A stretch of DNA of 59,787 bases, from the NCBI RefSeq assembly GCF_013839515.1, contig NZ_JACDNQ010000002.1, forward strand, positions 184,292 to 244,078, in the 5' to 3' direction. Both the position numbers and the translations under genes were made by a program. A model generated the notes under the pieces. That model was not told the DNA's origin, made no database searches, and saw only the letters and a program-made list of their open reading frames with translations. Shown piece after piece: positions 1 through 59,787 of the stretch. Positions within the stretch are counted from its first letter, which is position 1; each line of letters starts with the position of its first letter. This DNA is from Natronomonas salinimetallica. Its GTDB lineage: Archaea > Halobacteriota > Halobacteria > Halobacteriales > Haloarculaceae.

Positions 1-49
1 CGGGCTATTAGCTTGGGAAGCTAATGTCCTACCACTGGACCAACGGCGC
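1..49 (-). tRNA. tRNA-Gly (CCC anticodon), partial
   Basis: Read on the minus strand, the sequence starts GCGCCGTTGGTCCAGTGGTA and continues into an anticodon stem-loop with loop TTCCCAA, giving anticodon CCC (glycine). The D-arm motif and the complementary TTAGC/GCTAA anticodon stem are visible. The T-arm and 3' acceptor strand lie outside the window, so only the 5' part is seen. It is divergent from nadE. Confidence 0.9.
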
Positions 50-180
50 GCATACGGCTATTCCGTCCCGCTATACTTGAACGTAGCGTCTCGGAACCCA
101 CGAACGCTGAACCGAACGGTCGTCCAGAAACCATCGGATGACGGGAGGGTATTAATGCTGAGAGGCCCAACGGAGCGGTA

Positions 181-1008
181 ATGACGAACACGGAGGCGTT
201 ACGGAACGAAACGGGTGTCGAGTTGCTGTTTTCGGAAACGGAGCTCGAGCGAAGACGCGAACACATCGTCGGGTTTATCGCCGATTTCGTCGACGACGCC
301 GGTGCCGAAGGGGCTGTCATCGGGCTCTCGGGCGGGATCGATTCCACGGCGACGGCCTATCTGGCCGTCGAAGCACTCGGTGCCGACTCGGTCCACGGGC
401 TGTTGATGCCGAGTTCGGCCAACCTCGATGCGGACGAAACGGATGCCGAACGGGTCGCCGAGGCGCTCGGGATCGAGTACGATACGATCGATATCAACCC
501 GATCGTAGACGCGTTCGTGGACGCCGCACCCGACCACGCCGCGGGGGATCGAATGGCGCTCGGCAACGTTCGGGTCCGGACCCGAGCCGTATTGAATTAC
601 TTCCTCGCCAACGCCGAAAGCCGAGTCGTCCTCGGGACCGGCAACCGATCCGAGGCCGCGACGGGGTATTTCACGAAGTACGGCGACCAGGCGGTCGATT
701 GTAACCCGATCGGGAACCTCTACAAGTGTCAGGTCCGCCAACTCGCACGCGACCTCGGCGTTCCCGAGGACCTCGTCACCCGGACGCCGACGGCGGCGAT
801 GTGGGAGGGCCAAACCGACGAGGAGGAGATGGGGCTGGGATACGACGACCTCGACGCGATCTTGGCGCTACACGTCCACGGCCCGCTCTCGAAACACGCG
901 ACGGTCGAGACGATCGACGTCCCTAGAGGAGCGGTCGATCGCGTCCTCGAACTCTACGAAACGAGCGCGCACAAACGGGCCATGCCGCCGGCCCCCGACC
1001 CGCTGTAG
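181..1008 (+). CDS. nadE: NH3-dependent NAD+ synthetase
   Basis: A 275-residue protein of the ATP-pyrophosphatase (N-type) family that amidates deamido-NAD+ to NAD+ using ammonia. The P-loop motif SGGIDS is at residues 50-55. The family signature GTGNRSE followed by TGYFTKYGD, at about residues 158-175, contributes to nucleotide and substrate binding. There is no N-terminal glutaminase domain, which matches the short ammonia-dependent form. The ATG at 181 is the first in-frame start and is followed directly by a typical acidic N-terminus. The convergent enoyl-CoA hydratase gene follows. Function is inferred from the family. Confidence 0.93.
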   Translation: MTNTEALRNETGVELLFSETELERRREHIVGFIADFVDDAGAEGAVIGLSGGIDSTATAYLAVEALGADSVHGLLMPSSANLDADETDAERVAEALGIEYDTIDINPIVDAFVDAAPDHAAGDRMALGNVRVRTRAVLNYFLANAESRVVLGTGNRSEAATGYFTKYGDQAVDCNPIGNLYKCQVRQLARDLGVPEDLVTRTPTAAMWEGQTDEEEMGLGYDDLDAILALHVHGPLSKHATVETIDVPRGAVDRVLELYETSAHKRAMPPAPDPL

Positions 1009-1038
1009 GACGCCGTTGGCGGGGCGAGCGAGGACGGG

Positions 1039-1746
1039 TCAAGACGAGTCGGCGAACTCCTTGAGCCGCTCGGCGTGTGTTTCGACGAGTGTCTCGAAGG
1101 CGGCCACCTCGATGTCTTCCCGTTGCTTTTCGTCCGTCCGACTTCTCAGACACGTCTTTATTTTTTCGAGAGCCGTCGGGTCGTTCTCTGCGACCTGTTC
1201 GACGACCGTACGAGGGTCCTCGACGACCCGGGAGACGAGTCCGATCCGGCGGGCGTTTCGGCTATCGATGACCCGACCAGACAGCGAAAAATCGAGCGCA
1301 TCACCGAGGCCGACGGTCTCGGGCAGTCTGACCGTCCCCCCCCACGCGCCGAAGAGCCCGAACGTCACGCCCGGTTCCGCGAACGTCGCCTGCGGTGTCG
1401 CAATCCGCATATCACAGGCCAACGCAAGTTCGACGCCGCCGCCGCGGGCGGCCCCGTCGATCCCGGCGATCACGACCGAAGGACTGTTTTCGATCGCGTT
1501 CGCGGTCCGCTGGCCCCGCCTGACGAACGCCTCGACGTCACCGCCGTCGGCGACGCCCGCGACGGTTTCGAGATCCGCACCCGCACAAAAGGCGTCGCCC
1601 GCTCCACGCAGATATACCACGGATGCCGGCGGATCGCGGACCGCCGCTTCGAGTGCCTCGAGTCCGGCCGGCGTAATCGCGTTGCGTCTTCCGGGACGGT
1701 CGAACGTGACCACCCGCACCTCGTCCTGATCGTCGATATCGATCAT
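1039..1746 (-). CDS. Enoyl-CoA hydratase/isomerase family protein
   Basis: Crotonase-fold protein of 235 residues, short for the family (usually about 260). The CoA-binding/oxyanion segments are visible: AGADLETVAG near residue 55, then IDGAARGGGVELALACDMRI and EPGVTFGLFGAWGGTVRLP near residues 95-135. The start ATG at 1746 (MIDIDDQDEVRVVTFDRPGRR) was chosen because the further upstream in-frame extension is arginine-rich and lacks family similarity. The likely role is hydration of trans-2-enoyl-CoA in fatty-acid or amino-acid degradation, but the substrate cannot be assigned. No other beta-oxidation genes are adjacent. Confidence 0.88.
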   Translation of the reverse strand: MIDIDDQDEVRVVTFDRPGRRNAITPAGLEALEAAVRDPPASVVYLRGAGDAFCAGADLETVAGVADGGDVEAFVRRGQRTANAIENSPSVVIAGIDGAARGGGVELALACDMRIATPQATFAEPGVTFGLFGAWGGTVRLPETVGLGDALDFSLSGRVIDSRNARRIGLVSRVVEDPRTVVEQVAENDPTALEKIKTCLRSRTDEKQREDIEVAAFETLVETHAERLKEFADSS

Positions 1747-1902
1747 TACTGGATGGCGGACGCTACGGGTCGTAAGTGCTGCGATCTCCCGGATCAGGGC
1801 CGTGGGAGTCGCGGTTCGGATAGCCGTCGACGACGACCGATCGATACGGGGGATACTGTCTTTCCAAACTGATTTGCCCCTCGCGTTCCTATGTGTCCGT
1901 AG

Positions 1903-2568
1903 ATGGACGAAACCGCGCATGCTCGGGCCGCGTTCCGCGAAGGGATCGGCGATATCACCCCCGAAGCCCTTCGATCGCGCCTCGAGGGAGTGCTCGACTC
2001 GGCGTCGATGACCCCCGGTGCACTCACCGTATTGACGGCGACGGCGCTGGAGGAGTCGACCGACCTCGACACCGTCTCACGCCGCGGTGCCGGAGTCCAG
2101 ATGAGCTACGAGGGACTCCGGCTGTCGCGTGAGCTCATCGATACCGACCCGTGGTCGAGCGGCGACCGGGAGAACGGCGATATGAACGCGATCGCCGCCG
2201 AGGTCCTCGTCGCCCGCGGATTCGAGTATCTCGCCCACACCGGTATCGCGATGGACGTCGTGGACGCGGTCCGACACTTCGGCCGCGACCAGACGCTCCG
2301 TGAAACCGCACGTAATCCGGCCGACCTCGATCGACGACTGGAAGCGGAGTTCGTCCGAATCGCGGTCAGAGCCGGAGCGGACGTCGTGCTGGGATCGGTT
2401 CCAGAACCGATCGACGCCCTCGCCGACGACCTCTCCGAGGAGCTAGGGACCGCTCCGCTTCCGGAGACTGATTCGGCCCTCGGCGGCGTCAGTGAACGGA
2501 TCTCGAACGCGGTCGCGAGCCCCGATACGACTACGCCCGGGGAGTTCTCGCGGTCGTCCGGTACGTAG
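1903..2568 (+). CDS. Conserved haloarchaeal hypothetical protein (DUF7114-like)
   Basis: A 221-residue acidic, helix-rich soluble protein beginning MDETAHARAAFREG. I recognise the overall pattern (central GVQMSYEGLRLSREL, then VLVARGFEYLAHTGIA) as a family annotated in haloarchaea as DUF7114, from memory. The helical pattern loosely resembles polyprenyl synthase folds, but no DDxxD motif is present, so enzymatic activity is not supported. It is divergent from the enoyl-CoA hydratase gene, with about 155 nt between the starts. Function unknown. Confidence 0.75.
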   Translation: MDETAHARAAFREGIGDITPEALRSRLEGVLDSASMTPGALTVLTATALEESTDLDTVSRRGAGVQMSYEGLRLSRELIDTDPWSSGDRENGDMNAIAAEVLVARGFEYLAHTGIAMDVVDAVRHFGRDQTLRETARNPADLDRRLEAEFVRIAVRAGADVVLGSVPEPIDALADDLSEELGTAPLPETDSALGGVSERISNAVASPDTTTPGEFSRSSGT

Positions 2569-2721
2569 TGTGTCCCGTTGCCGGGAGCGAAACCGTATCA
2601 CAGCGGCTGCGAATCGAAACGATTAATGCCTTGAAATTACGTTTAGACGAACTCGATGAGATTCTGCGCTGAATCGCTCTCACGAAAAGTTAAGGGGGGT
2701 AACGCGGGGAAGTCGTACTTA

Positions 2722-3825
2722 ATGGAGACGACTCATCGCATCGTTACCGGAGACTCTCGCTCACTTTCGAAAATAGACGACGACTCCGTTGAACTGGTCG
2801 TTACTTCGCCCCCTTATCCAATGATTGAGATGTGGGACGAGCTATTCTCAGAACTCAATCCGGAGATAACAGCTTCTCTCGAAGCGGGCGAAGGGCAAGC
2901 CGCATTCTCTCAGATGCACGAGGAGCTTGAGAAGGTCTGGAAAGAGGTCAGTCGGGTGCTGGTCGATGGTGGCATCGCGTGTATCAACATCGGTGACGCC
3001 ACACGGAAAGTGGACGGGAGTTTTCGCGTTTTCCAGAACCACTCCCGAATTATCAACGCTTTCGAAGACTTCGGCTTCGAGCCGCTACCTGAACTTCTGT
3101 GGCGCAAACCCGTCAATTCGGGAGCCAAGTTTATGGGTTCAGGTATGCTCCCGCCCAACGCCTACGTAACGCTGGAACACGAGTATATTCTCGTCTTCCG
3201 TAACGAGAAGGATAGTCGAACCTTCGAGCCGGGGTCGGAACGACGCTACAATTCGGCGTACTTTTGGGAAGAAAGGAACCAGTGGTTTTCCGACGTTTGG
3301 ATGGAGATTAAAGGGGAGCTTCAAGCTCTTGAACAAAGCGAATTAAGGGAGCGTTCTGCGGCGTACCCATTTGAGATTCCATATCGACTCATCAATATGT
3401 ATTCTGTCTATGGAGATACGGTGCTTGACCCGTTTTGGGGAACAGGCACGACATCGTTCGCCGCGATGGTCGCGGGGCGAAACTCCGTCGGATATGAGCT
3501 GGATGAGGAATTCGTGCAGTTGTTCAAGCAACGAGCCGAAGATATTCCGGGATACTCGCGTGAGGTCGTCAAACAACGGTTAGACGACCACAAACAGTTT
3601 GTTGAGGAGCGTCTGTCCGAGGGGAAGGACTTCAAATATCAAGCTGATAACTACGACTTCCCCGTCACGACGAAGCAGGAGAAACCGATTCAGTTCTACT
3701 CTGTCTCGGATGTTCGAGAAACCGAGGAGGGGTACGAGGTGTCACACAACCCCGTGGAGGATACGGATGTCCAGATTGAAGAAAACAAACAGGGTGGCGA
3801 AGTAGCTTCACTTTCGGATTTCTAA
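2722..3825 (+). CDS. Orphan DNA methyltransferase, beta class (probable CTAG N4-cytosine methylase, Zim-like)
   Basis: A 367-residue S-adenosylmethionine-dependent DNA methylase. The catalytic motif TSPPYP (SPPY type, common in N4-cytosine methylases) is at residues 28-33. The SAM-binding motif DPFWGTGTT lies near residue 237, so the order is catalytic then SAM (beta class). The start [12 protein letters not shown] at 2722 was chosen because the methylase fold begins here; a longer start exists at 2656. No restriction endonuclease is adjacent, so it is an orphan. The family resemblance, from memory, is to the conserved haloarchaeal CTAG methylase Zim (Haloferax HVO_0794). Codon use is less GC-rich than in neighbouring genes. 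Confidence 0.85.
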
Positions 3826-4043
3826 CGGAGTTTCGTCGCTCTCAGAATTGCTTGACGGACGGCCAAATAGACGCTTTGATTGAGTGGTTCTCCTCATCGA
3901 GGGGGCGCGCTTCGGGAAGGTTCCAATTACGGCTTTGGCACGTCACGGTACGGCACGCCCGGTGGCTTTCATCACATTCATATACGGCTGTGTAGTAAAA
4001 TCGAACGCGGAAGGCGGAAAATGGGTGTACGCACCTGCGTAGT

Positions 4044-4115
4044 GCCTGGGTAGCTTAGCGGTAAAGCGCGTCCTTGGTAAGGACGAGACCGCGGGTTCAA
4101 ATCCCGCCTCAGGCT
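4044..4115 (+). tRNA. tRNA-Thr (GGT anticodon)
   Basis: A complete 72-nt cloverleaf without intron. The acceptor stem GCCTGGG pairs with CTCAGGC, the anticodon stem CGTCC/GGACG encloses loop TTGGTAA (anticodon GGT, threonine), and the T-arm reads GCGGGTTCAAATCCCGC. The discriminator base is T at 4115. A TATA-like CATATAC lies about 60 nt upstream. The 218 nt between the methylase and this tRNA hold no other gene I can support. Confidence 0.96.
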
Positions 4116-4226
4116 TCAGCACTCTTCCCTAAAGCCCAAAACGACATTCAGTCGTGGGTGGATCCATTCTCTCAGTCGTTGACGCGGATAGCCCAGTAGC
4201 TAATACCCACTGGTCCGTACGTTTCA

Positions 4227-4333
4227 TACTGTCGGACGTAATTTCGTGAATACCTGAATCGTTTAGATAGACGAAACCGTACTGTAACACGACGCTCAGA
4301 GATTTTCGATTCAAGTAGTTACGTCCGACAGTA
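4227..4333. mobile_element. MITE family A, copy 1 (107 bp)
   Basis: Terminal inverted repeats TACTGTCGGACGTAA and TTACGTCCGACAGTA bound a 107-bp non-coding element flanked by the trinucleotide TCA on both sides (4224-4226 and 4334-4336). It shares an internal TAATTTCGTGAA block and a nearby CCTGAA with the copy at 30038-30113, so it is a family rather than a chance hairpin. It has no coding capacity and ends 12 nt before the ATG of the SWIM gene. Confidence 0.8.
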
Positions 4334-4345
4334 TCAGTAGAGACA

Positions 4346-5152
4346 ATGGACGTCGGACGGGACCAGATCCGAGACCGCTGCACGGCGGCAGTCTTCGAGC
4401 GGGGGCAAACCTATCGTGCCGAGGGGCGCATACAGCGACGGAACAGATTCGGAAGCCTCGTGACGGCGACTGTGCAGGGCTCACGACTATACGAGGTTGC
4501 CGTCGATCTCACCGAGGAGACCGTCAGTGCGACCTGCACGTGTCCGTACACCGGACCCGGGGACTGTAAGCACGTCGTGGGGGTACTGCTAGACGTCACC
4601 GAGAATCCGCCAGCGGACCAGAGCGAACGTATAGAAGGAGTGATCGACGACGTGTCGTCCGACGACCTTCGCTCGTTCGTCGTCGAGGAACTCGCCCGGA
4701 ACCCCGAGCTGCGCGATCGGTTTCTCGCGCGGTTCGGCGACACGCTCGGAAAGTCGGTCGACGAGTACCGGACTGAGATCGAGCAACTGTTCGACGAACA
4801 CGCGAGGGACGACGGGCTCGTCGTCGAGGCGACCGATTTCTCTCGGTTTCTGGATTCAGCCGGCCGATATCGGGAGCGCGGCCACCATCACGCGGCTGCG
4901 ACGATCTATCGGGCACTCTTTGAGGGCATCGAGCGGAACATGGACCGCGTGGACGCCGCGTACGACCACTACACGGAGACGTTCCAGACCGCACTGGACC
5001 GCTACGTCGAGTGCATCCGGGCGGCTGATCTGAGCGACGACGAGTACCAGGCGCACGTCGACGTGATCTCGGAGCGAACCACCGAGGCAGTAGATTATCT
5101 GGCAGAGAGATACGCGGCCGCGCTCGAAACGTTGCGGACTGGATCCAACTGA
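4346..5152 (+). CDS. SWIM zinc-finger domain protein
   Basis: A 268-residue protein with an N-terminal SWIM zinc finger. The ligand pattern CTCPYTGPGDCKH (CxC...CxH) is at about residues 63-75, and the rest is a long acidic helical region. SWIM domains bind DNA or proteins; the partner here is unknown. The MITE ends 12 nt upstream of the ATG, so the promoter must lie inside or beyond the element, or the transcript starts near the MITE end. The gene is convergent with the toxin-antitoxin locus, with a 7-nt gap. Confidence 0.85.
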   Translation: MDVGRDQIRDRCTAAVFERGQTYRAEGRIQRRNRFGSLVTATVQGSRLYEVAVDLTEETVSATCTCPYTGPGDCKHVVGVLLDVTENPPADQSERIEGVIDDVSSDDLRSFVVEELARNPELRDRFLARFGDTLGKSVDEYRTEIEQLFDEHARDDGLVVEATDFSRFLDSAGRYRERGHHHAAATIYRALFEGIERNMDRVDAAYDHYTETFQTALDRYVECIRAADLSDDEYQAHVDVISERTTEAVDYLAERYAAALETLRTGSN

Positions 5153-5159
5153 ACCGTCG

Positions 5160-5671
5160 CTATCCTTCGTCGCCGAGTAACTCGGCCACGCTTTCGACGG
5201 GCGCGTAGTACCCGCGCCGCTCCCGCCACGTATCGAGCCACTCGTCGGCGGTGTCACGGTCGAGATGCGCCGATTCGACACCGAGCACGAGCAGTCCGAT
5301 CGGTCCCGTAACCGGGACCTCTCGCTGGCCGGCGACCTTTCGGGCAGCGAGGTCGTCGGTCGCAAGCGTTCCACGGTGTTCGATGGCACCGAGCAGTGAT
5401 TCTGCTTCGCCGCGGTCCAGTCGGTCACGGATGTCCCGACCGCCGTCGTCGGCTGAGACGGGCCGAACTGGTAGTTCCCACCGAGCGCATCGACGGCGGT
5501 GTCGAGATACCCGTGGCCAGCGTCCAGACCACGCTCGAGTTCGTCACGAACAGCTGGAACGATGACTGGCGACTCCAGTACGGCAGCGAGGAACGAAACA
5601 CTATCTGTACTGGCGAAGTTACTGACGACCGTAGTGTCGAGGATGACTGGCTGGGGGTACCCGCCGGTCAT
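5160..5671 (-). pseudogene. PIN-domain toxin (VapC-like), frameshifted
   Basis: From the ATG at 5671 the frame encodes a PIN N-terminus (PVILDTTVVSNFAS, with the first catalytic Asp, then VPAVRDELERGLDAG). At about 5468, after LGGNYQ, the family similarity moves to another frame that continues VRPVSADDGGRDIRDRLDRG, ESLLGAIEHRGTLATDDLAA and ends VAELLGDEG at 5160. One missing base would restore a protein of about 170 residues. PIN toxins are RNases. The gene abuts its UPF0175 partner (TGAATG junction). Either a true inactivating mutation or a sequencing error is possible. Confidence 0.82.
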
Positions 5672-5896
5672 TCACTCGTCGAAGTTCCGTGCGACGTCGA
5701 TTTCGTCTCGAAGATCGGCGTCCGTTCGTGGCCCGTAAAGCGCCGTAAATCCAGCCTCTTCGAGGACTTCCTCGAACTCCCAGCGAGACATTCCCGCTGA
5801 TTCGGCAGCCTTCCCGAGCGAGATCTCGCCCAGAACGTACTGACCGACAGCGGTCGCTAGTTCGTCGTTCGCTTCGGGGCTGGTTGACGACGCCAT
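5672..5896 (-). CDS. UPF0175 family antitoxin-like protein
   Basis: A 74-residue protein, MASSTSPEANDELATAVGQY onward, with the UPF0175 pattern: LGEISLGKAAESAGMSRWEF forms a helix-turn-helix, followed by a C-terminal segment ending ARNFDE. UPF0175 proteins commonly pair with PIN-domain toxins as antitoxins. The stop codon is immediately followed by the PIN start, consistent with a coupled operon. I chose the internal Met at 5896 because the upstream extension does not fit the family length. Confidence 0.82.
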   Translation of the reverse strand: MASSTSPEANDELATAVGQYVLGEISLGKAAESAGMSRWEFEEVLEEAGFTALYGPRTDADLRDEIDVARNFDE

Positions 5897-6017
5897 CCTG
5901 TTCCAATATCGGGGCTGTGCGCGTAAGAATGTATCCCCCAAAGAGAGGTCACGTTCCAAATCCAGATCGTCCTTGCCGGGATTATAAATTGCCAGAGCTG
6001 GTGAGATCTGATACCCG

Positions 6018-6710
6018 TTAGAGGTGGAGATATCTGGGTGCCGCGTCGGGATCGACGTGCGGGCTCACGTCGAGAACGACCACGCCGTCGCCGGGATCGA
6101 AGTCGGTATCGTAGGTGAGCGGGGCCGGCGGGCCGTACGTGGGATATCCGAGCGTCGTGGGGAACATCGGGTGCTCGGCGCTGTCGTCGATCCAGGTGAG
6201 CGGTGTCCCGTCGGGGAGATCGGTCAGCGGGTCGGTTCGAGCGCCGGTCGCGGCGTCACATAGCGGCCACTCATCGGGCGACGTCAACTCGGCGTTGCGC
6301 CGGGGCGGCCAGGCGTCGAGACCGGGGACGCCCTCGGCTCCTGGTCGCGGTGTCGCCGTCGTCTGCAGTTGAACGAACGCCTCGCGATCGGCGCGTATCT
6401 CACGACGGCTACCGTCGTCCGGATCGACGACCGTCGCGGTCGGTGTCCGGACCCAACGGGCGACGAGGAGTTGCAGGTCGTCGACCCGGCGGGTGTATCG
6501 GTCGTGGACCCGGGCCGCGTCGAGGGCGAGATCGGTGGCTTCGAGCGCCGCCGGCTCGGGCTCCTCGTCCGGCGTCGCCGTGGCGTCGGGACGATCGGTC
6601 GTCTCTGGCGTGGCATCGGAACCGTCCGCCCCTCCACCGATACACCCGCCGATGCCGGCCGAAAGGACCGCCGAGAGCGCAACCAGTGTTCGCCGCCGGG
6701 ATGTAGGCAT
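6018..6710 (-). CDS. Putative secreted lipoprotein of unknown function
   Basis: A 230-residue protein starting MPTSRRRTLVALSAVLSAG. It has an arginine-rich n-region, a hydrophobic stretch and a lipobox-like GIGGC near residue 22, typical of haloarchaeal (often Tat-exported) lipoproteins. A Thr/Pro/Asp-rich linker follows (TPETTDRPDATATPDEEPEP), then an alpha/beta domain with many Pro and Asp residues. I do not recognise the domain. The start at 6710 places the signal peptide at the N-terminus; the longer frame upstream is not plausible. It is divergent from hemerythrin, and the 359-nt intergenic region carries the hemerythrin promoter. Confidence 0.75.
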   Translation of the reverse strand: MPTSRRRTLVALSAVLSAGIGGCIGGGADGSDATPETTDRPDATATPDEEPEPAALEATDLALDAARVHDRYTRRVDDLQLLVARWVRTPTATVVDPDDGSRREIRADREAFVQLQTTATPRPGAEGVPGLDAWPPRRNAELTSPDEWPLCDAATGARTDPLTDLPDGTPLTWIDDSAEHPMFPTTLGYPTYGPPAPLTYDTDFDPGDGVVVLDVSPHVDPDAAPRYLHL

Positions 6711-6946
6711 TGTCGGAACTCCCTCCAGTGGGACGCGTTTGTCCCCCAGCATCAAAAAGCGGCACGTTTTCTCCTCTCGGACCCGGAACGTACTCGCGCT
6801 GGGACCCGCCACCCAGACCGCAGCCGGCACAGCCGTCGTCCGGGAGACGTTCGCCCGCTCCGGGCAGACGTCACCGCCCACGCGAGGCCGTCCGATAGCA
6901 GAAAATACGTCCGGTATATCGAGGGGCCGAACGGACGTGTCAGTGC

Positions 6947-6969
6947 CGAATATGTTCGTTATAAATAAA
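6947..6969 (+). promoter_or_regulatory. NarO-like box plus TATA element upstream of hemerythrin
   Basis: CGAA-TATG-TTCG at 6947-6958 exactly matches the CGAA-N4-TTCG palindrome reported for the haloarchaeal regulator NarO, and is followed at once by TTATAAATAAA (6959-6969), a TATA-like element. The hemerythrin ATG at 7070 lies about 100 nt downstream, implying a 5' leader. The rest of the 6711-7069 intergenic stretch shows nothing else I can support. Confidence 0.6.
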
Positions 6970-7069
6970 TAAACTGCCGGGCTGTTTCTCCAGCCACGGC
7001 GTCGTAGATGGGGAGAACACTCTCCCACAGCCGAAGTTTGACACCGGTCGGCCACGTGCTTTCCCGTGC

Positions 7070-7579
7070 ATGAGCGATGCCAGAGAACACGTCATCGAGA
7101 CGTTCCAGGAGGAGCACCGTCAGACCAGAGACAAATGCCTCGAACTCTCGGACGCGATCGAGGCGGGCGACCTAGACCGCGCCGAGGAGCTGGTCCATGA
7201 AATCGATGTCGCGGCGGGGCCGCATTTCCAGTACGAGGAGGACGCGCTGTATCCGGCGTTAATCACGTTCTTCGGCGAGCAGAAAGTAAAGGAGCTGGTC
7301 GCCGAACACGACGAAGCGATCGAGGCCGCCGAGACGCTCGCCGACCTCACGAGTCAAGACGTCCTCTCCAAGGCCGAAACACAGGAGGCACTTCGGGCGC
7401 TGCCGAACATCATGGTCCACGTCAGCGACTGCGACGGGCTGACGGTCTACCTCGAAAAGGCCGACGACGAGGTTTTCGAAGACATCAAACGGAGCATGGA
7501 GGCGGCGAACGAACAGGGGCTGACGCTCACCGAGTACGACGAGACCGTCCGACCGAGTCCCGAGGAGATCGTCGCCTGA
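7070..7579 (+). CDS. Hemerythrin HHE domain protein
   Basis: A 169-residue helical-bundle protein with di-iron ligand motifs of the hemerythrin family: EEHRQTRDKC (about residues 15-24), HFQYEEDALYP (about 54-64), EHDEAIEAAE (about 83-92) and HVSDCDG (about 118-124). Such proteins bind oxygen, NO or iron and often act in nitrosative or oxidative stress. It lies downstream of a NarO-like box and beside rhodanese and DUF2249 genes, which supports a stress or low-oxygen role by context. Confidence 0.88.
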   Translation: MSDAREHVIETFQEEHRQTRDKCLELSDAIEAGDLDRAEELVHEIDVAAGPHFQYEEDALYPALITFFGEQKVKELVAEHDEAIEAAETLADLTSQDVLSKAETQEALRALPNIMVHVSDCDGLTVYLEKADDEVFEDIKRSMEAANEQGLTLTEYDETVRPSPEEIVA

Positions 7580-7637
7580 TACCCGATCGACGACACACGC
7601 GATACCCGCGACCCAACATGGCAGACAAAACACGACG

Positions 7638-8423
7638 ATGACAGAGAAATTCGTCCCACCGGAGCGCGTTGCTCGGGAGGCGGACACCGTGGTAGACGTC
7701 CGTCGTGAAGGGGAGTACGCGGACGGTCACGTTCCCGGTGCGGTCCACGTCCCGTTCGAGCAGTTTCGGGATCCGAGCGACAGGACGGAGGGAACGCTCC
7801 CGACGCCGGCGGCGTTCGCATCGCTTTTGAGTGGGGCCGGGATCGCCCCCGACGACCGAATCGTCGCCTACGACGGCGGCTGTGGCGTTTACGCGTCGCG
7901 GTTTCTGGTGACGGCGGAGGTATTGGGCCACGAAGCCGATCGACTCCGGCTCCTCGACGGCGACCTCGAAGCGTGGGCCCGGACACACGAGACGACGTCC
8001 GCTGTTCTCGAGACGCCGGAGACCAACTACGCGTGTCGACGGCTGGACGGCGGCCCCCTAATTAGCGCGGCCGAACTCGAAGACGCGCTCGATGGCGATG
8101 CTGTCGTCGTGGACACCCGCGATCCGATCGAATACGACACTGTCCACCTCCCGGGTGCGGTGAACGTCCAGTGGCGAGCCCTGGTCGATGGGGAGACACG
8201 GCGGCTCAAGCCACGAGAGGAGACGGCAGCGATCCTCGAAACCGACGGTCTCGTCCCCGGGAGACCGATCCGGCTCTACTGTAATACGGCTCGCCGGTTG
8301 AGCTTCGTCTATGCCGTGTTGTGTGAGCTCGGATACAACGACGTCGCATTCTACGAAGGCGGTATCGACGCGTGGGCGGCATACGGCGGGCCGGTCGAGA
8401 CGACGGCCCCGGACGTCCCGTGA
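7638..8423 (+). CDS. Tandem-rhodanese sulfurtransferase
   Basis: A 261-residue protein with two rhodanese domains. The N-terminal half has VDVRREGEYADGHVPGAVHV and a Cys-containing DGGCGVYASR; the C-terminal half has VDTRDPIEYDTVHLPGAVNV and the active-site loop YCNTARRLS, with the persulfide-forming Cys. It ends YEGGIDAWAAYGGPVE. The family (thiosulfate or mercaptopyruvate sulfurtransferase) transfers sulfane sulfur. It lies 58 nt after hemerythrin on the same strand and may be co-transcribed. The in vivo donor is unknown. Confidence 0.9.
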   Translation: MTEKFVPPERVAREADTVVDVRREGEYADGHVPGAVHVPFEQFRDPSDRTEGTLPTPAAFASLLSGAGIAPDDRIVAYDGGCGVYASRFLVTAEVLGHEADRLRLLDGDLEAWARTHETTSAVLETPETNYACRRLDGGPLISAAELEDALDGDAVVVDTRDPIEYDTVHLPGAVNVQWRALVDGETRRLKPREETAAILETDGLVPGRPIRLYCNTARRLSFVYAVLCELGYNDVAFYEGGIDAWAAYGGPVETTAPDVP

Positions 8424-8464
8424 GGTGGGACGCGAATCGTGTGACACTGGTCTCGCCGGCAGTA

Positions 8465-9169
8465 TCAAAAGTCCTCGACGTGCGGGCGGAGATCCAGTTC
8501 GAGCGTCCACGCACTGCGGTCCTGTTCGACGAGGTGCCAGTAGCTATCGGCGATCGCGTCGGGATCGAGAAACTCCGAGTCCTTTCGTCCGCCGGGGCCG
8601 TCCGGCGGGAGGATCTGTCCGTCGAGGACGACGTGGGCGACGTGAATGCCCTCGGGACCGAGCTCTCTGGCCATCGATTCGGCCATTCCGCGGCAGGCGA
8701 ACTTCGCCGCCGAGAACCCGATCGCGTTCTCCCGTCCCCTGACGGACGTGGTCGCGCCCGTGAAGATGATCGTGCCGCCCCCGCCACTCGACCGCATGTC
8801 GTCGACGGCCGCCTGAGAGCAGTGCAGCGCCGCGCGCGGGCCGACGTCGAGTGCCCGCTGGAACTCCGGGCCGGAGACGTCCGTTAGCCCCTTCCAGGGG
8901 GCGGCGCTCGCGTGGTTGACGAGGACGTCGACGGGGCCGAGCGCGTCCCGAACCTCGCCGAACGCCCGATCGACGTCGGCCGGCTCGGCGAGGTCACAGC
9001 GAACGGCGACGGCCTCGCCCGCCGTCCCCCGGAGGTCGGCCGCCAGCGAATCGAGGTAGTCGTCGCTGCGCGCGAGTAGCCCGACCGCGAGTCCTTCGGA
9101 CGCGAACCGTCGCGCGATCGATTCACCGAGTCCGGGGCCGACGCCGGCGAGGACAGCCGTACGGGTCAT
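8465..9169 (-). CDS. Short-chain dehydrogenase/reductase with Phe in place of the catalytic Tyr
   Basis: A 234-residue Rossmann-fold SDR. The coenzyme motif AGVGPGLGESIARRF is at residues 8-22, the structural NHA at about 85, and TGATTS supplies the usual catalytic Ser region. The canonical YxxxK reads FSAAK here, so the catalytic Tyr appears replaced by Phe. The protein may use another residue, catalyse a different reaction or act non-catalytically. A TATA box (TATATATTT, 9193-9201) lies about 27 nt upstream of the ATG, consistent with leaderless transcription. Confidence 0.88.
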   Translation of the reverse strand: MTRTAVLAGVGPGLGESIARRFASEGLAVGLLARSDDYLDSLAADLRGTAGEAVAVRCDLAEPADVDRAFGEVRDALGPVDVLVNHASAAPWKGLTDVSGPEFQRALDVGPRAALHCSQAAVDDMRSSGGGGTIIFTGATTSVRGRENAIGFSAAKFACRGMAESMARELGPEGIHVAHVVLDGQILPPDGPGGRKDSEFLDPDAIADSYWHLVEQDRSAWTLELDLRPHVEDF

Positions 9170-9231
9170 GCTGTCGAAGGCGAACGCGAGGCGTATATAT
9201 TTCCCGGCGCTCGTCGGCGGTATCCGTCCGG

Positions 9232-9306
9232 CTACACGACGTTCGCGAGGGCCTGATCGAGATCGGCGATCAGATCGTCGACGTGTTCGACCCGAATCGA
9301 TTCGGA
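9232..9306 (-). pseudogene. Possible C-terminal remnant of a Cys/Met-metabolism PLP enzyme
   Basis: The minus-strand frame ends IRVEHVDDLIADLDQALANV before its stop at 9232. This closely resembles the extreme C-terminus of cystathionine gamma-synthase/lyase-type enzymes (typically ...GIEDVDDLIADLDQAL). The expected upstream sequence of the enzyme is missing and replaced by an unrelated frame, so this looks like a decayed fragment next to the SDR. The match is short and from memory. Confidence 0.4.
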
Positions 9307-9322
9307 CGAACAGATTTTATAT
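9293..9322 (+). promoter_or_regulatory. NarO-like box and TATA element for a small membrane protein gene
   Basis: CGAATCGATTCG at 9293-9304 is a perfect CGAA-N4-TTCG palindrome. A TATA-like TTTTATAT follows at about 9315-9322, some 21-27 nt before an in-frame GTG at 9343. The spacing fits a regulated leaderless haloarchaeal promoter. Confidence 0.55.
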
Positions 9323-9342
9323 TGGCTGTTCATAGAGGGGCT

Positions 9343-9522
9343 GTGCAAACGCTGCCATCCGCAACAACGCATCTCGGGGTCGTGTTCGGTGTTCTCTGTG
9401 CTATTGGTGGGCTCGCGTTTCAGGGACCCGAGGGCGGCGTGTTCTGGTCCTTCGTGGGGTATTTCCTCGGGAAGTCGATACAGAGTACCGTCTGGGCGTT
9501 CGGCGGTGAGCATACGGCGTGA
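9343..9522 (+). CDS. Small hydrophobic membrane protein (59 aa)
   Basis: From GTG 9343 the product reads MQTLPSATTHLGVVFGVLCA and ends with a charged tail. It has two hydrophobic stretches (HLGVVFGVLCAIGGLAF and GVFWSFVGYFLGKSI), consistent with two short membrane segments. The start was chosen because a TATA box and NarO-like box sit at leaderless spacing; a longer frame from 9283 would place the box inside the gene. The overlapping minus-strand frame (to 9543) is less convincing. The DUF2249 gene follows 79 nt downstream. Function unknown. Confidence 0.5.
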   Translation: MQTLPSATTHLGVVFGVLCAIGGLAFQGPEGGVFWSFVGYFLGKSIQSTVWAFGGEHTA

Positions 9523-9601
9523 CTCCAGTGTTTCGGCATCCATTACCGGTTCTCGAATACCTTCGCGACAAACGTTTCGCGGAGGGCGCATCACGGTACG
9601 G

Positions 9602-9841
9602 ATGCAAATGGCTGAACAGCAACTCGATCTCCGGGAGATCCCGCCGCCACAACGGCACCCGAAGATCTTCGACGCGTTCGAGGAACTGAAAAGCGGTGAG
9701 GCTTTGACACTGGTCAACGATCACGAACCGACGCCGCTGTACCACCAGATGGCCGCCGAAATCGAGTCGTTCGACGCCGATGGCTACGCCGTCGATCGTG
9801 TCGGCCCGAACGAGTTCATCGCGACGCTTCCGAAAAAATAA
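9602..9841 (+). CDS. DUF2249 domain protein (single domain)
   Basis: A 79-residue protein, MQMAEQQLDLREIPPPQRHP onward, spanning one DUF2249 domain. Its signature VNDHEPTPLYHQM recurs in the four-domain protein at 13331. DUF2249 (SirA/TusA-like fold) occurs near nitrogen-oxide reduction and hemerythrin genes in many prokaryotes; the biochemical role is unknown. An alternative start Met lies two codons downstream (9608). It lies close behind the small membrane gene and may share its NarO-boxed promoter. Confidence 0.8.
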   Translation: MQMAEQQLDLREIPPPQRHPKIFDAFEELKSGEALTLVNDHEPTPLYHQMAAEIESFDADGYAVDRVGPNEFIATLPKK

Positions 9842-9959
9842 CGCCGGCACCCGTACGGCATTCGGCATCCTGTCTTCTACGACGGACCGCGGCCATCACC
9901 CGTCGCCGCGGTTCGATTCCCTAGGCAACACCTATGTCGGTCGGTCGGCAAGCCACGCT

Positions 9960-10073
9960 ATGGGCGATCCAGCGTGTTACCGGGAGTACTGTCCGAAGTG
10001 TGACCTCCAGGTGACGATCACCGACGAGGAATGTCCGGAGTGTGGCGCGCACCTGCCGCAGGACAGCGACTGA
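9960..10073 (+). CDS. Small zinc-ribbon protein (37 aa)
   Basis: The product starts MGDPACYREYCPKCDLQVTI and ends HLPQDSD. Two CxxC knuckles, CPKC and CPEC, 15 residues apart give a zinc-ribbon signature typical of the very small zinc-finger proteins common in haloarchaea. The start was chosen as the closest Met giving a compact single domain. The partner and function are unknown; haloarchaeal homologues of this size are often regulatory. It follows the DUF2249 gene on the same strand. Confidence 0.7.
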   Translation: MGDPACYREYCPKCDLQVTITDEECPECGAHLPQDSD

Positions 10074-10078
10074 CGCCG

Positions 10079-10149
10079 TTCCCGCCGCGAACCGTCATCG
10101 CCGAGCCAGTTCCCGCCGCGAACCGTCATCGCCGAGCCAGTTCCCGCCG
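10079..10149. repeat. 31-bp tandem repeat, about 2.3 copies
   Basis: A 31-bp unit starting TTCCCGCCGCGAACCGTCAT occurs at 10079-10109 and again, identically, at 10110-10140, with the first 9 bases of a third copy after that. It lies in the gap between the convergent zinc-ribbon and ABCE1-like genes. No coding role seen. Confidence 0.9.
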
Positions 10150-10236
10150 GCGACGGCCCCCCCCGTCCGAGCCCCGCCCCGGGTATGTCCGCAATACGCA
10201 TCGACTCGGCATACACGGACGTACGCATTCACGCGC

Positions 10237-12021
10237 TTATCGGTATACATAGTACTCATCGTCGGCTTTCTGTTCACGATCGAGTCGACTCCCCGGTTTG
10301 TTTACGCGGGGGCGACCGGTTCGCACATCGCGGCGGAAGGTGATTCCGAGCGAGGAGAGGAACGCGTTCATCCCCTCCCGCATCGGCCGTGGCGAGTGGG
10401 CACGCCCACGTTCGCCCGAGGTTCCCTCGAACACGATCACTCGATCGGCAACCCGATCGATCACGAAGAGGTCGTGGTCGACGACGAGAACGGGGCAGTC
10501 CGTTCGGTCGCTGAAGCGCCGGAGCCGATCGGCGAGCGACACGCGACGCTCGACGTCCAAAAAGGCAGACGGTTCGTCGAGGAGATACGCGTCCGCGTCG
10601 CGGGCGAGACACAGCGCAACGCCGACACGCTGTAGTTCCCCGCCGGACAGCGAGTCGAGCGATCTGTCGTACAGCGCTTCGACGTCGAAGGGATCCCGGA
10701 TCCTCGTCTTGAAGCGCTCCGAGTAGACGTCGGTGACGCTGGCAAATCGCTCTCGGACCGTTCCCCGACCGTCCGGCGTGATGTACTGTGGCTTGTACGA
10801 GACGGTCAGATCGTCGGGACCGTCGCCGTCGTCGGCCTCGATGCTCCCCGCGAGCATCTTCACAAACGTCGTCTTGCCGAGCGCGTTCTCCCCGACGATG
10901 CCGACGGACTCGCCGGCGGAGATCCCTCCCGGGTGGGCCGAAACCCCGAATCCGTCGAACTCCTTTTGAAGTGTCGGATATTCGAAAAGCGGGGGTCCGT
11001 CGGCGAACGCGCGGTCGGCCGCCGTGGCGAACTCGATCGAGTTGCGTCGGATCCGGACGTTGTCCCCTGTTAAATATCCGTCCAGAAACTGGTTGATGCC
11101 TTCGCGGGTCGATAGCTGCTGGGAGACGACGCCGAAGCTGCCGGGGTCGCCGTACAGGACGTGGACGTTGTCCGAAAGGAGGTCCAGCATCATCAGGTCG
11201 TGTTCGACGACCAGTGCCGACGCGTCGGCCTCCCTGATACGGTCGCGAATGATCCGCGCGACGGCGGTACGCTGTCCGACGTCGAGAAACGAGGAGGGCT
11301 CGTCGAACAGATAGAGGTCCGCATCGGCCATCAGCGCTGCCGCGATGGCGACGCGCTGTCGTTCCCCGCCCGAGAGGTCGTCCAACGAGCGGTCACGGAC
11401 GGACCGCAACCCGAGTTCGTCGAGAAGCCCGGGGGCTTCCGGTCGGCCGGCCAGCAGCTGTCGTACCGTCTCGGCGTCGCCGTCCGGCATCGAGTCGACC
11501 CGCTGGTCTTTGTGAACGGTCGTGACGGTCCCGTCTCCGAGCCGCTCGAGGTGTGTCTGGATGGTCGTTCCACGGAATGACTCGATCGCCCGTCCCCAGC
11601 CGCCTTGGCCGTCGCTTCCGAAATTCGGGACCAGATCTCCCGCCAGAATCCGGAGTGCGGTGCTTTTGCCGATCCCGTTGCGGCCGAGCAACCCGACGAC
11701 GGTACCGTCACTCGGCGCGGGGAGGTCGTACAGCCGGAACCCGTTCTCGCCGTACTGGTGGACGAGCTGGCCGGTCTCGGTGGGAAGCGGGACGATGCGG
11801 ACCGCGTCGTTGGGGATCTTCTTTTCGACGAGTTTGTGCTCGCGCATCACCTTCGCGTCGTCGATGCGGAGTTCGCCGTCGTCAGTGACGTGGAATCCCT
11901 CGTGGCCGGACCGGTTCAGTGGGTCGTAGTTGACCGCGATATCACGCACCTCGTCCGTCACCGCCTCTTGATCGATGACCGCGATGTATTCTTGTTTCGT
12001 TGAGTCAGTTGGGGTGGACAT
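10237..12021 (-). CDS. ABCE1/RLI-like ATPase lacking all Fe-S cysteines
   Basis: A 594-residue twin-ABC protein homologous to RLI/ABCE1, the ribosome-recycling ATPase. Both ATPase cassettes look intact: Walker A GLLGRNGIGKST and GIVGENALGKTT, signatures LSGGERQRVA and LSGGELQRVG, Walker B YLFDEPSSFLDV and YLLDEPSAFLDV. The N-terminal ferredoxin-like domain is still recognisable (YIAVIDQEAV..., YDPLNRSG, PNDAVRIVPLP), but the eight cysteines that ligate two 4Fe-4S clusters in canonical ABCE1 are all replaced. It is presumably a second RLI paralogue. The start at 12021 (MSTPTDSTKQEY) is preferred over one seven codons upstream. A degenerate CGAA-N4-TTC-like motif lies near 12109. Confidence 0.9.
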   Translation of the reverse strand: MSTPTDSTKQEYIAVIDQEAVTDEVRDIAVNYDPLNRSGHEGFHVTDDGELRIDDAKVMREHKLVEKKIPNDAVRIVPLPTETGQLVHQYGENGFRLYDLPAPSDGTVVGLLGRNGIGKSTALRILAGDLVPNFGSDGQGGWGRAIESFRGTTIQTHLERLGDGTVTTVHKDQRVDSMPDGDAETVRQLLAGRPEAPGLLDELGLRSVRDRSLDDLSGGERQRVAIAAALMADADLYLFDEPSSFLDVGQRTAVARIIRDRIREADASALVVEHDLMMLDLLSDNVHVLYGDPGSFGVVSQQLSTREGINQFLDGYLTGDNVRIRRNSIEFATAADRAFADGPPLFEYPTLQKEFDGFGVSAHPGGISAGESVGIVGENALGKTTFVKMLAGSIEADDGDGPDDLTVSYKPQYITPDGRGTVRERFASVTDVYSERFKTRIRDPFDVEALYDRSLDSLSGGELQRVGVALCLARDADAYLLDEPSAFLDVERRVSLADRLRRFSDRTDCPVLVVDHDLFVIDRVADRVIVFEGTSGERGRAHSPRPMREGMNAFLSSLGITFRRDVRTGRPRVNKPGSRLDREQKADDEYYVYR

Positions 12022-12172
12022 GTGTTGTACTCCGTTCCGCATCGCGGACCGTGGGACGTCTTACGGGTGGATTTCGGTGTCCGGACGAATGAAGACTCCG
12101 GCGAAAGTATTCTCGATGAGAGACATCCGCGGGTCGTCTCCGGAGTCCATAGGATCGGCCTCGGCGGTCCGG

Positions 12173-13060
12173 CTACGATCGGCCTCGGCGTGTGGATGCC
12201 GCTTGCACGAGATTGGCGAGAACCAGCCCGGTCAAGACGAGCAAGACGAGCAGCTTCACCCCGATCAGCCGCCCGACTGCCGACCCGAGAAACGCGGCAA
12301 GCGATAGGTCGATGACACCCATCGTCTGATAGGTCCCCGTCACGAAGAACAGAAGGATGACGGCCGGGAGGTGTCTACGAAAGCGGTCTGCCTGCTGTTT
12401 CAGCGCGTCCGCGGCGACGGAGGATCGGAGCACCGGGATAATGAGGGAGTTGTGCCAGAGAGCACCCCCGATCCAGAGCGCGAACGAGCCGACGTGACCG
12501 AACCGAACCGCCCAGTCGACGATGCTGGTCCCCGTTTCCAGCCACGCGAACCCCCCGAGTGCCACCAGCGTCGAGGTGAGGAGGGCGGCCCGCACGTACG
12601 CCGTCCGCCGGGCCGAGCCGGCCCCGTCGACGCCGCCCCGACGGATCCCGACCCAGAGTACGGGGGAGACGACGGCTCCCGCGCCGAGCGCGGCCGTCCC
12701 GATCCCGGATGGGGCGAGGCTCAGGCCGGCTGCCGCACAGAGCGCGAACGACCAGACGGAGACGGTTTCGAGCCGCCGCCACCGATTCTGGACCCACCGG
12801 GCGGTGTTCGTGTCGTCGAAACGCGAGGCGTCGAAGAGCACCACTCGCCAGTAGAGCCCGCCGACGAGCGTCCCGTTGGCGATGACGACGGCCCACCAAA
12901 GCACCCGACTCAGCGGTGGGCTCCCCCAGTGGGCGAGCCAGACGCCGGCGAACGAACCGCCGAGCAACAGTCCCAGCACGATCCGCGATTGTATTCGGTC
13001 CAGGGAGAGCACGTCCCCGAGCGCAGCCGTCTCCCCGAGCTGGATCCCTCGATCGGCCAT
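12173..13060 (-). CDS. CopD-like multispanning membrane protein
   Basis: A 295-residue protein with about eight hydrophobic segments (such as IVLGLLLGGSFAGVWLAHWG, VSVWSFALCAAAGLSL, GVKLLVLLVLTGLVLANLV). The segment RFGHVGSFALWIGGALWHN resembles the CopD copper-resistance/transport family, whose members move copper or haem-related cargo; assignment is tentative. The ATG at 13060 lies 7 nt from an 18-bp DtxR-like palindrome, implying metal-dependent control. AATATATTT near 13102 could be its TATA box. It lies just upstream of the ABCE1-like gene on the same strand (151-nt gap). Confidence 0.7.
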   Translation of the reverse strand: MADRGIQLGETAALGDVLSLDRIQSRIVLGLLLGGSFAGVWLAHWGSPPLSRVLWWAVVIANGTLVGGLYWRVVLFDASRFDDTNTARWVQNRWRRLETVSVWSFALCAAAGLSLAPSGIGTAALGAGAVVSPVLWVGIRRGGVDGAGSARRTAYVRAALLTSTLVALGGFAWLETGTSIVDWAVRFGHVGSFALWIGGALWHNSLIIPVLRSSVAADALKQQADRFRRHLPAVILLFFVTGTYQTMGVIDLSLAAFLGSAVGRLIGVKLLVLLVLTGLVLANLVQAASTRRGRS

Positions 13061-13066
13061 CGACGT

Positions 13067-13084
13067 TTTTAGGACGACCTAAAA
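13067..13084. promoter_or_regulatory. DtxR/IdeR-like operator, CopD-like gene
   Basis: TTTTAGGACGACCTAAAA, a perfect 7-bp inverted repeat (TTTTAGG/CCTAAAA) around a 4-bp centre, lies 7 nt upstream of the CopD-like ATG. The same palindrome with a variable centre recurs at 54304, 54341 and 55461. It resembles metal-dependent DtxR/IdeR family sites (TTAGG...CCTAA). Confidence 0.7.
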
Positions 13085-13278
13085 CAAAAGGGTGCGTGCA
13101 AATATATTCGGCACTCGGCCGACGTGGTACGGAACGGTCCCCCGTGAGTGGCGACGGGCCCACCGGCCGTCCTGTCCGGCGACGTGGCGTGTCGGTCATC
13201 TCTCGGCGGCCGGATATCGGATATCGGATGGACGGAGGACGAATCGCGTGACGGACGTATCACGGACGGACAGCGGCC

Positions 13279-13290
13279 CGAATCAATTCG
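13279..13290 (+). promoter_or_regulatory. NarO-like box upstream of the four-domain DUF2249 gene
   Basis: CGAATCAATTCG at 13279-13290, embedded in the longer palindrome CCCGAATCAATTCGGG, matches CGAA-N4-TTCG exactly. It ends 41 nt before the ATG at 13331. A weak TATA-like GATAGAAC follows at 13292. Confidence 0.55.
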
Positions 13291-13330
13291 GGATAGAACA
13301 CATCCGTACCCCGGTGGTATCTCCCCAGAG

Positions 13331-14341
13331 ATGACGCTCGAAATCGACCTTCGGAACTGTTCGGCTGACGAACGCCGTGAACGGCTCTTCGAGGCGTTGG
13401 AGGGAGCCGACGTCGGCGACGGCTTCGATATCGTCTCCGATCGGGACATCGACACGCACCTGCTTCGGTATCAGCTCCAACGTGGCCGTGCCCTGGAGTG
13501 GGAGTACGAACATCCCGACGCGGAACCGCGGGAACTTCGGGTAACCGCGGGGGACCCCCTCGACGACGGGGCACTCGGGACGATCGACGTCCGTGATCTG
13601 AAGCCGCAGCGGCGACACGAGGTACTCCTCGAGGCGTTCGACGATCTGGGGGCCGGCGAGGGGTTCGTGTTGGTGAACGACCACGATCCGAAGCCGCTGT
13701 ATCACGAACTCCGGTCGATGCACGGCGACGTGATCGACTGGGAGTACGAGAACCGGGGGGCCGGCGAGTGCCGCGTCGAGATCGTCAAGACCGCCGACTC
13801 CGAGTTCGCCGCCGAGGACGTCGTCACCCGATACGACGTCCGCGAGATTCCGAAGCCGGAACGACATCCCACGATCCACCACCGCTACGGGATGATCCCG
13901 GAAGGCGAGACGATGGAGCTCATCGCTCCCCACGAGCCACGGCCGCTCCGTCGGGAGTTCCGCCAGCAGTACGGCGACTCGTTCACCTGGGACGTCGTCG
14001 AGTCGGAGCCGGGGCGCTGTCGTGTCCACGTCACGAAAGGCGACAGTACCGAGGACGACGCGATCGAGGTCACCGGCAAACTGGACGTCAGAGAGCTCCC
14101 GCCGGCCGAGCGTCACGAACGGATATTCGACGCCTACGACGGGCTGGACGTCGGCTCGGGATTCGTGTTGGTGAACGACCACGATCCGAAGCCGCTGTAT
14201 CACCAGTTCGAGGCCGAAGCGGGACCGGAGTTCCGCTGGGAGTACCGCCAGCGCGACGCCGGCGAATTCAAGGTGTTGATCGGAAAGGCCGAGGCGGCCG
14301 TAGACGGTGCGGCCGGGGAGACGACGGAAGCCCCGTTTTGA
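13331..14341 (+). CDS. Four-domain DUF2249 protein
   Basis: A 336-residue soluble protein made of four consecutive DUF2249 domains starting at about residues 4, 81, 169 and 255 (IDLRNCSADERRE, IDVRDLKPQRRHE, YDVREIPKPERHP, LDVRELPPAERHE). Domains two and four share an almost identical VLVNDHDPKPLYH; domains one and three are diverged. The start ATG at 13331 begins exactly at the first domain, excluding a long upstream extension. DUF2249 proteins accompany hemerythrin and denitrification genes. The repetition suggests internal duplication. Confidence 0.85.
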   Translation: MTLEIDLRNCSADERRERLFEALEGADVGDGFDIVSDRDIDTHLLRYQLQRGRALEWEYEHPDAEPRELRVTAGDPLDDGALGTIDVRDLKPQRRHEVLLEAFDDLGAGEGFVLVNDHDPKPLYHELRSMHGDVIDWEYENRGAGECRVEIVKTADSEFAAEDVVTRYDVREIPKPERHPTIHHRYGMIPEGETMELIAPHEPRPLRREFRQQYGDSFTWDVVESEPGRCRVHVTKGDSTEDDAIEVTGKLDVRELPPAERHERIFDAYDGLDVGSGFVLVNDHDPKPLYHQFEAEAGPEFRWEYRQRDAGEFKVLIGKAEAAVDGAAGETTEAPF

Positions 14342-14452
14342 GAACGGCAGTATCGAGCGCGCGCCGACAGCCGACGGGAAAACGGCCCCGATCGGGTATG
14401 AACACGCCTGCGAAAGCGGCTACTGTCGCCCCCTCGGGGGCGGGATGCTCGC

Positions 14453-17287
14453 CTATTTTTCGGTAAGCAGCCGCCTGAGCACGTAATGGAGGATCCCGCC
14501 GTGTTCGACGTAGGTAACGGCGGCCGGCGTACCGACCTGTGCCGTCACCGGGAACTCGACGGTCGAACCGTCCTCGCGTTCGGCGACGACGGTCAGTTCG
14601 TCCATCACGTCGAGGCCGTCGTCGAGCCCGCGAATCGCGAAGACCTCCGACCCATCCAGCCCGAGAGACTGCCACGAGTCGTCGTCGAACTGTAAGGGGA
14701 GTACACCCATGCCGACGAGGTTGTCGCGGTAGATGCGCTCGTAACTCTCGGCGATGGTTGCGCGGACACCCAGTAGATCCGTTCCCTTCGCCGCCCAGTC
14801 CCGGCTGGATCCGGTACCGAACTCCTCGCCGGACATCACGACGAGCGGTATCCCCTCCTCCCGATAACGGCGACTGGCCTCGAACACCGTGGTTTGTTCG
14901 TCGGTCGGATGGTGGACCGTGTAGCCGCCCTCGACGTCGTCGAGCATTTCGTTTTCGATGCGGACGTTGGCGAACGTCCCCCGCATCATCACTTCGTGGT
15001 TCCCCCGGCGTGCGCCGTAGGTGTTGAACTCGTACGGGTCGACGCCGTGATCGAGGAGCCACTGACCGGCGGGGAGGTCAGGTCCGAACGGTCCGGCGGG
15101 ACTGATGTGGTCGGTGGTAACGGTATCGCCGAGCGTCAACAGACAACGCGCGCCCCCGATGTCGTCGACGCCGGGTTTCTCCAACGGGAAGTCCTGGAAG
15201 AACGGCGGTTCCCGGATGTACGTCGAGTCGTCGTCCCACTCGTAGACGTCACCGCTCGGCGCATCGAGAGCGGCCCATCGGTCGTCGCCCTCGTATACCG
15301 AGGCGTACTTCTCCTCGAACATCTCGGGGGAGACGTTCCCGTGAATGGCCGTCTGTACTTCCTCCGCATCGGGCCAGATGTCGGCCAGATAGACCGGGCT
15401 CCCCTCCGCATCGGTGCCCAGGGGCTCGTCTTCGAGGTCGATATCCATTCGTCCTGCGAGTCCGTACGCGACCGCGAGCGGTGGGCTCGCGAGGTAGTTC
15501 GCCCGGATCTTCGGATGAATGCGCGCCTCGAAGTTACGGTTCCCCGAGAGGACGCTCGTCGTCCAGAGGTCGTGGTCGTCGATCGCCTGCTCGATCGGGT
15601 CGGGAAGCGGTCCGGCGTTACCGATACAGGTGGTACAGCCGTAGCCGACGACGGCGTATCCGAGCTCTTCGAGATACGGGAGCAGCCCCGATTCCTCGAG
15701 ATACTGCGTGACGACGCGGCTCCCCGGTGCGAGACTCGTCTTGACGTACGGCGGGACGTCCAGGCCCTTTTCGACGGCATTCCGGGCGAGCAGGCCAGCA
15801 GCGATCATCACCGAGGGGTTCGACGTGTTCGTACAGCTCGTGATGGCGCTCACGAGGACGTCACCGTGCCCGATCTCGACCGTCTCACCGTCGAGGTCGA
15901 CCTCGACGCGTTTCGTCAGCGGTCCCAGTTCGGATTCGGTTCCGACCTGGACGCCGCCGTCGGAGCGGTGGTCCGATGCGATGTCGTTCGCTCCGCTCAC
16001 GCGACCGCCATCGGTCTCCGCGCCGGCTGTGCCACCCTCGTCGAGCCACCGCTGCAGGGCGTCCTCGTCGACGTCGTCGAGGTCGTCCTCGAACTCGCCG
16101 TAGAGGAGCTTCCGGAAGCTCCCTTTTACGTCCCCCATCGGGATCCGGTCCTGTGGCCGCTTGTGACCGGCGAGGCTCGGCTCGACCGTTCCGAGATCGA
16201 ACTCGACGACGTCCGTATACTCCGGCTCCTGTTCCCCGAACAGACCCTGTGCGTCGAGATACTCGCGGACGAGGTCGATGTGGTCGGGGTCGCGTCCCGT
16301 GAGCTCGAGATACTCGAGCGTTCGCTCGTCGGCCGGGAACATGCTGATCGTCGATCCCTGTTCGGGTGCCATGTTGGCGATCGTCGCCCGGTCGGGTACC
16401 GTGAGGTTCTCGACGCCGGGGCCGAAGAACTCGACGAACCGGTCGACGACGCCGACCTCACGGAGTCGCTCGGTGATGTGAAGCACGAGATCCGTGGCCG
16501 TCGCCCCCTCGGGCAACTCACCCTCGAGCCGAACGCCGACGACCTCCGGGAGTTTCATCGTGATCGGTTGGCCGAGCATCGCCGCCTCCGCTTCGATACC
16601 GCCGACACCCCAGCCGACGACGCCGATGCCGCCGATCATCGGCGTGTGGCTGTCCGTGCCGACGAGCGTGTCCGGGAGGAGCCAGTTCTCGCCGTCCCGT
16701 TCGCGGGCGTGGACGACGCGGCCGAGGTGTTCGAGGTTCACCTGGTGGACGATACCGGTCCCCGGCGGGACGACGTTGAAGTTCTCGAAGGCGTTTTGAG
16801 CCCACTTGATCGCCCGATACCGCTCGGTGTTCCGTTCGTATTCCAACTCGACGTTCTTTTCGTAGGCGTCCTCGGAGTCGAAGTAGTCGACTTGGACGCT
16901 GTGGTCGATCACGAGATCACAGGGAATCTCGGGTTCGACGAGCGTCGGATCCCGATTCTTCCGGTCGACCTCGGACCGAAGCGCGGCCAGATCGACGACC
17001 GCGGGAACGCCGGTGAGATCCTGTAGGACGACCCGTGACGGCGAAAACGGAACCTCAGCGTCCGGAACGTCCGGTTCCCAGGCGGCGGCGTTCTTGACGT
17101 CCGACTCGGTTATGCCCTCGCCGTCGGCGTTTCGGAGTACCGACTCCAGTAGGATCCGGATGCTCACCGGGAGCGTATCGAGGTCACAGAGCCCCTGTTC
17201 TTCGAGTACCCGAAGATCGGCCATCTTGTATGTCGTTCCGCCGACGTCGAGTTCGCGGACGGCGTCGAATGGCAACGTACCTGTCAC
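14453..17287 (-). CDS. acnA: Aconitate hydratase (aconitase A type)
   Basis: About 944 residues; converts citrate to isocitrate in the TCA cycle using a 4Fe-4S cluster. Visible motifs: TGVPAVVDLAALRSEV, GTDSHTPMIGGIGVVGWGVGG, cluster cysteines in CTNTSNP and GYGCTTCIGNAGPLP, and the C-terminal swivel GEEFGTGSSRDWAAKGT. An acidic insertion of roughly 60 residues precedes the CTNTSNP region, consistent with halophilic adaptation. The start is uncertain: GTG at 17287 (VTGTLPFDAVREL) gives the best family fit; ATG at 17314 adds nine residues. It is divergent from the histidine kinase. Confidence 0.93.
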   Translation of the reverse strand: MTGTLPFDAVRELDVGGTTYKMADLRVLEEQGLCDLDTLPVSIRILLESVLRNADGEGITESDVKNAAAWEPDVPDAEVPFSPSRVVLQDLTGVPAVVDLAALRSEVDRKNRDPTLVEPEIPCDLVIDHSVQVDYFDSEDAYEKNVELEYERNTERYRAIKWAQNAFENFNVVPPGTGIVHQVNLEHLGRVVHARERDGENWLLPDTLVGTDSHTPMIGGIGVVGWGVGGIEAEAAMLGQPITMKLPEVVGVRLEGELPEGATATDLVLHITERLREVGVVDRFVEFFGPGVENLTVPDRATIANMAPEQGSTISMFPADERTLEYLELTGRDPDHIDLVREYLDAQGLFGEQEPEYTDVVEFDLGTVEPSLAGHKRPQDRIPMGDVKGSFRKLLYGEFEDDLDDVDEDALQRWLDEGGTAGAETDGGRVSGANDIASDHRSDGGVQVGTESELGPLTKRVEVDLDGETVEIGHGDVLVSAITSCTNTSNPSVMIAAGLLARNAVEKGLDVPPYVKTSLAPGSRVVTQYLEESGLLPYLEELGYAVVGYGCTTCIGNAGPLPDPIEQAIDDHDLWTTSVLSGNRNFEARIHPKIRANYLASPPLAVAYGLAGRMDIDLEDEPLGTDAEGSPVYLADIWPDAEEVQTAIHGNVSPEMFEEKYASVYEGDDRWAALDAPSGDVYEWDDDSTYIREPPFFQDFPLEKPGVDDIGGARCLLTLGDTVTTDHISPAGPFGPDLPAGQWLLDHGVDPYEFNTYGARRGNHEVMMRGTFANVRIENEMLDDVEGGYTVHHPTDEQTTVFEASRRYREEGIPLVVMSGEEFGTGSSRDWAAKGTDLLGVRATIAESYERIYRDNLVGMGVLPLQFDDDSWQSLGLDGSEVFAIRGLDDGLDVMDELTVVAEREDGSTVEFPVTAQVGTPAAVTYVEHGGILHYVLRRLLTEK

Positions 17288-17562
17288 AATACTCCACGCT
17301 TCGGCGAGTGCCATTATCAATCCCGTCCCGAACGTGATCGCACGAGACGGCCCGGACGCCACCACCGAACCAGCGGTGCTCCCGTCCCGCTCGTTCGTAC
17401 TGATACTGCCGGACGTCCGTTCGTGAACGTCCGATTCGGTACATGTCCGAACCGCCGGTCGAACGTGGGTATCGAGTGGCCCGCGATTCACGTCGGTACG
17501 TCCGGCGGTATGAATCGACCCCACTGGATTCAAGTAGGCAAACGATGATAGTATATTCGAGA

Positions 17563-19464
17563 ATGGCTGGTTCAGACGGGGCCGACACGCGTTCTAACCG
17601 CGGTAGCGAGTGGTACCGTCGGCTCGTCGAGCGGGCCAACACGATCACGACTGTCCTCGATCCCGACGGGTCAATCGTCTACGTAAGTCCCGCTATCGAG
17701 CGCGTGCTCGGACACGATCCCGCGGAGGTGGTCGGTGCGTTCGGCCACGAGTACGTCCATCCCGACGATCACGTGAACGTCGCCGAGGCCATCGAAGCCC
17801 TCCAGGCCGCGTCCGAGGACCCACAGACGGCCGAGTTCCGGCTCCGCCGGGCCGACGGCTCGTGGTGTTGGGTCGAAGCCACGATGTGGAACCAACTCGA
17901 CGACGACGTGATCGACGGGATCTTACTCCACGGCCGGGAGGCCACCGAACGCAGGAAACGGGCGGCGGAACGCCACCGAACCAACGAGCGGCTGAAGATG
18001 GCGCTCGAGGGCGCGAACCTCGGCGTCTGGGATTGGGACATGCGAACCGACGAGGTCTCCCGTGACGAGCTGTTGACGAACATGCTCGGGTACAGCCGAT
18101 CCGAAATGGGCGACCACCTTCGCGGCTGGGAGGACGTCGTCCATCCCGACGACAAGCGACGACACGACGAGGCGCTGTCCGAACACATCGAAGATCGGAC
18201 CCCTTACTACGAGTGTGAGTACCGCCTGGAGACGATCTCGGGCGAGTGGAAGTGGGTCCGAACGATCGGAAAAGTCGTCGAACGGGACGAGGAGGGAACG
18301 CCAGTGCGGGCCACCGGGATACACCAGGACATCGACGACCGAAAGCGGGCCGAACTCGCGCTCGAAGCCCGCGAAGAGAAATACCGGAGCCTGTTCGAGG
18401 ACATCCGTGACGCCCTCATGTTACTCGACCGCGACGGATTTTTGGACTGCAACGAGCGGACCCTCGGGCTGTTCGGCATCGACTCCGTCGACCGTTTCAT
18501 CGAACACGCCCCCTGGGAACTCTCCCCGCCGAGACAGCCGGACGGAACCGACTCGAGGGAGGCGGCGATGGCACACATCGAGCGGGCCTTCGAGGAGGGC
18601 CAAGCGTTCTTCGAGTGGACACATCGGCGCGCCGACGGCACGACGTTCCCGGCTGAAGTCAAACTCAGCCGCTTCGAGGACGAGGACGGGCAGGCGTTAC
18701 ACGCGCTGGTTCGGGACATCACCGAACGCAAGGCACACCAGCGTCGGCTACAGGAACAGCGGGACAACCTCGAGGTACTCAATCAGGTGGTCCGCCACGA
18801 TATCCGCAACGATATCCAGTTGATCAGCGGGCACGCGGGAATCGTCGAACAGGCGTGCGAAAAACCGGACGTACAGCACTCCATCGAGACGGTCTTGGAT
18901 GCCGCCGCCCACGCCAACGAACTCACGACGTCGGCCCGGGAGATGGCGAACGTGATGCTCTCGGCGGAGGCCGAACTGAAGCCGGTCGGCCTCCGAGAGA
19001 CGATCGAACGTCAGCTATCCGCGGTTCGGTCCACCTACTCCGACGCCCGCGTCGCGGCCGAGGGGACGATCCCCCCGGTCGACGTTCGAGCCCACGACAT
19101 GCTCGATTCGGTCTTCCGGAACCTGCTGAAAAACGCCGTCCAGCACAACGACTCGGAGACGCCGGAGGTGACCGTTTCGGCGACGTGTCGCGACGACTCG
19201 GTCGTCGTCCGGGTCGCCGATAACGGACCCGGCATCCCGGACGCTCGGAAAACGGAGATCTTCGGTAAGGGCGAGGCGGGACTGGATAGCCACGGGACGG
19301 GGATCGGTCTGTATCTCGTCGAGACGCTCGTCGAGAGCTACAACGGTGCCGTCTGGATCGAGGACCGGACGGGAGAAAACCGTTCAAACGGTCGGCCGCG
19401 GGCCGACGATGCCGACCCAGGGGGTGCGGTGTTCGTGGTCGAACTGCCCCTCGCGGAGACCTAG
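17563..19464 (+). CDS. PAS-domain sensor histidine kinase
   Basis: A 633-residue cytosolic kinase with no transmembrane segment. It has three PAS domains (about residues 20-130, 140-265 and 270-405, the first with ERANTITTVLDPDGSIVYVS), then the phosphoacceptor motif VVRHDIRND near 420 and a C-terminal HATPase domain with NLLKNAVQHN, DNGPGIP and GTGIGLYLVETLV. Such kinases sense redox, oxygen or small ligands. No response regulator lies next to it, so the partner is unknown. ATG 17563 (MAGSDGADTR) was chosen since upstream residues lack similarity. Confidence 0.88.
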   Translation: MAGSDGADTRSNRGSEWYRRLVERANTITTVLDPDGSIVYVSPAIERVLGHDPAEVVGAFGHEYVHPDDHVNVAEAIEALQAASEDPQTAEFRLRRADGSWCWVEATMWNQLDDDVIDGILLHGREATERRKRAAERHRTNERLKMALEGANLGVWDWDMRTDEVSRDELLTNMLGYSRSEMGDHLRGWEDVVHPDDKRRHDEALSEHIEDRTPYYECEYRLETISGEWKWVRTIGKVVERDEEGTPVRATGIHQDIDDRKRAELALEAREEKYRSLFEDIRDALMLLDRDGFLDCNERTLGLFGIDSVDRFIEHAPWELSPPRQPDGTDSREAAMAHIERAFEEGQAFFEWTHRRADGTTFPAEVKLSRFEDEDGQALHALVRDITERKAHQRRLQEQRDNLEVLNQVVRHDIRNDIQLISGHAGIVEQACEKPDVQHSIETVLDAAAHANELTTSAREMANVMLSAEAELKPVGLRETIERQLSAVRSTYSDARVAAEGTIPPVDVRAHDMLDSVFRNLLKNAVQHNDSETPEVTVSATCRDDSVVVRVADNGPGIPDARKTEIFGKGEAGLDSHGTGIGLYLVETLVESYNGAVWIEDRTGENRSNGRPRADDADPGGAVFVVELPLAET

Positions 19465-19483
19465 CGAACGCGCTATTGGGACG

Positions 19484-21334
19484 TCATTCCTCGCGTTCGG
19501 ATCCGGACGGGTCGAGAGCAGGGCTGTCGGGTGGGTCGGGAGTAGGGGTGTCGGACGGGTCGGGAGCAGGGGTGTCGGACGGGTCGGGAGCAGGGGTGTC
19601 GGACGGGTCGGGAGCAGGGGTGTCGGACGGGTCGGGAGTAGGGGTGTCGGATTCCGTCCGTGCGGAGCGCTCTACGGCCGCCCGGTACGCCGCCGAACGG
19701 TGGATGTCCGCCTCCCGGCGAAGCCCCACATAGAGCGTGTATACCATCACGAGAATGAGTACCGCAAACGGGAGCCCGGCCGTAACGACGGCCGTCCGGA
19801 GCGCGTCCAGTCCGTTCCCGAAAAGTAGGGCGACCGCCGTCGCTCCGATCAAAAGCGGCCAGATGGCCCGCTGACGGCGAGGGGTGTCCTGCCGACCGCC
19901 GGCGGTCAGATAGCTCGTCACGAGGGCCCCAGAGTCCGCCGACGTGACGACGAACGTCACCAGATTGGCCGTAGCGACCGTGCCCGTGAGTGCCGTGAAC
20001 GGATAATGCGACAGCAGGGCGAACAACGCGACCTCCTGGCCCTGCGTCTGGAGGGGACCGGTGATGGTTCCCCCCGGCCCGTTCAGTTCGACGAATATCG
20101 CAGCCCCGTTGAACACCGCCATCCAGAGCACCGAGAACGCCACGGGCGCGAACAGGACGCCGGCGACGAACTCTCGGACCGTTCGGCCCTTCGAGATACG
20201 GGCGATGAACAGCCCGACGAACGGGGCCCACGAGACCCAAAAGCCCCAATAAAAGACCGTCCAGCCGTGTTGCCAGCCGGCACGGTCGCCGGCGAACGCC
20301 TCCGCGTAGAAGCTCAATTCGAGTATATTCCCGAGATACGCACCGAGACCGCTGTTGAACGCGTCGAGGAGAGGCACCGTCGGGCCGACGAAGAACACGA
20401 ACCCGAGCAGCGTCAGCATCAACACGACGTTGACACCGGACAGACGCTTGATACCGGCTTCGAGGCCGGCGAGGACCGATACCGTGGTGATCCCGATCAG
20501 CGTCGCGATGACCAACGCGGTCGTACGGATCGTGGCCGGAAATCCGCCGCCGGCGTACTCCGTGGCCAAGAACCCGAGCCCGGCGGTGATCTGCAACGCG
20601 CCCAACCCGACCGCCGTCGCCAGTCCGAAGACGGTCACGATGACGGCGGAGAGGTCGACGACGTGGCCCGGCCAGGCGTGGATCCGGTCGCCGAGCAGCG
20701 GATACAGGACCGACCGAAACCCGAGCGGGAGCCCGCGGTTGTACGAAAAGAAGGCGAGTCCGAGGCCGACCACGCCGTAGATCGCCCACGGGTGGACCCC
20801 CCAGTGGAACATCGTAATGGCCGTTGCCGCACGGCCGGCGGCGGGCGATCTGGGCGCGGCATCGAAGAACGAACCGCCGCCGGAGAGGAAGTGATACATC
20901 GGCTCGGCCACGCCAAAAAACAGGAGACCGATCCCCATGCCCGCCGAAAACAGCATCGCCAGCCAGGCCCGCCGGGAGAACTCCGGCCGCGCGTCCGGGC
21001 CTCCGAGCCTGAGCGTGCCGTATCCGCTGGCCCCGAAGGCGACCAGCGCGACGAGAAAGACGTTCACGGACAGCACGTACAGCCAGCCGAACGAGCCGTT
21101 GACGTAGTCGAAGACCGCGGTATACGCCGTCGCTGCCTGGCCGCCCGATCCGATCGTGACCGCGAGGAACCCGAGGACGAGCGCGATCGAGAGCGGAAAG
21201 ACGACGGGGTGTACGTCGAAGCCGAACCGCTGGACGTTGTCGTCCCACGGCTCTCGCTCCACCGCTGCGTGGAACAGGCGCTCCCGGGTCGTCGGCTCCC
21301 CTCCGTCCGACGTACGTTCGGTACGATCCGACAC
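19484..21334 (-). CDS. BCCT-family transporter (betaine/choline/carnitine type)
   Basis: About 616 residues with twelve hydrophobic helices; imports compatible solutes such as glycine betaine using a cation gradient, in keeping with a salt-adapted cell. The family segment GMGIGLLFFGVAEPMYHF is near residue 130, and W-rich FHWGVHPWAIYG and WTVFYWGFWVSWAPFVGLF are characteristic. The last ~55 residues are a hydrophilic tail of octapeptide repeats (SDTPxPDP). A GTG start at 21334, about 30 nt after a TTTTATG element, fits leaderless initiation; a start 13 codons upstream is possible. Confidence 0.9.
   Translation of the reverse strand: MSDRTERTSDGGEPTTRERLFHAAVEREPWDDNVQRFGFDVHPVVFPLSIALVLGFLAVTIGSGGQAATAYTAVFDYVNGSFGWLYVLSVNVFLVALVAFGASGYGTLRLGGPDARPEFSRRAWLAMLFSAGMGIGLLFFGVAEPMYHFLSGGGSFFDAAPRSPAAGRAATAITMFHWGVHPWAIYGVVGLGLAFFSYNRGLPLGFRSVLYPLLGDRIHAWPGHVVDLSAVIVTVFGLATAVGLGALQITAGLGFLATEYAGGGFPATIRTTALVIATLIGITTVSVLAGLEAGIKRLSGVNVVLMLTLLGFVFFVGPTVPLLDAFNSGLGAYLGNILELSFYAEAFAGDRAGWQHGWTVFYWGFWVSWAPFVGLFIARISKGRTVREFVAGVLFAPVAFSVLWMAVFNGAAIFVELNGPGGTITGPLQTQGQEVALFALLSHYPFTALTGTVATANLVTFVVTSADSGALVTSYLTAGGRQDTPRRQRAIWPLLIGATAVALLFGNGLDALRTAVVTAGLPFAVLILVMVYTLYVGLRREADIHRSAAYRAAVERSARTESDTPTPDPSDTPAPDPSDTPAPDPSDTPAPDPSDTPTPDPPDSPALDPSGSEREE
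19509..19650. repeat. 24-bp tandem repeat inside the BCCT gene
   Basis: About six near-identical 24-bp units (core GGGTCGGGAGCAGGGGTGTC) encode the SDTPAPDP octapeptide in the C-terminal tail of the BCCT transporter. The three central copies are identical, so unit number may vary between strains by slippage. Confidence 0.9.
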
Positions 21335-21510
21335 GACTGGACGTGCCCTCTCGTGTCGAACGCATAAAACCACGGGGACGCTCCCGTCGAAAACGGCGGG
21401 CCAGGTCGGGAGCCCCGCCCCGCTTCGGGGGCACTACGTCGTAATCCGTTCGGGATATCCGCCTCCACGGCGGGGCTCGACCGGCCCTACCGGGCCGCAA
21501 GAACGGCCCG

Positions 21511-22383
21511 TCAGCGCCGGCTACGTTCGGGACGGGACGACCCCTCGCCCGTCGGAGTCGAGGAGGTCCCACTCGTCGGGGACGAGACGGCCTCGCCGTC
21601 GAGCCGTCCGACGAGCGAGCCGATGTAGCCGAAGACGTTACGGTACCCGTACGCGGACAGCAGTATCGGGTAAAACGGCTCCTCGGCGAGTAGGGGGTCG
21701 CCGTCGGCGGCGGCGAACGCCTCGCCCTCGGCGACCCGTTCGAAGTTCTCGACGAAGACGTCGTACGTGTCCGCGTCCTGTTTCGGGATCTGCTTGTCGA
21801 GCCGAAACACCGGCAGTGGGTGGTGTCTGGGGGAGTCGACCTCCCCGGAGAGAGCGCCGACGGCGACGAGAAACTCCCGTGAGAGCCGCTCTGCGTTCCC
21901 GGCGGCGGCGGCCGAGCGCTGGAGGCCACACTCGAGTTCCACCACGTTCGGGTACGAGATCAGTCGCCCCGTGCTGTACCCCGCCGTCTCGACGAGCGCC
22001 TCGACGGAGAGGTACGGACAGATCGATCGCGCGTAGCCGTCGAGTTCGTCGACGAGCGCGAAGGGTGCGGCGTACGACTGCGTCGAGTGCAACGAGAGGA
22101 TCTCACAGCCGCGGATCTCGTTGAGCAACTCGTGGGCGAGTCGCCCTTCGTGGGTATCGGCGTCGGGACCGCCCGGGAACGCACGGTTGAGGTCCTCATC
22201 GACGTATCTGACGCCGCGGGAGAGCGCCCGTTCGTTCGCGACGATGAGTTTCACCGGCCGCCCTACGTCGGGGTCGTCGCTCACGATCGCCTCGACGGCT
22301 GACGGGCCACAGGGCTCGTCGCCGTGGATACCGCCGACGATGGCGACCTCCGGCTCACCGTCGCCCAGCGTCTCGACGCGCAT
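21511..22383 (-). CDS. Succinylglutamate desuccinylase/aspartoacylase family zinc hydrolase
   Basis: A 290-residue protein of the AstE/AspA (M14-like) family. Zinc-site motif GGIHGDEPCGPSAVE is near residues 17-31, VANERAL near 47, DLNRAFPG near 61 and a second ligand region LSLHSTQSYAAPF near 94. Family members cleave acyl-amino acid amides; the substrate is unknown. The start at 22383 (MRVETLGDGEPEVAIVGG) places the zinc motif at the usual N-terminal position. The C-terminus is a Ser/Thr/Pro-rich tail. Confidence 0.85.
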   Translation of the reverse strand: MRVETLGDGEPEVAIVGGIHGDEPCGPSAVEAIVSDDPDVGRPVKLIVANERALSRGVRYVDEDLNRAFPGGPDADTHEGRLAHELLNEIRGCEILSLHSTQSYAAPFALVDELDGYARSICPYLSVEALVETAGYSTGRLISYPNVVELECGLQRSAAAAGNAERLSREFLVAVGALSGEVDSPRHHPLPVFRLDKQIPKQDADTYDVFVENFERVAEGEAFAAADGDPLLAEEPFYPILLSAYGYRNVFGYIGSLVGRLDGEAVSSPTSGTSSTPTGEGSSRPERSRR

Positions 22384-22467
22384 CTGTCCGGCCCTAACGT
22401 TCCGCGTAGTATGAACCCCGCGCTTTCGGCGGCGGAACATATCGATCGAAAGCGAGCCGCGCGCCGT

Positions 22468-23358
22468 CTACAGTTTGCCGGCCTTCTGCAGCTTCATCAG
22501 GTCCTCGGTATCGAGGGTTTCGCCTTCCTTGAACTTCTGGTAGATCTCCTCGGCTTCCTCCTTTGCGGCCTCGCGTTTCTCCGAGCGGGCGTCCTCGCGT
22601 TCGGCCTCCTCTTCTTTGTCGAGTTCGCGGAGCCGTTTTTGGACGCGGACGAAGTCCTCGTGGTGGCGGTCGGCGGCCTCTTGGGCCTCGACGAACTTGT
22701 CGTGCCACTCGTCGGCCTCGTCACGGATGTCGTCGGCCTCCCGATAGGCCTCGATCATCTTGTTGTGGTGCTCTTGGGCCTTGTCGGCCAGTTCGGTCAC
22801 CTCTTGGTGGTGTTTCGAGGCCTCCGCGCGGACCTCCTGGGCCTCGGATTTGATCTCCTCGAGGTCGCCGCCCTGATCGAGTTTCTCCTCGCGGTCGGAG
22901 AGCTTCTCGCGTTTCTCCTCGATCTTCTCGATCAGTTCGCGCTCGTCCTCGCTGGAGAGCACCTCGGTCTGCTGTTTGAACTCGAGGTCCTCGATCTCCT
23001 CTTTGAGCTCGTCGACGTTCTTGCCCTCGTTCAGCTCGAGATCGTCCTTGAGTTCGTCGACCTCGTCGAACAGTTCGTTGGCCTTCGCGTTGAGCTCGTT
23101 TCGGCTCTCTTTGTGCTCTTGGACCTGCTCGTTGAGTTCGTCGCGCTTCTCGCGGTGCTCTTGCGCCTCGTCGACTTTCTCACGCGTCTTGGCGTTGAAT
23201 TCGTCGCGTTTGGAAGCCCGCTCGGAGGCCATCTGGTTCAGCTCATTTCGCCGGTCCCGGAGTTGCCCGGCGAGCTTGATGAGCTGGCCTTTGGATTTGT
23301 TTTCGAGGTCGTCGTCTGTCAGTTCTACGTTGTCGGATTCGTCGATTGACTCTGCCAT
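22468..23358 (-). CDS. Long coiled-coil protein (haloarchaeal DUF7121-like)
   Basis: A 296-residue, extremely charged protein almost entirely made of Glu/Lys/Arg-rich heptads, such as RDRRNELNQMASERASKRDE and REKRDELNEQVQEHKESRN. It has no cysteine and no membrane segment. It resembles the archaeal coiled-coil family often mislabelled phosphoserine phosphatase; I see no phosphatase motif (DxDxT). The partner is unknown; a structural or ribosome-related role is conceivable but unsupported. An AT-rich region follows at 23490-23560, upstream of DUF371. Confidence 0.85.
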   Translation of the reverse strand: MAESIDESDNVELTDDDLENKSKGQLIKLAGQLRDRRNELNQMASERASKRDEFNAKTREKVDEAQEHREKRDELNEQVQEHKESRNELNAKANELFDEVDELKDDLELNEGKNVDELKEEIEDLEFKQQTEVLSSEDERELIEKIEEKREKLSDREEKLDQGGDLEEIKSEAQEVRAEASKHHQEVTELADKAQEHHNKMIEAYREADDIRDEADEWHDKFVEAQEAADRHHEDFVRVQKRLRELDKEEEAEREDARSEKREAAKEEAEEIYQKFKEGETLDTEDLMKLQKAGKL

Positions 23359-23634
23359 GGTTGATCACGTTACTCCATTACCGCTCCGGCCGCGGACAGC
23401 AACCGCTGCTGAAAGATCGGTCGCCGTATGAGGAAGGTTCCCTGTCATTCTGGTCGGCTGACGATGCTGTCGAACGCCGGATGCGTTCTGGTAGGTGTAC
23501 ATATAGTATATCTCTATTTAACTTTTGTGGAGGGTATATCCCATGGAAACTGCTACCACGGCCCGATAGCAGCGGGGAAACGCGCTCGCGTAGCGTTTGG
23601 ACGGGTATATAAAGCGTCGGGCGATACCGCGGAC

Positions 23635-24051
23635 ATGAACCAGCGCGTTCGGGCGGTCGGACACGAACACGTCACCGCCGAGCACACGAGTACCCTCGAG
23701 TTGACGAGCGACGACTGGCTGACGCCCGCGGGCGACTGTATCCTCGGTGTCGAGGCGACCACGACCCCGGCGGAGTTCGGGGCGGCGTTCGTCGACGCCT
23801 GCCGGTCACGCGAGGCGACGATCACCGCCACGCTGCGGGTCGATGGCCACGAGCAGACGATCGAGGGGTCTGGCCACCCCAAGCTGTGCTTCGAGGACGA
23901 CCGGAGCATGGTCGTCCGAACCAGCGACTACGTCGACGACCGGACGGTGATGATCGAGGCCGACACCGCCGCCGTCGACGTCGACCGGGGGATCGTCGCG
24001 GCCCTCGCCGCCGGTTCCGACATCGAGTGCGTCTTCGAGGTCGAAAAGTAA
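23635..24051 (+). CDS. DUF371 family protein
   Basis: A 138-residue archaeal conserved protein beginning MNQRVRAVGHEHVTAEHTST. The family pattern is evident: GHEHV, LTPAGDCILGVEATTTPAEF, SGHPKLCFEDDRSMVVRTSDYV and a C-terminus ending CVFEVEK. DUF371 is widespread in archaea and has no established function. The start at 23635 fits the family length; a TATA-like GGTATATAAAG lies about 28 nt upstream, consistent with leaderless transcription. Confidence 0.88.
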   Translation: MNQRVRAVGHEHVTAEHTSTLELTSDDWLTPAGDCILGVEATTTPAEFGAAFVDACRSREATITATLRVDGHEQTIEGSGHPKLCFEDDRSMVVRTSDYVDDRTVMIEADTAAVDVDRGIVAALAAGSDIECVFEVEK

Positions 24052-24166
24052 CGGACCTTCGGCCGACGCGGGGATCGGTGGCGTGAGGACCGACCGGCCG
24101 ACGGGGGTGAACCCGGACGTTCGCGCCCGACGAAACGGTCCAAACGACTGGTGGGGGCTGTTGGAG

Positions 24167-25339
24167 TCACCCTGAAATTCCGGGATCGCACGGTGGCTGA
24201 TAGATATAGCGTATACCTCCGTGTTGGACGACGTATCTGTTCTCGTTCGGTTCCTCGATAACGGCTGTGTCGTTATCAATGGCGAGTTGAGCGAGTTCAG
24301 CGAGCGTCGGAACGCGGGCGGCAGGGCGGTATCTCTTCGGCGGAAGGGCTGCCCTGACGATGATGCTTTCGAACTCCTTGCGATCGCTCCGGTACTCGAG
24401 CCAGGCTCGCTCTGCCGGTGTCGGGGAGCCGATCAGGCGGACAATAAAAAAGAGCCCAGTTCCGAAGACGCCTGCCAGAGCCGACAGCGGCCCTCCAACC
24501 GTCCACAGTGGGCCGTACGAGCGAGTGACGACCGACGTCTCGGTACCGGTGAGAGAAGCCTCGATAGGCTCGCTACTATCGATACGATAGATGGCTTCCT
24601 CCCTGACGAGATCGATCCGAAACGTCCGTGTCAACGAGACCGACTCGCCCTCGGCGACACCCTCGATAGCGACATCGACGCTGATGTAGGTCTCGGTATC
24701 GCCCGGGGTCGCTCCGAGGCTGTCTTCTATCTCACCGATCCGGTTCCCGATCGCGGATACATTTAGTTCGAACGGGGCGACGACGGCTTCACCAGGAGTG
24801 ACATCGGCTCGGTCGACGCGAGCGAGCTGTTCGGATTCTTCCCAGTAGACGACACCGTCCTCGACCGCTCGGGAGACCCGCTCGAGTTCGACGGTGATCG
24901 CCATTCCGTCGCTCGCGGGTGTGTCGTATCTGACGGCAACGTCGCCGTGGGCTTCCGGTGCGATAGCGGTGTAGTACAGCGGCTTGTCTGTGACTGTCGT
25001 GATCTCACTGCCGGTAGCAGAGACATCACCGTTCGTATCGGTGACTTCACCGGTTGTGTTTGTCGCCGTTTCGTTCGATACGGCCTCCGTTTCATACCGA
25101 GAATCACCGCCGTTGTCTGGTCCATAGATGGGATTCGGCTCGACGATAGTCGCGCCGTGTGATACGTCCCCAGTCACTGTCAGCAGGTCGTATTCACGTT
25201 GTTCGGTACGCTCACCGGGCTCGACGTAGGCGGTATAGGACATCCAACCGCCGGTACACAGCAGACAGGCGATCACCACCGTGGCGAGTAGCTGTCGATC
25301 CAGAATCCGTCTCCGAACCCCCTGGAACGTTTCATTCAT
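24167..25339 (-). CDS. DUF5305 family membrane-anchored protein
   Basis: A 390-residue protein with an N-terminal membrane helix (LLATVVIACLLCTGGWMSYT), a large extracellular Asp/Thr-rich beta domain and a second helix (LSALAGVFGTGLFFIVRLIG) near residue 305. A cytoplasmic tail ends ENRYVVQHGGIRYIYQP. This architecture fits DUF5305, found beside archaeal signal peptidases and secreted DUF1102-type proteins. It follows the signal peptidase gene after 49 nt, on the same strand, and probably supports assembly or export of the neighbouring secreted protein. Confidence 0.8.
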   Translation of the reverse strand: MNETFQGVRRRILDRQLLATVVIACLLCTGGWMSYTAYVEPGERTEQREYDLLTVTGDVSHGATIVEPNPIYGPDNGGDSRYETEAVSNETATNTTGEVTDTNGDVSATGSEITTVTDKPLYYTAIAPEAHGDVAVRYDTPASDGMAITVELERVSRAVEDGVVYWEESEQLARVDRADVTPGEAVVAPFELNVSAIGNRIGEIEDSLGATPGDTETYISVDVAIEGVAEGESVSLTRTFRIDLVREEAIYRIDSSEPIEASLTGTETSVVTRSYGPLWTVGGPLSALAGVFGTGLFFIVRLIGSPTPAERAWLEYRSDRKEFESIIVRAALPPKRYRPAARVPTLAELAQLAIDNDTAVIEEPNENRYVVQHGGIRYIYQPPCDPGISG

Positions 25340-25388
25340 CGATATCAGTACCTACTGTCGTTCGACGAGTGACGGCATTCGGTCGGTT

Positions 25389-26528
25389 TCATTTCTGTTT
25401 TCGTATTCGATCGAACAGTCCCGGCCGCGACCGGCGGCGTCGCTCCCGATCCCGCGTTTCTCTCACGGATTCCGATCCGACGAGTATCCGCCCAAGGACG
25501 TGGGCGCTGATGCCGATTGGGACGACGATCGCTCCGAACGGTATCCGGGGATGAATCTCGTAGAGTGCCTCGAGCAGGGATCGGGGAAGCAAATACAGAT
25601 ACCGGTACTCGACCACCGAGCGCTCGTAATGGCCGGTCTCATCGGGCGCAGCGAGCGTAACCGGGACGGCCACACGCTCCCGGCCCGAGACGGCGACCTC
25701 ATTTCGCTCGAGAGTGATATCATCACCCGTTTCCAGACGGGAAACGACCGGGATAACGCCGTCGTTTTCGATGTAGTACGTCGTCTCGACTGTCCCCCCC
25801 GGTTCAGTGACTCGCTCGGCGTCAGGTGCTGGATCCGAACTGATGACCGTGAGCGATGCCGTCCCCGCGGGGACGAGCATTGCCGCCGCCGCGAGAGCGA
25901 CAACGAAGAGCGTGAACGCAACCGTCAGAAAACGGGGGCTGACGCCGATGTCGTCCCCGTCGTCGGGTCCCGGCCTCCGGCTGTCGCGTACGGTTTCGAC
26001 CGCGTAGCCGACGAGCGAAAGCACTAACAGCAGGTAGGCGAGTCCGGAGGACTCGCTCGAATCACCCCCGAGTTCGCTCGTGATCAGCAACTGTACGGTA
26101 TTGACCGATCCCCCGATGGCTGCGGCCGCAGTGCCGAGTCCCGGTACCGTGACGACAGTATCCCCGACCTGAAGCGCTTTCGCTACGATGTCCTCCTCGG
26201 TGACGTGCGGATCGCCACCGTCTTGATCGGTCACTGGATTCGCATCCCCGCGTGTGACGTAGCCCGCCGGCGTCTCGTCGACAACCCGGTGAGTCACTAG
26301 CCCCTCGCCCGTAGACTGATATATCACGATGTCACCCGGTGTCGTTTCGCCAGTTATTGCGGTTGGGACGGCGACGAACCCGTCGCCCGGTTCTATCGTC
26401 GGCTCCATACTGTCGCTCGTGACGTAACTCAAAAGCACCGGCTGTCCGAGAGCATGACCGACAGACAGCGCAATAACGCTTACAATGAGAACGGCCTGAA
26501 ACAGATGCGAGAGATTCTGGAAATTCAC
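25389..26528 (-). CDS. Signal peptidase I (archaeal S26B/SipW type)
   Basis: A 379-residue membrane protease. The N-terminal helix (AVLIVSVIALSVGHALGQPV) is followed by the catalytic Ser in YVTSDSMEPTIEPGD (about residues 36-50) and His in LVTHRVVDE (about 79); the archaeal and SipW forms use Ser/His. Further helices and a beta-rich domain (residues ~215-345) form a C-terminal extension not found in minimal enzymes. It probably processes the secreted protein encoded 111 nt upstream. The intergenic stretch 26529-26639 shows no gene. Confidence 0.88.
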   Translation of the reverse strand: MNFQNLSHLFQAVLIVSVIALSVGHALGQPVLLSYVTSDSMEPTIEPGDGFVAVPTAITGETTPGDIVIYQSTGEGLVTHRVVDETPAGYVTRGDANPVTDQDGGDPHVTEEDIVAKALQVGDTVVTVPGLGTAAAAIGGSVNTVQLLITSELGGDSSESSGLAYLLLVLSLVGYAVETVRDSRRPGPDDGDDIGVSPRFLTVAFTLFVVALAAAAMLVPAGTASLTVISSDPAPDAERVTEPGGTVETTYYIENDGVIPVVSRLETGDDITLERNEVAVSGRERVAVPVTLAAPDETGHYERSVVEYRYLYLLPRSLLEALYEIHPRIPFGAIVVPIGISAHVLGRILVGSESVRETRDRERRRRSRPGLFDRIRKQK

Positions 26529-26639
26529 GTATTATCTACTCGCCCGGATTATTCAAACGTCCAGCAGGCTGCCCGTGAGCCGTCCGCCGGGCCGACGGCT
26601 ATCGTTGCCTGTTTCATTCTTGTGGGCGTCTCTTACACC

Positions 26640-28307
26640 TCATTGGAAGTTGGGCCGGTATTCACTGGCGATCTGGCCATCGAACTCGTCCATAGTGACA
26701 ATATCGGCTTCGCCGAGACCATCATGTGAACCCACGTAATCCTCGGCAGCACTGGCGCTGGCAAACGCTCGTGGGTTCGCCCCCATCGTACCGTATCCGC
26801 TGCTGTAATCGAGCACGAAACTCGCTTCACGTGCATCGATGAGGTCGGTCCCATCGCCGCTACGACTTCCGTTCTCGACGTCAACGTTCGTGTAGTCGAC
26901 GACCCAGGCGCCCTCGATAGATGCATCCGGAACAGCGACATTATCCCCGTCGTACTTCCCCGGATCGACCACGTATGTGACCAGACAGCCACTGGAGCAA
27001 AACTCCATTCTGTCGCCGTTCGTGTGTGTGGCCTGTGCGTGAGCACTCTCAAAGCCTTTCGTCCCCATGCCACACACTGCACAACTCGTGTCGCTGTCCG
27101 GGTCGTAGAACTCGATCGGGCCATCTTCGACATCGAGCGTCCCGTTGACAATACTTGACTCGTCGCCGTAGTCGACCGTCACTGTCCACTCGGTTCCGTC
27201 GAACCGGAAGTCCCCGTGTCGCCCGGCCTCTGTGTTGTCCGGGGCAAGGTCGTTGTATACTGTCGGAACTTCGAATGTAGCCTCCACGTCGCCGCCTTCC
27301 GGGACAGTGACCGTCTTTTCGTTTTTGCTCAGTTGGTCCCCATCGATATCGAGCGCTGCTGTCGCCTCTCCACCGCCGACGCCACCGTCGGAGACCGTCG
27401 CGGTAACCGCAAAGTCGTTGTCCGAACCGACCGTAACAGCGTCCGTTGCACCGACATCGAGGAGGTCATCTCCGCTGCCCCCGCCCTCGATGACCTCGAC
27501 GGTTCCTTCCGCATCACCGTACTCGTCGTCGGTCGAGACCGACCAGGGGACGGAACTCTCAGCGCTGGTATCGATCTCCCACGAGTCTGTCCACGTCCCT
27601 CCGGCGTCGACGGAGACTTGAGCGTTGTACATCTCGGTGCCACCGACGACGACGGTAAGGTTCGTCGCGTGTGGCTCCTCACCCATGTTTTCAAGCGTTA
27701 CATCGAGGGCGGCATCCCCATCGACATCGATCGACGACGGGACAGTAGTATCGAGTGACAACCCACCGGTAGCGCCATCGATCCCGTCCTCGGCGACGAA
27801 CATCACGCTCGGGTCTTCCTCCGGCAACTCGTCGTCGTAGTCGGTCATGTCGGCCTTTACCGTCACCGTTAGGCTGTTGTTGGAGTCATCCGTACCGACC
27901 CCCTCGAGTACGACGTCTGTGTCTTCGGTGCTCGCTCCGACGATCGATTTTCCATCAACCAGATAATCGAGAACACCACCCTCACCGAGGAGTTCGCTGT
28001 CTTCAACGTAGAGGCCGAGATTCTGTGTTCCGGTGTTCGTCACCCGAAGCAGGTCATCGAATCTGACCCAACCATGTTCGTTGATATCGTGGATCGTAAG
28101 CTCCAGCGGATCGCCATCGTTGCTGTTATCGTTGACGTACTCACTTGCTGTGCCACTATACTCGTCGTTCGGTTCGACGTGTAGATAGCCGTCGCCGGTT
28201 TCGATCGAAACGGCGTGTTCGCTACCAGCCGCGCTAAACGCGCTCGTGCCGAACAACAGTCCCGTCCCGGCTGCCGTAGAACCCAGCAGGAACTTACGGC
28301 GATCCAT
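26640..28307 (-). CDS. Secreted multidomain protein: DUF1102-like head, Ig-like repeats, C-terminal NosL copper domain
   Basis: A 555-residue exported protein. The Tat-type signal MDRRKFLLGSTAAGTGLLFG precedes a DUF1102-like domain (about 30-170, LRVTNTGTQNLGLYVED). Two CARDB/Ig-like beta domains follow (about 180-395). From about 400 the sequence is NosL-like: CAVCGM at 409-414, AHAQATHTNGDRMEFCSSGC to 442, VVDYTNVDV and ASFVLDYSSGYGTMG. NosL lipoproteins bind Cu(I) and help deliver copper to nitrous oxide reductase. It heads the cluster with signal peptidase and DUF5305. No nosZ is nearby, so the copper target is unknown. Confidence 0.82.
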   Translation of the reverse strand: MDRRKFLLGSTAAGTGLLFGTSAFSAAGSEHAVSIETGDGYLHVEPNDEYSGTASEYVNDNSNDGDPLELTIHDINEHGWVRFDDLLRVTNTGTQNLGLYVEDSELLGEGGVLDYLVDGKSIVGASTEDTDVVLEGVGTDDSNNSLTVTVKADMTDYDDELPEEDPSVMFVAEDGIDGATGGLSLDTTVPSSIDVDGDAALDVTLENMGEEPHATNLTVVVGGTEMYNAQVSVDAGGTWTDSWEIDTSAESSVPWSVSTDDEYGDAEGTVEVIEGGGSGDDLLDVGATDAVTVGSDNDFAVTATVSDGGVGGGEATAALDIDGDQLSKNEKTVTVPEGGDVEATFEVPTVYNDLAPDNTEAGRHGDFRFDGTEWTVTVDYGDESSIVNGTLDVEDGPIEFYDPDSDTSCAVCGMGTKGFESAHAQATHTNGDRMEFCSSGCLVTYVVDPGKYDGDNVAVPDASIEGAWVVDYTNVDVENGSRSGDGTDLIDAREASFVLDYSSGYGTMGANPRAFASASAAEDYVGSHDGLGEADIVTMDEFDGQIASEYRPNFQ

Positions 28308-28659
28308 CTCAGAGCCCCCCGTCTGTTTGGGAACGATCCCGGGTCAGCCGTGTGCGCTCCAACTGCGTTTGGACTTGTAACACCATAGTCAATTTGAGAC
28401 GAGAATGCCGCTTGAGTAAGCATTTGTGGTGTATTCATAAAATGCTCTAGTACAGATCTATAAAACCAATAGTAACGTATATTTTTTGACTGTTTATAAT
28501 AAACAGGGCGGTATAATTAAAATATTCGATGGCCGTACCAGAACACGGATCCCCCTGCCGGACATAACTGGATCCGATGAGCCGAGCGTTCAACGGTCGT
28601 GCCGTTCTCAAGTGTCGCTGTCGACGGCGTCAACCGGGATCGAGAAACGGTCGACCGCG
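28308..28659. promoter_or_regulatory. Divergent AT-rich intergenic region
   Basis: A 352-nt region between two divergent secreted-protein genes. Bases 28430-28530 are strikingly AT-rich for this genome, with TATA-like runs (GTATATTTTTTGAC, GTTTATAATAAAC, TATAATTAAAATATTC) that could serve both promoters. No gene is supported here. Confidence 0.5.
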
Positions 28660-29112
28660 ATGAAACTGACACGCCGTCGTCTGTGTGCGACTCTCGCCGG
28701 CAGTTCCTCGCTGGCTCTCGTTTCGAGGACGGACAGCTTCTCGGCGGCCGGAACTGGCCATACTGCCGAAATCGAAACGGCGAGAAGTAGAGCATATCTT
28801 TCCTTTGAGGGGGCTGCGCTGATCGAACCGGTACCTGAAGCGGAAGCGACCCTGACCCTCGATTCATCGCTCGGGGCCGCCGAACTAGTCCGCCTTGCTG
28901 CCTCCGCGTTCGTATTTGACGCCACACCACCGCTAGAGTTACCGGCAACCGTCGATGTTCGTCTCAAAGACGACCGCCATGGCCGCGTCACCGACACCGT
29001 GACAGCCACCGTCAAGAGTCCGAACGTTCGCGCCGCCGCCGAACGAGAGCTCCACGTCGACGGAACTGAGACGGCCGAGGAAACGCCGTCGATGCGGACG
29101 GGCTACGAGTGA
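28660..29112 (+). CDS. Small Tat-type secreted protein, DUF1102-like
   Basis: A 150-residue protein starting MKLTRRRLCATLAGSSSLAL, with a twin-arginine-like signal and a predicted mature part from about residue 30. The pattern SFSAAGTGHTAEIETARSRAYL resembles the equivalent segment of the divergent NosL-containing protein (AFSAAGSEHAVSIETGDGYL), suggesting distant paralogy. The mature domain is beta-rich and ends in an acidic, Thr-rich tail. The start at 28660 places the twin-arginine motif at the N-terminus. Function unknown; probably another substrate of the signal peptidase cluster. Confidence 0.7.
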   Translation: MKLTRRRLCATLAGSSSLALVSRTDSFSAAGTGHTAEIETARSRAYLSFEGAALIEPVPEAEATLTLDSSLGAAELVRLAASAFVFDATPPLELPATVDVRLKDDRHGRVTDTVTATVKSPNVRAAAERELHVDGTETAEETPSMRTGYE

Positions 29113-29224
29113 CACGCGGGGCGCTTACGCGTTCGGGACACGGACACCACGGCCCCGGGACCCCTTTCGATGCGACCCTGCCGGCGAACGTAGCGTTTTC
29201 ACGCCCTCGTCCGTAGACCCGTAC

Positions 29225-30037
29225 ATGGAAGACGAACCGGCCGAGAACATCTCAGGGGGCGATGCGGGGGGCGGTTCGCCCGCCTCGTTCGATTCCGCGG
29301 GGTCGAGAACGCGGGCCGAGAGCGTCGTCGACCGCCTCGGCGAGCAGTACTGGCAGAAACGCTACGGCGGACGCGACGGGTTCGAGTGTCTCGTTCGGAC
29401 GATTCTCAGCCAGAACACCTCCGACGTGGCCAGCCAGCCGGCACACGACGCGTTGATGGACCGCTACGGCGGCGATCTCGCCGCGAACCTGGCCGACGCC
29501 GACCGATCCGAACTGGCCGAGACGATCTCCTCGGCGGGACTGTACAACCAAAAATCCGAGCGGATCGTCGCCATCGCCGAACGGATCCTCGAAGCGTACG
29601 ACGACACGGCGGGCTTCGATCGGTTCGTCCGCGAGGCAGCGCCGTCCGACGTCAGAGAGACGCTGCTCGGGATGAACGGCGTCGGGCCGAAAACCGCCGA
29701 CTGCGTCCTGTTGTTCGCCGGCGGTCGCGGCGGCGTCTTCCCCGTCGACACACACGTCTACCGCATCGCCCGCCGGATGGGGATCGCGCCCGCCGATGCC
29801 GACCACGAGGCGGTTCGGGAGGCCCTGGAGGCCGCCGTCCCCGAAGCGAAGTGCGGCTTCGGTCACACCGCAATGATCCAGTTCGGCCGCGAGTACTGCA
29901 CGGCCCGAAAGCCGGCGTGTCTCGACGACCCCGACGCCTGCCCGATGGCCGACGTCTGCGAACAGGTGGGCGTCTACCCCGAGACGGGCGAGATCGTCGA
30001 CCCCGCTGACGCACCCGAGGCCGCGAACGTGGACTGA
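29225..30037 (+). CDS. nth: Endonuclease III-type DNA glycosylase/AP lyase
   Basis: A 270-residue HhH-GPD protein. The helix-hairpin-helix MNGVGPKTADCVLLF carries the catalytic Lys (about residues 149-163), and VDTHVYRI contains the catalytic Asp. The C-terminal 4Fe-4S loop reads CTARKPACLDDPDACPMADVC, that is CX6CX6CX5C; the middle spacing is longer than the CX2C of E. coli Nth. It excises oxidised pyrimidines in base excision repair. A MITE begins right at the stop codon, whose TGA serves as one target-site copy. Confidence 0.92.
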   Translation: MEDEPAENISGGDAGGGSPASFDSAGSRTRAESVVDRLGEQYWQKRYGGRDGFECLVRTILSQNTSDVASQPAHDALMDRYGGDLAANLADADRSELAETISSAGLYNQKSERIVAIAERILEAYDDTAGFDRFVREAAPSDVRETLLGMNGVGPKTADCVLLFAGGRGGVFPVDTHVYRIARRMGIAPADADHEAVREALEAAVPEAKCGFGHTAMIQFGREYCTARKPACLDDPDACPMADVCEQVGVYPETGEIVDPADAPEAANVD

Positions 30038-30113
30038 TACTGTCGGATATACCTATTTCAGGCTATTCGCGCGACGGTGACGCGATAGCTTCACGAAATT
30101 ATAGCCGACAGTA
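30038..30113. mobile_element. MITE family A, copy 2 (76 bp)
   Basis: Terminal inverted repeats TACTGTCGGATAT and ATAGCCGACAGTA bound a 76-bp element flanked by TGA on both sides (30035-30037, the nth stop codon, and 30114-30116). Read on the minus strand it shares TACTGTCGG-NNN-TAATTTCGTGAA with the copy at 4227-4333. It has no coding capacity. Confidence 0.8.
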
Positions 30114-30283
30114 TGATACCGCCGGCAGTGTGTCACGGGGCAGTATCTCGAGGGACCGACGCGTGTCGACGTCGGCCGGGCGCTCGCCGGGAGACGGCGA
30201 CAGCGCCCCCGACGAGCACGTACATATCGACCGCTCCGTCGCTCTCCCGCGACGTTTTTGTTCGGGGGCCCCCGAGCGTAGGT

Positions 30284-31786
30284 ATGCTCACGAAGGACCT
30301 GCTCCGCGTCTCGCGGGCCGGCGGCGGCTACCAGCCTCGCTTTAGCGGCCCCGCGGATGACGCCCTCGCCGCCCGGGTCCTCGGTATCTATCAGGGCCAC
30401 GTCGGCGAGCGACGCCGCGACCTCGACGCCGCGCTCACCGACGTCGAACGCGAGGTCGACGACTTCAAACTCGTCCGCGGGTTCGCGAAACTGCTCGACC
30501 GCGAGGCGGCCTTCGAGGTCCGGTCGCCGATCGATCCATGCCGGGCCCGGACGGCCGCCTTCGAGGCCGCCGAGTCCGTCGGTGTCGTGACCGAGGCCGA
30601 ACGGGCCGAGGCGCTCGATGCGGCGGGCGATCGACTGGACGCGAGCGCCGAGGCGGTCGAGGCGTCGCTGTTCGCCGACCGCGACGTCGAGGCGGTGCTG
30701 GCGGCCGTCGAGACCGACTACGATCCCCCGTCGCTGTGCCGACAGTACGACCTCTCGCTCGCACAGACGGCGCTTTTCGACGCCACCTCGGTCCGGATCC
30801 GAACGTCGGATCCGAAGGCGCTCGTTTCGGCGATAAAACGGCTCCGGCTGATGTACGAGATCAGACGGACCGACGACGGCCGGGTCGTGATCGCTACCGG
30901 ACCGGACGCCCTGTTCAGCCGTTCGCGACGCTACGGGACGCGGTTCGCCCGACTGCTGCGGACGGTGACGAAGGCCGCGGAGTGGGACCTCGAGGCGACG
31001 GTCGACGACCGCGGGACAGAACGTACGCTGCGTCTGGATTCGGGAACCCTCGAACACCCCGAGACCGAACCCGTCGCCGAGCCGACCTTCGACAGCGGCG
31101 TCGAGTCGGACTTTTACGCCCGTTTCGACGCGCTGGATCTCGACTGGCGGCTCCTTCGCGAACCGGAGCCGCTCGAATCGGGCGAACACGTCGTCATCCC
31201 GGACTTCGCCTTCGAGTGGCGCTACGGCGGCTTTCGCGTCTTCTTCGAGATCATGGGCTTTTGGACGCCGGAGTACGTCGAAAAGAAGCTCTCGCGGTTC
31301 GCGGACCTCGGGGACGTCGCCTTCGTCGTCGCCTACGACGAGTCACTCGGCGTCGGCGAGGCGATCGAGGCGACGGGCCACCGCGCGATCCCCTACTCCG
31401 GAACCGTCCGGCTGGCCGGCGTCCGGGACGCACTCCGCCCCTACGAGTCCGAACTCCGGGCCGAAAGCGCCGCCTCGCTGCCCGACTCGCTCGTCCCCGA
31501 CGACGGCGTGACGACGATCGAGACACTCGCCGATGCCTACGACGTCCCCGAACGCGCGATCGAGTCCGTCGAGTTTCCCGACCACGAACGCGTTGGCCGG
31601 ACGATGTTGCGACCCGCACTCGCCGAGCCGTTGGCGGGAGCGATCGAGGCCGGAATGGATCTCGGTGACGCCGAGGACGCGCTGGCCGAGCACGGGATCG
31701 ACGAGACGAGCGCCGTGCTCTCGTGGCTCGGCTACCGCGTCGAGTGGGACGGACTCCGTGGCGGGACCATCCGTCGGAAGACCTGA
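30284..31786 (+). CDS. DUF790 family nuclease (Bax1-like)
   Basis: A 500-residue protein of the archaeal DUF790 family. Its characterised member Bax1 is a structure-specific endonuclease partnering the XPB helicase in nucleotide excision repair. The N-terminus MLTKDLLRVSRAGGGYQPRF and the nuclease-type core VIPDFAFEWRYGGFRVFFEIMG with FWTPEYVEKKL are typical. The start at 30284 fits this N-terminus. Homologues usually lie beside an XPB (rad25) gene; none is within this window, so the pair is split here. Confidence 0.85.
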   Translation: MLTKDLLRVSRAGGGYQPRFSGPADDALAARVLGIYQGHVGERRRDLDAALTDVEREVDDFKLVRGFAKLLDREAAFEVRSPIDPCRARTAAFEAAESVGVVTEAERAEALDAAGDRLDASAEAVEASLFADRDVEAVLAAVETDYDPPSLCRQYDLSLAQTALFDATSVRIRTSDPKALVSAIKRLRLMYEIRRTDDGRVVIATGPDALFSRSRRYGTRFARLLRTVTKAAEWDLEATVDDRGTERTLRLDSGTLEHPETEPVAEPTFDSGVESDFYARFDALDLDWRLLREPEPLESGEHVVIPDFAFEWRYGGFRVFFEIMGFWTPEYVEKKLSRFADLGDVAFVVAYDESLGVGEAIEATGHRAIPYSGTVRLAGVRDALRPYESELRAESAASLPDSLVPDDGVTTIETLADAYDVPERAIESVEFPDHERVGRTMLRPALAEPLAGAIEAGMDLGDAEDALAEHGIDETSAVLSWLGYRVEWDGLRGGTIRRKT

Positions 31787-31852
31787 CGGGGAGCCGCCGG
31801 GCGAAATCGGCAGTCGGCCCGAATCGTGTATGGACGCGCTTCGGCCGGGAGG

Positions 31853-32350
31853 TCAAAGCTCCCGCTGTCGCCCCTTCGGCATCTGCGATCGGAGCTCGCC
31901 GTACAGATACAGGCCGACACCGATCGGTTCGACCGAACCGGCGATCTCGTGGGCCGCGATGAGATATCCCCAGTCGCCGTCCCAGTCGGGGTCGGTGTCC
32001 TCGCCGCGGAGGAACGCCCGCGCGTCCCCGCGATCGAGGACGACGACGTTCCGTACCGCGCCGCGACCGAACCGCTGGACGGCGTCGGTCGTCGGCTTCC
32101 AGTGTTCCTGTCGGGTCCGGAGGAACGTCATCCCCAGCCCTTCGACCTCGGCGGGCGAGTCGACGTCGCCGGCAAAGGCCCAGATCTTTCCCGAGCCCTT
32201 CTCCCAGAAAGTGTGCCCCTCGAAGCATTCGGGGTCGAGCCCGAAGCGTTCGACCCACCAGCCGACGGCCTCCTCGCGGGTCGCCCGCCCCTCGACCGTC
32301 CGGTCGTCGGCCGTTGGGGGCAGGCGGTCGAACCGACTGCCGTCGTTCAT
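31853..32350 (-). CDS. DUF7122 family protein, coupled to the NOP2-type methylase
   Basis: A 165-residue soluble protein beginning MNDGSRFDRLPPTADDRTVE. It has an RNA-binding (PUA/NIP7-like) feel: WVERFGLDPECFEGHTFWEK followed by SGKIWAFAG. I recall the family as DUF7122. Its ATG overlaps the stop codon of the upstream RNA methyltransferase (ATGA, 32350-32347), so the two are translated as a coupled pair. It may be a separated RNA-recognition partner of that enzyme, since related NOP2/RsmB proteins carry such a domain in the same chain. Confidence 0.72.
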   Translation of the reverse strand: MNDGSRFDRLPPTADDRTVEGRATREEAVGWWVERFGLDPECFEGHTFWEKGSGKIWAFAGDVDSPAEVEGLGMTFLRTRQEHWKPTTDAVQRFGRGAVRNVVVLDRGDARAFLRGEDTDPDWDGDWGYLIAAHEIAGSVEPIGVGLYLYGELRSQMPKGRQREL

Positions 32351-33258
32351 CCGCACACCTCCAGTTTCGCACAGAAGAACCCGCCGGTATCGTTGTGGTG
32401 GGGGTAGATCCGTTTGGCCTTTCGCATCGAGTCGTCGAACGTCTCGCCGTCCCACTCGGTGAGGCCGGGGGCGTGATCGAGCGGTAACTCGTAGTCGAGA
32501 AGCCGGCAGCCGCCGTTCTCCAGGGCGTACTGGAGGACCGCCTCGTTCTCCTCGGGGGCGAACGTACACGTCGAGTAGACGAGCGTCCCGCCAGGACGGG
32601 TGACCCCGAGGGAGCGTTCGAGAATACCCTTCTGTACCCCCGCGATCCCCTCGACGTGGTCCATCGACCAGTTGTCGACGGCATCGGGGTTCTTTCTGAT
32701 CGTCCCTTCACACGAGCAGGGGACGTCGACGAGCGTCCGGTCGAACGGCTCCCCGTCGAACGGCTTCAACGAAAAGTTCCGCGCGTCGGCTCTGGTGACG
32801 ACGAGGTTCGTCACGCCGCAGCGCTCCGCGTTCGACCGAAGCGCCGACAGCCGGCCGAGGTTGTTGTCGTTGCCGACGACGGTCCCGCGGTCGGCCATCC
32901 GCGCGGCGAGTTGGGTCGTCTTGCTCCCCGGCGCGGCACAGCAGTCCAACACGCGCTCGCCCGGTTCGGGGTCGAGCACGAGCGCGGGCACAGCCGACAC
33001 CTCCTCTTGGCCGTACACCCAGCCGTGGACGAACGGCCAGGAGTTCCCCGGCGATTCCCCCTCGTCGAGTTCGAAGAGCCCCTCGTGCCACCCGACGGGC
33101 TCGAACCCGACGTCCGCCGCCTCGAACGCCCGGCGGACCCGGTCGGGAGTCGTTTTGATATCGTTGACCCGGACGACCGACGGCAAGGGCCGATCGCAGG
33201 CGGCGTGAAAGGCCGCCGGATCGCCGACGATCGGGTCGTATCTCGAAAGCGGATCCAT
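32347..33258 (-). CDS. RNA (cytosine-C5)-methyltransferase, RsmB/NOP2/Sun family
   Basis: A 303-residue SAM-dependent methylase. The SAM motif LDCCAAPGSKTTQLAARM is at about residues 108-125. The two family cysteines are in LVDVPCSCEGTIRKN (about 185) and YSTCTFAPEENEAVL (about 240). Members methylate C5 of cytosine in rRNA or tRNA; the target cannot be assigned. ATG 33258 (MDPLSRYDPIVGD) was chosen, as the upstream extension lacks similarity. It is coupled to the downstream DUF7122 gene by a 4-nt overlap and divergent from the PAC2 gene. Confidence 0.92.
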   Translation of the reverse strand: MDPLSRYDPIVGDPAAFHAACDRPLPSVVRVNDIKTTPDRVRRAFEAADVGFEPVGWHEGLFELDEGESPGNSWPFVHGWVYGQEEVSAVPALVLDPEPGERVLDCCAAPGSKTTQLAARMADRGTVVGNDNNLGRLSALRSNAERCGVTNLVVTRADARNFSLKPFDGEPFDRTLVDVPCSCEGTIRKNPDAVDNWSMDHVEGIAGVQKGILERSLGVTRPGGTLVYSTCTFAPEENEAVLQYALENGGCRLLDYELPLDHAPGLTEWDGETFDDSMRKAKRIYPHHNDTGGFFCAKLEVCG

Positions 33259-33365
33259 ACACGCAATCGGCCCCGCGGTGGTTTGTCGGTGTCGGCTCGG
33301 TCGTCGGGAAACAACGGTCCGCACGTTGACGCACACTTAAGGGATTGCGATACGTGTGGGCCGGT

Positions 33366-34106
33366 ATGTCACGCATCCGAACCATCAGAGACGACGTCGA
33401 ACTCGACTCGCCGACGCTCGTCGAGGGGTTGCCGGGCGCCGGCCTCGTCGGAAAGATCGCCGCCGATCACCTCGTCGAGGAGTTCGATATGGAGTGTTAC
33501 GGGACGATATACTGTGAGGGGATCCCTCGGGTCGCTGTGTACCGGAACGACTCCTCGGCGCTCCGCCCGCCGGTTCGGCTCTACGCCAAGGAGACGAAGG
33601 ACCTCCTCGTCCTCCAGAGCGACGTGCCGGTGTCGCCGAAGCAGGCGACCGAATTCACGAGCTGTGTCACCGCCTGGATCGATTCCAACGACGCGCTCCC
33701 GTTGTATCTTAGCGGGCTAGCCGAAGAAAAGGACGGCGCCCCGGAGCTGTACGGCGTCGCGAGCGGCGAGGCCGAGTCAGCGCTCGATGCGGCCGGGATC
33801 GTTCCCCCGCGGGAGGGCGGGCTGGTTTCGGGTCCGACCGGCGCACTGTTACACCGTGCTATCGAGACGGGGCTCGACGCGGTCGGACTCATCGCCCAGA
33901 CCGATCCGCGGTTCCCGGATCCCGAGGCGGCACGGGCCGTCCTCGAACACGGGGTCGGGCCGATCACCGGGATCGATATAAACACGGACCAGTTGGTCGA
34001 GAAGGCCGACGAGATCCAAGAGGCTCGGGAGCATCTCGCCAAACGCCTCCAGGAGATGGATAGCGAGGAGAGCACCCAAGCACAGCCGATCCGCGGCTTC
34101 CAGTGA
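33366..34106 (+). CDS. PAC2-family protein (proteasome assembly chaperone-like)
   Basis: A 246-residue archaeal PAC2-type protein. Signature VEGLPGAGLVGKIAADHLVE is near residues 19-38; SGPTGALLHRAIETGLDAVG near 155 and DINTDQLVEKADEIQEAREH near the C-terminus. Eukaryotic PAC2 chaperones 20S proteasome assembly; the archaeal role is inferred by homology. ATG 33366 was chosen to match the family start (MSRIRTIRDDVELDSPTL). The NYN-domain gene follows 60 nt downstream on the same strand. Confidence 0.88.
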   Translation: MSRIRTIRDDVELDSPTLVEGLPGAGLVGKIAADHLVEEFDMECYGTIYCEGIPRVAVYRNDSSALRPPVRLYAKETKDLLVLQSDVPVSPKQATEFTSCVTAWIDSNDALPLYLSGLAEEKDGAPELYGVASGEAESALDAAGIVPPREGGLVSGPTGALLHRAIETGLDAVGLIAQTDPRFPDPEAARAVLEHGVGPITGIDINTDQLVEKADEIQEAREHLAKRLQEMDSEESTQAQPIRGFQ

Positions 34107-34166
34107 GACCCACCGGCTCCGACGGCAGACGCCAAGACATATACCCAAAGACGGACGAAATTCAGT

Positions 34167-34664
34167 ATGCGACCGATCCATTCGGCCCAACGCGTCGCGG
34201 TTCTCGCTGACTCCCAGAACCTCTATCACGCGGCTCACAGCCTCTATTCCCGGAACGTCGATTACACTGAACTACTCGATACCGCGGTCGACGACCGCGA
34301 ACTCGTCCGTGCGATCGCGTACGTGATCCGGGCGGACTCGCCCTCCGAGGAGGACTTCTTCGATGCGCTCCGCGATATCGGCTTCGAGACGAAGATCAAG
34401 GACATCAAAACGTTCGCCGACGGGTCACAGAAGGCCAACTGGGATCTCGGGATGTGCCTCGACGCCGTCACGCTTGCCGGGAAGATCGATACGTTCGTCC
34501 TCTGTAGCGGCGATGGCGACTTCGCCCGACTGTGTACACACCTGCGACACGAAGGTGTCCGGACGGAGGTGTTCGGGTTCGGTCCCTCGATGGCGGACGA
34601 ACTGGTCGAGGCCGCCGACTCGGTCATCGATATGAGCGTCGACGAGGAGCGATATCTCCTTTGA
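34167..34664 (+). CDS. NYN domain protein (LabA/DUF88-like RNase)
   Basis: A 165-residue PIN-like NYN domain. Conserved acidic residues are visible in VAVLADSQNLYHA (about residues 10-22), KANWDLGMCLDAVT (about 89-102) and LCSGDGDFARL (about 112-122). The fold is that of Mg2+-dependent ribonucleases (LabA/YacP family); the substrate is unknown. It is spaced 60 nt from the PAC2 gene, so co-transcription is possible. The start at 34167 (MRPIHSAQRVAVLAD) fits the family. Confidence 0.88.
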   Translation: MRPIHSAQRVAVLADSQNLYHAAHSLYSRNVDYTELLDTAVDDRELVRAIAYVIRADSPSEEDFFDALRDIGFETKIKDIKTFADGSQKANWDLGMCLDAVTLAGKIDTFVLCSGDGDFARLCTHLRHEGVRTEVFGFGPSMADELVEAADSVIDMSVDEERYLL

Positions 34665-34784
34665 GCTCCGCCCCACGCCGAACGGTCGTCGACCGGCCCG
34701 ATCGATCCGACGTCCGTCCGGGCCCCTAACCGCCGACCCCGGCCGGATACCGGCACACGGTGACGTCGATCCGTGTGCGTCGGA

Positions 34785-36056
34785 TCACGGCTCCGTCTCC
34801 GAGACGGCGACGATCGAGTCGGTCAGCACGTCGACACCCGGTTTGAGCGAGTCCTCGTCGACGTCGAACGTCGCGGTGTGGTGGCCGCCGGGGTGGTCCG
34901 TCCCGATGCAGGCGTACGTCGCCAGCCCGCCGTTCTGTTGGACGCGACGCATGAGGAAGGTCGCGTCCTCGCTACCGCCGATCGACCCTCGCCCGGTCGC
35001 ACGCTCGACGTCGGGATTCGACTCGGCCGCCCGCTGGACGATGTCGACCAACTCGGCGTCGCTTTCGGCGGAGGGCGCTTCGCCCTCGATTGTCACGTCG
35101 GCGCTGCAGTCGTGGGAGGTCGCGGCACCCTCGAAGACCTGTTCGGCCCGCCGAAAGGTGTAATCGCGGATCTCCGTCGTCTCGCCGCGGACCTCGCCGT
35201 GAATGAACGCCTCCTCCGGGATGATGTTCGTCGCGGTCCCGCCGCCGACGCGGCCGGCGTTGACCCTCGATTCGCCGTCGCTGTGGCGTTCGATCCCGTA
35301 GAGGTTCGAGACCGCCGTTGCCATCGCCTGGACGGCGTTTCGTCCCTCATCCGGGCGTGCTCCCGCATGCCCCGGATACCCCTCGAAACTGGTATAAAAC
35401 TGCGTGACTGCGAGGAAGTCGTCGATCCCGGCGACGATCTCGCCGGTCGGATATCCGAGGCCGACGTGGAGCGCAAAGAGGTACCCGACGTCGTCGAGAT
35501 GCATCGACTCGGACATCGGCTTGCCGCCGCCGATGACCTCCTCGGCGGGCTGGAAAAACACTTTGAACGTACCCGAAAAGTCGCTGTCTCTGACCGATTC
35601 GAGGACGCCGAGGCCGATCGTCGCGTGGGCGTCGTGGCCGCAAGCGTGCATCGCGCCCGTCTCCGAGCGAAACCCCTCGCGTACGGGGTCGTGATCCTTG
35701 TCTGTCGACTCCGCACGCGGGAGACCGTCGATATCCACCCGGAGACCGACCGTCGGACCCTCCCCCCGGTTCAACACCGCGACCGCACCGGTCCATCCGC
35801 CGGACAGCGAGTCCAGGACGTCGGGGTCGCCACCGGCCTCGCGGGCGCGATCCATCCACGACTCGAGTTCCTCGGCGTCGGGGACCGCGAGTCGGTCGTC
35901 CGCCAGCGCATCGGGACCGACGTACAGTTCGTCGACACCGATCCGCCGGATCTCGGAGACGATGCGCGCGGTGGTCCAAAACTCCCGCCAGGCGGGTTCG
36001 GGATGGCGGTGGAACTCCCTGCGGAGTTCGACCAGCCGGTCTCGTTCGACGCTCAT
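34785..36056 (-). CDS. M20-family amidohydrolase (AbgA-like)
   Basis: A 423-residue zinc amidohydrolase. The family N-terminus RREFHRHPEPAWREFWTTAR resembles the AbgA subfamily (p-aminobenzoyl-glutamate hydrolase). Metal-site motifs are CGHDAHATIGLG near residue 140, FQPAEEVIGGGKPM near 165 and HPGGHHTATFDVDED near the C-terminus; the dimerisation-domain segment YPGHAGARPDEGRNA is near 225. The substrate is an N-acyl amino acid or peptide, not assigned. ATG 36056 is the natural start. Upstream lies a MITE cluster. Confidence 0.87.
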   Translation of the reverse strand: MSVERDRLVELRREFHRHPEPAWREFWTTARIVSEIRRIGVDELYVGPDALADDRLAVPDAEELESWMDRAREAGGDPDVLDSLSGGWTGAVAVLNRGEGPTVGLRVDIDGLPRAESTDKDHDPVREGFRSETGAMHACGHDAHATIGLGVLESVRDSDFSGTFKVFFQPAEEVIGGGKPMSESMHLDDVGYLFALHVGLGYPTGEIVAGIDDFLAVTQFYTSFEGYPGHAGARPDEGRNAVQAMATAVSNLYGIERHSDGESRVNAGRVGGGTATNIIPEEAFIHGEVRGETTEIRDYTFRRAEQVFEGAATSHDCSADVTIEGEAPSAESDAELVDIVQRAAESNPDVERATGRGSIGGSEDATFLMRRVQQNGGLATYACIGTDHPGGHHTATFDVDEDSLKPGVDVLTDSIVAVSETEP

Positions 36057-36126
36057 ACCGGACGGTGGCTCCGAGGAGACATAAGCCCACGCGGTTCGGC
36101 GGACGGTCGCCGAACGGCCGTGATCA

Positions 36127-36138
36127 TACTGTCGGCTG
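36127..36138. mobile_element. Truncated MITE family A end
   Basis: TACTGTCGGCTG, preceded by TCA (36124-36126), matches the family A terminus seen at 4227 and 30113 but no partner end is found nearby. It is followed directly by TCA and the family B element, suggesting a remnant cut by later insertion or deletion. Confidence 0.5.
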
Positions 36139-36141
36139 TCA

Positions 36142-36249
36142 TACTGACGGACAAAAGAATGTACACACGACGCACGAGGATCACGCCGCTCGACGGAGCG
36201 AACGGCGGATCACTCGTGAGTCGGTTTCATTTGATTTCGTCCACCAGTA
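36142..36249. mobile_element. MITE family B, copy 1 (108 bp)
   Basis: Terminal inverted repeats TACTGACGGACAAAA and TTTCGTCCACCAGTA (pattern TACTG-NN-GGAC-N-AAA) bound a 108-bp non-coding element with TCA on both sides (36139-36141, 36250-36252). Its right 26 bases recur exactly, in reverse orientation, at 59693-59718. Elsewhere in 36057-36314 I see no gene. Confidence 0.75.
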
Positions 36250-36314
36250 TCAGTCGCGACCGCCTGTCGCACTCAGGGATCACGAATCCCGTGCGATGGG
36301 GACAGCCAGCGGTA

Positions 36315-36641
36315 TCAGCTTCCGGGCGCGGAAACGCGCTCGACGTCGACGTCGAGTCGGATCCCCTCGGGGAACGACCGGCCAGCGACGTCGCGGGCGA
36401 AGTCGTCGTGGCCGATGATTTCCATCCGTCGCTCGTAGACCGTGTACGTCCAGTATCTAAAGGAGCGGTCGGTCGAATCGAGGCGCTTTGACTGTGGGAC
36501 CGAGACGTCGACAGGTGATTCGGCGTGGGGCCCCCGCAACTCGACTCCCTTGCGCTCGGCGCGGCGTTTGATGTCCCCGACGACGCGTTCGAGGACGTCC
36601 CGATCCCCGCTTTGAATCGTCAAGGTGGTGACGAACGGCAT
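36315..36641 (-). CDS. uS10/mL48 family ribosomal-protein-like paralogue
   Basis: A 108-residue protein, MPFVTTLTIQSGDRDVLERV onward, with a ribosomal protein uS10-like fold: VVGDIKRRAERKGVELRGPH, then a V-x-VPQSK loop, WTYTVYERRMEIIG and a final beta strand IRLDVDVERV. It is a divergent paralogue, not the canonical uS10, which normally sits in a ribosomal operon and is absent here. The start at 36641 matches the domain. It is divergent from the NUDIX gene, and its role (ribosome-associated or otherwise) is unknown. Confidence 0.75.
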   Translation of the reverse strand: MPFVTTLTIQSGDRDVLERVVGDIKRRAERKGVELRGPHAESPVDVSVPQSKRLDSTDRSFRYWTYTVYERRMEIIGHDDFARDVAGRSFPEGIRLDVDVERVSAPGS

Positions 36642-36769
36642 ATACCCCAGTGGACGCTCGACTGGGAAAAACGCATCCATCGTGCCCGGTGCCCGCGGGG
36701 GTCAGAGCCCGCCGAAGGGGAATCGATCCTCCGACATGCCTTTATCACATGACCGTTTACGGTGGGATA

Positions 36770-37195
36770 ATGATAGAGGCCACGAGCGCGGGAGCCATCC
36801 TCTTTCGCGATACGCGTGGCCGGCGCGAGTACTTGTTGCTCAAATCCCGGCCCGGTGATTGGGAGTTCCCCAAAGGCGGCGTCGAGGGCGACGAGGAACT
36901 ACAGCAGACCGCCATCCGCGAAGTGAAAGAGGAGGCCGGAATCGAGGACTTCCGGCTGTTAGACGGCTTCCGTGACGACTACGATTACGTGTTCGAGGCG
37001 AACGGCAACACCATCCACAAGACTGTCCACCTGTTCATCGCGCGGTCCCACGAGGCGTCCGCGGAGCTCTCCTCGGAGCACCGCGACCTCCAGTGGCGTG
37101 ACTACGAGCAGGCGATCAATACGATCACGCAGGACGGCCCGCGGGAGATCCTAGAGGAGGCACACGAGTTCATCGACGAAAAGCTCGAAGAGTAG
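36770..37195 (+). CDS. NUDIX hydrolase (diadenosine tetraphosphatase-like)
   Basis: A 141-residue NUDIX protein. The box GGVEGDEELQQTAIREVKEE continuing AGI (about residues 38-60) matches GX5EX7REUXEEXGU. The N-terminus SAGAILFRDTRGRREYLLLK and RPGDWEFPKGG resemble bis(5'-nucleosyl)-tetraphosphatases. Start ATG 36770 is supported by a TATA-like TTTATCAC at 36741-36748, about 26 nt upstream, fitting leaderless initiation; an earlier Met at 36749 would overlap the TATA box. The exact nucleotide substrate is not known. Confidence 0.88.
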   Translation: MIEATSAGAILFRDTRGRREYLLLKSRPGDWEFPKGGVEGDEELQQTAIREVKEEAGIEDFRLLDGFRDDYDYVFEANGNTIHKTVHLFIARSHEASAELSSEHRDLQWRDYEQAINTITQDGPREILEEAHEFIDEKLEE

Positions 37196-37285
37196 CGGCT
37201 CCCGGCGGTCGCGGCGTGTCTCCCGCCCCCGCCCCCGTGCGGACCCCGATCGCTCCCGAGCGGCGGCTACGTCCCAGGGTGGCTT

Positions 37286-37645
37286 TTATGTTCGGAAGGA
37301 TTCCCCGCAACCGCACTCGCTTTCGACGTTGGGGTTCTCGACGTCGAAGCCCTTCCCCTGGAGCCCCCCCTCGAAGTCGAGGACGGAGCCGTGGATGTAC
37401 TTTTGACTCGCGGGATCGACGAAGATCCGAAGGCCGTGGTGTTCGGTTATCGCGTCGTCCTCCTCCGGCTCGACGTCGAAGCGCATCCCGTAGGAAAGCC
37501 CCGCACAACCGCCCTGCTGGACGAACAGCCGGAGCCCAGCCTCGTCGGTGTCGTATCCCTGCTCTTCGATGAGTGACAACGCTTGGTCGGCGGCCGTCTC
37601 GGTCACTTCGACCGGCTCCCCCGAGGGACTGACGCTCTGGCTCAT
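37286..37645 (-). CDS. HesB/IscA-type iron-sulfur assembly protein
   Basis: A 119-residue A-type scaffold/carrier. Family motifs VTETAADQALSLIEEQGYDT, GLRLFVQQGGCAGLSYGMRF with the first conserved Cys, and the C-terminal CGCGESF pair. It carries iron or 2Fe-2S/4Fe-4S clusters to client apoproteins. The acidic insertions are halophilic. No isc/suf partners are adjacent, as is common in haloarchaea, where the A-type proteins are dispersed. It is convergent with the NUDIX gene. Confidence 0.93.
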   Translation of the reverse strand: MSQSVSPSGEPVEVTETAADQALSLIEEQGYDTDEAGLRLFVQQGGCAGLSYGMRFDVEPEEDDAITEHHGLRIFVDPASQKYIHGSVLDFEGGLQGKGFDVENPNVESECGCGESFRT

Positions 37646-37791
37646 ACACCACTATACCGTGGCCACCTCAATAACCCTGACGCCCGCATCGGGGACGGAA
37701 CGCGGTCGAACGGGTGTCGTCCGCGAGGGGAGCGGTCCGACAGTAGCGCCACAACGGTTTTATTCGCTCTCGACGTAGTTCTGTGTGTATT

Positions 37792-38061
37792 ATGAACAAA
37801 CACTTCGAGGACGCGAAATACTACCTGAAACGAGCCGGGGAGACCGCCAAGGCCGGCGTTTCCGAGGAGCTGGAGCCGATCCGCGAGCGGGTCAACGACC
37901 TCATCGACCGTGAGGAAGCCGAACCCGAACCGGGCCGGTTCGAGGAGGTCCGGACGGAACTCGCGGAGCTCCAAGAGAAAGCCGAGGGCGACACCCGAGA
38001 GGCGATCGCCGACGCCCGCGAGCGGATCGAGACCTATCGGAACGAACGAAACGAGGCCTGA
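37792..38061 (+). CDS. Small helical protein (DUF7553-like)
   Basis: An 89-residue, highly charged two-helix protein starting MNKHFEDAKYYLKRAGETAK and ending RIETYRNERNEA, rich in Glu/Arg heptads and without cysteines. I recall the haloarchaeal family as DUF7553. The start at 37792 follows an AT-rich TGTGTGTATT region. A family C MITE starts directly after it, with the stop TGA (38059-38061) forming one copy of the target duplication. Function unknown. Confidence 0.75.
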   Translation: MNKHFEDAKYYLKRAGETAKAGVSEELEPIRERVNDLIDREEAEPEPGRFEEVRTELAELQEKAEGDTREAIADARERIETYRNERNEA

Positions 38062-38155
38062 TAGTGATTCCTGCGTGTTCGTCCCGCTCCGCCGGCGTAT
38101 ATCGGTGACGGGAGCCGCCGCGCCCCCGTCGATGCAACGGTCGCAGGAATCACTA
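38062..38155. mobile_element. MITE family C (94 bp)
   Basis: Terminal inverted repeats TAGTGATTCCTGC and GCAGGAATCACTA bound a 94-bp non-coding element with TGA on both sides (38059-38061 and 38156-38158). The TIR differs from families A and B but begins TANTG likewise and uses the same kind of target duplication. It lies about 60 bp before tRNA-Val. Confidence 0.75.
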
Positions 38156-38216
38156 TGACCGACGCCGGCCGGGCTTGAAAAGGGTTAAGTCCGGGGCGAC
38201 GGTGGGTCCAAGCGAC

Positions 38217-38291
38217 GGGTCGGTGGTCTAGGCCGGTTATGACACCGCCTTCACACGGCGGAAGTCGGCGGTTCAAATCCGCCCCGACCCA
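38217..38291 (+). tRNA. tRNA-Val (CAC anticodon)
   Basis: A complete 75-nt cloverleaf without intron. The acceptor GGGTCGG pairs with CCGACCC, discriminator A at 38291. The anticodon stem CCGCC/GGCGG encloses loop TTCACAC (anticodon CAC, valine). The T-arm is GGCGGTTCAAATCCGCC. The 3' end is duplicated about 100 bp downstream, see the next entry. Confidence 0.96.
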
Positions 38292-38367
38292 TTTTGTCGC
38301 GAACCATCCGTGAGCGACAAACGGTGTCCGGCGGTTTGAGCCCAGAGAACGAGCGAAGCGAGTTCTC

Positions 38368-38392
38368 GCGGTTCCAAATCCGCCCCGACCCA
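38368..38392 (+). repeat. Duplicate of the tRNA-Val 3' end (candidate att site)
   Basis: The 3'-terminal 24 nt of tRNA-Val (38268-38291, ending CCCGACCCA) recur at 38368-38392 with one inserted base in the T-loop part. Such a direct repeat of a tRNA 3' end is the usual footprint of a tyrosine-integrase element. The sequence between the repeats is only about 76 nt and has no integrase. Confidence 0.7.
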
Positions 38393-38557
38393 TTCGCGCA
38401 CTTCGTTCGCGTGACCCCACAGACGGCGTAGCGGCGTATATCGAACTGCCGGCAACGCCCGGCCGCCGACGGGGTGTGGATTTTCGGTGCCACCCCGGTC
38501 CGGGCGTGGCCGCCACGGATCGTGACCTGTATTACCCCGGGTCGTGATGCCCCCAGT

Positions 38558-38962
38558 ATGAGTGAGGCTATCGACGACGACCTGTACCAGCGGACGAAGG
38601 CGCTCTTAGAACCCGGCGAGATACGGCTCAACGGCATCATCGTCGACACCGACCTGACCAGCGACGAGGAGCCGACGCTGCATCAGGCGACTCTCGATAT
38701 CGGCCATCTCATCGCCGAGGCCGCCGGCGTCGAGCCGACGGACACGTACGTCTACTCCGGGAACGACGACGACGATTTCGGCATCAACCAACACCAGGGG
38801 CTCACGCTCGATGGCGAGGAGTTCGTCTGGGAGTGCCAACAGTTGATGCGTGAACGGACCTACGACGTGGTGTTCTACTACGAGGCCGACGCGGATCAGG
38901 AGGCGATCGTCGAGGGCGTCGAGGAACTCGGCTTCGACGTGATGGGCGTCCGCGGCGAGTAG
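38558..38962 (+). CDS. DUF5778 family protein
   Basis: A 134-residue haloarchaeal protein beginning MSEAIDDDLYQRTKALLEPG. It is acidic and soluble: a helix, then beta strands (EIRLNGIIVDTDLTSDEEPT, VYSGNDDDDFGINQHQGLTL), ending DADQEAIVEGVEELGFDVMG, which resembles an ACT-like or ferredoxin-like strand-helix-strand ending. I recall the family as DUF5778. No catalytic motif is visible. The start at 38558 fits an ATG just after the last AT-richer stretch. Convergent with the polyprenyl synthase. Confidence 0.78.
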   Translation: MSEAIDDDLYQRTKALLEPGEIRLNGIIVDTDLTSDEEPTLHQATLDIGHLIAEAAGVEPTDTYVYSGNDDDDFGINQHQGLTLDGEEFVWECQQLMRERTYDVVFYYEADADQEAIVEGVEELGFDVMGVRGE

Positions 38963-38983
38963 CCGGAGGCCGCCCCCGCCCGA

Positions 38984-40045
38984 TTATCGCTCCCGGTCGA
39001 CGACGAAATCCGCGAACGCCGTCAGCTTCGCCTCCGGCCCAGGTTCGAGCCCGAGCCCGTCGAGCCGAGATTTCGAGGACTCGGCCAACTCGACCGCGAC
39101 ATCGCGGGCGTACTCGACGCTGCCGGCCGCCTCGAGGATCCCGATCGCCTCGACGACCTCCTCGTCGGTGTTTTTGTCGGCCCACAGGATCTCCTCGAGG
39201 CGGGCGATAGCCTCCGGGTCGGCGTGTTCGGCGGCGTGGATCACCATCAGCGTCTTTTTGCCCTCGCGGACGTCGTTGCCGACCCCCTTCCCGAAGTCAC
39301 CACCCTCCTGGAGGGCGTGTTCGACGTCGAGGACGTCGTCGGCGATCTGGAAGGCGATCGACATCTCCTCGGCGTACTCCGCGACAGCCCGATCGGCGTC
39401 GCGGTTGTCGGTGACGATCGCCGCCAACCGCGCTACGATCCGGCCGAGACACCCCGTCTTGCAGGCACACATCTCGAGATACTCCGCTTCGGTGATCGAG
39501 ATCTCCGCTTCGTTGTGCCAGTGGATATCCATCCCCTGGCCGAGATGCGTCCGGTTGAGTTCGTACATCAGCATCTCGTAGGCGTCGAGTCGGACGTCGG
39601 CCGGCAGCTCACCGGGGTTTCTCGTGACGATCTTCAGCGGGAGAAAGTACATCGCGTTGCCGGCGTTGAGCGCGACGTCCGTCCCGAACGCGTGATGTAG
39701 TGCCGGGTCGCCGCGGCGATGTGTCGCGCCGTCCTCGACGTCATCGACGATGATCGTTCCGTTGTGGAGTATCTCCGGAATGGCGGCGTATTCGAGGTAG
39801 GAGTCGGGATCGTCGCCGAACGCCTCGACGAACAACAAAAACAACACTGCCCGCCACCGTTTCCCCCCGCGGTCGAGAAGGTCCCAGATGGGATCCGACA
39901 GCGCACGCTGGAGCGCCGCCGGATCGTAGGCGTAGGTCGCCTCGCCGAAGAACTCCGTGAGATAGGCGTCGTCGATCGCCCGGGGGAACAGCGACTCGAT
40001 CGTCTCGTCGACCACCGGCCGCCACTCCGACAGTACGCCGTGCAT
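38984..40045 (-). CDS. Polyprenyl (isoprenoid) diphosphate synthase
   Basis: A 353-residue trans-prenyltransferase that condenses isopentenyl diphosphate with allylic diphosphates to make the C20/C25 chains of archaeal lipids or a quinone tail. The first Asp-rich motif DDVED follows HNGTIIV near residue 98, and the second is FQIADDVLDVEH near 240. GGKRWRAVLFLLFVEAFG near 60 is the substrate-binding segment. It is a divergent subfamily with an N-terminal extension. ATG 40045 was chosen (MHGVLSEWRPVVDET). It is divergent from the NAD kinase-like gene. Confidence 0.88.
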   Translation of the reverse strand: MHGVLSEWRPVVDETIESLFPRAIDDAYLTEFFGEATYAYDPAALQRALSDPIWDLLDRGGKRWRAVLFLLFVEAFGDDPDSYLEYAAIPEILHNGTIIVDDVEDGATHRRGDPALHHAFGTDVALNAGNAMYFLPLKIVTRNPGELPADVRLDAYEMLMYELNRTHLGQGMDIHWHNEAEISITEAEYLEMCACKTGCLGRIVARLAAIVTDNRDADRAVAEYAEEMSIAFQIADDVLDVEHALQEGGDFGKGVGNDVREGKKTLMVIHAAEHADPEAIARLEEILWADKNTDEEVVEAIGILEAAGSVEYARDVAVELAESSKSRLDGLGLEPGPEAKLTAFADFVVDRER

Positions 40046-40131
40046 GTCACGACGCTCGTGGTGGCGGAACAAAAACTCTCCCGTGTCGCCGACGGCGGGA
40101 CTTTTCAACCCCCAGTCCGTTGTCCCGCTCA

Positions 40132-40848
40132 ATGAGCGGACAGCGCGTCGGTGTCGTCGGTAACGAAGGGCTGGCCTCGGCCGTCGAAGCCGCCGGCGGA
40201 GCCCCGGTCGGGGACGTCGAGGCGTTCGATTCGGTTCGGTTCGTCGTCGCGGCCGGGGACTCCGTCGTGACGGATCTCGCCCGCAGGTCGGTGACCGTTC
40301 CGGTCTTGGCGGTCGCGGCCGAGGCCGGGCTCGGAGCGGTACCGTTCGATCGACTCGGGACGGCCATCCGGAGGGTTCTCGACGGGGATCCACCGACGCG
40401 ACGACACCCGATCGTCGAGGCGACCGGCGCCTTCGACCCCGTTCGATCGATATTCGACGTCACGCTCGTGGCGGCCGAACCGGCCCGGATCTCCGAGTTC
40501 GCCGTCCGAAGCGGCGACGGGACGGTCTCGACGTTTCGGGCCGATGGCGTCGCCGTCTCGACCCCGGCCGGGAGCGGCGGCTACAACCGAAGTGCCGGCG
40601 GCCCCGTCGTCGCCCCCGAAACGGGGGTCGCAAGCGTCGTTCCGATCGCCCCGTTCGCGACGGCCGCAGACCACTGGATCGTACCGATCGACTCGGTCCG
40701 ACTCTCCGTCGAGCGCGATGAAACGCCCGTCGAGTTGCTCGCCGATGGCCGTCGGGAACTGACCGTCGAAGCCAGCGGAGCGGTGACCCTCTCACGAGCC
40801 GGCTCGCTCGAGACGTACGTCCTCCCGGAATCCCCGGACCCGTTTTGA
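40132..40848 (+). CDS. NAD kinase-like protein with degenerate GGDGT motif
   Basis: A 238-residue protein resembling ATP-NAD kinase. The C-terminal nucleotide region is recognisable: VAVSTPAGSGGYNRSAGGPV (canonical STPTGSTAYSLSAGGP) near residue 140. In place of the catalytic/ATP-binding GGDGT, the N-terminal domain reads FVVAAGDSVVTD, lacking the second Gly and the Thr. It probably does not phosphorylate NAD in the usual way and may bind nucleotide as a regulator. The start MSGQRVGVVGNEG at 40132 is preferred over one four codons upstream. Confidence 0.72.
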   Translation: MSGQRVGVVGNEGLASAVEAAGGAPVGDVEAFDSVRFVVAAGDSVVTDLARRSVTVPVLAVAAEAGLGAVPFDRLGTAIRRVLDGDPPTRRHPIVEATGAFDPVRSIFDVTLVAAEPARISEFAVRSGDGTVSTFRADGVAVSTPAGSGGYNRSAGGPVVAPETGVASVVPIAPFATAADHWIVPIDSVRLSVERDETPVELLADGRRELTVEASGAVTLSRAGSLETYVLPESPDPF

Positions 40849-40926
40849 GTTCGGGCCGTCCCGACAGCGGGGCGGTCCGTCCGCCGACCGCGACGGTTTA
40901 TCACCCATCGCGCCCCACCACCGTGT

Positions 40927-41988
40927 ATGTCCGCAGACGCCGATTTCGAGTACGAACTGCTCGCCGATCTCGTCGAGACGCCCGGCGTACCGGGCTATGA
41001 GGACCGGATTCGCAAACGGGTCCGGACGGAACTACAAGAACACGTCGACCGCCTCCGATCGGATGCCATGGGAAACCTCGTCGGCACGATCGAGGGGGCG
41101 AACCCGGAGTACGAGGTAGTCGTTGCGGCCCACGTCGACGAGATCGGCTTCATGGTCAGACACGTCGACGACGACGGGTTTCTGGAACTCGATGCGCTCG
41201 GGGGGTGGGACCCGCGGATCCTCCGCGCACAGCGGGTCACAGTCCACACCGAGGACGGGGACCTACCGGGGGTGATCGGGGCAGTGCCGCCACACACGCT
41301 GACGGACGAACGGGCGGAGGCCGACGCCGAAATCGAGGACGTACGCGTCGACCTCGGTCTCGATGCCGATGCCGTCGACGGCCGCGTTTCGGTCGGCGAC
41401 CTGGTCACGATGGACGGCCGGACCGAACGCGTCGGCGAGTTCGTCACCGGAAAGTCACTCGACAACCGGGTGTCGGTACTCGCGGTCATCGAGGCGGCCC
41501 GCCGGATCGACGACCCGGACGTGACGATCCACCTCGCCGCGACGACACAGGAGGAGGTCGGCCTCCGGGGTGCCTCGGCGCTCGGCGTCGATTTGGATCC
41601 GGATCTCGTGCTCGCGATGGATACGACGGTCGCGAACGACGTTCCCGGGTTCGAGGCCGGCGAGCAGGTGACTCGGCTCGGCGAGGGGGCGGCGATCAAA
41701 CTGAAGGATTCGAGCGCGATCACGAACCACAAACTCCACCGGCGGATCCGCGAGGTGGCCGAAACGCACGGGATCGGATACCAACTCGAGGTGCTTCCGG
41801 CCGGCGGGACGGATACGGGCGGTCTCCAGCGGGCCGGCGGTGCACGCCCGGCGGGTGCGATCTCGATTCCGACACGGTATCTGCACACGCCGACGGAAAG
41901 CGTCCACAGCGGCGACCTGTCGGCGGCGATCGAGTTGCTCGTCGCGACGCTGGAGACCGAGGACGGCACCTACGACTACCGGCTGTGA
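40927..41988 (+). CDS. M42-family metallo-aminopeptidase
   Basis: A 353-residue co-catalytic metallopeptidase. Metal ligands fit M42: AAHVDEIGFMVR near residue 75, KSLDNRVSVLA near 178, TTQEEVGLRGA near 208, AMDTTVANDV near 233 and TRYLHTPTESVHS near 317. The family forms large tetrahedral aminopeptidase (TET) shells in archaea. The likely role is trimming of peptides after proteasome action. The start MSADADFEYELLADL at 40927 is the first and only sensible Met. About 80 nt after the NAD kinase-like gene on the same strand. Confidence 0.9.
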   Translation: MSADADFEYELLADLVETPGVPGYEDRIRKRVRTELQEHVDRLRSDAMGNLVGTIEGANPEYEVVVAAHVDEIGFMVRHVDDDGFLELDALGGWDPRILRAQRVTVHTEDGDLPGVIGAVPPHTLTDERAEADAEIEDVRVDLGLDADAVDGRVSVGDLVTMDGRTERVGEFVTGKSLDNRVSVLAVIEAARRIDDPDVTIHLAATTQEEVGLRGASALGVDLDPDLVLAMDTTVANDVPGFEAGEQVTRLGEGAAIKLKDSSAITNHKLHRRIREVAETHGIGYQLEVLPAGGTDTGGLQRAGGARPAGAISIPTRYLHTPTESVHSGDLSAAIELLVATLETEDGTYDYRL

Positions 41989-42122
41989 ATGCCTCCGTCC
42001 CGCTGTCATCGAGTCCCGGCGGGCGTTAGACTGGATCGATGGCCGGGACACGACGACGTCCTCCGCGCCGTGAACGACGGTCGAGGCGAGCGCCAGGCGG
42101 CGCTCGAACGGTGGGATGCGCG

Positions 42123-42860
42123 TCAGCCCCCGTCGGACGAGCGCGGTCGGATCAGATCCGCGAGCGTGACCACACAGCCGAGCAACCATCCGAGCGGGGT
42201 CGCGATCGCGATCCACATCAGGACGACGCCGATCCCTTCGAGGCTAAACGTCGCGCGGAGATACCCGTTGAGGTCGTAGACGAACAGTACGTTGTTGAGG
42301 AGGAATATCGCGAGCGCTTCGCTTCGCTCGAGGACGCCGCTCAGCGAGGGGTCGTACAGCGCCGCGACGACGGGCGGGAGAAAGACGGCGTTCATCGCGA
42401 ACGGATAGCCGAAGGCGACGGTCGTCCAGCGGCCGCCCGCCCGGGTAAATACCGCCGCCAACCCGGCCGAGAGGACGGCGACCACACTCGCCGCGCCGAC
42501 GGCGAGGACGCCATCGAACCCGAGGCGGAGTCGGACGAGCGCGGTCAGTCCGCCCCACAGGAGCGCCGTGATGAGAACGGCACCGACGACACCGAGACGA
42601 GCCGTCGCGTCGTCGAAGCGGCGGGCGTTGAACCTGACGGCGAATCCGACGAGCAACAGCGGATAGAGGAGCGCGACGATCGGGGCACCCAGCGCGCCCC
42701 AGACCCGGTATGCGACCCGATCGGTTCGGGTTCGGGGCTTCCACTTCCCGAGGACCCGGTGGACGGCGGTCCGCTGTCGGGGAAAGAGGAGCTCCATCCA
42801 CGTCTCGTGAAGCCGTACGACGTCGACTTTCATCCCCTCGACGAGGCCGCCTTCCGTCAT
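42123..42860 (-). CDS. Multispanning membrane protein of unknown family
   Basis: A 245-residue protein with about six hydrophobic segments: GAPIVALLYPLLLVGFAVRF, LGVVGAVLITALLWGGLTAL, VLAVGAASVVAVLSAGLAAV, FGYPFAMNAVFLPPVVAALY, LAIFLLNNVLFVYDLNGY and GVVLMWIAIATPLGWLLGCV. The N-terminal 40 residues are hydrophilic (MTEGGLVEGMKVDVVRLHET). I do not recognise the family. The start ATG 42860 was chosen because residues further upstream are arginine-rich and unlike membrane-protein starts. Downstream of the aldo/keto reductase, same strand. Confidence 0.7.
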   Translation of the reverse strand: MTEGGLVEGMKVDVVRLHETWMELLFPRQRTAVHRVLGKWKPRTRTDRVAYRVWGALGAPIVALLYPLLLVGFAVRFNARRFDDATARLGVVGAVLITALLWGGLTALVRLRLGFDGVLAVGAASVVAVLSAGLAAVFTRAGGRWTTVAFGYPFAMNAVFLPPVVAALYDPSLSGVLERSEALAIFLLNNVLFVYDLNGYLRATFSLEGIGVVLMWIAIATPLGWLLGCVVTLADLIRPRSSDGG

Positions 42861-42924
42861 ACTACACCCGTTCCTTCGGGCACAAAAATAGGTTCCGGCC
42901 CGGAGCGACGCCGTCAGCCGACGC

Positions 42925-43749
42925 CTACCACGAACGCGGGCCGAAGTCGGGGTCGACAAACCGGCGCTCGGTGTCGATGCCGTCGATACGTTCGATCTCG
43001 TCGTCGCTCAATTCGAGTTCCAGTGACGTCCAGTTGTCGCGGATGTGGTCCGCGCCGGTCGCTTTCGGGATCGGAGTGACCCCCTTGGCTCTGAGCCACG
43101 CGAGGCTCACCTGCGCTTCGCTGACGCCGCGGTCGTCGGCGATCGCGGAGAGCACATCGACGTCGAAGACGTTACCACGGGCCAGCGGCGAGTACGCGAC
43201 GACCTCGATCCCGGCGTCGGCACAGAACTCGCGGAGTTCGCGCTGTTGGAGCAGCGGATGGATCTCGATCTGATTCGCGAAGACCGGCGTATCGAGGACC
43301 GACTGTGCGGTCTCGATGTGGGTCGGCTCGAAGTTCGACACACCGATACGCTCGGTTTTGCCCGCGTCGCATAGCTCCTCGAAGGCCGACAGCGTCTCCT
43401 CGGGATCGTAGGTACGGGCCGGCCAGTGGACGTACAACAGGTCGACGTACTCCGTACCGAGCTTTTCGAGGCTCTCTTCGGTCGATTCGAGTACGTCTTC
43501 GTGGGCGAGTTCGTCGATCCAGACTTTGGTCGCCAAAAAGACGTCCTCACGATCGACGTCGGCGGCAGCGATCCCGCGGCCGACCGCCGCCTCGTTGCCG
43601 TATATCTGGGCCGTATCGACGTGTCTGTATCCGGTCTCGAGCGCGGTCCGGACGGACTCGGCACAGGCCTCCGGATCCTCGTTTTGCCAGGTACCGAGGC
43701 CGAATCCCGGCATGCCGTTTCGGTCGGGGACGGGCGTTCGTTGCGTCAT
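42925..43749 (-). CDS. Aldo/keto reductase
   Basis: A 274-residue TIM-barrel oxidoreductase using NADPH. The catalytic tetrad is visible: Asp and Tyr in HVDTAQIYGNE near residue 45, Lys in FLATKVWIDE near 73 and His in LLYVHWPART near 108. The NADPH-binding C-terminus is GVTPIPKATGADHIRDNW. The carbonyl substrate is unknown. The start ATG at 43749 (MTQRTPVPDRNGMPG) was chosen since it matches the family; a much longer open frame continues upstream but crosses the divergent promoter. Confidence 0.92.
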   Translation of the reverse strand: MTQRTPVPDRNGMPGFGLGTWQNEDPEACAESVRTALETGYRHVDTAQIYGNEAAVGRGIAAADVDREDVFLATKVWIDELAHEDVLESTEESLEKLGTEYVDLLYVHWPARTYDPEETLSAFEELCDAGKTERIGVSNFEPTHIETAQSVLDTPVFANQIEIHPLLQQRELREFCADAGIEVVAYSPLARGNVFDVDVLSAIADDRGVSEAQVSLAWLRAKGVTPIPKATGADHIRDNWTSLELELSDDEIERIDGIDTERRFVDPDFGPRSW

Positions 43750-43902
43750 CACCCCAGGATAGTGGCCTCGGCGGAAAAACGGTTCGGGATGTCCGACCGT
43801 CGCCCGGGGACTGTCCTCGGGAGCGAACGGCGTGCGCCCTCGCGGTATTAAAAGGATCGTAACTGATGGGTTATTTATGCCGCAACGCATAATCCCGAGC
43901 AT

Positions 43903-45276
43903 ATGCCCCCCGAATCGTACGACATCGTCGTCGTGGGCGGCGGAACGTCCGGGTGTTTCGCCGCGGCGACGGCAGCCCGAGAGGGCCTCGAGGTCGCCCT
44001 CCTCGAGCGGAAGAGCAAAGCGGACGGCGGCCGGATCGCCTGCGGTGACGCCATCAAGGGAACGAGCACGTTCCCCGACGTCATCGATCTCGAATATCTC
44101 CGCGAGGAATCGTTCACCAACGAGGGAATCACGCTCGCTCGCTTCGAGAACCCCAAAACCGACCAGGACCTCGACATCGGCTTTCGAGGCGGCAAGGGCG
44201 CGATCGTCGATCGCAAGCGCTACGGCGAGGTCCTCCTGGAAGAAGCCGATCGCGCCGGCGCGGAAATCCACTACGAGACGGTCGTCCAGGACGTCGTCCA
44301 AAACGGCGCGGTGACGGGCGTTACCGCGACGAAACGCGGCTCTGTCACCGAGTACGAGGCCGACGTGGTCCTCGACGCCGCCGGGTCGCTGTCGTTGCTC
44401 CAGGACAAAGCCGACTTCGAGGGGACGACGTTCGATACGAACGTCAACTACCAGCAGTTCTGCTCGGCCTACCGGGAGGTCATCGAACTCGACGAACCCG
44501 TCGAGTGGCACAACGCTATCGTGTTCAAACCGACCGCCGAACTCGGCTACCTGTGGTATTTCCCGCGGACACCGACGGAGATCAATGTCGGCCTGGGCTT
44601 TCAGATGAACAAAGAGCCGATGGAACTGGTCGAACACCTCAAACGCGACGTTCGAAACCGCGAGGAGTTCAAGGGCGCGACCGTAAAAAACAAACTCGGC
44701 GCGGCGTTGCCCACGCGGCGGCCCTACGACTCGGCGGTCGCGCCCGGCTACATGGCGGTCGGGGACGCCGCTGCTCACGTCAATCCCTGTACCGGCGGCG
44801 GGATACCGGGCGCGGCGAAGGCCGGCACGTGGGCCGCCGAGGCCGCGATGGACGCCATCGCCGACGGCCGAGCCGACGACGAGGACGCGCTATGGGAGTA
44901 CAACCGCCGCGTCCAGACGGATTTCGGCAAGCGCTTCGCCGCCATGGATCTCTACAACATCTGGGGCGGCACCTACGACGTCGACGAACTCGTCGATGTC
45001 GTGAGCGCGATGCCCGGCCAACAGCTCGCCGACGCGCTCGCCCTGGAGGGGACCGCCTCGATGGGGTGGCCGCTGAAGATCAAGACCGCGATCAAGACGT
45101 TCGGCCACTGGTCGACGCTGTTCGAATTGAAGAAACTCAACGGGCTCGCGACCGAACTGAAGTCGGTCTACGACGACTACCCGACGACCAGCGGCGGCTT
45201 CGATTCGTGGCGCTCGCGCCGGGACAGCGTCATGGACGACGTCTACGAGGTCTCGGGCGCGGAGCCGAAATACTGA
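43903..45276 (+). CDS. Geranylgeranyl reductase family flavoprotein
   Basis: A 457-residue FAD-dependent reductase. The dinucleotide fold YDIVVVGGGTSGCFAAATAA is at residues 6-25, followed by ACGDAIKG and, near residue 280, YMAVGDAAAHVNPCTGGGIP for FAD binding. The family saturates the isoprenoid chains of archaeal membrane lipids (digeranylgeranylglycerol lipids) or of quinones. The ATG at 43903 directly precedes the fold. It stands alone, divergent from the aldo/keto reductase. The exact lipid substrate is unknown. Confidence 0.9.
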   Translation: MPPESYDIVVVGGGTSGCFAAATAAREGLEVALLERKSKADGGRIACGDAIKGTSTFPDVIDLEYLREESFTNEGITLARFENPKTDQDLDIGFRGGKGAIVDRKRYGEVLLEEADRAGAEIHYETVVQDVVQNGAVTGVTATKRGSVTEYEADVVLDAAGSLSLLQDKADFEGTTFDTNVNYQQFCSAYREVIELDEPVEWHNAIVFKPTAELGYLWYFPRTPTEINVGLGFQMNKEPMELVEHLKRDVRNREEFKGATVKNKLGAALPTRRPYDSAVAPGYMAVGDAAAHVNPCTGGGIPGAAKAGTWAAEAAMDAIADGRADDEDALWEYNRRVQTDFGKRFAAMDLYNIWGGTYDVDELVDVVSAMPGQQLADALALEGTASMGWPLKIKTAIKTFGHWSTLFELKKLNGLATELKSVYDDYPTTSGGFDSWRSRRDSVMDDVYEVSGAEPKY

Positions 45277-45314
45277 TACGCCACGCCGGCGCGACCCCCG
45301 CCCGAAGTCGACCG

Positions 45315-45692
45315 CTACGAACCGTCAGATGCCGACGCGGCGGCGTTCGCTTCGACCCACTCGGCGAGGTCGTCACCACCAACAAATCCCTCCGCGCGCC
45401 GTGAGACCGGCTCGCCGCCGACGAAACAGACGAAAAGCGGGACGCTCCGGACGTCGAAGCGTTCGACGAGCGGCGGGTCGTCGCGTGGATTTATACGCCC
45501 GACACGGACGTCGAGTTCGCGGGCGAGGTTTCCGAGTACCGGCCCCATGCTCCGACAGATCCCACAGCCGTCGGTGTAGAACTCGACCAACGCGACGTCG
45601 GCCGCCGATACGAACGCCTCGAGTGCCCGCTCGTCGTCGAGTTCGACGGGACGGTCGTGTCCGGTCAACGTGTTCGGATCGCTATTGCTCAC
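45315..45692 (-). CDS. Thioredoxin family protein
   Basis: A 125-residue thioredoxin-fold protein with active-site motif CGIC in FYTDGCGICRSMGP near residue 42, followed by RSVPLFVCF (cis-Pro loop). A GTG start at 45692 gives the compact form beginning VSNSDPNTLTGHD; it lies about 25 nt downstream of a TTTATATA TATA box (about 45714-45721), fitting a leaderless transcript. The terminal AAASASDGS tail is disordered. Adjacent sulfur-related genes suggest a role in reducing sulfane sulfur or disulfides. Confidence 0.88.
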   Translation of the reverse strand: MSNSDPNTLTGHDRPVELDDERALEAFVSAADVALVEFYTDGCGICRSMGPVLGNLARELDVRVGRINPRDDPPLVERFDVRSVPLFVCFVGGEPVSRRAEGFVGGDDLAEWVEANAAASASDGS

Positions 45693-45745
45693 AACGCACA
45701 CTATTACGGGCCAGAGGTATATAAACGCTCCTCGCGGCCACGCGC

Positions 45746-46987
45746 TCACTCGAGGGACGCCGCCCAGGCGGCCGGCAGCCGGGTGAAGACCTCGGCGTTC
45801 CGCGAGAGCGCTTCGACGGTGACGTACTCGTCGGCCGCGTGGACGGTGTCGGTCCCGACGGCGAATTCGACGGTCGAAATCCCCGCGTTGCGGAACTTCT
45901 TGGCGTCGCCGCCGCCGGTCGCGCTTCGGCGGTGAACGGGGGCGTCGACGACCTCGTGTGCAGTCGCCGTGACGGCCTCGACGATCGGGCAGTCGATCGG
46001 CTCGTAGGTGCCGACGGACCAACTCGCGTCAGCGATCGAGACGGCGGGGTAGTCGGCCAGACACGCGCGGATGTCGGAGAGGATCTCGCTCGTCTCGACG
46101 CCCGCCGTCAGGCGGACGTCCAGGCGTGCGCCCGCGGTACTCGGGACCGTGTTGACGCTGTCGCCACCCTCGATCGTCCCGAGGTTGACCGTCGGTCGCT
46201 CGAAGAGCTCGCGGGCGGCGGTCCCGCCCATCGACGGCTCGTAGTACGCACGCGACTCCTCGAGTATCGGCCCGAAATCGGCCGGTATCGGGAGTTCGCG
46301 GGCGGGAAGCCGGGTTCTGATGGCCTCGATGGCCGCCCAGAGCCGATCGATCGCGTTCTCGCCGAGCATCGGACGTGAACCGTGGGCGGCCCGCCCCTCG
46401 GCTTCGAGCGTCAGCCAGATACTCCCCCGGTCGGCGACGGTGACGGAGTAGCGGCCCTCCGAACACGTCGTCTCGCCGATAACGCAGGCGTCCGCGTCGA
46501 CGGCTCCCGAACCGAGTACCGTCTCGACGCCCGCTTTTCCGCCGGTCTCCTCGTCGCTGACGACCGCGAAGGCGAGATCGACCGGCGGATCCACCCCGCT
46601 CTCGACGAACGCCTCCGCGGCGTGTAGCATCGCCGCCAGCGGACCCTTCATGTCGGTCGCGCCGCGTCCGTAGAGCCTGTCGCCGTCGCGTTCGCCGAGG
46701 GGATCGAAGCGCCACTCGTCGGCGTCGAACGGCACCGTATCGAGGTGGCCGTTGTACAGAAGTGTCCGATCGCCCGTACCCGGAATCGTCGCGAGGACGT
46801 TCGGCTTCGCCGGGTCGGTCGCGACGACGTCGGTCCGGAGGCCGAGGTCGCGAAAGAACGTCTCGATCCGTTCGGCAAGCGCTTGGGTCTCGCCCGGCGG
46901 GTTCCGCGTGTCGGCCGCGAGCAGGTCGGTCGCGAGTTCGACGGTTCGCTCGGTCGATGGGGTCGGAATCTGTGGGTCCTGGGACAT
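45746..46987 (-). CDS. M20/ArgE/DapE-family amidohydrolase
   Basis: A 413-residue zinc-dependent amidohydrolase. Metal-ligand motifs: YNGHLDTVPFD (about residue 77), RGATDMKGPLAAM (about 110), SDEETGGKAG (about 144) and a C-terminal GGGDAKKFRNAG/HAADEYV pair; the dimerisation domain has GRAAHGSRPMLGENAID. This fits the ArgE/DapE/ACY1 group acting on N-acyl amino acids or succinyl-diaminopimelate; the substrate is undecided. It lies between thioredoxin and YeeE genes on the same strand and may be co-transcribed with them. Confidence 0.88.
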   Translation of the reverse strand: MSQDPQIPTPSTERTVELATDLLAADTRNPPGETQALAERIETFFRDLGLRTDVVATDPAKPNVLATIPGTGDRTLLYNGHLDTVPFDADEWRFDPLGERDGDRLYGRGATDMKGPLAAMLHAAEAFVESGVDPPVDLAFAVVSDEETGGKAGVETVLGSGAVDADACVIGETTCSEGRYSVTVADRGSIWLTLEAEGRAAHGSRPMLGENAIDRLWAAIEAIRTRLPARELPIPADFGPILEESRAYYEPSMGGTAARELFERPTVNLGTIEGGDSVNTVPSTAGARLDVRLTAGVETSEILSDIRACLADYPAVSIADASWSVGTYEPIDCPIVEAVTATAHEVVDAPVHRRSATGGGDAKKFRNAGISTVEFAVGTDTVHAADEYVTVEALSRNAEVFTRLPAAWAASLE

Positions 46988-46990
46988 GTG

Positions 46991-47032
46991 TCGTTGTCGG
47001 TCGGGTTTCGGTCGTTGTCGGTCGAGTTTCGG
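46991..47032. repeat. 21-bp tandem repeat (two copies)
   Basis: Two near-identical 21-bp units (core TCGTTGTCGGTCG, one mismatch) fill the gap between the M20 and YeeE genes and end exactly at the YeeE stop codon. Probably replication slippage. Confidence 0.85.
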
Positions 47033-47494
47033 TCAGCCGTCGCTCGCGACGCCCGCTCCGGCATCCGAACGCCGGCTTCGCCAGACGCCCTGTGCGTAGG
47101 CACCCAGAAACATTCCGGCGATCGCATAGAGGATCGGCCAGTTGCCGATGCCGAGGCTGGCGTAGCCTGCGCCGGGGCAGATCCCCGAGAGCCCCCAGCC
47201 GATGCCGAAGATCGCCCCACCGACCAGGACGTTACGGTCGAACGACTTCAGCCGGCGTCCGTAGGGTCTGTCGGTCAACGGCGCGGCCGTCCCGCGGGAT
47301 GAGAGCGTCACGATGACGAGGCCGGCGACGATCGAACCGCCGAACATCACGAAGAGGAGCCCGAGATCCTCGAACGTGAGAAAGTCGATGACGACCTCCG
47401 GTCGGGCCATGTGGCTGAACGCGAGTCCGAACCCGAAGATCAGTCCGCAGAGGAGGATCAACGGCATGAAAAGCGGGTGGCGGTTCGCGCTCAC
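47033..47494 (-). CDS. YeeE/YedE family membrane protein, C-terminal half
   Basis: A 153-residue inner-membrane protein with four hydrophobic segments. Conserved family segment GWGLSGICPGAGYASLG carries the Cys residue thought to handle thiosulfate or sulfane sulfur. The start is GTG 47494, which overlaps the stop of the upstream YeeE gene (GTGA), so the two form a coupled pair. The pair together probably makes one full-length transporter, as YeeE proteins often span two repeats. Confidence 0.87.
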   Translation of the reverse strand: MSANRHPLFMPLILLCGLIFGFGLAFSHMARPEVVIDFLTFEDLGLLFVMFGGSIVAGLVIVTLSSRGTAAPLTDRPYGRRLKSFDRNVLVGGAIFGIGWGLSGICPGAGYASLGIGNWPILYAIAGMFLGAYAQGVWRSRRSDAGAGVASDG

Positions 47495-48003
47495 GGCGTC
47501 ACCCCCATGGCCGCGACGAGGTTCGCGGTGACTATCGCGACGGTGAGGAAGGTGGCGACGCCGACGATCGAGGTCCGCGAAACGGAGCCGACACCGCAGA
47601 TCCCGTGTCCGGACGTACAGCCCTTCCCGATCCGCGTGCCGACGCCGACGAGCGTGCCGCCGACGAACAGCCGCCATGGGGCGACGTCAGTGGCCCAGGC
47701 GCTGTCCGCGAGCGACCACGGTTCGCCCTGGTAGACGACGGCGTAGACGGCCGCCCCGGCGACGATGCCGACGGTGAACACGACTCGCCAGTCCCGGGAG
47801 GGGCGATACCGCTGGAAGCGCTCCTGGGCCGAAACGTACGACAGCGTCGACTCGAGGAACGTGCTCGCGCCGGCGGTGATCCCGGTGCCGGCGTAGATCA
47901 GTGCGGTCGCAGCCCCGACGAGGATCCCGCCGACGGCGTACCGGTAGATCCCGTTCGGGAACAGCGCCTCGAGCGCGCCGGTACCGAGTAGTTCGGTTAT
48001 CAT
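47491..48003 (-). CDS. YeeE/YedE family membrane protein, N-terminal half
   Basis: A 170-residue membrane protein with five hydrophobic segments. The conserved Cys-rich segment GKGCTSGHGICGVGSVSRTS is near residue 130, matching the family signature for sulfur transport. The start at 48003 (MITELLGTGALEAL) was chosen over an upstream basic extension. It overlaps the next YeeE gene by 4 nt and lies 103 nt after the rhodanese-MBL gene on the same strand, so the three are likely one unit for importing or handling reduced sulfur. Confidence 0.88.
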   Translation of the reverse strand: MITELLGTGALEALFPNGIYRYAVGGILVGAATALIYAGTGITAGASTFLESTLSYVSAQERFQRYRPSRDWRVVFTVGIVAGAAVYAVVYQGEPWSLADSAWATDVAPWRLFVGGTLVGVGTRIGKGCTSGHGICGVGSVSRTSIVGVATFLTVAIVTANLVAAMGVTP

Positions 48004-48105
48004 AGGTGTCCTCCGGGACCGGCCTCGTACGGACTGTTGTCGTCGGTTACCGGCGAGCACCGGGGCGGAGCGGCGCTCGTCGGGAACGTGTGACGACGAT
48101 CCCCG

Positions 48106-49305
48106 TCAGTCTCTCGTGAGTGCATTCTGGCTCGCAGCGCAGTTGTTCGGACCCAGTTCGAGCGTGAAGGCCTTCTCGTCGTCGACGGACGTTTCGCCGA
48201 GGTTCGTGGCGATGATCTCCTCGTAGTTGGCCGGGTGGGGCGAAATATCGGCGAGAACGACGTCGACGAACTCGGATCTCTCCATCGAGAGGACGTCCAT
48301 CCGCGCTTTCAGCTCCCCGAGGGGGAGAGTATAGCTGCCGTCCTCGGCGGCGTCGGCCGAGTCGCTGACGTGTGCGCCGCCGATCAGCGTGTCGTCGTCG
48401 AGGGGGAGGACGCGCTCTTGGAGAGAGTCGTACAGCTGGCGGGCGGCCGCCGGTGTGCCCTCCTCGCCCGCTTCGAGGTCGGGACGGGCGACGCTCTCGA
48501 TGAGGAGGCCGTCACCGGTCGCGAGAAACGAGTCGTCGACGAGGTAGGACGTCATCCCGGAGGTGTGGCCGGGGGTAAAGACCGCCTCGATCGTCGCCCC
48601 GCCGACGGCGAACGTATCGCCATCTTCGGCCAGCGTCACATCGTCGGTGTAAGTGACACCGCGGTCGGCCGCGGCCGCGGGCAGGACCGCCTCGGCGCCC
48701 TCGTCGGCGAGATCACGGAGGCCGGAGACGTGGTCGGCATGGATGTGCGTATCGAAGGCGTACGTCAACTCGGCGTCCAACTCGGCGACGTCGGCGAGAT
48801 AGCGGTCGGTGAACGTCCGAAGTGGGTCGATCACCGCGGCTTCGGAGCCATCAACGACGAGATACCCGAGACAGCCGCTGGAGGGCCGGTGGTACTGTCG
48901 GAGCGTTCCCACGCCGTTGTAGCCCGTGACGTCGTGGGATTCGTAGATCGACGCCCAGCCGTTCATCCCGTCCTCGAGGTGATCGACGTCGTAGCCCCGA
49001 CCGGCGAGCGTGCCCGCGACGTACTCGCTCACGCCGCCTTTGACACACAGTACGGTGACGTGCTCGTCGTCGGGGATCCGCTCGTGAATCTCCCCGTCGA
49101 TCTCCTCGTCGAGGAATCGAAAATACGGGACGTTGATGCTCTCGACGTGTTCCCCGTCGATCCGCCACTCCTCGTAGTCGCTCGCCGTGCGAGTATCGAG
49201 GAGGACGACGCGCTCGCCGCGGTCGATTCGCCGCTTGAGAGCCTCCGGGCTGACCGACTCGACGGGCACGTCGGGCGCCGGAACGTCGATCGCTTCTGGA
49301 TCCAT
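48106..49305 (-). CDS. Rhodanese-metallo-beta-lactamase fusion (persulfide dioxygenase type)
   Basis: A 399-residue fusion. The N-terminal rhodanese (about 15-115) has LLDTRTASDYEEWRIDGEHV and active-site loop LCVKGGVSEYV. The C-terminal domain (about 125-390) has the metal motif DTHIHADHVSGLRDL, TPGHTSGMTSYL and the ligand DDSFLATGDGLL. ETHE1-like persulfide dioxygenases oxidise glutathione or other persulfides to sulfite; fusion with rhodanese couples sulfur transfer and oxidation. The upstream 49306-49475 region is AT-rich (GATTATTTCACAATATAATT) and holds its probable promoter. Confidence 0.88.
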   Translation of the reverse strand: MDPEAIDVPAPDVPVESVSPEALKRRIDRGERVVLLDTRTASDYEEWRIDGEHVESINVPYFRFLDEEIDGEIHERIPDDEHVTVLCVKGGVSEYVAGTLAGRGYDVDHLEDGMNGWASIYESHDVTGYNGVGTLRQYHRPSSGCLGYLVVDGSEAAVIDPLRTFTDRYLADVAELDAELTYAFDTHIHADHVSGLRDLADEGAEAVLPAAAADRGVTYTDDVTLAEDGDTFAVGGATIEAVFTPGHTSGMTSYLVDDSFLATGDGLLIESVARPDLEAGEEGTPAAARQLYDSLQERVLPLDDDTLIGGAHVSDSADAAEDGSYTLPLGELKARMDVLSMERSEFVDVVLADISPHPANYEEIIATNLGETSVDDEKAFTLELGPNNCAASQNALTRD

Positions 49306-49475
49306 CTATGTCCCCTGCATTCGTCATGCCGACGTAAAAGTCTGTGCAGTTTTGCGATTATTTCACAATATAATTGGTGAACACCCGTTCGGATGCTCGT
49401 GAACGATACCGCCGTCCGGCGAATCGGTGCGCGACGGTTCGCCGAGCGGGCCGATCGAGCAGCCGCATCGGGGTC

Positions 49476-50534
49476 TCACAGCCCGATATCGAGCGGGTCT
49501 TCGATCTCGCCCATCACCGCTTCGAGCGCGTCCGTTGCCGTAATCAAACCGACGACGGTCCCGTCGTCTGTCTCACACACGAGCGCGAGCTCTTGGTGTT
49601 GTTCTTGAAACGTATCGACAGCCTCACTGATCGGGGTCTCCGCTCGAAGGGTCATCGGTGACGTCGCGATCTCCTCGAACGTGACGCCACCGCGTCGAAG
49701 CTCGTCGATCCGATCGACGACCGTCGGTACATATACGATGCCTCGAAAGTCGGCCGGAGTGTCGCCGATCAACGGAAACCGCGTATGTGGGCTTTTTCCG
49801 ATCCGACCGAGGTTGTCCTCGACCGTGGCGGTCGTCGAGAGGAACACGACGTCCTCACGATCGGTCATGACCTCGCTTACGGGGCGATCACCGACGGTGA
49901 AGGCGTTGAGTATCTCCTCTTTTCGTTCGGCGGTAAGATCACCTCGATCGAGTAACGATCCGAGCCGATGCCGAAGCTCCGCCCGCGACTCGACGCGGTC
50001 GGCTTCGGTGTCGAGCCATGCCCCGGTCATTTCGATACCGAAGAGTCGGAGCGTCCATTTCGCGACACTGTCGCCGATCACGATGACGGGATAGAGCAGT
50101 TTGGCGAACCAATACAGCGGTGTGGCACCGTATCGGGCGACGAGTTTCGTCCGTTCGACCCCGAGATAGGTGGGTGTCTGTTCGCCATGCGTCAGATGAA
50201 GGAGATTGATGATGAGAAAGGCGACGATTCCGCCGGCACCGATCGAGACGAACACCGTGTTCTCAAACATCGGATCGAGCAGGGAGGCCAACGCGGGTTC
50301 GGCGACGATGCCGACGGCGATACTCGTCGCGGAGATACCGACCTGACAGCTCGTGAGATAGATCTCGAGGTCCTGTGTCATCTCCCATGCCCGTCGAAGT
50401 CCGGGGGTGTCGAACTCGGACTCCGGGTACTGGCGAACGCGCGTCAGCGCAAATTCGATAGCGACAAAAAATCCGTTCGTCAGGATGAGCACTCCCCCGG
50501 CAGCCAGACGAAGGCTCACCTCGAGGCCGTCCAT
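49476..50534 (-). CDS. DUF21/CBS-domain membrane protein (CNNM/HlyC-like)
   Basis: A 352-residue protein with an N-terminal DUF21 membrane domain (LRLAAGGVLILTNGFFVAIE, TSCQVGISATSIAVGIVAEPAL, SIGAGGIVAFLIINLLH), then two CBS domains (about residues 210-345: RPVSEVMTDREDVVFLST, ISEAVDTFQEQHQELALVCE). CNNM/CorC-type proteins regulate Mg2+ or other divalent-cation efflux, with CBS domains sensing adenine nucleotides. The start at 50534 (MDGLEVSLRLAAGG) is natural. No associated transporter is adjacent. Confidence 0.87.
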   Translation of the reverse strand: MDGLEVSLRLAAGGVLILTNGFFVAIEFALTRVRQYPESEFDTPGLRRAWEMTQDLEIYLTSCQVGISATSIAVGIVAEPALASLLDPMFENTVFVSIGAGGIVAFLIINLLHLTHGEQTPTYLGVERTKLVARYGATPLYWFAKLLYPVIVIGDSVAKWTLRLFGIEMTGAWLDTEADRVESRAELRHRLGSLLDRGDLTAERKEEILNAFTVGDRPVSEVMTDREDVVFLSTTATVEDNLGRIGKSPHTRFPLIGDTPADFRGIVYVPTVVDRIDELRRGGVTFEEIATSPMTLRAETPISEAVDTFQEQHQELALVCETDDGTVVGLITATDALEAVMGEIEDPLDIGL

Positions 50535-50718
50535 ATGTCGACGTTTCTCGCGTAGGTGTCAAGCCTTTGGATTGGGTCGTTCGACGGGATCGAGGCTATA
50601 AGAGCGTTTTCCCGTCGTAGTCAGCGCAGCCCTCTCCATGTGATATCGTGGACGTCGAAACGACGTAGGCCTACACCCACGTGCTCGCCCGTTTCCGGCG
50701 TGGACGCTCGCGCATGCA

Positions 50719-51507
50719 TCACCCCCTCCGAGTCAAGTGATCGCATACGGCTCGTTGATACTCCCTGCAGGCCGAATCGAGCTGTGCGGCCGCCGCCAAC
50801 ACCGGATGGTCGACCGGGAGTGCGTTATACAGATACGGCACGAGCCGCCGGTGGCGGATCCCGGCTTCGATACCGTTGTTCGTCGTCCGTTCGAAAAACG
50901 CCTGTCGGCGTCGGGCGAGCGCCTCACAACGGGCTCGATGGTCCTCGAGCGTCTCGTAGCGGAGCCTGAGTGCGTTGAATCCGATAGCGGACAACGGCGG
51001 CTCGTCGGATCTGACGATCCAGCCGGTGATCTCGTCCACGACGTCACCCGCGGCGTGTATCTGTTTTGTCTCCCGGTCGAGCGCCCGGTCGAGCGCCGCG
51101 GCTTCGGCTCGGCGGGCTTTCGTCTCGGTGACGATGGCCCGTTTGAGTTCGGGCGTGAACGATGCCTCTGTCGTCGGCGCGAGCGCCACCGCGATCGTCT
51201 CCGTGAACTCCTCTCGGATTGTCGTTAGCAGGGATCCGCCGTCGTCCGGATCGTCGACGCTGTGCGGACAGATCGTCTCCGCGAAGGCCGTCCGAACCTG
51301 CCGGCAGCGACTATCGGCCGCGGCGGTCACACACGGCTGCATTCCGGCGGCGGTAGTCACGCCGGTCGACGTGGTCGGGGTCGGGGCCGTCGAGACGTCC
51401 TCGATCCGACCGGCGAACGCGTCGAACGCGTCGATCTTGGCATCGACGGCCGCCTGTTCGTCCCGGACGCGCGTTCGAGCACGGTCGATGTGGGTATCGA
51501 TGTTCAT
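50719..51507 (-). CDS. DUF7260-like haloarchaeal protein
   Basis: A 262-residue, highly helical acidic protein: an N-terminal amphipathic helix (MNIDTHIDRARTRVRDEQAA), a Thr/Pro-rich stretch with three Cys (residues ~58-80) and a C-terminal helical half ending CREYQRAVCDHLTRRG. I recall the family as DUF7260 in haloarchaea; the role is unknown. The Cys residues (about seven) could bind metal or form disulfides. Start ATG 51507. The gap 50535-50718 shows nothing I can assign. Confidence 0.7.
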   Translation of the reverse strand: MNIDTHIDRARTRVRDEQAAVDAKIDAFDAFAGRIEDVSTAPTPTTSTGVTTAAGMQPCVTAAADSRCRQVRTAFAETICPHSVDDPDDGGSLLTTIREEFTETIAVALAPTTEASFTPELKRAIVTETKARRAEAAALDRALDRETKQIHAAGDVVDEITGWIVRSDEPPLSAIGFNALRLRYETLEDHRARCEALARRRQAFFERTTNNGIEAGIRHRRLVPYLYNALPVDHPVLAAAAQLDSACREYQRAVCDHLTRRG

Positions 51508-51510
51508 CTC

Positions 51511-51847
51511 ATGTCTCCGGGTCGATGGGGGCGCTCACGGGTCCGTCCCGGCCGATAGCGTCGGCCGTCCGGGGTGTCAACCGCCAGTTCCCGCCGACGG
51601 CGGTGACCTCGACCGACTGCGGGAGCCGATTCGGCTGACGTCGTGACAGTCCTACAGTGAGCGGGAGTACGGGGAGGCGACCCCGGCGCTGCGAGTGCGT
51701 GTACCCGTCGATCCGGATCGCGACGGACCGGGGGCTGTCGTCGGGGGCGGCCGCACCGCGGGGACGCGTCGGATCCCTCGAAACGCGGCGATCCCGCCCA
51801 CGCGTCTCGGTTCCGAAGCCGTATCGCGTACGTGCTTTGTGCGTTCA
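51511..51847 (-). pseudogene. Coding-like frame without a start codon (possible gene remnant)
   Basis: Between the DUF7260-like and halocyanin-repeat genes lies 340 nt without an intact gene. One minus-strand frame stops at 51511 and reads AIRIDGYTHSQRRGRLPVLP, then QPNRLPQSVEVTAVGGNWRL, TPRTADAIGRDGPV and SAPIDPET. It has protein-like character but no ATG, GTG or other good start after the upstream stop. It may be a decayed gene, a frameshifted one, or chance. The alternative ATG-starting frame (TGATG overlap with the upstream stop) is arginine-rich and less convincing. Confidence 0.35.
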
Positions 51848-54301
51848 TCAGCTCTCTTCGACGATCACCGTCCCGACCATCCCGGCGGCCTCGTGTGGCA
51901 CACAGAGGTACTCGTGTGTCCCGGGGGTCTCGAAGGTGTGGACGTACGACTGTCCCGACTGGACGGCCCCCTCGCCGTTCTCCCAGCCGGTTCTGGCCGC
52001 CTCCTCGGATTCGAAGCCGCCGGAAGCCCAGTATGTCGCGTCCTCGGGGATCCCGTCCTCGTACGCGACCACGTCGTGCGGTTCGCCCGCGGCCCACCGC
52101 CAGGCGACCGTCTCGCCCACCGAGACGGTCAGCTCCGCCGGGTCGAACGCCACGGCCTGCATCTCGACGACGTGATCGGCGTCCTCAGGGACGCCGTCGA
52201 CGACGTCTGGCCCGCCTTCGAGACCGTCGCTCGCGTCGTCGTGTTCGCCCTCCCGATCCGCTTCGACCGGTGCTTCGCCGGGAGCCCCCGCGACCGCGAA
52301 CTGCGCCTGCAGGGACGCGTCGGCGAACCGTCCGGCCGCGGTCTGTGCGTCGCCTCCGGATTCGAGCGTATCGACGTAGCGTTCGAGCGCGTCCTCGAAG
52401 GACTCGTATGCCCCGCTGTCGGCCTCCTCGAGCGTATCGTGGACGGCAGCGTTCTCGAAGTGTGCAAAGACCTCGCTGACGACGGATTTCGCGCCCGATC
52501 CGCCGCCTCCCGCTGTCACGACCGTATACGTCGCGTCGGTCGCACGGTCCGTGGCCGTTCGCATCGCTTCGGTTGCTCCGTCGCTTCCGAGGCTGTCCCG
52601 TAGCGTCGTCATGGACTCCTCGAACGATTCGTAGGTCCCGTGGTCGGCTTCCTCGATCGCCTCGTGGAACCCACCCGCACCGGTCTCGAAGTGTTGGAAC
52701 GCCTCCGTCGTGACCGTCCGCCCGCGCTCTGTCGACCCCAACCGATCGAGCACGACGGCGTCCCGAAGGCGTGCGGTGAGGTAGCCCGCCTCGACGCCGC
52801 CGACGACCGCCCGCGGGCCGACGGCCGTCTCGAAGGACAAAAGCGTCTCGCGGATGCCCTCGACATGGGCCGTCGCCGCCTCGTCGTCCCCGTTCTGGAA
52901 CGCCTCGATGAGCGCTTCGAGATGCTCGTGTTCGAACACCTCATAGAGCTCCTCGTCGGTCTCCTCCAGCGCCTCGTGGAAGCCGCCGGCATCGGCTTCG
53001 AAGTCCGCAAACACGTCCCGCGCGATTCCGGCCGCCCGCTGGCCGTGGCCCAGCCGGTACCGTTCGTAGGCGTCCTCGATGCGTGCTTTGGTGTAGCCCG
53101 CTTCGAGGACCGCCGGACCGTCGCCGGTGGCCAGCGCCGCGATACCGTCTCTGACACCCCCTTCGACGGCTTCCGCGGCTTCGCTCACCCCGTCGTCGTC
53201 ACCGCTTTCGATCGCCTCCCCCAGCGCCTCCAGTCCGTCCTCGAACGCCTCGTAGGTGTCGTGCTCCGCCTCTTCGAGCGCATCGTGGGCACGAGCCGTC
53301 TCGAACCGTTCGAGCGCACGCTGGACGAACGCGGCGGCCTCCTCGCTCCCGTTCTCGTACAGCCACTCCGCGTCTCGCGCGTGCGCTCTGTAATCGTTCA
53401 GCGCCGCCGCGTGGGCATAGGACTCCGAGGGACCGCCGAGGCGGCCGAGTACCGTCCCGTCCCAGCCACGGGCCTGGAGGGCGGCCATGTGGCCGGCACC
53501 CGCGACCGGGTCGCCCGCCAGCGCGTATATTCCCCGTGTCGCCGCGTCAAACGCCTCGTGTGCCGCCCGTGTCGCCTCCGTTGGTGCCGACACCGCGGTC
53601 TCCGCAGCACGGTCGAGTGCGTCGACGAACCGGTCCGCCGCCCCCGTATCCACCCCGGCGAGCACCTCGTAGTGTCCGTCCGCCTCGAACTCGGTGCCGA
53701 TGTCGGAAAATTCGTCCTCAGCGCCGTCGTAATCTTCGAGTTCGAGGAGCACTGCGGCGTCTTCGACGCGTGCCCCCACTACGAGCACTGACAGCCGCTC
53801 GGCGACCGATTCGCTCGTCAGCGCGGCCTGTGCTTCACGGAGACGTTCGTCTGCTGTCCGCATCGCGTCGTGGGCACCCTCGAGGTCCTCCGCGTCGAGT
53901 CGCTCCCGGAGGTCACCGAGTGCGTCCTCGAAGCCCTCGTAGCTCTCCTCGCTCGTCTCCTCGAGCGTCTCGTGGGCGTTGTGATCGCCCGACGCGGTCT
54001 CGAACCGCCGGAAGATATCGCCGACGACACTCGCCCCCGCGGCGTACGCCTCCGCGCGGCCGAGAACGACCGGGTCCCGGAGTCGGGTCCGGATCGCGTT
54101 CCACTCCGAAACGACGGCGATATCGGCCGCGTCCGCCTCGGATTCCCGTTCCGTCTCCGAGTCGTCCGACGCCGAATCACGCTCCGCGCCGGAGGTCGTC
54201 CCTTCGTCTCCGTCGTTATCCCGTGTTTCACAACCGGCGACCGCGACGCTCGCAACGGCGGTCAGGCCCGCTCGAATCCAGGTTCGTCTCGTCTGTTGCA
54301 T
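51848..54301 (-). CDS. Halocyanin-type lipoprotein with five or six DUF5059-type repeats
   Basis: An 817-residue surface lipoprotein. The Tat-like N-terminus MQQTRRTWIRAGLTAVASVA ends in lipobox VAGC. After an acidic linker come helical repeats of about 100 residues at about 100, 208 (weak), 335, 435, 540 and 635, each with a core like FETGAGGFHEAIEEADHGTY, i.e. a conserved His followed by Glu-Glu and YExFE. The last ~110 residues are a plastocyanin-like domain with type-1 copper ligands (GEPHDVV, EYLCVPHEAAGM). I recall the repeated region as DUF5059. Two DtxR-like palindromes lie just upstream. Confidence 0.85.
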   Translation of the reverse strand: MQQTRRTWIRAGLTAVASVAVAGCETRDNDGDEGTTSGAERDSASDDSETERESEADAADIAVVSEWNAIRTRLRDPVVLGRAEAYAAGASVVGDIFRRFETASGDHNAHETLEETSEESYEGFEDALGDLRERLDAEDLEGAHDAMRTADERLREAQAALTSESVAERLSVLVVGARVEDAAVLLELEDYDGAEDEFSDIGTEFEADGHYEVLAGVDTGAADRFVDALDRAAETAVSAPTEATRAAHEAFDAATRGIYALAGDPVAGAGHMAALQARGWDGTVLGRLGGPSESYAHAAALNDYRAHARDAEWLYENGSEEAAAFVQRALERFETARAHDALEEAEHDTYEAFEDGLEALGEAIESGDDDGVSEAAEAVEGGVRDGIAALATGDGPAVLEAGYTKARIEDAYERYRLGHGQRAAGIARDVFADFEADAGGFHEALEETDEELYEVFEHEHLEALIEAFQNGDDEAATAHVEGIRETLLSFETAVGPRAVVGGVEAGYLTARLRDAVVLDRLGSTERGRTVTTEAFQHFETGAGGFHEAIEEADHGTYESFEESMTTLRDSLGSDGATEAMRTATDRATDATYTVVTAGGGGSGAKSVVSEVFAHFENAAVHDTLEEADSGAYESFEDALERYVDTLESGGDAQTAAGRFADASLQAQFAVAGAPGEAPVEADREGEHDDASDGLEGGPDVVDGVPEDADHVVEMQAVAFDPAELTVSVGETVAWRWAAGEPHDVVAYEDGIPEDATYWASGGFESEEAARTGWENGEGAVQSGQSYVHTFETPGTHEYLCVPHEAAGMVGTVIVEES

Positions 54302-54303
54302 GT

Positions 54304-54358
54304 TTTTAGGCTAACCTAAAATATACAAAAGCGTTCCGGTTTTTAGGCCAACCTAAAA
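54304..54358. promoter_or_regulatory. Two DtxR-like operators upstream of the halocyanin-repeat gene
   Basis: TTTTAGGCTAACCTAAAA (54304-54321) lies 3 nt upstream of the ATG, and TTTTAGGCCAACCTAAAA (54341-54358) 37 bp further upstream, with an AT-rich TATA-like stretch (TATATTTTA, minus strand) between. The half-sites are identical to those at 13067 and 55461. Confidence 0.72.
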
Positions 54359-54420
54359 ATCCGGCACGCGGTCCACATGTCGACCCCTGGAGTCGGCTTC
54401 TTTCACCCCAATGGTCGGAT

Positions 54421-54496
54421 ATTCTCACGTCGGTATAGTTCTCTCACGTCGGCACGGCGTTCTTACGTCGGCACGGCGTTCTCACGTCGGTATAGC
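54421..54496. repeat. Short tandem repeats (about 20 bp, four units)
   Basis: Four imperfect ~20-bp units with core ACGTCGG(C/T)A(C/T) occur at about 54421, 54439, 54460 and 54479. They lie between the operator pair and the cupin stop codon. They could be slippage products; no role seen. Confidence 0.75.
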
Positions 54497-54511
54497 CGTC
54501 AGCCGTCCCGC

Positions 54512-54823
54512 CTACGATTGGTCCTCCGACCGTGATGCCAAAACGATCACTGCTGTCGTCTCCTCGACGGCCCGGGGAGCGATCTCTTGGTCGCCATCAA
54601 AGTGGGCGATATCGCCCGCGATCAGTTCGTGTGTCCGGTCTCCGAGCTGTAGCTCGACCGTTCCCTCGACGAGGTAGAAGACGATCTCGCGGTCGGGATG
54701 TGCGTGGGGTGCGATTTCTCCACCCTCCTCGAGTGTGAGTCTGATCGTCTTCGGTTCCGTATCGGGGAACACGTTCGCGTGGGGCTGTCCGTCTAGTTCG
54801 TCGAGCGTTTGTATCGTGGTCAT
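54512..54823 (-). CDS. Small cupin-domain protein
   Basis: A 103-residue single-domain cupin: GGEIAPHAHPDREIVFYLVE supplies the metal-binding His/Glu cluster (HxHxxxxE), and LIAGDIAHFDGDQEIAPRAV is the second motif. Metal identity and activity are not given by the sequence. Its ATG overlaps the stop of the upstream gene (ATGA, 54823-54820), so it is the last gene of a coupled operon. Confidence 0.85.
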   Translation of the reverse strand: MTTIQTLDELDGQPHANVFPDTEPKTIRLTLEEGGEIAPHAHPDREIVFYLVEGTVELQLGDRTHELIAGDIAHFDGDQEIAPRAVEETTAVIVLASRSEDQS

Positions 54824-55146
54824 GGGTTTCGTGGATCGGTAGGCGGCGCGGTGGCGGGAGGCGCTTCCCGCCGTACCTCGGCATCGGTTTCACTATCGTG
54901 GTCGGTACCCGCGTCGGGGACACTCACGTCCGGACCGGCGTCGCGTTCGTCGAGACCGTCGCTGACGGCTTCGGCCCCGGAGCGGCGATGGATCGTGGCG
55001 TCACAGGGTGGGGTGTGGCCCGGCGTCGACGCCCCCGGCCCGGGGGAGCCGCGGCCGACCGCCATCCGGTCGCTACGGGACGCTTCGGCCGTCGGGGACC
55101 GCCCGTCGCCGTATGTCCCCTCCGTATCCGAACCGGTCGCCGTCAC
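54820..55146 (-). CDS. Disordered Gly/Pro/Asp-rich protein (108 aa)
   Basis: Starts GTG (MTATGSDTEGTYGDGRSPTA) and ends PPATAPPTDPRNP. Composition is low-complexity (Gly, Pro, Ser, Asp), with two Cys-flanked segments and no recognisable domain. By itself it would look like a spurious frame, but its start overlaps the upstream stop (GTGA) and its stop overlaps the cupin ATG (ATGA), so it is wedged in a coupled operon. Function unknown. Confidence 0.5.
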   Translation of the reverse strand: MTATGSDTEGTYGDGRSPTAEASRSDRMAVGRGSPGPGASTPGHTPPCDATIHRRSGAEAVSDGLDERDAGPDVSVPDAGTDHDSETDAEVRREAPPATAPPTDPRNP

Positions 55147-55397
55147 GCCGACCCCTCCGTCCGACAGATATCACAGCCGATGGACCAGACCGCGATGAGC
55201 GCGATCACGGCCGGTACGTGCGCGAGTATCAACAGCGGAAACACGAGCCGACCGAGCCCGACCGCGCTCCCGAGGGTGCGGACCCCGGTCCCGAAGACGG
55301 GAAGCGAAAGCACCGCTGTAAGCGTTATGGCTCCCCGAATAGAGAGGGGCTGGGCGTCGATCCTGCGATGGATGTGTTGGATGTGTTTACGTATCAT
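55143..55397 (-). CDS. Small two-helix membrane protein (84 aa)
   Basis: MIRKHIQHIHRRIDAQPLSI begins a basic, His-rich N-terminal tail, followed by two membrane segments (ITLTAVLSLPVFGTGVRTL and LLILAHVPAVIALIAVWSIG) and a C-terminal CDICRTEG. Two Cys in CDIC and the His-rich N-terminus could bind metal. I do not recognise the family. It starts 64 nt downstream of a DtxR-like operator and is first in a three-gene coupled operon (small membrane, disordered, cupin). Confidence 0.6.
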   Translation of the reverse strand: MIRKHIQHIHRRIDAQPLSIRGAITLTAVLSLPVFGTGVRTLGSAVGLGRLVFPLLILAHVPAVIALIAVWSIGCDICRTEGSA

Positions 55398-55460
55398 GGC
55401 TCGTACACGTCTCCGAACGTGGGCGGCTGCGGTCTCGTGTCGATCCGTCCGTCGCTCCGT

Positions 55461-55478
55461 TTTTAGGCTGACCTAAAA
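55461..55478. promoter_or_regulatory. DtxR-like operator upstream of the small membrane/cupin operon
   Basis: TTTTAGGCTGACCTAAAA, fourth copy of the palindrome, ends 64 nt upstream of the ATG at 55397 and reads identically in its half-sites to the copies at 13067, 54304 and 54341. Confidence 0.7.
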
Positions 55479-55557
55479 TCATACATCGAGGACTGAGGCG
55501 AGGCGTTTGAAAAAGGTTGCGTCGAATATATTTGTCGCGTCCGGATGGCGGCCCGAG

Positions 55558-55609
55558 CGCCGTCCCCGATAAGAACAACACTCCGCCGTCCCCGATAAGA
55601 ACAACACTC
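55558..55609. repeat. Perfect 26-bp tandem duplication
   Basis: The same 26 bases (beginning CGCCGTCCCCGATAAGAACA) occur at 55558-55583 and 55584-55609, just upstream of the prenyltransferase ATG (55638). The GATAAGAA stretch may act as a promoter-like element twice; the duplication is exact. Confidence 0.9.
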
Positions 55610-55637
55610 ATCCGTCAGGGCGGGCTACGGTCGAAGT

Positions 55638-56546
55638 ATGCTCCAACGGGTTCGGGGGTTCGCACGCCGGCTGTACGAACGACTCCTCGAACGAGAGATC
55701 TCCGGCGTGCCCACACACGTCGCCGTCATTCAGGACGGAAACCGCCGTTATGCACGCGAGCACGGTGCCGAAACGACCGAGGGCCACCGCGCGGGAGCGG
55801 ACACCACAGAGCGGATACTCGAGTGGTGTGCCGACCTCGGCATCGAGGAGCTGACCCTGTATGCGTTCTCGACGGAGAACTTCGAGCGCCCGCGGGAGGA
55901 GCGCGAAGCGATCTTCGATCTCATCACGAAGAAACTCCGAACGTTCGCGGACCGACCGGAGGTCCACGACCGTGGCGTCCGGATCCGGGCGATCGGGGAG
56001 ATCGACAGACTGCCCGAGCGGGTCCGGGAGGCGATCGACTACGCCGAGCGGCGCACCGCCGGATACGACGCCTTCCAGTTGAACGTCGCGTTGGCCTACG
56101 GCGGCCGGGCCGAACTGCTTGGCGTCGCCCGCGACATCGCCGAGGAGGTAGCGGCCGGCGAGTGCGACCCCGAGGACGTGACCGTCTCGGAGATCGAAGA
56201 TCGGCTCACGACGGGGCCGACACGGGCGGTCGATCTCATCATCCGAACGGGCGGTGCCGAGCGAACCTCGAATTTCTTGCCGTGGCATGCCAACGGCAAC
56301 GAGGCCGCGGTGTGTTTCTGTGCACCCTACTGGCCGGAGTTCTCGCGGGTCGATTTCCTCCGTGCGATCAGGACGTACGAGTCTAGACGGGAGTCCTGGC
56401 GGCAGACGCGCGCCCGGCGGGCTGCGGCGCTCGTCCGGGCCGCTGGGAGTGGCGAGGCCGACGACGCGTCCGGTATCGCCGGTGTCCGAGCCACGCCGGA
56501 GGGCGACCCCGAGGAGTCGGGCGATCACGAGATGCCGGTCGGCTGA
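55638..56546 (+). CDS. uppS: Cis-prenyltransferase (UppS/dehydrodolichyl diphosphate synthase family)
   Basis: A 302-residue cis-prenyltransferase making the long-chain polyprenyl diphosphate lipid carrier for N-glycosylation. Family motifs: VIQDGNRRYAREHG (catalytic Asp and Arg near residue 33), TLYAFSTENFERPREE near 75, and the C-terminal VDLIIRTGGAERTSNFLPW near 205. The C-terminal ~60 residues form an extra acidic tail. ATG 55638 is the family start (MLQRVRGFARRLYERLLERE). Confidence 0.92.
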   Translation: MLQRVRGFARRLYERLLEREISGVPTHVAVIQDGNRRYAREHGAETTEGHRAGADTTERILEWCADLGIEELTLYAFSTENFERPREEREAIFDLITKKLRTFADRPEVHDRGVRIRAIGEIDRLPERVREAIDYAERRTAGYDAFQLNVALAYGGRAELLGVARDIAEEVAAGECDPEDVTVSEIEDRLTTGPTRAVDLIIRTGGAERTSNFLPWHANGNEAAVCFCAPYWPEFSRVDFLRAIRTYESRRESWRQTRARRAAALVRAAGSGEADDASGIAGVRATPEGDPEESGDHEMPVG

Positions 56547-56588
56547 TCGCGGGTCGGTTCGAGGTTCCGCCGCGTGTCCCCGAAGGCG

Positions 56589-57443
56589 TCAGCCGGCTAG
56601 TGCGATATCCAAGTACAACATGATAATGACGCCAGCCATGAGACCGAGCGTCGCCACGCGTTCGTAGCCGCTTCTGTGTGTCTCGGGGATGATCTCATCG
56701 GAGATCACGAACAGCATCGCACCCGCGGCGAACCCCATCGCGTACGGTAACAACGGCTCGACCGTCGCCACGGCGATGGCGCCCAGTACCGCCAGGGGAA
56801 TCTCAACGACGCCCGCACGGATCCCGGCGACCACGGCGTACAGCCGACGGTCGAGGCCGGCGTTTATCGCCGCTACGGACACAGCCAGCCCCTCCGGAAC
56901 GTTCTGGAGGCCGATCGCGATCATCAACGACAGCGCGCTGCCGAGTCGTGCTGGCTCCCCTCCGGCCGCCCCGAACCCGACACCGACGGCCAGCCCCTCG
57001 GGCACGTTGTGCAGCGTGATCGCAAGGACGAAAAGGACCACGCCAGCCAACCGCTCGTCGGTGACCGGGAGCGTTTCGTCCGGGCGCGCCGCGTCGCTTC
57101 GGCGGCTGCCGGTCAGAAGATAGTGCGCGTGGGGAACGAGTGTGTCCGCCCGGTCGAGAAATACCGCACCGATCGCGACCCCGATCAGCGTCGGGAGCGG
57201 GTTACCACCGGAATACTCCTCGATACCGGGGATAATGAGGCTGCTGAAGGCCGCCGCGAGCATCACACCGGCCGCGAATCCGAGCATCCCGTCCAGTGCG
57301 CGCTCGGATGGATTCCGCCAGACGAGGACGAGCGACGCGCCGAAGAGGTTCATCAACGCGATGATGATCCCCCCGGCGAGTGCCTGTACGACCGGCGACT
57401 CGCCGACGAGTCGAACAAAAACCGCTGTGAACTCGAACGGCAT
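56589..57443 (-). CDS. ZIP-family metal transporter
   Basis: A 284-residue membrane protein with about eight hydrophobic segments, two bearing the ZIP metal motifs TLHNVPEGLAVGVGFGAAGG (about residues 144-163) and IGLQNVPEGLAVSVAAINAG (about 177-196); in the second, the first His is replaced by Gln. ZIP proteins import Zn2+, Fe2+ or Mn2+ into the cytoplasm. The start ATG 57443 (MPFEFTAVFVRL) was chosen as the first suitable. Upstream there is only a half-site of the DtxR-like operator (TTAGGTAAT), not the palindrome. Confidence 0.9.
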   Translation of the reverse strand: MPFEFTAVFVRLVGESPVVQALAGGIIIALMNLFGASLVLVWRNPSERALDGMLGFAAGVMLAAAFSSLIIPGIEEYSGGNPLPTLIGVAIGAVFLDRADTLVPHAHYLLTGSRRSDAARPDETLPVTDERLAGVVLFVLAITLHNVPEGLAVGVGFGAAGGEPARLGSALSLMIAIGLQNVPEGLAVSVAAINAGLDRRLYAVVAGIRAGVVEIPLAVLGAIAVATVEPLLPYAMGFAAGAMLFVISDEIIPETHRSGYERVATLGLMAGVIIMLYLDIALAG

Positions 57444-57638
57444 TACCTAACCCCTGCAGAAGGGAGCGGTTTATAAGTATGCATCCGTGCGGACGGGGCG
57501 TTTTCTGTCTCGATCGATACCGTCGGGGCTGTCGAACGCGTCTGTCGGGGTGGAGCGACGTATCGGACCACCGGCGAACGCCCGGTCGAGATCGGCGCTC
57601 GCCGGGACACGACGACGCCGGCTCAGCGTCGAAGGCCG

Positions 57639-59042
57639 TTATGTGCCAGCGAGCTCGACGCCCGTGATCTCGAAGCGTGCGCCGCCGCTAGCGCTCTCCG
57701 TGACTCGGATCTCCCAACCGTGGGTCCCGACGATCCGTTCGACGATGGCCAGGCCGAACCCGGTCCCGCCCCGCGACGTCGAGTGGCCCACCTCGAACAC
57801 CTCATCGCGGTCGTCCTCGGGGACGCCGGGGCCGTCGTCGGCGACGTAGAAGCCATCGTCCAGCGTGCCGACCGTCACGGTCACGTCGTCGCTCCCGTGT
57901 TCGACCGCGTTCCGATAGAGGTTTTCGAACAGCTGTTCCAGCCGGCTCCCGTCGGATCGGATCGTTCGATCGGCCTCGACGACGAGCGTCGCGTCCTTCG
58001 TCTCGGTGTTCGCCCAGGAGCTGTCGGCCGCCGTCGCGAGCACGACCGGTTCGAAGTCGGCTGCACGCCCACCCCCGCGGGCGAGCGTGAGGAGATTCTC
58101 GATCAGGGACTCCATTCGGTCGTGCGCTCTTTTCGTATGCTCTAGGTGCTCGCTGTTGCACTCCTCGTGAGCGAGTTCCACCCGTCCCATAGCGACATTC
58201 AGCGGGTTGCGGAGGTCGTGGGAGACGACTGACGAGAACTGATCCAGACGGTCGTTTTGTCGCCTGAGCGTCTTTTCGAGCTCCTTTTGATCGCTGATGT
58301 CGGCCTGGATCGCAACGAAGGCGGAGACCTCACCGTCGTCAGTGATCGGCGAGATCGTCTGTGACGCGTGATACCGTTCACCGGACTTTCGGCGGTTGAT
58401 CACCTCTTCGCTCCAGGTGTCCCCCGAGCGGATGGTTTCCCACAGCTCCTCGTAGTACTCCGGGGGCATCTCACCGGATTTCAGAATACGTGGCGTTCGT
58501 CCGATCGCGTTCCGTGGCTCGTACCCAGTCACGTCCGTGAAGGCCCGGTTGACGTACTCGATTGTCCCGTCCGGGTCGGTGATGAAGACCGCGTGTGCGG
58601 TCGCTTCGACGGCCCGTCTGAACCGCTCCAGCTGTTTTTCACGCTGTTTTCGCTCCGATATCTCCCGCGTATTGACGACGTACCGCCCCTCGGGCGTGGG
58701 ATCTACCGACGCGATGGATTCGACCCATTTATATGTTCCGTCGGCCTGCTCGTGTCGATACTCGACGGCCCGGACCGCGTACTCCTCGCTGGAGGTGATC
58801 GTCTCGAAAGCGTCCACGACGTCCTCGCGGTCCTCCGGATGAAGGTACTCAAAGACCAGTGTTCCGACCAGTTCGTCCTGGTCAAATCCGTAGACCCGTT
58901 CGATCGAGGGGCTCTCGTATCGAATGGTACCGTCCTCGTCGAGCACCGTGAGGAGGTTCGTCGAGTAGAGCGGGATGGTGTCGAGTGGAACGTCGCGTCC
59001 GGGGGCTGCTGTCTTGTTCGGCTCCGATCTATCGTCTCCCAT
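57639..59042 (-). CDS. PAS-domain sensor histidine kinase
   Basis: A 467-residue soluble kinase: two PAS domains (about 20-130 and 140-255), a histidine phosphoacceptor region FSSVVSHDLRNPLNVAMG near 275, and a HATPase domain with ENLYRNAVEHGSDD, VADDGPGVP and GTGFGLAIVERIV. No membrane segment; a cytosolic sensor. No response regulator is adjacent. It is unrelated in detail to the kinase at 17563. Start ATG 59042 (MGDDRSEPNKTAAP). Confidence 0.88.
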   Translation of the reverse strand: MGDDRSEPNKTAAPGRDVPLDTIPLYSTNLLTVLDEDGTIRYESPSIERVYGFDQDELVGTLVFEYLHPEDREDVVDAFETITSSEEYAVRAVEYRHEQADGTYKWVESIASVDPTPEGRYVVNTREISERKQREKQLERFRRAVEATAHAVFITDPDGTIEYVNRAFTDVTGYEPRNAIGRTPRILKSGEMPPEYYEELWETIRSGDTWSEEVINRRKSGERYHASQTISPITDDGEVSAFVAIQADISDQKELEKTLRRQNDRLDQFSSVVSHDLRNPLNVAMGRVELAHEECNSEHLEHTKRAHDRMESLIENLLTLARGGGRAADFEPVVLATAADSSWANTETKDATLVVEADRTIRSDGSRLEQLFENLYRNAVEHGSDDVTVTVGTLDDGFYVADDGPGVPEDDRDEVFEVGHSTSRGGTGFGLAIVERIVGTHGWEIRVTESASGGARFEITGVELAGT

Positions 59043-59147
59043 GCTTTGTCCTGTGAACTACGGTTTCAATCTCCGAGTGATCGGATATTGACGTCCTCCT
59101 CCACGTGAACGCGGAGAAATACGTTCTACAGTAGACATCGCAACTAT

Positions 59148-59211
59148 GTACACATCGATCGCACTGCCGTCGTGCGATCGAGTATGTATCGTCTTCCGAT
59201 CTCTACTATAG
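59148..59211. repeat. Left arm of a 64-bp inverted repeat
   Basis: The reverse complement of this segment matches 59579-59642 with about five mismatches, two at the outermost bases. It contains its own hairpin (CGATCGCAC...GTGCGATCG) and ends TCTACTATAG at the inner side. The two arms are 367 bp apart. Confidence 0.85.
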
Positions 59212-59219
59212 CATTCGTG

Positions 59220-59560
59220 TTCACCGCACCGGCGGTTCGGATACTGTCTCATTGGTGGCGGGCAGGCCGTGGTTCGAAAATCGAATATTTTCGCCATTAT
59301 GAGAGAGCTCTGCCCTCTCGAACGACCTCCGAAGGTCGTTCGGTCTCGCTCCGTTCCGACCTAACCTTACATCGTATCATGCGGTGTCAATACTTGAAGC
59401 TACGGATTGGAAGCTCAGAGAATGGCATCCAACGGTGGTTTGTGTAGCGTATCGTCGGATTCATCTGGTGGCTCGGTCTCCCGTCATCACGAAATGGCTC
59501 CGCCGTCTCGGACGACCCCACGAAGGAATCATCGCGCTTCAGCACGGGGAGGATGTCAAC
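59220..59560. other. Decayed sequence between the inverted repeats, possible IS200/IS605 right-end remnant
   Basis: No intact gene. The stretch has hairpins (GAGAGAGCTCTGCCCTCTC at 59299-59317; GAACGACC...GGTCGTTC at 59320-59342) and a fragment in the plus frame ending LQHGEDVNRVASRNL. GGGGAGGATGTCAA (about 59547-59560) resembles the sequence at the right end of haloarchaeal IS200/IS605 elements, from memory. The rest of 59043-59787 outside the named elements is also non-coding. Confidence 0.3.
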
Positions 59561-59578
59561 CGTGTCGCGTCACGGAAT

Positions 59579-59642
59579 CTATAGTAGAGATCGGAAGACA
59601 ATACACACTCGATCGCACGGCGGCAGTGCGATCGATGTGTGA
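59579..59642. repeat. Right arm of the 64-bp inverted repeat
   Basis: Starts CTATAGTAGAGATCGGAAGA and contains the hairpin CGATCGCAC...GTGCGATCG; inverted partner of 59148-59211. Confidence 0.85.
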
Positions 59643-59692
59643 CTCACGCTCCGGTGACGTGGTCTCGTCGCGGACGTATCGCCGGCAGGTTA

Positions 59693-59718
59693 TACTGGTG
59701 GACGAAATCAAATGAAAC
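59693..59718. mobile_element. MITE family B, copy 2, interrupted
   Basis: The 26 bases beginning TACTGGTGGACGAAATCAAA are identical to the reverse complement of 36224-36249, one end of the family B MITE, with TTA on the left flank (59690-59692). Similarity stops exactly at 59719, where an IS6-like end begins. Confidence 0.65.
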
Positions 59719-59787
59719 GGCTCTGTTGAATCACTAGACAGCGGCGGGATCGGTCGCTAAATCAAAGGAATTGAAGCGGGAGGCTTC
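59719..59787. mobile_element. Probable end of an IS6-family insertion sequence (partial)
   Basis: GGCTCTGTTGAATC (59719-59732) resembles the terminal inverted repeat of IS6-family elements (GGCACTGTTGCAAA in IS26), and haloarchaeal members have GGCTCTGTTGAAT-like ends, as I recall. If real, the eight bases before it (AATGAAAC, 59711-59718) would be the target duplication. The element continues beyond the window. Confidence 0.55.

Follow-up and report, generated by a model that had tools for sequence, protein, structure and literature searches.

A cysteine-free ABCE1/RLI paralogue of Halobacteria, a candidate iron-independent ribosome factor

Background

Few proteins of archaea and eukaryotes are as conserved as ABCE1/RLI (archaeal ABCE1 and yeast Rli1; PDB 3bk7, 6tmf and 3j15). 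It carries two [4Fe-4S] clusters, which perform no redox chemistry but are deemed essential. The protein described here, which we term RLI-B, shares with it the head-to-tail NBDs, the HLH, hinges 1 and 2, the fold, and the ATPase and 30S-anchor residues, but differs in lacking the eight Fe-S cysteines, in its changed h44 contacts and in being a second, accessory copy. A second ABCE gene alongside the first is also found in plants and some animals (ABCE1/ABCE2; PMC6088178). Those paralogues are reported to be close duplicates (81% in Arabidopsis, PMC7839781) and are not known to have lost Fe-S clusters. The ABC-F proteins (EttA and the ARE proteins) are, like RLI-B, soluble twin-ATPase ribosome factors, but they have neither an equivalent of the FeS domain nor the ABCE hinge 2, and identity in structural matches is 17-23%. 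No prior description of an Fe-S-free or one-cluster ABCE1 was found in the literature searched, which lay chiefly outside subscription journals.

Results

Identity and anatomy of RLI-B

The window analyzed is the whole stretch of 59,787 nucleotides from Natronomonas salinimetallica. The original prediction, made from the letters alone, was that positions 10237-12021 encode an ABCE1 paralogue without cluster cysteines. An ORF is indeed present there, and it has none of the eight ligand cysteines. The gene and the parts of its product are:

10237..12021, minus strand: RLI-B, cysteine-free ABCE1/RLI paralogue, 594 amino acids; NCBIfam NF009945, 668 bits
11782..11988, minus strand: remodelled equivalent of the FeS domain, residues 12-80
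Ligand sites of RLI-B in the 39-row RLI alignment: V21, V25, A29, D33, V58, H62, V65, I69
11122..11760, minus strand: NBD1 including the HLH (R150, G151), with Q173, S217, E241 and H274
10387..10989, minus strand: NBD2 with Walker A, signature S459 and E483
10246..10389, minus strand: hinge 2, the 30S h8-h14 anchor, with R563, R564, R570, R572, K575, S578, R582, Y590 and Y591

We take the ATG at 12021 as the start, since the starts of orthologues favor it over another in-frame ATG at 12042. Membership of the RLI family by descent is clear. The score to the NCBIfam RLI equivalog NF009945 is well above its cut-off of 469 bits, the tree described below places the protein inside the family, and ABC-F profiles remain below their cut-offs (the best, ribo_prot_ABC_F, at 159 against 380 bits). 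What is missing is the textbook hallmark of ABCE1, its cofactor: RLI-B does not have the eight-Cys N-terminal domain for two [4Fe-4S] clusters, and Fer4_RLI was not matched in a Pfam search of the protein. Nor is it the single essential gene expected of ABCE1/RLI, as a canonical copy is always present with it and three copies of RLI-B are broken.

The alignment comprises 39 RLIs, with 17 canonical rows (6 haloarchaeal, 11 from other archaea). All 17 have Cys in each of the eight ligand columns, where RLI-B reads V/V/A/D/V/H/V/I. No shifted set of cysteines was found that might form clusters elsewhere; the first 100 residues of RLI-B contain no Cys at all, which rules out this possibility. The genome (2.78 Mb, 99.96% complete) was searched for a cysteine-containing copy, as the original prediction had proposed, and one RLI besides RLI-B was identified, at C1:203480-205084. 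It is canonical and 49% identical to RLI-B, and its eight-Cys pattern is complete (CQPDRCNYECANFC...CLGETCGICVEKC). RLI-B is thus not a sole, altered RLI of this genome.

In the AlphaFold2 model of RLI-B (mean pLDDT 89; about 91 for residues 11-80), a predicted helix at 60-68 replaces the canonical Cys5-Cys8 loop, and the small N-terminal domain is predicted to fold without metal. Foldseek aligned the complete ABCE1 structure 3bk7 with RLI-B over its full length (TM 0.91). The N-terminal domain is remodelled, and more than merely stripped of its cysteines.

Distribution and constraint of the cysteine-free family

Of 391 Halobacteria genomes scanned, 17, belonging to several families, carry cysteine-free RLIs, which we designate group B, and a canonical copy is found alongside in every one. 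Those that are annotated are labelled simply RLI in RefSeq. A scan with Fer4_RLI was positive in 388/391 genomes, which may hint at universality, though a second, shorter protein, presumably Tsr3-like, matches it too. All 18 aligned group B orthologues share the cysteine-free pattern, while the full eight-Cys motif is kept in 60/60 other RLIs fetched, so that the pattern in RLI-B is far from chance. The residues that occupy the ligand sites across the group (V,V,A,D,V,H,I,I) are nearly invariant.

Group B genes are plasmid-borne in Haloferacaceae XH8, Haloprofundus MHR1, Natrinema DC36 and zhouii, Haladaptatus salinisoli and Natronococcus AD-5, and Haloarcula sinaiiensis carries copies on two plasmids; the remaining copies are on chromosomes or unassigned contigs. 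A search of phage records and viral contigs returned no match to RLI-B, giving no support to spread by viruses or phages. The RLI copies on two other plasmids, NZ_CP031308.1 (Natronorubrum bangense) and NZ_CP054710.1 (Halarchaeum sp. CBA1220), are only 46% identical to RLI-B, a value similar to that of canonical copies. The archaeal-type RLI encoded on a contig labelled Candidatus Aminicenantes, a bacterium, falls among those of Woesearchaeota, and the contig is probably mis-binned.

Within group B, mean identity is 77% for the FeS-domain equivalent and 61% for the rest of the protein. For close pairs, dN/dS values of 0.05-0.15 were obtained for the FeS-domain equivalent, against 0.10-0.18 for the remainder. 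The cysteine-free domain is thus the most constrained part of RLI-B, which speaks for a function of its own. Three genes appear to have been broken recently: Natrinema DC36 copy 1 (stop in hinge 2), the copy in genome G290 (stop at codon 216) and that of Haloplanus ruber (frameshift), which is consistent with RLI-B being an accessory gene. The frameshift in Haloplanus ruber lies near the second signature motif. These broken copies and the patchy distribution are what one might expect of a non-functional relic or decaying duplicate, but we consider this highly improbable and have rejected it on the strength of the dN/dS values, lowest in the very domain that was altered, the intact motifs and the fixation of the replacement residues.

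A one-cluster relative and the phylogeny of RLI

The closest relatives of group B are the RLIs of group C, found in genomes of Halorutilales type: Halorutilus salinus, the MAG Ods02 and two others, coded f11 and f5, with one RLI found per genome; a fifth genome of this type, 64% complete, has an RLI fragment. Like RLI-B, the group C proteins have D, V and H at sites 4, 5 and 6 and a shortened second Cys loop. They differ in keeping Cys1, 2, 3 and 8 (4/4; sites 4-7 read D, V, H, S/C) and in being the only RLI found in their genomes. In two-cluster ferredoxins, Cys1, 2, 3 and 8 hold one cluster and Cys4, 5, 6 and 7 hold the other. The two clusters of yeast Rli1 are likewise divided between sites 3 and 7, Cys25 being a ligand of one and Cys61 of the other (PMC4523923). 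By this pattern, the ligands of exactly one cluster survive in group C. An AlphaFold2 model of the one-cluster protein was poor in the FeS domain (pLDDT about 50) and was left out of structural claims. The ABCE1 of group C, as a presumably essential one-cluster enzyme, is of interest in itself.

All 18 group B and all 4 group C proteins have D and H at sites 4 and 6 (D33 and H62 of RLI-B), and a salt bridge or a metal site are candidate roles for the pair. If another metal or non-Cys ligands such as these took the place of the clusters, RLI-B would still be metal dependent. We regard this as quite improbable, since no four ligands are conserved together, aliphatic residues took over most of the sites, and the domain is predicted to fold metal-free.

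The full-length tree supports group B (100/100), group C (100/100) and their union (100/99), as well as the canonical haloarchaeal group A (100/100) and all Halobacteria jointly (100/98). Groups B and C remain together when the FeS domain is removed (SH-aLRT 97), so their grouping is independent of the missing cysteines. Monophyly of group B without the FeS domain was not rejected (AU p 0.37), and the second cluster may have been lost once or twice. A series of two, one and zero clusters fits this tree. The simplest history would be that one cluster disappeared from a vertically inherited ABCE1 in a Halorutilales-like lineage, and that a descendant or relative of it lost the second and spread via plasmids to other haloarchaea; alternatively, there may have been an early duplication followed by differential loss.

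ATPase, anchor and h44-contact residues

Residues of group B were checked in Sulfolobus numbering against the contacts listed in PMC7196836. The original prediction held that both ABC cassettes keep Walker A, signature and Walker B motifs, and the check agrees: both NBDs of RLI-B are complete, Q- and H-loops included. The hinge 1 and hinge 2 anchors to 30S h8-h14 (N305, N316, R565, R572, R574, S580) are present, and in the HLH insertion of NBD1 R144 and G145 are kept and E147 is substituted. Throughout the family (18/18), the catalytic glutamates E238 and E485, signature serines S214 and S461, Q167, H269, hinge-1 N305 and N316, and hinge-2 R565, R572, R574, S580 and Y593 are retained. On the uS12 side, R28 is found in 15/18 and K60 in 17/18. 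Altered in all 18 are the eight cysteines, P13 (deleted), two h44-contacting residues (K15, now E; N17, now R or K), and the cantilever residue N70 (now P, R or Q).

Kept anchor and ATPase residues together with a lever arm remodelled at its h44 contacts and N70 in all orthologues might indicate a ribosome-bound modulator rather than a splitter. Such a protein would bind free 30S or idle 70S via hinge 2, the HLH and ATP occlusion, and would act in anti-association, in hibernation or as a dominant negative, adjusting translation when cells are stressed or grow slowly in anoxia. Dominant-negative effects are seen with ABCE1 mutants that remain bound to the small subunit (PMC6124641), and denitrifying Haloferax mediterranei translates less (PMC11218638). 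We give this reading a real chance, but a lower one than splitting: with both catalytic glutamates kept, RLI-B should not be locked as E-to-Q mutants are, and group C, its closest relative, has to carry out ribosome recycling as the only ABCE1 in the cell.

Gene neighborhood

The genes around RLI-B in the window encode hemerythrin, rhodanese, a single DUF2249 domain, a zinc ribbon, RLI-B itself, the CopD-like protein, tetra-DUF2249 and aconitase. The features that bear on the setting of RLI-B are:

7070..7579, plus strand: hemerythrin HHE protein, with a perfect NarO-type motif ahead of the gene at 6947-6958
9608..9841, plus strand: single-domain DUF2249 protein, adjoining RLI-B
12173..13060, minus strand: CopD-like membrane protein, on the same strand as and immediately upstream of RLI-B; weak homologues near other RLI-B genes
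13099..13110, no strand assigned: NarO/denitrification-type motif CGAATATATTTG, between the CopD-like and tetra-DUF2249 genes; motif from PMC11218638
13148..14341, plus strand: four-domain DUF2249 protein, true start probably 13331; its orthologue recurs near RLI-B

NarO-type motifs near RLI-B, which had been anticipated from the letters, are present at 6947 and 13099. The denitrification motif CGAAYATDKTYG at 6947-6958 is a perfect palindrome, with its second occurrence at 13099-13110; the latter could act on RLI-B solely through co-transcription of the gene over a 151-nt gap. Perfect matches to the motif are also located far from RLI-B, at 55523-55534 and 59282-59293. A scan of 250 nt upstream of RLI-B orthologues revealed no NarO box, ruling out a family-wide box in that position.

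Of 18 RLI-B copies, 8 have a DUF2249 gene no more than 8 kb away, where 0.27 would be expected. Orthologues of the tetra-DUF2249 protein, present in 53/391 Halobacteria and often adjoining a cysteine-free RLI, were identified in 10/17 genomes with RLI-B and 43/374 others (p = 9e-6, uncorrected for kinship). In Haloferax mediterranei, all four DUF2249 genes are induced in denitrification (PMC11218638). This induction, and the recurrence of DUF2249 and CopD-like genes nearby, point to anaerobic, NO and copper stress as candidate conditions for RLI-B. Such conditions harm exposed Fe-S clusters.

Several RLI-B plasmids share a cluster of genes encoding a CGCGG RiPP (rSAM-modified), CopD-like, TusA/DsrE, cupins, a multicopper oxidase and KorAB, together with a ferredoxin, a universal stress protein, a redoxin, a second TrpRS, an SdhB-like protein and a metal P-type ATPase. 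The neighborhood varies, and the plasmids of Haloarcula sinaiiensis differ. The cluster is not an Fe-S-free spare set of proteins, as the KorB and SdhB-like neighbors keep their Cys ligands. Frequent carriage on plasmids, in several cases with the second TrpRS, copper-handling genes and the CGCGG RiPP, would suit a stress-island or target-protection factor that resembled ABC-F resistance proteins or guarded against a toxin or antibiotic, the cluster with TrpRS being a translation-protection set. This is improbable, given that RLI-B does not have ABC-F architecture, its ABC-F scores are far under the cut-offs, its best full-length structural match is ABCE1, and in most RLI-B loci, that of the window included, TrpRS is unlinked.

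A dedicated aRF1 or Pelota partner can be ruled out, as the genome has one copy of each; RLI-B would thus share these partners with canonical ABCE1.

Discussion

The explanation that we favor, with a probability of roughly 0.5, is that RLI-B is an accessory, iron-independent ribosome factor of the ABCE1 type, serving in recycling or in binding of the 30S subunit. By its sequence, it descends from an ABCE1 lineage in which one [4Fe-4S] cluster went first, a condition still seen in the sole ABCE1 of Halorutilales-type genomes, and the other later. RLI-B would bind 70S and 30S at the ABCE1 site via hinge 2 and the HLH and would close on ATP, whereupon its metal-free lever arm would swing and split, or else guard, post-termination or stalled ribosomes, splitting them with aRF1 or aPelota. 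Recycling could in this way be sustained when the supply or stability of clusters fails, as in anoxia or denitrification, under NO or copper, or in iron shortage; the stress setting is probably anaerobic, NO or copper. The gene would be gained and lost with plasmids and dispensable under ordinary conditions. Its ligand sites are now fixed as mostly hydrophobic residues plus D and H.

A stronger form of this explanation is possible, though we hold it more tentatively: that RLI-B is a fully working iron-independent ABCE1. The redesigned core of the lever would then allow splitting without Fe-S, the clusters having gone from two to one to zero, with the one-cluster form serving as the sole, essential enzyme of Halorutilales and the plasmid-borne RLI-B recycling ribosomes when clusters are destroyed. 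As a counterpoint to both forms, loss of both clusters from yeast Rli1 is lethal, even in anoxia (PMC4523923). The altered h44 face and N70 also mean that the domain may dock differently or may not split.

Nothing in the retained ATPase and 30S-anchor residues, the strong purifying selection, the accessory distribution or the DUF2249, CopD-like and NarO-motif surroundings conflicts with the roles first proposed for the gene, recycling upon cluster damage or modulation; splitting and stress induction are parts that we infer. Three points go beyond the original prediction: the family is widespread and associated with plasmids, the first four ligands that it lost are also missing from the one-cluster ABCE1, and its domain was remodelled.

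A 2021 review lists means of replacing ABCE1/Rli1 upon cofactor or iron failure as an open question (PMC8153317). The RLI-B family is a direct candidate for such a replacement, and it is present in culturable Haloarcula sinaiiensis, Natrialba and Halosimplex. With a constrained paralogue that has no cysteines and a sole copy with one cluster, nature has set up experiments in which the mechanics of the domain are uncoupled from its cofactor, and groups B and C allow testing of why the ABCE1 machine normally needs iron.
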